Shown one piece after another: positions 1-40,144 of a DNA stretch of 40,144 bases. Under the pieces are notes generated by a model. It made no database searches. It had not been told where the DNA came from and saw nothing but the letters and a program-made list of their open reading frames with translations. The position numbers and the translations under genes were made by a program. The stretch comes from Rodentolepis nana (taxonomy: Eukaryota; Platyhelminthes; Cestoda; Cyclophyllidea; Hymenolepididae): assembly GCA_900617975.1 (NCBI GenBank), contig UZAE01000090.1, positions 1-40,144 on the forward strand, written 5' to 3'. The first letter of the stretch is position 1. Each line of letters begins with the position of its first letter.

Positions 1-43
1 GTTTCTAATATTGTCAGTTGTATATTCTGCCATCCAATAACAT

Positions 44-54
44 TGGTTTGTTAC
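44..54. repeat. Target-site duplication, left copy, of retroposon copy 1
   Basis: TGGTTTGTTAC here is repeated without mismatch at 385-395, directly flanking the element at 55-384. This is an 11-bp target duplication typical of target-primed reverse transcription. Confidence 0.85.
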
Positions 55-384
55 ATATATATTTCAAATGGCAGGCGTTATGATAGGTATCATTAGCCCT
101 TTAGTTGGCTTCGGGCTTCACAGAAAGGAAGAGGAACATCAAAGTGGTAAAAGTCGAGAGGGAGGGGGAACAGAATAATGATTCACAGACGTAAAAGAGA
201 CAGACAGACAGACACAAAGGTAGAAAAAAGGTGAGGTGAGTACTGTGGAAGGAGTCGAATATGAAATGCAGTGGGGTCTTAGTAGTTTGAAGTCTGAAGT
301 CAACTGCCGATTAATAGACTTTTTGCCGTATGAGTATACGTTGCCCAGTGTGCACCACGTGGAGTTAAGTCTATCTCACACCCC
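55..384 (-). mobile_element. Ribozyme-headed short retroposon, copy 1
   Basis: This is a non-coding retroposon of 330 bp on the minus strand, inside the Arf-GEF intron that precedes exon 839-1101. In element orientation it begins GGGGTGTGAGATAGACTT at 384, contains a CT-rich middle with (GTCT)n, and ends in the tail read on the plus strand as ATTTCAAATGGCAGGCG. It is flanked by a perfect 11-bp duplication (44-54 and 385-395). The same architecture recurs five times in the window. Its 3' tail matches the LINE fragment at 36823-38255. It carries no open frame that is kept between copies, so I treat it as non-autonomous. Confidence 0.85.
314..384 (-). ncRNA. HDV-like self-cleaving ribozyme fold, copy 1 (slightly decayed)
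   Basis: Read on the minus strand from 384: P1 is GGGGTGT with GCACACT, with one mismatch. P2 is ATAGACTT with AAGTCTAT, perfect over 8 bp. L3 is TCCACGT, and the CC needed for P1.1 is present. The joining segment is GGGCAAC. P4 is CGTAT-ACTC-ATACG. J4/2 contains GGCAAA with the candidate catalytic C. P3 has one mismatch (AAC/GGT). The layout matches the HDV-like class in strand order and loop sizes; activity of this copy is doubtful because of the P1 and P3 mismatches. Confidence 0.7.
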
Positions 385-395
385 TGGTTTGTTAC
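385..395. repeat. Target-site duplication, right copy, of retroposon copy 1
   Basis: TGGTTTGTTAC, identical to 44-54. It touches the element exactly at the first G of the ribozyme (position 384 on the minus strand). Confidence 0.85.
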
Positions 396-838
396 TATTC
401 TATGGAATTATTTGTTGACGATATTAGTTAGTGCGTAAACTATTACACAATTTAAACATCTCTACAGTTATTACTAGTACATTGTTCATCTATTTCAAAT
501 CTTCGAGTCTTATAATATGGCATTAGTTTTACCCTAAAACAATGTCGGAATTTAAGGTCTTAAATTAAATATAAAAATTGTGTTGGTGGTGGGAAGGGTT
601 TATGTGTCTGTTCGGTTTTAAATCGCTTTTATTACTTTACTTCAATTTGACTGCCTAGAAATTTGCTCTGAGGTGAGATTGCTAATATTGTGGCTTAATG
701 TCGTGTTTGGGGATTTCAGTATTGCTCAATAAATGCCGCTGTTAATTATTATGTTCAGTCAATTCCCTCTTAGCGCACTGTCGAGCACCCTCCGAAAGTT
801 TACCCAATCACATAACTTATTTTCCTATTTACTTTTAG

Positions 839-3800
839 ATACAGACGAAGCAAGCGCAAAAGGAGAAGGTGGACGTGTGGGCAATGAAGGAGGTAGTAGT
901 AAGTTGTCTCGTAAGCGCAGTGGCATTGCTCCTGGTAGCCTTGCTGCCGCCACTGTGGACTCTCGCAAGGCGGCCGTTCTCCAAGAAGTCATGGGTGAGA
1001 CTGGCTCGCGTAGTGTCGTTGTCGCTGTTGACAAAATCTTCTCCGGCTCAGTTCGTCTCGATGGAGATGCTATTGTGGACTTTGTGCAGGCTCTCTGTCA
1101 GGTAATTTTGTCTTTCTTATTCTTTATTTTGCTTGTTTAAAGAGCTTTTCTTGGTGGTTCGTTTGAACTAGGTTTTTAATCTGCTTATTTGGGCTCTTTT
1201 GCACCTAGCATTAAGCATCCGTTTGTTTGCGATTATTAAGCCCTCGAACGTATTAACTTGCGTCACTTTTTTGTGTTCATTGAACACACGGAGAGCCGAT
1301 GACTTGCTTCTTTTTACGTGTTTGATGAAGTTTATAACATAAAGCCTTTGTATTAACACAGTCTTTTTTATTTGGTATGTAATTTGTGTTAAACCATAAT
1401 CCGCCGAAGTATTAAAATCGGTGTATCCAAGGTTATAATTTGAAAAGGCGCCTAAATACGTCTGTTTTGATTGGTACTCAGATAGACCATGGTTTTAACA
1501 GATTGGCCATTATGAGTTTTAACAGAAGGGAGTGTTTTTAATGGATATTCTTAATCCTACGTTCGAATAGGACAAAATGAGCGTACCTTTATCTTATTTA
1601 TATAGTGAGTGGCACTTCAAAAATAGTAAAAAGGTGACATGTTCTATTTTGGGGTGGGAAATATGAATAAAGGAACTACGGAATGAGTCAAGTAAAAAGA
1701 GGAACAGCAAAATAGGAGTCGGTATTGAAAAGAAATCTTTGAGAATTGTACTTTTTCATTGATTTACTCATGTTCTAGTAAGAACCAGTTACTTATCAAT
1801 GTTTTAATTCCCATATCAATAGGGTGGGGTTATTTGCACGTCAATCTTTCCACATGGATTTATTATTATCTCATAGCTCAAAAAGAATTTTTCAGGTTGG
1901 CAATGGCTTTTTACCGTAGTGCAGATAAGTCTTCTGTCTTATTTATACTCAGACATGCAGTCTTTCGTTATGTGGAAAACGCATTGTGTTAAGCTCGCAT
2001 AAATTGTAGACTTCTGCCTCTGGCTGTTTTAGAATAGCGCAGCGATTGTGTCTGTTGCCATGGCGAACAGTACTGACTATTCTATATTACCCAACACTCA
2101 TTTGTCGCACGCCGTCGTTTCTAAATGTCCTTTGCGAGTCATTCTTGCTACTTGGCTTTCTCTATCCTCTATTTGCTACTTATATCCTATTTACTAATTT
2201 ATTTCGAATTAAATCGTTGTAGCAATATACGAATAGGAATATTTGATTCGAAAGATAAAAGTTGTATGTATTTCGCACTAGGAATAAGGTTAAGAATAAA
2301 TTCTCGTCTTCGTATTCCCTTGATTTGTTTTCCGGCCCATTTACTGCGATTCCATAAATAAATTTTTGGGATTTGTGGAATTCTGAACTTCGTTTCCACT
2401 TTATCATCAAATACTATTGCATTGGGCTCTTGATTGCCTTTTATATATGAAATTTAAATTCTGCGGGTTATTCGAGTGTTCGTTTTCAATCTGCATTATT
2501 GTTCATTCATGGTTTTTTGCATATAAATCCTACTTTGAGTCAGAAAAATCCCAGTTAGTAGGGCAATAAATGCTACTTTTATTAATAACTTAAATCGTGA
2601 TCGATTTGCGAACGTAAAATGTATGGTATCTCTGGGGGTTAAAAGTTCACTAATACATCGTTATTTTGTATCATGGTGATTTTGTGTAATAATGCTTATT
2701 GTCGTTGAGTAGAAATTTTATCTGATCGTATTAAAAATACCATTTGCGCTTATTAGTAATTGACTTGTGTGACGATGGTGCTGCTTAATAGCAAAACTGC
2801 TCTATCTATTATCGTACACATCCATTTGTGTATATAGTCAGCCACGCACTGTTTAGTCAATAGAGTGGTAGAATGTGGGCCTTATACGAAGGGCTATGGA
2901 TTACCAATGTCACATAACTTAATGAGCTTTAAATTTTCCTGAAAAATCAGAGTATAGGCCTCTGCACTTTTGTATTGATTATCGGCCTTAACCCCCTGGA
3001 CCGCGAACTGGATAAAATGTATTCAGTAGATCGTCAATGATGCATTTTTTATTTAATATTAGTTTGGATCCTAACATGTGTAGATCTTTCAATATTCTCA
3101 AAAATAGTTTTTGTACTGCCTGACCCGATCAAAGTGTTGTAATGTGTTGGCCAAACTAGCTTTTAATATGCACACTGCGCTTTTTCAGGATCCGGAGAAA
3201 GAGTGAGAGAGATAAATGAGAGTTGACGTCGTCATGACCTTCCAAAATAATGATGTAAAAGTGACATTGCGACGTTGTGTAATTGTACATCCAATGTACA
3301 CAGTAATTTTTTTCTTACCTCTTTTTCATGTGGAGATCTAAGAAGAGTTTTTTAATGCTAGAATTGCTCCTTTTGGGAGCTATAGCCCACTATCCAAAAT
3401 TTAATTCCATTATTGTATTTTCTTTAACTTCTTCATGTGTGGGGAAACGGATGTTTTCAACAAATTGTACAATTCATATATATTCGCATATAAATACTTC
3501 CTAAATTTGCGTTCAATAATGGTTATTTAAAACAAAAATTTTGGACTGTTAACTGTGCTATTACTTTGGGCTGGAAGGCCATCGTGTATAATCTTTGCTA
3601 TTCTCTTTCAATCATTTCAGGTATCCCTGGAGGAGTTATCATTGCCCCAACCCAGGACCTTCAGTTTGCAAAAGGTAGTGGAGATCTCCTACTATAACAT
3701 CGGTCGTATTCGTCTTCAGTGGTCTCGTATCTGGGAGCACATTGGTCAGCACTTTACTACTGCTGGTCGTTCGAGCAATGAGGATGTGGCCATATTCGCC

Positions 3801-5873
3801 GTGGACTCTTTACGTCAACTTGCTGTCAAGTTGATAGAAAAGGGGGAATTACCTAATTTTCACTTCCAAAAGGAGTGCATTCGGTTAGTTATGCTTCATT
3901 AAGTCGCATTTATGGTGTCACGCTACTCGATGGATTTGTGGTTGCTCAGTTTCTGCAGTAAAATAATCTTATGGTTATTTCGAAACTTTTCAGTTTTGGG
4001 CCATTCTCTTTGTTGTAACTGTCGTGTGTTTCTTGCAATCTTACCAAACATTCCGGTTGTTTGTGGAAAGTTACTCAGAGACAATTAGAGAAATTCATTG
4101 CTTCACTTTTAGTGAATGTAATCGCCCAAAGTTTGTGCCTCAGTAGTTCAATGATCAACACACGAGGCAGTTAAGTCAGTGTTTGCGAGATCGGTACGCA
4201 TCCATTAGTATGGAAGGTCCACTTCGCCGGTTATCTACAGACAACAGGGCGATAATAGAACTGGGGTTCTCACTAAAGCTACATCGAAATTTATTTATAT
4301 CAAATTGCAGGCTTTATGATAGTTATCGTTAGCCCTTGAGTTAACTTCGAGCTTCACAAAGAGGAGGAGCATCAAAAACGAGAATAGGGGGAAGAAGATT
4401 GATTCTCAGGCGTTAATGAGACAGGCACAAAGCTGGAGAAAAAGATGAGGTGGGTACGATGGGGGTGGAGGGAGTGGGGGAATTTGACATACAGTAGGGT
4501 CATAGTAGCTTGAAGTCAACTGTCGGTTTATAGACTTTTTTGCAGTATGAGTTGCCCAGGGTGCACCACGTGGAGGTAAGTCTATCACACTACCCATGAA
4601 ATCGAGATAGTTCCTCTAATTAACTCAGAGAGCTTATTATTTCATGTCAATTATGCATTGGTGATGAGTGGTCTTAAAATCTGCTTTTCTTTATTTAATG
4701 TTAATTTTTGCGTCCCCTTAACTTAAGACACTTAAGAGTTAAGTTACTTAAGTGGATTTTTTCTAAAATTAAGTAACGGCGTATTTCACAAATCCAGTTT
4801 TTTTTCATTATCCACACTCATCTTTTGATGTTACTTGAATTCATTACTATTGCTTTGTTCTTTTTCTTCTCTTCTTCATGTATGTTTTAAACGATTTTAA
4901 CGCATAAAACAATGTAGCTGTGAGCTGCTTACTACTTTCCGTCAGTAAATATCATGTGTAGATAGGGTGTCACCATAAAAAGCTTGTAGTATTTTCTTTC
5001 CCTCGTTTCTTGCCCCATTATAGCGCCTATTCTGTTATCTCTATTTGCGTGACCTTTGAATCCATGTTCATTTTCTAAATCTAATTACATCGGGTTGTCT
5101 TGATTTTTTATAGTAATGCCATTATTTTAAGCCACAATGGTGTAATTTTTCAAAATGTGTGCTTGTCAGACTGCTTTAATTGCTCATTAGTGTCGTAGTT
5201 TTTTGCATGAATAAGAATACTTTTATATCTCACTTTGATGAAGTGTTCTTAATTGTAATTAACCTGTTTATATTCCTCCCGATGGAGAAGAATGGCCATC
5301 ATCCTTTTTGTAGTGCCTTGAATGCGGTTCTTGTTGTGAAGTTGAACTATTTCATCGACACCTTTGTACTGTTAGATGGTTCCAGTTGTTGCTGCTATTC
5401 TACGTGCCCATTAGGTATAGCTCGTCTGCTACATTGATTTGACCTACAAGAAGAAAAGACTAGTGCTGTGGTTTGGAGATATTTTCTGCTTTTAATTTGA
5501 ATCTTGCCCCGGTTTGTTGGGAAAACAATCAGCCAATCCTTGTTATTAATTGCCTTTCATATTCGATGTGGTGGAACAGCCCATCAATGAATGGTATTTT
5601 TCGTGGCCTTGCTGGCACGTGGTGATGTGGAAGTGGCATGCTGGTTATGTGGAGTTTCCACCCACTTCATGGCATTGATTCGCTCTTCTGCCAGTTTTAA
5701 TTTGTTATTAGCACTTTTTGGGTATAGATTTCTGCCCATAATAAGTCAATAGACTACCGTAAATAGCAAAGAGCTCATTTGAAAAGCTAATTAACATTTA
5801 GAATAAACTGTATTTGTTGATTTTCATTATTCAGAGTTGTATGCGCTGTTGAAAGTGAATGATTTGTTTTAAC

Positions 5874-5908
<35 letters not shown>

Positions 5909-8900
5909 TATCGTTCTTGCTCTTTCTTAACACTAAGTTTAAAAAGATTAGTTATCAACATAAATTGTTGGTGGTGTTTGTTCATTCAATTTTACAATAG
6001 CGGCATTTCAATTATCTCAACTTTTCATTTCACTTCTTTTTTATAAACTTACTAAATACCTACGATTTTGGTGGAAATATTTCTTCCCTTCTGCATTTTA
6101 AATGCGCAATTAATTTCCATATTATCAAAAGAGATGATCTGCCTGCGTGCCTGCTTTCGTGGCTTAAACGTCATTGGAAAATCAATGCTGTATTTTGAAT
6201 GTGCGAATTATATACTGGAACGTGTACGGAAAGTGGAAATAAATAAAAATTGGTTAGAATTTAGTGAAATATTTAACCATCATCTATTCGTACTGATCCC
6301 TAGCTTGAAAATTGATGACGCATAGTTTGAGGGAAATGAGGCTACATAAACATCCACCACTTTGACAGCTTCATAAATTTACCCTAATCCATAGAAAAGC
6401 TCCTTTTTTCTTCATCTGATGGAATTATCTAAATAGGTTCAACAATCTTCCTCAACTTACTATTGATTTTTACTCACGAAATCTTTCCATTTATGCAGTC
6501 TTACAATTTCTTCACAAAGCACATGACTATTTTTCACATCTTTCAGCCCATTTTTGAACATTCTTGGAGATATCAATGACGTAAAACCCAACATTCAGGA
6601 TATGGTGGCTCGTTGTGTCTCACAGTTGATTCAATCTCAGTGGACCAATATTCGTTCGGGTTGGACCAATATCTTCCTTGTACTTTACGTAGCAGCTGGA
6701 TCCACTGAAGCCAATGTCATTGAGGTGACATTCAATTCCTGCGCCTTTGTGATTAACACGGTCTTTCAAAATAACTTCTTCCTTCTTGTGGATTCCTTCC
6801 CGGTATGTCATCATTCTTTCACTATCCTCCGTGATTATAGATTCTTTCTGTTCTTCCGGCCAAAATGTTAAGCTTATATATCCTTCCAACGCATTAGACA
6901 CTCCACCAGCTATTAGTTTCACTTAATTACCGTGTGGAGAAGCAAGAGATTGTTCTTTAGGAGGGTTGTGTGCACAGATTCGAATTTGGATGTGGTGTGC
7001 GTGAGGGGGGGGGGTGAGGTCAATACGCTTTAAGGTAAAACATTGACACTGTTAACAAAGAAATTAGGTTTTTGTTTAACCATTGATAAGGATTCCCAAC
7101 ACATTTTGGGAGAGTCTCAGGCCTTTTCGATCGACCCATTTGACTAGGCATGGTCGAATTCGTTGAATGCAAAGAATTATTTTCACTCTGAAAAATTATT
7201 AACTTATTTGAAGTTTAGAGCAACACAACAAGCTGATAGTTATAAGCTTGGAATAACTAAAACCAATCCCAGCGTATGCAATGCTAAAAGTCGGTTGAGG
7301 GTCTGACTACGTCTGTTTGGTTAGCTCGATCGTTGGCTATAGAAAATCGTCCTATCTTGTAGTGTGTAAACAGAGATAGTTTTTTGCAGTTAGTGAATGG
7401 AGTTTGTCGATTAAAAAAGTTTCTTCACTACAATGCATGTGATCATTATGGCATCCCTAGAAGACCCCAGATAGAACACTTGCTTTATGGAGCACATTGT
7501 GTTCCAGTATCAAATGCTCATTTTGACAGATGATATCATGTCATATCTCAAAGGAGGTTCATAATTTTTTCCAATACTGAAAGTTCGGATACCGTATGTT
7601 GTACTTTAGTAAGTCCATTTATTTGCGAAATAGGGTTCAAATTCGAAAATGCAGGGACACAAATCTATGAACTCAACTTTACTCGTTTCCGTATTTCAGG
7701 TCTTTATAAAGGCTCTCTCTGAGTTCGCCTGCAATCTTCAATTTCCTGACACCTCAATGGAGGCTATACGCTTGATCCGGCTCTGTGCTCGAGTTGTTAG
7801 TGAGCGTGCCACGCAGTTTGCGAAGGAGGATACTGTCCCAGTAGTTAAGACTTCTTCTGATACTGCTCCTTCAGGCACAGTCGTTTCCTCGGAACAAGGG
7901 AAGGACGATGAAGATGATGCTGCCTGGAAGCGTGGGTGGATGCCAATTTTCTATGAACTATTCCGAGTTATTAATAAGTAAGTAATTATTTCATTTCTTA
8001 TTTTTAGCTATTTAAAGCTTGTTGTCTTATGTTGCGAATAGCCACCAAAATATCAAGAATTACGTATGTGAGCTAGTAATAATTCCAAAGCCCCTTTGGG
8101 AAAAAATTTTTCAAAACTTCTTGGTTGACATTACTAAGGCTCTCTATGGTGCGAAATTTGAATTTTGGCAGCCCCTTTATTATTCCAACTTAAGCAGTGC
8201 GTCAATTTTTCTATTGTCTGAAGCAGTTCTAATGCCTTGGGTTAATCCATATAACTTTCCTTAATGTCCTTTTTATCGCTTCTGCGCTGCGTCGATTTTG
8301 TTTCAACCTCCTTGATGGATGTCAACTCTATTTTAGGGAGTAAAATTAAACCCTTTCTTTTCATCCTAGAACATTTTGGTTTATAAGCCTCTTCTTTATA
8401 AAATAAATACTCTCTCTGAGTTTATTATCATTTATTGGACTCGGAAACTGAATCTCTTTTGGGGAAGAACATTTTTTGTCTTGTTTTTTGCCTAGACCCA
8501 TCTTTCATAAATTCCATTTGTTGCGAAATATATAGAGCTAGACATTGCCAGACGAGTAGTAATTAGTGCTAGATCATTTAGACATTGTTAACATCGTTCA
8601 GTTTATAACCATTTCTGGAAGAGCCTATCGTTTCCTACCATTCTAAATTCGCAGTTTGTCTCGTTGGGAGTTATTATTTAAAAGGGACCCTGTCGAAGTT
8701 CTTAGTTTCTGAATTTCCCAGCTAGAGCGAATCCGGACTTTGCCGAATCAACATTTCTTTTTAGATTATGGCCGACTCGTATTCACATTGTATTTGCTTC
8801 TAGCTAAAAATTTCATTATGTAGATTGGCTTGTTTATGAATTGAATATGTAGTGTGTCACATGTATTGCTTGTAAATCAAGGATCTGATAAAGTTCTTTA

Positions 8901-11900
8901 CTATTAACATGGAACAGCTAATGTTGGTTTTCTGTCTGCATAGTTATCCAGTAGCATATTTTTTCGCCACTGTACATAGCTTTTGTAACATTTACCTTCC
9001 TTCCTCGCCCTTGCACAGCTGTAAACTGGATGTGCGAACTCGTGGCTTGACAGTATTCTTCGAGGTAATCAAGTCCTACGGTTCCAGTTTCGTCCTCTCC
9101 TGGTGGATTCAGATCTTCAAGCTCATTTTCTCCATCTTTGAGCATGGAAGGGATACAAGTTCTAGTGCTGCAGGAGTTCCAACAAATCAACGGCAGCAGT
9201 CTTCGGCTGAACATGCGGCTATAGAAAGGAATTATCGCCGACGTCTCTTCTCAGGTGATCAACTGGAAGCCTTCGGTATTACTTATCGCATCTTTACCAG
9301 TCCAACGGATAGAAGTGAATGGCTTAACACCACTTGCAATCATGCTCTCTACTCTGTAGTGGACATATTCTCCCAGTTCTTTGACAAAATTGCTGATGAT
9401 TTGCTCGGTACGTGTATGCTAATAGATTGACGTGTCCCTATTTTAATTTAAATCTCATCTGTGCTGTCACAGAAGCCGATATTCTAGTCCAGAGTGACGA
9501 TAAACTTTATTCATGTAAATCACTTTAAATAAACGTTCAAACTCGAGTTCATTGGCAGTATACTAGACGTAGGTAATATGGTTATTTTCTCAAGGGAAAA
9601 TGTTATATTAAATTTTTTCATGTTAGTTCAAGAGCTCTTTCTTGATAGCAAGATATGTATTTCAAGTTTATTTTGCCATTTTTGCTACGTGTTTCGGCTC
9701 AACCATTGGACTTAGTGCTTCCAGGTCTTCGTTTCATATTATCCTTCATTTTCGTGCTCTTGGTGCATTTGGTACTTCAGAAGTCATTAGATCAATGCTC
9801 TCATTATTATGCACATCTAGGTGATATGGTCGGCCAACCGTATTTGCTAAATCTGTTCAACTAGAGTTGCGGTGGAATGGGAGTCTCATAAGAGTTGCTC
9901 CATAACAATCAAGTTGATGCTTTCCCTAATAGGTTCGGAAGGTATTAGCTTACTTGTGGTCCAGTGGAAATCGGAAAAATAACATTTCTTTTCTCCCTAA
10001 AAGGCAGGAAGCAATTTCAATAAATGGAATTGTCGATTTATGCAAACTAGTACTCTATGTAGTCAGAGCCCAAAGCCAGGTGGTAATGTATACTTCACTT
10101 TCAGTCCGATGGCACATTCATAATTATGCATTCCACATTGGCACTTAATTGCCCTCAAAGCTCTTATAGTTGAATGTCCTGACTAGAGTTAGAGTTTCGA
10201 GGTATTCACAGTAAAATATTCTCCGACTCTAACATTAACTTATCGGGCAAGTGTCTAAAAATTGCACTAGATAGTCTATAGACAGATCGATTTTTCGATT
10301 ACACCGTGACGCTAAAATAAAAGTGCAAAGAACTTCCTTCTTGGGTTAAAAATGAATTGGAATTAATTTTTCAAAAGAAATGGATCCTAAAGAGACGTAG
10401 ATGAAATCTTTCTCTCTAAACTCTCCTCAATTAACGAAGTTGAGGGTGTGCTTCGATGAGTAAAACCCGGGTCATTTTATTCACTAGGTGAATATATATC
10501 GCGTTTGCCTAACTATCTACTTATTACCTATTTAATCGTGCAACTGCACTTGTTTACTCATTTTGTCCTAGCAATTATCGGAGAGCTTTTAAGCCTGGGA
10601 TTGTTTCAGAACTAGGCTCTTCTTTCACTGTCCATTATCTGGAGCAAATTTGAGATGCGAGTGTCGTCATTTTCGTATGATCCTCAAATGATCATCGGTC
10701 CTATCTAACAACCTGGCTTTGGAATTAGTTTTACTATTATTAGTAGTAATAATATCTTTTTCTATTATCTCCTGTGAAGCGCCATTATTCTAACCATTGA
10801 CGGATTGAAATTTACAGAAGGAATCGAAATTTCTTGTGAAATGTTGGGATTTTGGTCGAATGGGCTTTGTTTTCTGATTGTCCATCATTTAGGCAATGAG
10901 TGGTAGTTCCTTTTCCGGGGCCCAAATCCTTGCCCTCTTGAGCACTGAACTTGTTGACGGGTCGATTAATTGGCGTGGTGGGTCTTACCTCTTCTATTAA
11001 TTTTTTCTTAAAGGCCGATACATCAGTATTATCTGCAATTCGCAGTGATTACTAATTAATATTACTAAATTTTCTGCTCACTTTTGTTCTTAGCTGATCT
11101 TTATGTGCAACTGAAGTGGTGTTGCCTGCAAGACCACGAGCAGCTAGCTCGTTCGGGCACAAGTTGCCTGGAGACTATAGTACTTACAAATGGAACGAAA
11201 TTCGATGCCAACAAGTGGACTATGACGGTAAATCTTCTTGTGGACCTATTCAAAACGACTGTTCCGCACGAATTGCTAACTTGGCGACCGGTAAGTTGGT
11301 GATTTTATTGTGCTTTCTTCTCTAAAATTGCCTCTGAATCGATATCACAGTTATTTAAATTCACCATTATTCCAAAAAGTATGTAATGGAATATTTAATG
11401 TAGCCCAAGTATAAATTAGTGGTGTTTTAAAAGCAATCATATTTTGACATTATCTATCTTCTCTTTTACTTCTGTTCCGAACCTCTCATTTAATATATGG
11501 ACGATCGAATCATAAGATGGGAACAGATTAATTTCATAAGGCGTTTAATCGAATGAATCCGGCTTCTCTATTCATATTGCATGATAAAGATCCTCTTTCC
11601 TCTCTGAAATAGTTTTACAAAATTGTAATGAGAGATACCAATCAGTCTAATGTGAACGATTTCCTTCAGTTTTTTAAGAGCACCATCAAGAGTTTTCGCT
11701 TGAATGGAAGAGAGGAAGTAATTATTCTGAATTCTACGGATCCGATCTCCTTTTTCTCCCCCCCCCCCACACTCCCAAACCATTCAAATAAGCCAGGTCG
11801 GCGATAGTCTTTCTATTCAATTTATATTTTTGCTTCTCCAATATGGTAAGTGTTATCGATTAGACAATAATTTAATGTGCGCAATAAGCAAATAAAAATA

Positions 11901-14190
11901 TACTTCGCTATGAACGTTATAAATAAAGAACAGTCATAATTGTCATTGAGTCACGCATCATTGAATTGTTACTAGTTATTGGTTTATGTTGGGGTACACA
12001 TGTGCATTGCAATCTTTTTCCTATTTCAGGATCCAGCAGTATACGGTGTAACAGGCAATGAAGATGGGGTTAAACGTCGTCAATCCGCCCAAACACGTCT
12101 CTTTTTGCGTCTACTTGTCAATTGCATCGTGCAATACGAGCTCATCCAAACAGTGGACAACATTCTCTTTGTCCCCTCTCGTAGTCGTGAGGAGGACGAT
12201 TTGATCTTACGTGAGACGCGTCGGTCTTCTGCTCAACTCAACTTGCCCCTCCTCAATGGAGCACCGACCCCTATAGCTGGCGCAGCAGTCCCTCTATCCC
12301 CTGTTTCAAATTCTAAGCAGGCTCATACGCCAGAGGAAAAGAGACTCATTGAGGCTGTGACAAAGGATCCTGTTGCTTCTCCACCTACTCCGTCAGTTGT
12401 TGAACCTATTCCACAAATGGACTTTGGAGGCAAGTATAGCTGGTTCTTGACTCATTCAGGGCTACTTTGTTGTTTAAATGAACCTTTCACTGTAATGTCA
12501 CTGATCTCAAACTTGAGCCAGGTCAGGATGCATGAATAATGATAAAGGAAGTGAACATCAAGGTCTGAGACGAAAGTCCCTAACATTAGCGCATCTTGTT
12601 GTTTCTGTTAGATAATGGATTCGTCTTGTTATCTAGGTAAATCCAGTTCCACTTGTCAAATGGAACTAGATTTAGTTAAAGTAAGTAGACTGGGTTAGTT
12701 TTAAATTTCTGTACATCGGTTTTAACTGAGCTATTTATGAGCCCAGAGGTGGTCTTCTGATTGGCAGGCATTTTGCAAAATGACCTGACTGGCTGATCCG
12801 CATCCTTTATTTGTGCACGAAAGCGGATATTGGTTTTCTTTCTAGTCACGTGTGTGATTTCTAATTTCTTCAGTAATGCTAGACGTTTAATGGCAATAGT
12901 CGATTCATTCTTCTATTTCTATAAAATTCAATAGCGATTAGGTTATACGCAATGATTATCATTTGATCGGTTTTAGCAGATCCGAGCACTTTCAAATGTG
13001 TGTTTCGTCCACTCTAACTGGAACCTCTTCTCCAATACCTTCCAATTATGCTTCAGAAATGAAATAAAAAGACAGTTTGCTTCATCTTTGCTAACGGAAT
13101 AAGTGGCCGTGTATTCATGTCGTTTTCGAATAGGGTTGCAGAAAAATTGTGATGCCGAAAATCCTCTACATCAAGATGGGAAAAGAGAAGGCTATCTCAG
13201 ATCCAATGAGTATTACTTTACTGTTGCAGTAGGAAGCTGTCTTAGACTAAGTCAATAACTTTGGCTGAAACTGGTCTGAACGGAATTATGAGTTGATTTG
13301 GGTCACAGCGTCTATTCTTTTCCAAATCAACTTTTAAAACGTGCTCTATCAGCACGTAACTGGTCTCCTAGTGTGTCTGATCTCTAATTACAGAAGGTGT
13401 TTTAATTTAGCAAAAAGGTTTTCGATAGTGCTTTTTAGTAAACGGAAGTCATGCACAATTTTTTAACTTACCCTAAATTTACATGTTATTACTTATGTAT
13501 GTACTATTTCTAAACCCCCTAGCTGATCAAGTAAAATTTTGTTTGCATTATCTTAAAGAACCAGAGGAGCTGGTAAATGGTTCGTTGCCACTGCACAAAA
13601 AGGCTACAATTCCATACGTTTCCTACGAGAATCGTCTTACACTTGTCCAGTGTCTCATGGAATCACACCGATTCGCCAAGCTCTTCAATTCAAATATTGA
13701 ACAACGCAACATTCTCTGGGAGGCCGGTTTCAAGGCAAAGGCCAAGCCGAACTTACTTAAGCAGGAAACCCATAGTCTTTCCACAGCACTTCGAATCCTC
13801 TTTATACTCAGCGAAGAGGATCGTGATCATCAGAAAGAGGCAAGTTTGAGATTCGAACACGTACTGGTCGCGGCTCATTTCAGTAGACTAATTTGGAACA
13901 TTTTTTTACTACAGATAACAGAGATGCTGCAGACTATAATAATGGAGGCAATTGTCTATTATCGTAGTCTGCCAGTGGATGGCCATAGACAAGCATGGGA
14001 TAGCTGTATACTCCTCACCTTAACGCGACTAGTACATCTCGCCCCGGATACCAGGTTCGCTGCCATAGCGACGCCCCTCTACACAACTGTCTGTGATCTG
14101 GTCGGCCTGCCTAATCTGTCCCCTGAAATTTCTGTCCTCCTGCGCGCATTCCTTCTACGGGCGAATAGTAGGTTAGCTGCAGCCCAGTAG
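839..14190 (+). CDS. ARFGEF: BIG1/BIG2-type brefeldin A-inhibited Arf-GEF, C-terminal part (5' partial)
   Basis: This is the downstream half of a large Arf guanine-nucleotide exchange factor that acts at the trans-Golgi and endosomes. The catalytic Sec7 domain must lie upstream. Proposed exons are 839-1101, 3621-3883, 6547-6802, 7700-7977, 9019-9407, 11094-11290, 12030-12429, 13523-13839 and 13915-14190. Together they give one open frame of 878 codons plus stop. I recognise the post-Sec7 HDS regions from stretches such as [105 protein letters not shown] and [16 protein letters not shown]. All except two junctions are canonical GT-AG. The junctions after 12429 and 13839 fit GC-AG introns with donor GCAAGT. 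Low-complexity linkers (an acidic one ending in KDDEDD in exon 4, a Pro/Ser-rich one in exon 7) have no counterpart in the vertebrate protein as I remember it. Introns reach 2.7 kb; the first two contain or are flanked by antisense retroposons. The exact acceptor of exon 8 is uncertain (13522 or 13558, same phase). Confidence 0.93.
4290..4595 (-). mobile_element. Ribozyme-headed short retroposon, copy 2 (old, degraded)
   Basis: A minus-strand copy inside the Arf-GEF intron 3884-6546. It shares the tail (on plus, ATCAAATTGCAGGCTTTATGA), the middle and the 5' head with copy 1, but with many substitutions. Compared with the other copies, P4 of the ribozyme has lost bases (the region reads GCAGTATGAGTTGCCC on plus). 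I find no clear target-site duplication, which fits an older insertion. Confidence 0.8.
4530..4595 (-). ncRNA. Degenerate HDV-like ribozyme remnant, copy 2
   Basis: P2 strands ATAGACTT and AAGTCTAT, L3 TCCACGT, the P1 3' strand GCACCCT and GGGCAAC are kept. The 5' start is altered (GGGTAGTGTG instead of GGGGTGTGCG) and the P4 hairpin is damaged by a deletion. It is probably inactive. Confidence 0.5.
5875..5905. repeat. (TA)n microsatellite
   Basis: About 31 nt of uninterrupted TA repeat inside the Arf-GEF intron 3884-6546. Confidence 0.95.
7005..7014 (+). repeat. G10 homopolymer tract
   Basis: Ten consecutive G in an Arf-GEF intron, in GTGAGG-type purine-rich context. It is one of five G/C homopolymers of 10 or more in this AT-rich window. 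Confidence 0.9.
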
Positions 14191-14474
14191 CTAAGATCAC
14201 AGAATGATTCCATTCCTAATCTCCCTTCTCCTCCATTTTTGACCCTCGACCTCGCTCTATCTGTCCTTTTCCTATGGCTGTGTTTGCATTCCTTTCTCCT
14301 CTGAGATTTGTAGCCTTACGTCTTATCCCTCTCCTTATATATGCCTTACTGTCAGTGGCATGGATTCATTGATTTATGATCAAAGTTCGCCTCATTCTTA
14401 CCTTTTTTCTCACCCTGTTTACCTGTGTGGTTTCTTTCTCTTCTTCTCAATAACTTAGCTGTGAACATTACCAA

Positions 14475-14480
14475 AATAAA
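14475..14480 (+). terminator. Polyadenylation signal of the Arf-GEF gene
   Basis: A canonical AATAAA lies 285 nt after the stop codon at 14188-14190, at the end of a pyrimidine-rich 3' untranslated stretch. It is the first such hexamer downstream of the stop on the plus strand that I can find. Confidence 0.6.
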
Positions 14481-14687
14481 CTGTCGATATGAATCCTGAG
14501 TTTATTGCCATTTTTTCTTATTGAATAGGGGCTGAAAATGGTGTATGTCAAAGTAAAAAATGGGTGAATATTTGAGGTCTTATATGAATAACTTCATAAT
14601 TTCTTCAGCTCAGAGGTGATTAATTTAAAAAGGCGGAAATCTAAAAATCTAGGTAATATTTCCTATTAGTTGTTATTGAGATAATTT

Positions 14688-14890
14688 GGTGAGCCAAAAG
14701 CTAAATTGGCTGAACCACGGAGTTCCATGAGCGCTCGAACGGACGGCCGTCAAGTGCGGTGTGTTGATCGCGTTAGAGAGCATGTGCGTCGTTAGTGCAG
14801 TCATCAAATAGTCAATGTAGTACAACCACAATAAAGGCTATTCACACCATTCTCGCTGTTTCCTCAATATTGTTGAGCTTGTTTAGCTAA
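14688..14890 (+). other. GC-rich, LTR-like or repeat-derived patch
   Basis: A compositionally distinct island containing an inverted repeat AGCCAA/TTGGCT (around 14695-14715), a CpG-rich stretch (GCTCGAACGGACGGCCGTC) and then AATAAAGGCTATTCACACC. A GC-rich segment followed by a polyadenylation hexamer resembles the R region of a solo LTR or miniature terminal-repeat element. No matching second LTR, terminal TG/CA pair or target duplication is visible, so this is tentative. Confidence 0.25.
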
Positions 14891-17663
14891 TTTTGGGGAC
14901 CATTTTATAGTTGGAGATTTAGCAAACTTTCACTGCAGCACTATTTACACAATTGTCAGATTATTACACTGGACTTTACCATAATCTCTCAATAGGTCCT
15001 TAGCCTTTACCTGACACCACCAAAGCCCACTACAGCGGCTTTCATCTATTTGAGACGCGTGGGTGCTTTTGGGTGCATTTTCCAAAAAAATAGCTAGGGC
15101 GTTAAAAGTTAAAGCTTTATTGAGAACAGACAGAATTGCTGGGGAAAAGTGGATTGCAAGGGACAATTAGCATATTTACTTAGCTGTGTATGCAGGGTGA
15201 ATTTCTGGGACAATGACGAATCGGGGCGTGTAATTTGAGATAGGAAAACAAGGGCACTCCTAATCCTTTGTGAAAAATTCAATAAAGAGTGTGAGTCGGA
15301 CCTTCATATGGGCGATATTTTCAGTGTACTACAGAAAGCCTGCCCATTTCGATTGTCCGAGTTGGAGAGGAGTGAAATTGTTTGTTGGCGCCTTAATTGG
15401 GTATGAATGGGAATATTTTTTCATGGGAAAAGCTTTTACCTCGGAGATGTGAGAAATCAACATCAATGACTTGTCAAGTATTCAGTTTGTGTTTGTATTG
15501 TGAGGCCTGTAAATCTCATTGTTCGTATTGATGACTATTAATCAATTATAATGTTAAATCCATTCTCTACCGCATGTGATCAATCTGAATGATGAAATCA
15601 TATCTAGCTTATATTCATATCATTCAAGTATTTATTTTTGTATTTAATAGGCTAAACTTCCCTAGAGTCAACTTGGAATGAACTTTGGCATGAGTCCACG
15701 AAGTTAACTCAATGTAGTGCAAACAGGACATCTCATAATCATATCGTAATTTAAGAAACTCATTAAGAGTTAATTAAAAAATCTTTATTGCAAATATAAG
15801 GGCTATAATGGTAAAATAACTATAAACCATTAAAACAACAAAGCGTTGAGGGAAACTAACAGAATTCCTCGACATAAGTCAATAAGTCATATTTGTGAGA
15901 TATAGCTCTCAGTTTTGTCAACATAAAATAGTAAGATTATCCTTGATCTAATGATAATGCCATGATTAAATAAAAAATATTAGAATAACTGAGAAACTAA
16001 CGGGAATAATAAGATTACTGTCTAAGAAATTCCATCTTCTGCTATTACAACCACTCCCAACAAGCTATACATTCTATGACATGCTCAAAATAGGCCCAAT
16101 TTTAGCAGATAATAACTCTACTATTCATTCAACATGTTATAGATGTGATGGTGACACACCAGTCACTAGTCACAGGCTAATTGTGCTTAAGAATGAATTC
16201 TGTTACTTAACTTGGTCTTTTCATGGCTGAGATAGATGGAAGTAGACTCAGCACTGTCTTATCTCACTGGAGGTGGCACCGATGCGAATATGACTTTTCC
16301 AAACTCTTGTATATAAAAAAATGAACTAGCACTCACGACAGTTTAAAGTAAGTACAGAATAGACTGTTGTCAATGGCCAATAAAGACGGTATATATCAAT
16401 TGGTCAAAAACCAACTCTCAGAGTCAAATATATAGCATAACGGTGAAAAGTGGAGTAAGGTACCTTGATGAAGCATGCGACAGAGATCTATCCGCTTTTC
16501 ATGAGACATTTAATGAATCAAATTTTGGCGAACCTGTTTTCGCACATATAAAGATTAGTCATTGCTTCAATGAAAAAATATGAAATATTGTTAAGAAAGT
16601 AATTATTTTGGATATCGTATTAGGCAAGCTGTACCTTCATACTTGTAATACAAATGTGTTCTCATAAACGTCCCCCTTTTACAAATGAGTGTGAGTGTGC
16701 AAGGAGAGCGTCAATATACTCTTAAGTGTAAAAAGCGATTAAACGTGAAATATTTATGAACCAAATTTAGAAGAGTACCTTAGTTTTTACAAGAACTTTC
16801 TCTAAACGGATTCAAGAGAGAGAGAGAAATTGGAAAACAATTCTAGTGATTAGAATAGCTAATGGTCTTGGAGAGTAAGCAATTTAAACCCTGACACAAT
16901 GCACTTGATAATGGAAAGCAGGTATATTTAAAATCATTGTACTTACTAGCCATAAGCAAAAATAAGGAGGAACTTATACATTCTTTCAGCTCATATGGTA
17001 ATCTAATGCAATGTATTGCTAAAAATTCAAAATCGCTTGCAACAAATGATCTGAGCTTTCCGATGTGACACTATCGATTTCTAATAAAGTAACATTATTA
17101 TCACTTTCTGCTATGAAAGAATGCAAGTATAATAAGTGGGTGTTTTGAATTTTAGCATTGAAATCAAGCTACTTTTCGGCAAAAATTCTGAATAAAATTG
17201 TTATTTTCAGAGTTTGATCTGCGTTAATGATTTTGAACCATGTGATAATTTATGATTTACTTTAATCCAAAACGGCAAAAATATTTTCATTTCACAGTAT
17301 CTATGATCATACTTAGTAGATTAAATAACCCATTAACAAGTGACATTATAATGTTTGAAATAAGACTTGGTTTTATCCAAGGCGAAATAAAAAATAGGGA
17401 AACTTCAGTTGCGGATATGTGAAAGCAATTCGTTTTTTAATAAATTCGACGCGAAAATTATAGGTTTTAAAAATATTTAGGATGGTCATTTGTAACAATA
17501 ATATATTAAACATTCAAACACGAAGAATAGTCGAAGATAAGCCTCCCAAGCTTTACTAAGATCTAATAAGCTAAGTTAATGTTCCAACATATATTAATGA
17601 ATAAATTATGCAAAGCCAAAAGTTGTGTTTGACAATCAAGAAATTATAAAAATCGAGATAATA

Positions 17664-18161
17664 ATGAGAAGAATTTTGCGCGATTTATCTGTAGCACGTT
17701 TACTTCATTACAATATAATGGCTCAATACGAGATGCCCGTGATAATAAAAGCTTTGGGAAACGATTCGGTCAGATTGGCGCTTAAACGACATCTTTTAAG
17801 ATTGATTGACAACAATCAAGTCGTGTTCGATGTTAAAAATCTTGGTCTCAGACGTTTGCCTCAAGCCTACCGAGTGGCTGGTGAAAAGCAATATGAAGGT
17901 CACTATTTTCTTATCAACTTTGATGGACCGCCCGATGGTCTCAGACTGGCTAAAGTAATACATTTCTTTTCACTACTTCATATGTTTTAGTTGTTGGCAT
18001 ACAAAGACAGTGAAATAATCAAGTGCCACTACTGCCGTATCGATGACGGCTGGCGCCCACCATGCAAAGCTCCCAACGCTCCTGCCTGTGAATTTGGTGA
18101 AATCCGGAATCCAAACTACGAGAAGACAAACAAGACAAAACATGGCTTCCGTGCATTTTAA
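17664..18161 (+). CDS. Small uncharacterised protein with a Cys cluster (153 aa)
   Basis: Two exons, 17664-17954 and 17991-18161, joined in phase 0 across a 36-nt intron (GTAATA...TTTTAG). The start is the first in-frame ATG. The N-terminus is basic and amphipathic (MRRILRDLSVARLLHYNIMA), which could be a mitochondrial presequence, but this is a guess. The body contains MPVIIKALGNDSVRLALKRH and YEGHYFLINFDGPPDGLRL. The C-terminus has four cysteines in the pattern C-x2-C-x9-C-x7-C (CHYCRIDDGWRPPCK...C), suggesting a small metal-binding knuckle or disulfide unit, and ends KTKHGFRAF. I do not recognise the family. Sustained coding over two exons joined by a valid mini-intron supports a real gene. 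Retroposon copy 3 starts 115 bp after the stop, in the opposite orientation. Confidence 0.75.
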
Positions 18162-18261
18162 TGATTGTGATATTTTTTGTATATTAGATTTTACTATCGA
18201 GAATTTTCCATTTAATATATGACTAAGTACGCAACAAGCCCATAGCCTAACTCAATTCAAT

Positions 18262-18275
18262 TCCCTTCAGTAATT
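18262..18275. repeat. Target-site duplication, left copy, of retroposon copy 3
   Basis: TCCCTTCAGTAATT, matching TCCATTCAGTAATT at 18715-18728 with one mismatch in 14. Confidence 0.75.
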
Positions 18276-18566
18276 ATTATTATATCAAATGGCAGGCGTC
18301 TTGATGGTTATCATTAGCTCTTTAGTTGACTTTAGGCTTCACAGAGAGGAAGGAACCTTTAGTTGACTTTAGGCTTCACAGAGAGGAAGGTACATCAAAT
18401 TGATAAGTCGAGATAGGATGGGGAACAGAAGAGTGTTTCGAAGATTTAAGAGACAGACACAAAGGTAGAAAAAAGGTGAGGTAAGTACTATGGAAGTAGT
18501 CGAATATGACATATAGTGAGGCGGTGGTAGTTTTAAGTGAGAAGTCAACTGCCAGTTAATAGACTT

Positions 18567-18694
18567 TTGCCGTATGAGTATACGTTGCCCAGGGTGCACC
18601 ACGTTTGTTTGCCGTATGAGTATACGTTGCCCAGGGTGCACCACGTGATAGACTTTTGCCGTATGAGTATACGTTGCCCAGGGTGCACCACGTG
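18567..18694 (-). repeat. Triplicated ribozyme core inside retroposon copy 3
   Basis: The block reading TTTGCCGTATGAGTATACGT on plus, continuing to the CACGT of L3/P3, occurs three times (about 18567-18604, 18608-18646 and 18653-18692). The first and third units are joined to ATAGACTT; the middle one has TTG in its place. No other copy in the window has this, so it arose in this insertion or its immediate source. Confidence 0.85.
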
Positions 18695-18714
18695 GTAAGT
18701 CTATCGCACACCCC
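18648..18714 (-). ncRNA. HDV-like ribozyme, copy 3 (P1 and P2 perfect, L3 shortened)
   Basis: On the minus strand from 18714: P1 GGGGTGT with GCACCCT pairs fully, with G-U wobbles at the ends. P2 ATAGACTT with AAGTCTAT is perfect. GGGCAAC, P4 CGTAT-ACTC-ATACG and GGCAAA with the candidate catalytic C are present. However three bases (TCC) are missing from L3, removing the cytidines expected to form P1.1. This copy therefore probably does not cleave efficiently. Confidence 0.65.
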
Positions 18715-18728
18715 TCCATTCAGTAATT

Positions 18729-19001
18729 GATTAAGGTAAAACGGAACTCCTCCGTGGTAACTTGCCTGCATTTACAGCAATCCAAATCATCTGCGAAATG
18801 TACTTAAGTGTGAAATTCAGATCCAGTTTCGTCTAGACATTTTCATTAGCTACCCAATCCTAGCCTTTTGCTAATCTGAGGGCTATAACTAACGAATCGT
18901 TCAAAAAGTTGTAAGAGACCGGTTTGCACTGACAATTGCATAATTCAATTTCCTCGAAACGTAGCAATATACAGATTTTACAAAACTGTCAGATAAACTG
19001 T
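18729..19001. other. Short intergenic gap before the convergent RRM gene
   Basis: Nothing recognisable apart from the 3' flank of the minus-strand RRM gene. Confidence 0.5.
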
Positions 19002-19006
19002 TTATT
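19001..19006 (-). terminator. Polyadenylation signal overlapping the stop codon of the RRM gene
   Basis: On the minus strand the end of the frame reads TGG AAA TAA ACAG, so AATAAA includes the stop codon. If used, the 3' untranslated region would be only some tens of bases. A more distal signal cannot be excluded. Confidence 0.4.
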
Positions 19007-21299
19007 TCCATGAGGGTTTGGCCTTCACTTGTTTGACTGCCTTTTTCCTCGCAAGTTGATAGGGTTGGAGCTTGGCCTTCTTCGTCTTTTCAGGCAACTT
19101 TAGGATATCGAAATCTGCATCCACTTCCTCAGCGGCGGGTTTCTTTCCCTTTTTCACTACTGACTTTTTGTCATTTTTCTTGACATCTTTTGCACCTTCA
19201 TCTCTATTTTCTAAACGACGTCTCTTAGCCGGTTGGGTAACTTCATTTGAGACTTCCTCTTTGTCCCCCAAAGCTTTGCGTTTACGATTAACATCTTCAG
19301 CCTCCTTTACAAATAAGGATTGCTCCATTTCCTCTTGATCAGTAGGCTCTGGGGTGGACTAAGAAGAGAATGCAAGTACGTCAATTTCAAAGATCGAATA
19401 ACGTAATCACATTTATAATGAAAACTTACCTTAATTACACCATCGTTTGGAATGGTTTCATCTATCTTTTTAGCACATGTCTTGGACTTAGGCTGGGGTA
19501 AAAAACAGGTTAGATTTGTTATAGACTTGAGAAATGACGAGTGGTAATGGAACTTACCTTGATCTCAAAGTTTACAAAGATTGGTATTCCTCTGTACAGT
19601 GTACCATGGCGACTGAGGAAAGCTTTCAAGGCCTCAGCTCGATTACGATATCTTAGAATACAGAATCTAGAAAAGATGCGAAAATATATCATGGCTGCTC
19701 AAACATGATATTTATTTTCAATACGAAAATACAAAAAATTAACTAAGAAAATATTTAGATTACGATTATTTCCGAACTAGAAATCTTTCCAGACATTAGT
19801 GGACCCAGTGGGGTGACCAATTGCGCTTTCATATGTGGCTACTAAGGGCAAATTGCAACTGCAATTTACTACTAGGGGTTCAAACATGCTAATTATCCGT
19901 AAAGTGAGAGAATTGAAAAAAAATTGCTTCACTAGATTCAAGGCGGACTGGTAGCATCGTAAGCATGATAGCAGAAGACCAGATAATCATAAAAAGGTTT
20001 CTAAACACATTTGGGTAGATTAGCTTTATATGAATCAAATGTACATATAAGTCTGGCACATAAAGTAACTTGCGAAAAGACTGAATATTACAAAACCCTA
20101 TTAAATGGCGCTTTGCAATACTGACATAAGAGTAAAAGGAATTCTAACAAATATTAGACAGTAAAGAAGCGACGCAGTCGTCCAATAAGCCGCGACTAAT
20201 TATCAATGCTCATCGATGCACAACAGTAATTGGATGGCCGACTACACTAAGCCACTAAGGTCAATAAAAGGCTTAGAAATCAAAATGGATAAACAAAAAA
20301 TTTGTGACCACTAACATACAAGACAAAGATGCCACTCACCCTTTACAATTGCCATCTGGCATATTCATAAAATTAATCTTATCGGCAGTTCGGAAGATTT
20401 GAGCAAGATCTGAACGGTCAGCAAAGCGCGGTAGATTAGAAATAAAGAGGCTAGACAAATCAAAATCCTCAAGTGTACGTTGTTCCAAAGATTTCCAATT
20501 GTTAACGTCCGATGGACTATTACTACAGACAGCTGCATTGATTGGCCTATCGTCGAAAATTTTCCCATTCAGATCGTTCGCAATGGTTTTCGCCTCAAGA
20601 GCAGTCTTAAATTCAACAAATGCATATCTGGAAATAGACAAGAAATAAGTCATTCAATCGAAGTAATAAATACTTAATTTTAAAAATCCACTTGCCTGCA
20701 GTTTTTCTTGGAAGGAATACGGACAGCAATAGAAGTGGGGCATAAAGTTTGAAGCAATAGAGGGGAACATTTTTTTGATACTGGCTTTATTCGCACTGTT
20801 TGGGAATTCTTTTCACCTATAAATAATAGAAAAGTGTAAGAATGTCTTTTCAAGCGTTGAAAGTAATTGTAACTAAAGCGAAACAAAATTACTTATTCGT
20901 CTTTTAATTTCGGCCAATAATTGTTCACCCTCCAGGGTTTTGTCGTGAGCATTCTCTGGAAAAACGATCGAACTAGGTAGTCTAGGTTCCTAAAAGGTAA
21001 AAATTGTTAGATTGAGAAAAATCTAAATTAAAATGAATTCGCAGAAATCAGTACTAGATTTGCTTTCGATGGTTTCGTAGAACCAAGGGCTTTCTTGGCT
21101 TCACGAGCAGCTTTTCTTTTCTGATTGCGTATTGAAGCTTTAGAAGGTTTCTAAAATTTGTAAGTGAATTAAAGTAAATAAAAATGTTCGATACAGTAAT
21201 ACTGATATTTAATAAAGCCATGTTAAATCATACCTTCCCTGGTTCTGTTTTAGAAACTTCTTGCACATCCATAAGTCTCATTTCGATATCAGCCGACAT
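19002..21299 (-). CDS. Nucleolar-type RNA-binding protein with two RRMs and a lysine-rich tail (398 aa)
   Basis: Eight exons on the minus strand: 21299-21234, 21150-21055, 20989-20893, 20816-20696, 20627-20340, 19666-19558, 19492-19430 and 19358-19002. They total 1197 nt in one frame. The N-terminus is MSADIEMRLMDVQEVSKTEP, followed by a basic stretch (KASIRNQKRKAAREAKK). RRM1 spans about residues 92-165, with the RNP1-like CRYAFVEF at 126-133. RRM2 spans about 185-260, with RNP2 LFISNL (187-192) and RNP1 KGFCILRY (222-229). The tail has nuclear-localisation-like clusters (NRKRK, PAKRRRLENR) and repeated KK/KGKK motifs. The layout (tandem RRMs, basic C-terminus) resembles RBM34/nucleolin-like factors of ribosome biogenesis, acting in the nucleolus; orthology is inferred from architecture only. 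The junction after 20696 needs a GC donor (GCAAGT) to keep RRM1 in frame. The stop codon TAA lies within AATAAA. Confidence 0.88.
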
Positions 21300-21675
21300 A
21301 GTCTAAAGCAAATTGAGATTTCAGTCAATTAACAAAAGAACTGTTTTATAAACATTTAGTCAAAAAGTGATGGTGAAAAAAGTTATAAAAAGATGGAATG
21401 ACAAATAAGCTGGAATTTGCAAAAATAGGGAACCAAATGCACACACGTGAGTGTCACAAAAACTGGTCTAAACAAATTGCGAGCTCGAGAAGTATGTTCA
21501 TTAAAACAATGAATTTAAAATATTAATTATTCCAGTTTTTGATATTTAAAATGCCTTAATTTTTTATATTTTTTCTAATTGTCAAATTTTATTCATTTTA
21601 CTAGATAACTCTCATTTATTGCTTTTAGCTTTCTGCGGTCATTTTAAACCCAGCGGTTTGTACTATTTTGCAATA
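21300..21675. promoter_or_regulatory. Bidirectional promoter interval
   Basis: The start codons of the RRM gene (minus, 21299) and the MICOS gene (plus, 21676) are 376 bp apart and diverge. Both 5' regions and promoters must lie here unless there are distant 5' exons. I see AT-rich DNA without an obvious TATA box or repeat. Confidence 0.5.
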
Positions 21676-22299
21676 ATGAAAGCTGGTGATGTATGTTCTA
21701 TTATTAAATATTTTAGCATTTAGCTTCCAATTTATGGAGGTTTAGTAGATGAGAAGAAGGAATATGTTCTCGTCCCTAAACCAGATTCGAAAATTCGTTC
21801 TTATTTATACAGCATTATTACCCCCACTCGCCAATCCATTGTCGATTGGTATGGAACAGCGGAGGTAAACCTTTTAAAAAAGTTAATCTTCTTAGTCAAA
21901 TTCACAAAAATCTGTGAAATTCGTGGTTGAAAAATCAATGAGTTTGTTAATCTGTTTTTGATTAATCAACTTCTCCAGGCGTTTATAAACACATTGAAGA
22001 TGATCCTGTAATCCTCGCAAGGGGTGGCTTCATTACTGTTTGTGGTTTGGGCGGTATTGTACTCGGTAGTAAAGGTATCTCACTTTCTTTCTTTTGTCTC
22101 ATAATTAGGTGGTGTTTTGCGCCAAATTGCTTACGGTTGCCTCGGGGCCGGTGGTGGAACTGTGATGTGTTATCCTAATTGTTCCCTCAAAGCAATAAAT
22201 TATGCTTGGGATGCAGGCACTGGGAAGTTGTTAGAATCTACAGAGATGGTCAAGCGAAAGTTTAAAGGTACTTTAAAGGTCCTTATCCATTTTTCTTAG
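21676..22299 (+). CDS. APOOL: MICOS complex subunit MIC26/MIC27 (apolipoprotein O family)
   Basis: This is an inner mitochondrial membrane protein of the complex that forms crista junctions. Proposed exons are 21676-21690, 21724-21864, 21979-22074 and 22109-22299. The mature region begins KAGD-LPIYGGLVDEKKEYVL, matching the LPIY segment of vertebrate APOOL. It continues with a first hydrophobic/helical segment (YSIITPTRQSIVDWYGTA), GVYKHIEDDPVILARGGFIT, and glycine-rich membrane segments (VCGLGGIVLGSKGG, YGCLGAGGGTVMCYPN), as in the family. Introns 1 and 3 are only 33 and 34 nt. Anomaly: the canonical donor at 21865 leaves phase 0, but exon 3 needs one carried base to read GVYKH. Either a base is missing or wrong here or splicing is non-standard. 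The C-terminus is uncertain: the frame runs to TAG at 22297-22299, but a donor at 22268 with acceptor 22344 would end the protein after KFKE. Either way it is shorter than the vertebrate protein. Confidence 0.78.
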
Positions 22300-23263
22300 T
22301 TTCATAAACATTCTAGTCCTTACCTTACACCCTTTTCATTTTAGAGTAAATCGTGGCAGTTGTGATAAATTTACCATTTCTCATACAGGGAGTTTTTTTC
22401 AACTGTCCAAATTGTATTTCTTTGTTACATCCATATTTATGCCTTTTAAAATGGAATTAGTGGAATTGGTTTTGTACTTCGTAGAACTCGGTAGTAATTA
22501 TATTGTAGATTCTCTTTATGAAGTATTTGGCTTTTGAATACCTAAATTTTCGCGAACTTTATCTTTATTATTATACTTTAGGAAGGTCTTTTAAATCGGT
22601 TATCTTGATAGAGAAACTGTTGACAACTCTAGCACAGTGTTATCCTGCCGCTAGGTATTCGTAATCCGCTGCCTCTTTTTATTGGTTTTAATCCTTCATA
22701 TCTTTCTGACACTATAGCATATTTTGTAATTGTTATGTGAATTCTCGTGATAGTTTACGCGTTTTTTATCATGAATTTCAATGACTAGTATGGTCAATAC
22801 TCATGGAATTTTAAGGGTTAAGAAATTCGCATTCTCCAAGTGGACCTTTAACAAAATTTGATAGGCTTATTGGAATTGTGCAAATTTCCGTCGAATTGCT
22901 TCACTTGACCTAAGTCCAATGTTATCATAATGCGATGTACGGTGCATATTGGTGGGAGTACGTGACATTAAAGCCTCGTCAGTATATTTTAGAAGGTTGG
23001 CTTTGAAGAACGGGAAGTCTCCTTTAACCGTAATAAGCTTTCTTGAATTTAGAGTTGCGGGAGCAGGGTGGGATGGAGAACTTATATTGGTTATTATAAA
23101 AAGTACTTAGAGTAGAGGGTAACTAGGGATTGAGAGTAGCTATTGTGTGTTTGCTTTAGTCATCAGGAGTTCAATTACCGAAGATATGGAAATAGAATTG
23201 GAGACCTCGTACACGCAAGCTAAAAGCATGAGATAGTCCATATTTCTATTGTAAGCTTTATTT

Positions 23264-23276
23264 TCGCACAAAATAT
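23264..23276. repeat. Target-site duplication, left copy, of retroposon copy 4
   Basis: TCGCACAAAATAT, matched by TCGCACATAATAT at 23591-23603 (one mismatch in 13). Confidence 0.75.
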
Positions 23277-23590
23277 TTATTTCAAATGGCGGACTTTATG
23301 ACACTTATCATTAGCCTTTAGCTGACTTCGGACTTCACAGAAGGGAGGAACATCAAAGTGATCAAAAGTGAGGAGGGGGAACAGAAGAGTGATTTAAAGA
23401 TGCAAAAGAGACAGACAGACACAAAGGCAGAGAAAAGGTAAGATTAGTACGGTGGAAGTGGTCAAATATGCATACATCTGGGTGGTGGTAGTTTGAAGTC
23501 ATTAGTCAACTGCCGGTTTATAGATTTTTTGCCGTATGAGAATACGTTGCCCAGGTTGCACCACGTGGAGGCAAGTCTATCGGACACCCC
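23277..23590 (-). mobile_element. Ribozyme-headed short retroposon, copy 4
   Basis: A 314-bp minus-strand copy with head, CT-rich middle and tail as in copy 1, lying between the MICOS and atlastin genes. The 13-bp imperfect target duplication ends exactly at the ribozyme's first G at 23590. Confidence 0.85.
23520..23590 (-). ncRNA. HDV-like ribozyme fold, copy 4 (one mismatch each in P1 and P2)
   Basis: From 23590 on the minus strand: P1 GGGGTGT with GCAACCT (one mismatch), P2 ATAGACTT with AAATCTAT (one mismatch), P3 GCC with GGT, L3 TCCACGT, GGGCAAC, P4 CGTAT-TCTC-ATACG, and GGCAAA. The P4 loop differs from copy 1 while the stem is kept, as expected for a structured RNA, although one such change is weak evidence. 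Confidence 0.65.
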
Positions 23591-23603
23591 TCGCACATAA
23601 TAT
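23591..23603. repeat. Target-site duplication, right copy, of retroposon copy 4
   Basis: TCGCACATAATAT; see 23264-23276. Confidence 0.75.
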
Positions 23604-24669
23604 AGAATTTGCTAGGTTGTTCTTCACTTACGAAAAGCGCATTTCTCATTAGCACATCGAATTAGGTTGATAATTTTTGTATCTCGCAAATTTGAAAAGT
23701 GAAATGGATTGCTACACTAATTACATGTCTGTAAAGACTCTAGAACTAGCTAAGCTACCACCACCGCATCTTAACTACAGTCTGAGCGAATGAGACTACT
23801 TGTCCGGCAGTGAATGTGTCGTGTGTCCCACAAAGGTAACCAACTCAACCCCCCCCCCCTTCCTGACAGAGCAGATATGTGTAAAGTTATGTTTCGTCGT
23901 GATTATTGTTAGGTACATGTCTTCTGGAAAATTTTACACAGTTTGTGATCAATTTACAATTTTCGGTTATTTAATGAAGACTTCAAGACATGATCCTTGT
24001 TGCTAACAGTCCCAACCAATTATAAGACTGTTTTTTCGTTTGTGCTTTGTGAGCCTTTTGAATGATTTTACAACCAGATTCCAGTTTAATTTGACAACAT
24101 AAATCCACGCCCAATTGCAAAGGTTCATTTATTAATGCGCATATGGAATGCATAATGTATAAAAGAAACTTAGGAGCAAAATTCTCATTTTCTGAACTGA
24201 TTGAAAAATACACTATATTGGGCTATAAATGGCACATGACAATGAATGGACCTTTGCATTCTAATCTTCATTGATTATATTACAGTTACTGAATCAGAAA
24301 TAGAAAGAACTGAAATTAGGCAACATTAGCTGCGTGTAAATACTAGGTAACAAGTTTTGAAAAAGTCAAAAATAAATTTCAAATTTATTAACTGAAATTA
24401 AGTAACTTGAAGTATTTAAGCTTTTTACGGTAGCTGGACTCAATGCTGAAAAAAATTGACGCGAGATAAGAAAGGAATATATATAATGCCTGACAAATAA
24501 GATAATAATAATTTATTTTAGTTTAAATTAAAAATAATTATTAAAAAATAAAATAATGTTATGTTAAGCCCATATTCGATCTAAGCTACAAATCATATTT
24601 TAATAATCTATATACACTCTGCTCTAATTGAAATTCAGTTTCTAGGTTAATTTACTTCTACCATTGGCC

Positions 24670-27600
24670 ATGAGTGAATTTAAAGGCGAACCTTTGCAAG
24701 TTATTACTACAACAGGTACTGACAAGGGGAATTCCACTGAGCTTGTTGAAAGTGCTCTTTCGAGAATTCTACTAGACAAGCGCGTGAAAAATAAGAAAGT
24801 CGTTGTGGTTTCCGTTGTGGGCACTTTTCGCAAGGGGAAATCGTTCCTCCTTGATTTCTTCTTACGTTATATGTATTCTAATGATAAATCCAATTGGCTT
24901 GGTGATCCGAACGAACCACTAACTGGGTTTCATTGGCGTGGAGGTGCTGATAGGGACACCACTGGAATTTACATGTGGAGTGAACCATTTCTTATTACTA
25001 TTCCCTCCGGAGAAGAGGTAGCGGTTATTTTCCTCGATACACAAGGGTCATTTGATTGCCGTGCTAATATGAAACAATCCGCTACCATTTTTGCCTTGAG
25101 CACAATGCTGAGCAGCAAGGAAATATTTAATATTAAGGATAATTTACAAGAGGATTACTTGCAGCACCTACAATTTTTTACGGAGTATGGTAGGATTGCT
25201 CTTGAATCCGGATATGCTCAAACCCCCTTCCAGGTATTTCCCTTAAAACTACTATCATTTTCCTATTTTAAAAATTATTTTTGCTTTATTTGCTTCCAAA
25301 TTTCAGCATCTTGAGTTCTTAATTCGGGATTGGGCTTTTGCTTACGAGTATCCTTTTGGCAGGAAAGGAGGAATGGATCTCCTTAATAAACGTCTCGAAG
25401 TAAGTTCTCCTTTTTAAATTTTTGATTGAAATCTTTTCCAAGCTTAAATATGCTGTTTTGATCGAATGAATTGAATATGATATTTTCTGTTAAGTAGATG
25501 TGTATTGATGTTATTAAGTGAACTCTTTGCGACACCTTTTATATCACTTCTTATGTTCAAATTTTACCGTAATTTTCAATTTTTTGAGAAGTCGATTTTT
25601 GAAGATTTATCTACCATGAATAAATTCCCACTTTGGCTGATAATACATCATTTAATAATTATTTATTGCCAACCTCTCTTCTCTTTCCATGCTTTATGTT
25701 CCTGTTCTTCCCCTTTTATGATATCCTCCCCCCCCCCCCCCAGTACGGCATATTCTGAATGATTCGAGAATATCTGCAGTTAAAGTTGTTTTGACCTCAC
25801 CTACTTCAATCTTGTTGATTTAGGGTACTAAGCAAATGAGTAAGCGTGGTTAAATCCCATAATGTTGCCCTGGCGACGTTAAGTGTTTGAAATATTTTTC
25901 TTGAAAGGGCCTGGAGCTATTAATACCCAACCTTGCTTTTGCTGTACTGTTTTGTTGGTATTAGCCGATTCGCAATTATTTTGGTCTTTTAGGGTACCAG
26001 TCCCAGATTTTTGTACATTAAGGAATTCCCTTTATCGTGTTGTTTTCAAATACGAGTACAAAATTTACTATTAGGTTGGCAACTAAGTCGTTGCCGATTT
26101 CAAATAAGAAGGCAAATTCGGAATTTTTGTCTAAAAATATAACTTTATTCAATTAGATATTGGCCGCTCTTGTCGATGACCTTTTCCCATCGTTCTGGCA
26201 GAGTAAAAATTCCCCGTTCGTAAAATGTTTGGTCTTTGCTATTAAAAAACTGAATTAGGTGTGATCCGACATCATCCGCGTTGTTAAAAATTTTACCATT
26301 TAAAGAGTTTTGCATGGAACGAAACAAGTGGTAATCCGAAGGCGCAAGGTCAGGGCTATATGGTGGGTGTGACAAAACAAAATAAAACATCCCAACCCAG
26401 TTGCAATAATTTTTGCCGAGTAACCAAAGATGTGTAGGGCCTTGCGTTATCATGATGGAAAACAACACCCTTCCGATTTGATAATGCCGGCCGCTTATCT
26501 TCAATTGCATCCTTCTTTCAGTTTTTCGAGTTGTTCAACATACACATTTGAATTTATCGTTTGGTTCTGCGGCATGAGTTCAAAATACAAAATTCCTTTG
26601 TGATCCCACCAGACTCACAGCATAATCTTTTTTTGGTGAATCTCTGCTTTTGATACTGTTTGGGCTGGTTGATCTTGCTTCACGCATGATCTCTTGCGAG
26701 TAACATTGTTATAAACTATCCACTTTTCGTCGCCAGTAACTAGGTTCTTCACAAATGGATCATTCTCATTGCGTTTCAGTAGCGGCGAATCACAGATGCT
26801 AATCCGTTGCGTCAAATGAATTTCCTTTAACTGGTGAGGGATCCAAAAATCAAGTTTCTTGACATAACCAAGGGTTTTTAATTTTTTTCAATGCATGTAT
26901 GCGACACATTGAGCTTCTCTGCAATACCTCGTGTTGTGCTGTGACGATTTGAATCGATAATGGCCTTGATATGGGTTTCATCCACTTCGACTGGGCGGCC
27001 AGACCGTTGTGAATTTTTCAGTGAAAAATCACCGGAACGAAATCTTTCAAACCAATTTCGACACTGCCTTTCTTCCTCACGGCTTCATCTCCATATACGG
27101 CACATAACTTCTTTTGCGCTTGCGATGCGTTCTTGCCTTCTCGGAAGTAATACAATAAAATGTGTCGGAAGTGCTCGTCCTGTTCTTTCATTTTTAAATT
27201 GGGATAAAAACAAAACTAAAGAACTGAACAAAAAAATTTTTTACTAATTAACCTAGAAAAAAATATAGGTTAGATGCTCTGGCCACGTTAACAGAACAAA
27301 AGAAAGTATAGAGTGAATATGTCAACAAAAACGGCAATGACTCCAAAAAGGTGATTTCGATGACAGAAAAATTGTGCTTTTCTTATATATCCATTTTTAG
27401 CATTAATTCCTCTTTGTGTTTAATAGGATATTCATTTTGTGTTTGACGACATCGTTATGAATTCAATAGTACCATTTTTAGTATATGTATGGGCGAAAAA
27501 AATAAATTTTGGGAGTGAATTTTGGAAGCTATTATCTTTTGATTCTACACATTGTGCAGCTGTTTTTATGAGAAATGCGTTTTCTTTAAACTCTCCTTTT

Positions 27601-28230
27601 CATCAAAAATACTCATTACATTTGTCCAATCTCATGACTTATGACTTAACTGATATATACACACAGTAGATGCGCTCCACCGAGGCAAAAATGAATCTAC
27701 ATGTATACCTACCCATTTTTCTTCTACACTTTAGGTCGATGATGATACTCCCAAGGAGAACGTTCTTCTGCGATCCCACATCAAATCCTGTTTCGCTGAC
27801 CTCCAGTGCTATTTGATGCCGCATCCGGGTCTCACTGTAGCCGGCAGTCCCACGTTCAATGGACGCCTTGCTGATATTGATACCAATTTTATTGATCAGC
27901 TACGAGACTATGTTCCAAGTATACTTTCGCCCGAGTCTCTCACCGTGAAAAGTATTAACGGGCAGCCTGTCACTTGTGGGGAACTCATGGAATTCTTTCG
28001 CGCCTACATGAAAATTTTCCAAAGTGATGAACTACCCCAACCCGTGTCCATGTATGAAGCAACGGCCGAAGTTAATAATCTGAATGCTTGCAATAGGAGT
28101 CGGAATCTCTATGTGCAGGAGATGAATGAGGTGAGTGGCGTAGGTATTAAACGCATGACCTCATTTGATCCAGCTAAACTCTGCTATTCTAACAGTACCA
28201 TTACTACCGTGATTGGTGAAATGGGCGGTC

Positions 28231-28273
<43 letters not shown>

Positions 28274-31200
28274 ATAGGGCTAGCGAGTCTTCATCTAAAC
28301 TTCTGTTTCGCCTGACATAAAGTTAAAGATTGGAATAAATTTCATCTGTACTACAGACCGGGAGTATTTTCCTTTGGAATCAACAGATCTCCCCGTGTTT
28401 AAGTTGAGACGTATTCTTTTTCAGTAGAAATACTTTCATTTCACTCAGTTCTCATTACGAGGTCATTAGGATGTTTGAGTTTTGTTGAGCAACTGCGCAA
28501 TTGCCCATTGGCTATACTTATAGTTGATCGATGATGACAGTGGTCGAGCGTAAACATCTGAAAACATGCATGCATGAAGCATTAGAATCGGTTGAAACGA
28601 TTGTTGCGAATGTTTTTGTATCCATATATGAAAACTTTCGTAGCTCTAATCTTTTCGTATAGCAATGAATGATAAATGATTTTTTTACCTTTGGCTGCAC
28701 ATTTCCTTACTGTGTTAAGATTTCAGCCAATGACATCTTTTCCTTTCATTGCACTTTCTGTAGGATATAAACATGTCTGGTGCACCTTAAGAAAATTACT
28801 AATATATACAGGTATTTTTGATGTTATTGTCCAATTCTTATGTCTTTTATTGCGCTTGGTTGGTCGACAGATGGTATTTCAATGGATGTGGATTTATTGC
28901 TCCTAGCAGGTGAGAAATTTTGTAGTTTTTATCATCTCATAAAATAAATAAGATGTGAAGATTGAGTTTCATAATGGTTGAAATGGGTTTTGGTTATTAG
29001 ATTGTGTATTACTTCTTCATTACCTCTCATTGTATTTCAGTAATGCTCACTTTTTGTTGTTTTCAAGATAAATTGAGTTTGACTTACAGATTGGCTTTAC
29101 TGTGGTTTGTGTCCTTAACATTTCTATTTATGAATTTAATTGAGTACATATAACTTTAGGTATGCGGACCTCGTAAAGCGTATGTGTCAAACAAGGTGGT
29201 TGATGATGCTCATCAACGTTGTCAGGAGAAAGCCTTGAAGGAGTTCAGGCGGTCTCCTAAAATGGGTGGAGAAGATCTAGCCGAAGGCTACGAAAAGAAG
29301 CTGATTCAGGAGATTGAGGAACTCTACATGAACTACAAGATGTCCAATCAAAATAAGAACACTGTTGAGGTGAGTGGTATCTTACTGTGTACTTATTTGT
29401 ACAATGTCGACCTAGTTTTGAACCTGCACGTCAACTTAACAGATTTAGAGCTTTAATTCGGTCGACTAGGTTGGTTGCGTTTGTTGTACAAAAGCTTCTA
29501 TGGTATGATTATGTAGATTTATTTTGTCAAAATTTGCGTACAATTATAGTAATGTTGTTTTCTCAGTAAATTTCTCTGGGAAAATTGAATTGACTTGACG
29601 AAGGTGTCTTCAACCAGAGTAAGCTGGTCTCCCCAAAAATGTTATAGAGCAGACTGCTTTGACTGCTAACAGACGAAAATCAGGGCGTAAGGAATTATGA
29701 CTTTTCTAAATTGTAGGGTACAACAGCAGTTGGAATGCGAGTATGACAGTGTGTGTGTGAGAGGGAGAGAGAGAGAGAGGAGTGTAGATCATGAGAAAGA
29801 GCTAGCGACGAACGAAACTGATGAACGTAGGTTTAGTGAAATTGCTGCGATTTTGCACTTTGTGTCTTAAAGCTCGCGTGCGGGGGAAAACCCTGCCGAA
29901 ATGACTGATTCATCACAATCCCCAAACGGGTAACAATCGGTAGTTGCCAACCTACAACTTCATTTCGTCACGTGGGTTATAAAATGCAGTAATTGCACTT
30001 AGTCCTAGCATTCGAAAGTAAGATAATGATTCTTGCGTAAAAGGACATCTACATTAGCATGTGGTTGAAGAAATCATTGTGAAAAAAACATCTTGGAATC
30101 AATAATTTGGCTCTGTTCGTTGTTTAAGTCTTCTTATTTCTAATTCTTACACGCCATTTTTCTCCTTGTTCCTGGTGGCTCAATAAAAGCCTCGTTGTTA
30201 GCTGTTTTGATTGACGATTAATGATCACGCAATGTCAAAGTCTTCATTTAAAATAAACTGAGAGATAGAATTTATCTATTAGAACTGAAAATATGCGTTT
30301 CGGTCTTCTATGCTAACAATTAGGTTCTTTTGTTTCACTCTCTTTGTAGCACTTCAAGACGCCCATGGTGTTGGTAACCATTCTCTTCTTATTTTACTTT
30401 TTGACTGGTGTCTTGGATGCTGTTGGCCTCTCTATGATCTCCAACCTCCTACTCATTCCTTTCTGGCTGCTGCTGACAGCTCTTGGTACGTGGATCTTTG
30501 TACGCTGTACTGGAAGTGCGACGGAAATCGGCGAGCAGATTGATAATGTGGCGCAGTCGCTTGTGGATTATGTAAGTTACTTCTCAGTTTTATGTTCTCA
30601 TCTTGGTGGCGGTGTTGTTTGCCAAATGGAAGAGGTGGGCAAGGAATTCCTTGATGAGCAAGAACTTGTGTTAGTTTTTCGAGGTGCCTGACTAACATAA
30701 ACTCGCTTTTTTATAAAACCTACCAACATATGCACGTATCTATCCAAGATATCTCCACTGTCCTTGGGATTTATTTTATGACATGAATCTAACTCATTGG
30801 TCAACGTGTACGTCTTCCAAATCAGAGGTCACAGGATCGATGTCTATCGGCGCGAATCCAACAGTTTTGGTGACGACCAGTAGATGTTGTAGGATGTGTT
30901 TCTCGTAGGGAAAGCTCCGGGAAACCATCCTTCTTTCCAAATCGATTATAGTGAAGATAAACCTCTTAATGGTATTTCTTGAAAATCTAATTTAACCTTG
31001 ACCGACGTTTTCAGTTACGCTTGTAAATGCAGACTGATAGGTGTTCAAAGTGTTTTATTCTTTTTTAAGAAGAGTCTTGGATTGACAAGTCAACTGCTAT
31101 CGATTTCAATGTAAATCAAAATAACTATTGTTTTTTTCTTCCTATTTGAGGAAAATTATTCATATCCTTGCTTCACTAATTCAAACATGTCGTTAAAATA

Positions 31201-32471
31201 AATGATTATAAAGTTGGGGACTAAGTATATGTTTTACGGTCTTTCTGACAGCTTCAAACAAATGGGGAAGTCAATCTTAATTTATTTCCATCATATTATT
31301 TTTCATTTTCCCAATCGTTTGCCAGTGTGGGCAATTTTGTCAGAATGCATAGTATTTTAAATGCTTGTATATTTGTGGAGAAGCACTATCGAGGCCATGT
31401 AAATAAGGCGATAAAAAAGGAAAAGAAACTGTGTGACTTATCTCTCCTAGGTAAAAATGTTATGTATGTGGAGAAAAACATTGAATGGAGTTTGCTTAGG
31501 CGGTTAAAAGGAGTTCTATCGCGATATTTCCAGCATAATGTGATATTTAGCCTGAAGGTGATATTTTGGAGAATGCTAATGGTCTATTTTAAGGATCAAA
31601 ATTAATTGTGCTTTGCGAAGTTAAATTTCAGCCTTTTTGGGCAAAAATGACCAATCTCGAGTACTATTAGCAGTTTGGAGAATAAAAAGACTATTTTAGT
31701 TCTTTCTCATTTTTCATTATTGCAGTGGCAGATGATACCGTATTCTGACAACTGATGAGTAGCAGATGCTGTCTAGTATGCCATGGTCGATTAATAACAT
31801 GTCTTTCAGAACCATCACTTTTTGTGATAAGCCAAATACTAATGAGATTTGTGCCTTAGGTTAACCCTGTAGCATGATACTCCATAATGTGTGAAGTTGA
31901 GATAAGTGGCTCATTTTCTTTAATTGAGTTAAAACTTCATTAATACTTCAAATGGATTGTCCACGAACAGTGTCTAACTGCCGAGTTGGGATTTAACGGA
32001 AGCAGCAACTTTTCCCAATTGAGAAGACCTTCACTTGAGTTGAACCATTGATGTATTTGACAAAGGTAAAAGAAGAATAGTTTGGATTGTTTCGGGAGAT
32101 GTGAAATTAGAAGGGAACAATCATCAGAGTTGAGCAAATGGAAACCAGGTTAAGGAAAATGGTATATATTTAGAGAGTTAATTCTATGTGTTATTCGGCC
32201 ATCGGTAACCCATCAGTAAAATTGGCTGATGACTGGAACAGCGAAGTAAGGAGCCAATATGGTGAACTGCTACCGATCTTCGGTTCTATCTCCTATCTGG
32301 TGATGATTTTGATTGTTGTGCCTAGTTTCAATTTCGAATCCTCTCGAAAAGAGGCTAGATGTATTTGATTTACCTTACACCGATTTATGCTTTCAGGTGT
32401 TTGTTCCAGCAGTGGCAAGAGTTGGTCAAAGTGTTGCGGAGAAAGCAATGGGGGTTTCACCTCAAGTTTAA
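24670..32471 (+). CDS. atl: Atlastin, ER membrane-fusion GTPase (519 aa)
   Basis: This dynamin-superfamily GTPase tethers and fuses ER tubules. Six exons are all in phase 0: 24670-25233, 25307-25399, 27735-28130, 29160-29369, 30350-30571 and 32397-32471. The GTPase motifs are the P-loop GTFRKGKS (residues 51-58), switch I RDTTG (95-99), G3 DTQG (123-126) and the atlastin G4 motif RD at 195-196 in [15 protein letters not shown]. Exons 3-4 encode the three-helix middle domain ([20 protein letters not shown]). Exon 5 carries the two-segment membrane hairpin (about 426-446 and 452-471). Exon 6 encodes a short 24-residue tail ([17 protein letters not shown]) that fits the amphipathic fusion-promoting helix. 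The start ATG directly precedes [10 protein letters not shown] and is the first plausible one. The second intron (25400-27734) holds an antisense mariner; an (AT)n tract begins about 100 bp after exon 3. Possible poly(A) signals are ATTAAA at 32732 and AATAAA at 32969. Confidence 0.95.
25728..25741 (+). repeat. C14 homopolymer tract
   Basis: Fourteen consecutive C in atlastin intron 2. Other C tracts of 11 lie at 11758-11768, 23849-23859 and 36521-36531. Confidence 0.9.
26071..27256 (-). mobile_element. Decayed mariner (Tc1/mariner) DNA transposon
   Basis: The left end reads TTAGGTTGGCAACTAAGTCG, a typical mariner terminal sequence. The right end (about 27243-27256, ACTAATTAACCTAG) is a degraded inverted match. 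The left flank carries TA as expected for the target dinucleotide. Between them the minus strand encodes a broken mariner transposase. The element is antisense within intron 2 of atlastin. Confidence 0.88.
26145..27191 (-). pseudogene. Mariner transposase pseudogene (DD34D family)
   Basis: The putative start is at 27191 ([20 protein letters not shown]). It is followed by the DNA-binding region ([24 protein letters not shown]) and then the catalytic domain with [13 protein letters not shown] (first Asp), HHDNARP (second Asp) and [13 protein letters not shown] (third Asp). It ends [16 protein letters not shown]. These segments fall in different frames: a stop follows the IEKN segment near 26885, one frame change lies between about 26510 and 26615, and another lies between the second and third Asp. 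No functional enzyme can be made. Confidence 0.88.
28233..28268. repeat. (AT)n microsatellite
   Basis: About 36 nt of perfect AT repeat in atlastin intron 3, starting 103 bp after the exon 3 donor. Confidence 0.95.
29745..29780. repeat. (GT)n(GA)n compound microsatellite
   Basis: GTGTGTGTGAGAGGGAGAGA-type low-complexity DNA inside atlastin intron 4. Confidence 0.8.
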
Positions 32472-35400
32472 AAGCAAATCGTCCCTTCCCTGAATGCTTT
32501 TTTTCCTTCAATTCTTTCCTCTTCCCCTTCCTTCCTGCCACACTGGGTTGATCTTATTTCTTTATGGTGCGCAGCTGATTTCGCCCCTTCCTCGTCGACA
32601 TGGCTTGTAAAAAATTGCATTCTTTCCCGCGCTCCTTCTTGAAAATGGGATGAGTGGATGCACGCTGTGTTCCATAGGCCTAAGCATAACTTGTATATTT
32701 TCAGGTCAAATTCATTATATTGACATAATTTATTAAATAGCCGTGTTTCTATCCCCAGCACCCATTTTGCCCTCGCTGAATGAACTAATTTATTGAGGCT
32801 TATTCTACATCTCCGATTCCGCTTTTTGGATTTGGGTTGGAATTTTGGCTTGTGTTTGCAAATTATGAGGAAGTAGAATTCGTTGGAATTTACTGTTTTC
32901 TTAGGGGTTGGGGCTTCAGTTTGCCCTTTGGTACACTCATGTGATTAAAGGTACTTTTTAACATTTCTAATAAATACCACTTGGGATATTTACATCACGT
33001 GCGACGCAATACCTCATAAGAACCCGAAGAGGCATTTACTATTAGGGTAAGTTAACAAGTCACTACTGATGGTATTATTGCCATAACCGCTATACTGGAA
33101 TGCCAATGCTCATATGAATAGAAAGCTTCGAGAAAGTCTGATAAGACGGAATAAAGAGTAACTTAGCTAATCTCGCTTGTCCTTGGTCAACTGTGAAGTT
33201 GCATCTGAAGTGTATGAGTAAACTAAATAGGATGCAAATTTGGGTGCCATCGTATCAATGCTCCCATATTAGCTAAGATGTGCGGTGAAGCACGTCCATT
33301 ATTTTGCTATCAAGACAACGCTCGTATTCAAATCAATTGTCCATTTAATCCTCTAAGTCAAACCAGGGTTGACTATTCCTAGACCTTTTATTTCCATTTG
33401 GTGGGATTTACGGGCAATTATCCATTGGAAATGGTTAGAATGACCTCCAAAAGATCCAAGAATTAATTCCCTCTAATTACTATTTCTCCAACAAAATACA
33501 AACTAATCTTTAGAAAGAAAATGAATTGATTTAAGGATATGTCCTATTTATTTTAATGGTGTGCATCATCAAAATAAAGTAATTATTTTAGCCGATTCCA
33601 TTCAAATAAGCCTATGGATAGACTTTAGTCGTGATCTTAGAGCTTAAACTGGCTACAGTCAGGTATAAATAGCCCCTACCACAGTCATCCACTTTAGATT
33701 TGGCCCGAAATGACGTGTGCTATCGTGCGTAGAAAGTTTATTGCAATAGGCTTGCCATTCGAGTATAGTTAACGGCACTTTGCAGGAACATTGAACACTG
33801 ATTGGTTGCGAGACCTCTGCGCTTAATACCCTGATTGCTCGATGCGGTATCGCTTACATGCTAGCACCTTCCGGGATGTTCTAGTGTATTGAAAACTCGG
33901 TTTGATATTGAACAACCGAAGGTCTGAAGTTATTTTATGGAGAAATACTTTTTGATCAAACTATGTATACAAATATCAGCAAAAGTCGTCAAGGTGTTTG
34001 GACACCAAATTTTCCGAGTAAGCGCCTCTTTGATATTAACATTCTTTGTAGTATACCAAGATGCAACTGAGGCCTGGAATTTCTTCTTTGTTTTTACATT
34101 CAAAATTAGTGGTGAAACGAAGCTACAGAGCTAGCAATGTCTCAATGTTTTTAATGCTCTTTATTTTTAAGTTACTCCTTTACCGCTCATACACACACAC
34201 GCGCGCGCAAGTGCATTGAAACCTTAAAAACACCAGACATTTACTCCATATATTCTACTTGGAACAAGTGAAATCGCAAAAAAATCTTAACGTTATTTCT
34301 GTATAATTTGCAATGTTTTTAATGGATCTCAGGTGAATTTAGATGACATCGGAATGTGAAAGCCTGAAGCAGTTCATTCAGTACCCAATTACATGGAAGG
34401 AGAAAGTTTCTCCCTACTCAAGTAGTTAAGGCGAAGGCTTCCAGAAGCCTCTTGTTCTTATGGTATAAGCTTCAGGATCCAAAATTAATCAATAGTGATA
34501 GCTCTCCTTCATTTGATACCAAACGTTTTTTGAAAAATCTCAGAATAAATTGAGGCATTGTTACGTGGTTATTTAACTAACGTTGTTGATGCACAAGTAT
34601 TACATTTTTAATGGCGGAATTTAAACCTACCAACTTCAATAAATACTTCATGTTCATGTGAGAATACGACAAATGCGGTTACATTTAAATTTTATCAGAT
34701 CGAACAGTTACCACTTTCGAAATTTAAAGTGCGCACCCAAAATTTCACTTCAAAAGCCCCCTTTATTTGGTTTATCCTATTCCTAAAAGCAAATTAATGA
34801 GATTAGATTACCGAAGCTAATAGGAGCAACCCATTAACCTCTGTCAACTATTGTTAATATTTTCACAAGCCAAAGAGTGTACTGTGTAATATAAGCCAAT
34901 AGTAAAGTCTCATGACTTGACTCACATTTTGACTGGTTAAAGTACGCTCACAATATCTGGATCAAGAGATCCGTTACCGTAATTTCTCCATACAAGAGTA
35001 AATAGATGAGAGCAAAAAATTATTTTATAACATAGGAGAACCTATTGTTAAAAAGCGATCCTAACCATGCTTGGTTAATGTGAAGTACGCTCTTTAAAGA
35101 AAGATTTGGACCATATGGGCTCTACAATTGTGAGAAACAACTTTACAACAAATTCTTTTATGAGTCGGATCAAATTCAGTAGGAGTTCACAACGAAGATC
35201 ACACTCTCTGCATTTAAAATATACGAATTTCGATAATACATGTACATATTATGAATAATTAAATAGTGCTAGAAAAGATAATAAACTTACGTCTGTATCT
35301 CGATTTCTAAGTTCGCACAAATTAAGGGGTTTTAATTTGTCACAGTTGTGGTTTCGTCTTTATAAGTGTTTCGCTTGGGTGCATTTCACGAGAATTGAAA

Positions 35401-35772
35401 TTAGCTAAAATGACAAGCTTTACAGTAATGGAACATTTTGTCTCGATGTGGTTATCTAAATCAAACAGTCTTCTTAACTAAGTCAGAGGACAAACACAAA
35501 TTTCTAAAGTTAATCACCCTAATAAATGATAAAATCGCTGACGTTATATAAATAAACGTAAAGTAGGTTTTAAGAGGTTACACCTAGAGAGATTGCGGAG
35601 AGCATAATGCCACCAATGTTGAATAATGAAAACTCATGCCCATTCGAGCAATCTGGAGGATGCGACTGAGCCACTGTTCACACAAGCGCATAGCTCATTC
35701 GTGAGTGCGAAGACTTCTCAGTTGACCAGTCATCAATAGATGTCACGGCGTCACATTGCCCTTATTACATTT
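32472..35772. other. Gene-free region downstream of atlastin
   Basis: The first 500 bp hold the atlastin 3' untranslated region and possible poly(A) signals. The rest is AT-rich with a short (AC)5(GC)4 tract at 34191-34208. I recognise no gene, transposase or RNA. Slightly GC-richer patches at about 33690-33880 and 35640-35760 may be old repeats. Confidence 0.55.
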
Positions 35773-35782
35773 TTAGTCACTT
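35773..35782. repeat. Target-site duplication, left copy, of retroposon copy 5
   Basis: TTAGTCACTT, identical to 36101-36110. It ends immediately before the first G of the element. Confidence 0.88.
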
Positions 35783-35854
35783 GGGGTGTACGATAGACTT
35801 ACCTCCACGTGATGCACTCTGGGCAACGTATGCCTATACAACAAAAAAGTCTAC
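35783..35854 (+). ncRNA. HDV-like self-cleaving ribozyme fold, copy 5
   Basis: P1 is GGGGTGT with GCACTCT (pairs fully if G-U wobbles are allowed). P2 is ATAGACTT with AAGTCTAC (one mismatch at the base). P3 is ACC with GAT (one mismatch). L3 is TCCACGT, followed by GGGCAAC. P4 is GTAT-GCCT-ATAC. J4/2 is AACAAA instead of GGCAAA, keeping the catalytic C position. Fold order, loop sizes and start at the insertion boundary support the class; this copy may be weak. Confidence 0.68.
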
Positions 35855-36100
35855 AGACAGTTGACTTCTGACTTCAAAATACCATCACCCCACTGTATGT
35901 CATATTCGACTACTCACAGTAATCACCTCACCCTTTCTCTGCCTTTGTGTCTGTCTGTCTCTTTTGCATCTGTGAATCCCTTTTTTGTTCCCCCTCTCGA
36001 CTTTTTCTCATTTTGGTATTCCTCCCTCTGTGAAGCCCGAAGTCAACTAAAGAGCTAATGATAACTGTCAAAACGCCTGCCATTTGAAATAAATAAATTG
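35783..36100 (+). mobile_element. Ribozyme-headed short retroposon, copy 5 (cleanest boundaries)
   Basis: A 318-bp plus-strand copy. It starts GGGGTGTACGATAGACTT and contains the CT-rich middle with TGTCTGTCTGTCTC. It ends with the tail CAAAACGCCTGCCATTTG followed by a short AAAT-repeat tail (AAATAAATAAATTG). A perfect 10-bp duplication TTAGTCACTT lies at both ends, so both termini are defined to the base: the 5' terminus is the predicted ribozyme cleavage site and the 3' terminus is the AAAT tail. Confidence 0.9.
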
Positions 36101-36110
36101 TTAGTCACTT
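36101..36110. repeat. Target-site duplication, right copy, of retroposon copy 5
   Basis: TTAGTCACTT, identical to 35773-35782. Confidence 0.88.
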
Positions 36111-36807
36111 AGCCTTGTATCAGTAAAAGATGTCATGATCGCTTTTCTCTTTAAACACCTTGTCTTGTCAATAATTTTGAAGGAATTTTGCCAGAGAAGA
36201 TTGTTGTGGTTTAGTCAAGGTTTGCTTGTGTGGCATTTTAGCCACTGGAAGAAAAATATGCCAGCAGGAGTTATCAATGCTTCTTGGATGTTGAGGACTT
36301 GAATTCATCCAGAAATCCAATGGAGAATCCTAAAGTTCGTTATTTAAATGCGGAAAAGGGTACTATCGTAAATGATATAGGAACATCCTAATATGCTCCT
36401 CCCTCATTTTTAGTTTCTACTCAAAATTCAGCTTTTAACCTCCTTTGAAGCATTTTACCATCCAAGTTGCATTAAAGTGCTTCCTCTCTCTTAAAATAGC
36501 AAAAATGTTCACTCCCCTCTCCCCCCCCCCCAATTCACCAATTCGTGAATTATGGAAATGTATTTTGTAAACTGTTTTTGTGCAATGAAAGTACTTTGGT
36601 GTTGTTCAATCGGTTGTTTATCAGAGTAACCAGAGTTTAATGCTTGCCCCTCATAATTTAAATGCTGTGATTTGATGATAATAGTGATTGTGCCTCTGAT
36701 GGTCGCCTGGTCTCAAAGGAAAAAACGTTATACTGCGAGAAATAAATAATTTTGTCTTAAACGGAACGAAATAGCTAACCATCTCTATAAAAAATTTAAA
36801 CAATTAT
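36111..36807. other. Gene-free interval between two retroposons
   Basis: AT-rich DNA with a C11 tract at 36521-36531. Nothing else is recognisable. Confidence 0.5.
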
Positions 36808-36822
36808 ATATTTCTAAATAAA
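36808..36822. repeat. Target-site duplication, left copy, of the LINE fragment
   Basis: ATATTTCTAAATAAA, identical over 15 bp to 38256-38270. Confidence 0.85.
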
Positions 36823-36867
36823 CTCTACCAGCTGCTGCGAGAGAAAAAACAAACCGGTGGTCCTACA

Positions 36868-37275
36868 ATGGATTCCTGGTCACTGTGGCATTAAAGGCCT
36901 CTCTCTACCCATGAATCCATTATCAGACATTGATATAATGGATTCCTGGTCACTATGGCATTAAAGGCAATGAGATTTCTGACACTTGCTAAGAAGGGGA
37001 CACCGATTTTGCAATGCATGGACCGCCTGCTAAGAAGGGGGACAACGACAAAACAGTGGTCCTGCAATGGATTCCTGGTCACTGTGGGTAGGCAATGAGC
37101 GCCTCTCTCTACCCATGAATCCATTATCAGACATTGATATAATGGATTCCTGGTCACTATGGCATTAAAGGCAATGAGATTTCTGACACACTTGCTAAGA
37201 AGGGGACACGATTTTGCAATGCATGGACCGGCCGATGTCTTTCCACGCGATGAAGGCCTTTATCAGGGAGAATTC
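36868..37275 (+). repeat. Duplicated block of about 200 bp in the LINE RNase H segment
   Basis: ATGGATTCCTGGTCACT occurs at 36868, 36938, 37067 and 37142. The pairs (36868, 36938) and (37067, 37142) are offset by about 200 bp, so a unit of that size is duplicated. Each unit also holds a hairpin GAATCCATTAT/ATAATGGATTC (36913-36945 and 37117-37149). Confidence 0.85.
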
Positions 37276-37309
37276 AAGACCTCAAGGTACAACGAACTTA
37301 AAGCTCGGA

Positions 37310-37590
37310 AAGGAGAAACAGTGGACAGTGGCACTCTCCGATATAGCCCCAAGGAGAAACAGTGGACAGTGGCACTCTCCGACATAGAGGAGAAATAGTG
37401 GACAGTGGCACTCTCCGACATACCCGGCTTTCCAGACCTCAAGGTTCAACGAACTCAAAGCTCGAACAACAGAGAAACAGTGGACAGTGGCACTCTCCGA
37501 CATAGCCGACTAGCCAAGAATCAGAAACAGTGGACAGTGGCACTCTTCGATATAGCTAGGAGAAATAGTGGACAGTGGCACTCTCCGACA
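37310..37590 (+). repeat. Six-copy dispersed tandem block encoding QWTVALSDI
   Basis: GTGGACAGTGGCACTCTCCG and close variants start at 37321, 37362, 37398, 37480, 37530 and 37568. Spacing varies from 36 to 82 bp. The surrounding CTCAAGGTTCAACGAACTCA is also duplicated (about 37280 and 37438). Confidence 0.9.
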
Positions 37591-37694
37591 TACCCGGCGG
37601 CGAGAATCGAAGCCGTTGCTGAGTTTAGACTACGTATCGGACAGGATTGCCCCGTTGATGAGTTTAGACTACGTACCGAACACGATTGCCTATA

Positions 37695-38030
37695 AACACC
37701 TTCACAGATTGGGAGTATACACTCAACTCACATGTACACCTTCACAGATTGGGAGTATACACTCAACCCACATGGACCTTCACAGATTGGGAGTATACAC
37801 TCAACCCACATGCCCCCTTCACAGATTGGGAGTATACACTCAACCCATATGCCCTTTCACAGACTGGGAGTATACACTCAACCCACATGCCCTCTGCACA
37901 GATTCGTACCGGACACGATTGCTTGACAAAACACCTTCACAGATAGGCAAAACACCTTCACAGATTGGGAGTATACACTCAGCCCATACACCTTCACAGA
38001 TTGGGATATACACTCAACCCACATACCCTC
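37695..38030 (+). repeat. Minisatellite of about 38 bp encoding HLHRLGVYTQPTC
   Basis: TTCACAGATTGGGAGTATAC and its continuation CACTCAACCCACATG start at 37701, 37741, 37779, 37818, 37856, 37957 and 37993, with partial units at about 37895 and 37935. The unit length is 36-40 bp and not a constant multiple of 3, so the peptide is read in rotating frames. Confidence 0.92.
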
Positions 38031-38255
38031 TATGTAACCTACAGGAGCCTCACATGCCCTCTATGTAACCTACATGAGGAAATGGAGAAGACCCACCTGA
38101 TTCGGTGTCCAACCCTAAAGACAAGGACGAAAAGCCAAAGATACTGGGAAGCAAGAAGACAGCTATTGAATTGCTATTAATTAGCCCATGGGGGAAGCTG
38201 AAGTCAAAGTTTAAGGGCTAACGATAAATATCATAAAGCCTGCCATTTGAAAAAA

Positions 38256-38270
38256 ATATTTCTAAATAAA
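38256..38270. repeat. Target-site duplication, right copy, of the LINE fragment
   Basis: ATATTTCTAAATAAA, identical to 36808-36822. Confidence 0.85.
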
Positions 38271-40078
38271 TAGATATGATGAATGAAAGCAATTCGGTAA
38301 CATTTATTTGTGCATTCTAGCAAATGGATTCAACCAGAACTTTTATCTGAGAGCCAAAAGGGAAATAAAATTAAATCATTTTTTATTTTTTTGACCAATA
38401 GACTTTTGCTGATTTTAATAAAAACGTAAATAGGCGCCATAGCCCCATTGAACGATGGTGCATTTATGAAAGCAAGAATTAAATAACATGTTTTGTAACG
38501 GTATCCGCCCCCTAATTCTGTAAAGTATTCCAGGGCAGGCACCTGGAACTGGCACTTAGTCAGGACATCTATCATCACCACGTGCCTAGGCGAGTTAGTT
38601 AACCCTGGCGAACGCAAATGTCAATATAGGACATGGTGCTAGTTACGGACAGTGATTCCATTCGCCCTGTGAAAGTGAACCTTTAAGATAGACGCTTGTG
38701 CTTTGGTACTTATGTTGGTTTAACTTAGAGATAATTCTGCGAAATTAAATAGTGGATCGACAATCGGGTGTCGGTGCATTGATTGGTTTTCCACGGCAGA
38801 ACAAATATATTTTTACTGCGCGCAGACATGCAGAAACATCTAAGTACTTGGAAAGAAAGAGGTAATTCTCCTTCAAAATTGAGTGTTTAGGTAGGAGAAA
38901 TGAGGATCAGGGAATAAGGAGACCACATTTCATTTTCAATTCTCGCTACTCAAACCTGTTCTTCACATTGACAATCCTGTTGATATGATTTCGTGTAATT
39001 CTTATGGACCTCATTAACTTGACTACTAGTTTCCAGATTGCCTTTAGATTTGACAAGACTCCAGTAGCTTTGTTAATTGTCGCTACAAACCTATTGCTGC
39101 CAATTCAATAGAAAGAAGTCTTTTTTGTGCTAGAGGTGCACTAGTGAAATAGCTCCAACGTGAATTGGAAAAAATTTATTCTGTACGATTAATCTCAAAA
39201 GAAGGAATATTATGAAACAAAGTAGAATTTAGGTGTCAGCCTATTGTCATGAAATTCGCCCAACTACTTTTGGTTTTTTCGATAATCGGCCCTGAACTAT
39301 AATATAAAACAAGTATATAAGCATCGATAGGAAAATGACAGTCCATTTTCAGCCAATAGAGAAACTTATCGAAAATGATTAAATAGAGAAGTTAGAACTG
39401 TGAACTGGGAGCAACTGTGCGCTGACTTTTCAACCTCTGATTTCTGAACAAAATATGAGGACATCTTCAACACCCTAGGAGTAATGAAAATAGATTAAAA
39501 CTATGTCTAAGCATTATGATTGGAATAAAAGCCCTTTATTTTGTAATTGATCTTTGACACTATGAGACAAATCCACTACGTGGAAATTGATGCCGATTTT
39601 TATTCCATCAACAGTCTTAAGTTCGATCTGACATTTAGTTCCAATGGAAATATGTTAAATATAACAAATTTTGTCCCGATATTTTTCTACGTATTTAGAC
39701 TAAAAGATCATACAAATTAATGAAGGTAGCTTGGTAGATCTGAAAATAATCTCCAAATGATTTATGATCAACAGTTCGTAAGCAAACCTTGAAATCAGCC
39801 AGCTTGACTGGCAACGGAATGCTATTGGCCATTATGACGGACAAGTTTTACCTTTGGTCTGCGTAGCTACTGGCAATGTTTCCCATCCGCCATAAGTTGA
39901 TAGGCCGAACGATATTGTTAAAGCCATATGATAACCAGAAGCAAAACAGAAGTGAATATCACATTCTGAGGTGAATATTTTCCATCGATGATAAGTAAAC
40001 CAGTTGATGAAGAACTATCAATTTTTAGGAAATATCTCCCAATCAATTCCATCAAGAAAAAAGTTTTTACGTAATTAC
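38271..40078. other. Gene-free region at the right end
   Basis: No gene recognised. A slightly GC-richer patch at about 38500-38700 may be an old repeat, but I cannot identify it. Confidence 0.5.
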
Positions 40079-40144
40079 TTATTTATTTGTATCAAATGGT
40101 TTTAATAGTTATCATTAGCCTTTTAGTTGATTCCAGGCTTCACA
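40079..40144 (-). mobile_element. Ribozyme-headed short retroposon, copy 6 (cut by the window end)
   Basis: The tail of the family on the minus strand (on plus: ATCAAATGGTTTTAATAGTT, then ATCATTAGCCTTTTAGTTGA and GGCTTCACA). The rest of the element, including any ribozyme, lies beyond 40144. Confidence 0.8.

Follow-up and report, generated by a model that had tools for sequence, protein, structure and literature searches.

LINEs of the L1Tc/ingi type in trypanosomatids encode an endonuclease, a reverse transcriptase (RT) and RNase H and open with an HDV-like ribozyme, and their non-autonomous short partners, NARTc, RIME and SIDER, carry the head of the LINE, in some elements in tandem (PMC4035085). 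The L1Tc ribozyme resides in Pr77 (PMC4035085), a sequence that activates transcription (PMC8190864). In Drosophila, the R2 SIDEs combine a 5' ribozyme with the 3' end of a LINE and are moved by LINE proteins (PMC3414825). R2 elements also occur in flatworms, and some R2 families have HDV-like ribozymes (PMC5035012), so a flatworm R2 ribozyme may already be in print. Hammerhead retrozymes and short repeats of animals, flatworms included, likewise place a self-cleaving ribozyme on a non-autonomous element (PMC7229834).

Among titles and abstract openings we found no HDV-like ribozyme of a cestode element, and a mention in Webb 2009 or Ruminski 2011 is possible. The available parts of two R2 papers make no mention of tapeworms or cestodes (PMC13188248, PMC3774820). 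The paper on the taeniid Ta-TRIM, in its available part, terms taeniid mobile elements virtually unexplored, and the word ribozyme is absent from it (PMC4558846).

The window analyzed here, a stretch of 40,144 nt from the tapeworm Rodentolepis nana (assembly GCA_900617975.1, contig UZAE01000090.1), holds five copies of a short, SINE-like retroposon that open with a candidate ribozyme. We located them with R1, a covariance model derived from 36 copies in the genome, three of which come from the window and are hence matched by construction. The copy on the plus strand, its parts and the related sequences are as follows.

35783..36100, plus strand: short retroposon (SINE-like), full length, with ribozyme head and a 10-nt direct repeat at its flanks
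35783..35854, plus strand: predicted 72-nt ribozyme head of HDV-like type, with cleavage expected between 35782 and 35783; 84.6 bits with R1
35783..35789, plus strand: P1, 5' strand, placed by pairing register and sequence
35793..35800, plus strand: P2, 5' strand, placed by pairing register and sequence
35801..35813, plus strand: P3 with the 7-nt L3 TCCACGT; P3 of this copy has a C.A mismatch
35814..35820, plus strand: P1, 3' strand, placed by pairing register and sequence
35821..35822, plus strand: GG of P1.1, partner of the CC at 35805-35806
35827..35840, plus strand: P4 hairpin, with an outer C.A mismatch in this copy
35842, plus strand: putative catalytic C after P4, a C in most other heads
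35847..35854, plus strand: P2, 3' strand; its last base forms an A.C mismatch in this copy
35773..35782 (left) and 36101..36110 (right), plus strand: target-site duplication TTAGTCACTT flanking this copy
36032..36098, plus strand: 3' tail common to the SINE and the LINE 3' end, by DNA similarity
56..384, minus strand: second copy, head 384-306, duplication GTAACAAACCA
23268..23590, minus strand: third copy, head 23590-23512, 7-nt duplication TGTGCGA
18277..18714, minus strand: fourth copy, head 18714-18640, ribozyme core in tandem at 18559-18694; no duplication found at its flanks
4288..4595, minus strand: fifth copy, head 4595-4522, P4 lost
38194..38258, plus strand: family tail fragment, element positions 250-313
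40099..40144, minus strand: family tail fragment, extending past the window end

The original prediction had named these five heads (384, 4595, 18714 and 23590 on the minus strand, 35783 on the plus strand), had drawn their stems on a consensus and had stated that every copy carries a defect, and all three points are borne out. R1 gives the heads 95.2 bits (384), 70.6 (4595), 85.5 (18714), 94.5 (23590) and 84.6 (35783), a density of five heads per 40 kb; a further match, the sixth, covers 18602-18551 in part and corresponds to the tandem core copy, and the next has E = 3.1. R1 rests on an alignment, A1, of 36 of 44 heads. Eight were removed by hand for being tandem, duplicate, cut off or odd in their first bases (the 18714 copy, L009, L011, L014, L030, the second copy in L036, L037 and L043), so both A1 and R1 are biased toward well-kept copies. 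By BLAST, the 35783 element shares 84-86% identity with the best 39 other copies listed.

On the majority sequence of the family, all stems are present in the order 5'P1-5'P2-P3-3'P1-P4-3'P2. P1 is the 7-bp GGGGTGT/GCACCCT, with a G.U pair at the cleavage end and a U.G pair at the opposite end; P2 is the 8-bp ATAGACTT/AAGTCTAT; P3 is ACC/GGT, closed by L3 TCCACGT and followed past P1 by the linker GGGCAAC; and P4 is CGTAT/ATACG, with GGCAAA in J4/2. P1.1, formed by two C of L3 and two G after P1, is paired in 96.4% of cells over 120 distinct rows. The J4/2 position past P4, where the C of HDV ribozymes is catalytic, is C in all seven LINE heads described below and in 113 of 116 other heads. 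By strict pairing 41 of 123 heads are complete, a fraction that describes a sample chosen for close similarity to the window copy or to the Rfam model RF02682 and is not a genome-wide rate. The pseudoknot-free minimum-energy fold of an intact head reaches -18.6 kcal/mol, and the two nested halves of the HDV fold, each taken alone, reach -14.6 and -11.1 kcal/mol, weaker than that fold, in a scoring that leaves the full knot outside.

None of the five window heads is structurally complete. The 35783 head forms P1 7/7, P2 7/8, P3 2/3, P1.1 2/2 and P4 4/5 pairs; with their other stems complete, the 384 head lacks one pair in each of P1 (6/7) and P3 (2/3), the 23590 head one in each of P1 (6/7) and P2 (7/8), the 18714 head both of P1.1 (0/2), and the 4595 head two in P1 (5/7) and all of P4 (0/5). 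As about one third of the heads in the sample are complete, these defects look like ordinary decay. Ribozyme cores in tandem occur inside the head at 18559-18694, with a unit of ~42-47 nt, and also in L127, L116 and L055, and they recall the doubled Pr77 heads of SIDER2. Long G runs open some elements (L009, L030, L110), and C runs occur in the 3' UTR of the LINE.

The original prediction had come with a proposal to search the window and the genome copies by covariance; many genome copies score over the RF02682 cut-off, and the window copies fall below every Rfam cut-off. The Rfam scan of the window gave no match over cut-offs, the 35783 copy scoring 22.2 bits with RF02682 (gathering cut-off 44) and 19.8 with RF00094. 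In whole-genome searches, where only the best candidates among BLAST copies and RF02682 matches were scored, RF02682 was over its gathering cut-off at 37 of 61 scored places, with a best score of 54.5 bits against 44 and a top E of 1.1e-7. RF00094 was rejected as a home family, since none of 71 matches (86 candidates scored) reached its cut-off, the best having 44 bits against 50. With RF02682, a control search of 14 genomes reached the cut-off in none of them, though eight had weaker matches; those eight are prokaryotes, which makes the control weak for an animal genome. To our knowledge, the Rfam models were built without the tapeworm family.

RF02682 (HDV-F-prausnitzii) is the best-scoring Rfam model. 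Two of eight loci, L006 and L007, were over the cut-off, and we compared the higher-scoring one, L006, so the compensated pairs rest on a single copy. P1, P3 and P4 align unbroken in it, and all 15 consensus pairs are formed, six of them identical, two changed on one side and seven on both; L3 agrees with the consensus at five of seven positions and the linker at five of six. Nonstandard pairs relative to the model number one each in L007, L125 and L126, three in L102 and none in L128. P2, 8 bp in the majority sequence, is absent from the model. The RF02682 ribozyme is bacterial, and seven of the 15 pairs differ on both sides; the likeness need not reflect shared descent.

Covariation inside the family, the refuting check named in the original prediction, points neither way, as expected if copies decay after insertion. 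Among 36 close copies, no pair has changed on both sides. Across the 123 matches, in an alignment fitted to P1, P3 and P4, nine double-change pairs compare with 3.9 in shuffles (two of 500 as high), but controls with slid partners reach 7-14, so the count speaks neither for nor against the pairing and is not used as support. In the stems, the LINE and SINE majority heads differ only at positions 7 (T to C) and 54 (A to G), and the pairs are kept.

Where the element begins bears on where the ribozyme would cut. Over 43 copies the majority base accounts for 0.35-0.63 upstream of G1, the base with which P1 opens, and for 0.84-0.98 from there onward; because the query began at G1, only the missing upstream conservation is informative. 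Target-site duplications were sought in the 40 of these copies that extend 385 nt past G1, L011 being omitted because it duplicates L010. Near the junction, 29 of the 40 carry a direct repeat no shorter than 8 nt, a few of these being simple runs (L028, L026, L030), and in 11 none of that length was found there; the repeat stops precisely at G1 in 16 copies and no more than 3 nt away in 25. Words of 8 nt and longer end at G1 in 19 of 40 copies and one base into the element in four, and pairing flanks from different copies yields seven in 1,560. The element therefore starts where cleavage by an HDV-like ribozyme would be expected, which indirectly supports the predicted cut just ahead of P1. 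Three copies, L019, L022 and L046, share one identical head sequence of 114.5 bits each, and duplications of 14 nt in L019 and 13 nt in L046 end exactly at G1. Copies are spread over many contigs, with duplications of 7-18 nt.

A partner that the original prediction did not contain is a LINE that starts with this head and shares the 3' tail of the SINE. We scored 150 places with an RVT_1 domain, and 20 of the 30 fetched loci belong to this family by DNA similarity; the 3' ends of RT-bearing loci match SINE positions ~250-316, the last ~65 bases, at ~80-85%. One internally deleted LINE, L102, has the head at its start, and it is the one LINE copy in which both ends, shared head and shared tail, were compared. 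The 5' UTR of L102 recurs at no fewer than 40 places, and in all seven that were read (L102 and L125-L130) the head stands at the start, with partial heads in tandem in L127. With an internal stretch of L099 as query, 12 further loci were fetched, of which L113 and L123 stop at contig borders and ten have upstream sequence (L114-L122 and L124). Eight of the ten (L116-L122 and L124) carry the head on the same strand, ~720-980 nt upstream of the L099-type stretch; the other two, L114 and L115, are 5' truncated, their first bases being LINE positions 133 and 682 in a numbering that runs from G1 of L117. Overall, 15 of 17 LINE copies readable upstream have the head, the remaining two being these truncated ones, and in L116, L118 and L124 the first bases of the head are damaged. 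The head search over 86 sources omitted L001-L008 and L011, which are duplicates, as well as 23 RT loci and L112-L124, which were searched for heads in a separate later round.

The LINE copies were read as found, none being assembled or mended. In 12 of 14 copies the distance from G1 to an ATG is 99-110 nt; in L116 it is 120, and in L102 the place is taken by a TTG at 109; L127 gave no usable value. In nine translated copies the frame after the ATG reads toward the endonuclease motif, with stops in L116, L118, L119 and L120. The domains Exo_endo_phos_2 (PF14529), RVT_1 (PF00078) and RNase_H (PF00075) are present on different LINE copies. The best named protein relatives are from R. nana itself at 42-92%, highest over short stretches, and Hymenolepis microstoma proteins stand lower in the match list at 66-77%. 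That the middle of the SINE derives from the LINE was considered and rejected: eight of 40 RT or LINE loci match the middle, and we read them as probable SINE copies, since several coincide with a known SINE head or copy. Heads on the strand opposite to the LINE, upstream of its RT, occur in L092 (675-599), L093 (2335-2406, touching LINE sequence) and L097 (857-780); these may be twin-priming inversions or separate insertions.

Taken with the RF02682 matches, the compensated pairs of one copy, the boundary at the cut and the LINE head, the structure supports the HDV-like reading of the original prediction. What the sequences support directly is the match in sequence and structure, the boundary at G1 and the head and tail common to the LINE. 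We consider it very probable that both members of this tapeworm LINE/SINE pair begin with a predicted HDV-like self-cleaving ribozyme, which frees the RNA for copying by the LINE protein. An element lying in a transcribed region would be co-transcribed with host sequence by read-through from outside; the ribozyme would fold and cut just before G1, leaving an RNA with a defined 5' end. LINE translation would begin at the start codon ~30 nt past the ribozyme, and the LINE protein, with its endonuclease, reverse transcriptase and RNase H, would copy the RNA, starting at the shared 3' tail, so that a new insertion would have its target-site duplication directly against G1. The same protein would presumably mobilize the short element. 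Such a mechanism would account for an exact 5' end in a dispersed element.

The design has already been published for trypanosomatids and Drosophila, and the tapeworm family extends ribozyme-headed LINE/SINE pairs to tapeworms. Like the L1Tc/ingi LINEs, the tapeworm LINE has endonuclease, RT and RNase H domains and a predicted 5' HDV-like ribozyme, its SINE carries the LINE's head as NARTc, RIME and SIDER do, and tandem heads recur in the 18714 copy and L127; the differences are the tapeworm host and a SINE middle that was not traced to the LINE in the loci searched. The tapeworm SINE is alike in design to the R2 SIDEs, and the R2 core CCUCCUCGUGG, as given in the available part of PMC5035012, is one base off the tapeworm CCUCCACGUGG. 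R2 targets 28S genes, whereas the tapeworm copies are scattered. Hammerhead retrozymes belong to another ribozyme class and have tandem repeats and circular RNA, in contrast to the one HDV-like 5' head of the tapeworm SINE. In some organisms, HDV-like and hammerhead ribozymes reportedly were thought, by Ruminski et al. in 2011, to serve long and short elements separately; here one ribozyme would be common to both.

The explanation that survives best beside a working ribozyme, though we hold it unlikely, is that the head was once the LINE's ribozyme and is now mainly an internal promoter or a signal to the LINE protein, with self-cleavage dispensable. Pr77 offers a precedent, since it both activates transcription and holds the L1Tc ribozyme (PMC8190864, PMC4035085), and the RF02682 scores of the seven LINE heads, 26-40 bits and all below 44, are lower than those of the best SINE heads. 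A head released from cleavage fits poorly, however, with the C after P4, P1.1 and L3, which the LINE and the SINE majority sequence both retain, and with the 41 of 123 heads that are structurally complete.

It is less likely still that the ribozyme is active on the LINE only and that SINE heads are passive leftovers. The defects in all five window copies lean that way, but 40 of the 41 complete heads lie outside the seven LINE heads counted, and the identical heads of L019, L022 and L046 belong to a group in which the duplications of L019 and L046 end exactly at G1. A conventional RNA polymerase III SINE whose head resembles HDV-like ribozymes by chance is a scarcely credible reading of the short element: its majority sequence has a TTCGA at element position 127, which we take to be like a B-box, but it also has conserved T runs at positions 157, 186 and 226 that would be expected to stop this polymerase and that disfavor such a SINE, RF02682 reaches E = 1.1e-7 genome-wide, and the same head stands before the coding frame of the LINE.

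Returning to a self-cleaved 5' end, the SINE may contain a further feature that would act on the freed RNA. SINE positions 81-90, just past the ribozyme, are complementary over 10 bp to positions 266-275, a match reached by two of 500 shuffles. The arms in the plus-strand copy are as follows.

35859-35868 with 36039-36048, in the 35783 copy: arms of the possible terminal stem, one past the ribozyme and the other ahead of the tail

The analysis of the stem and the T runs covered 40 copies, each 330 nt or longer; the 18714 copy was not among them, nor was L011, which duplicates L010. Counting G.U, 25 of the 40 copies form all ten pairs and 37 form nine or more; the pair 83/273 is T-A in 26 copies, T-G in 11 and C-G in three. 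In the LINE, the arms are TTTGACTTC in five of seven heads read and GAAGTCAAA in seven of nine tails read, with a T-A replacing a G-C of the SINE, and in L102, the sole LINE copy with both ends compared, the 5' arm is broken. The proposal that the 5' end produced by the ribozyme is designed for pairing with the 3' end of the same element is tentative, and we regard it as doubtful. If true, the two ends of the cleaved RNA would come together, offering head and tail jointly to the LINE protein, and ribozyme and terminal stem would form a unit that marks what this protein copies.

The window holds other features apart from this family. A short open frame at 26145-26510 on the minus strand has no Pfam match and, to judge by a motif, resembles the end of a mariner-type transposase. 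On the plus strand, an open frame at 37568-38068, also without a Pfam match, repeats a TPSQIGSIHSTH-like motif and is an in-frame minisatellite, and 24664-25314 is an atlastin-like GTPase exon (PF02263).
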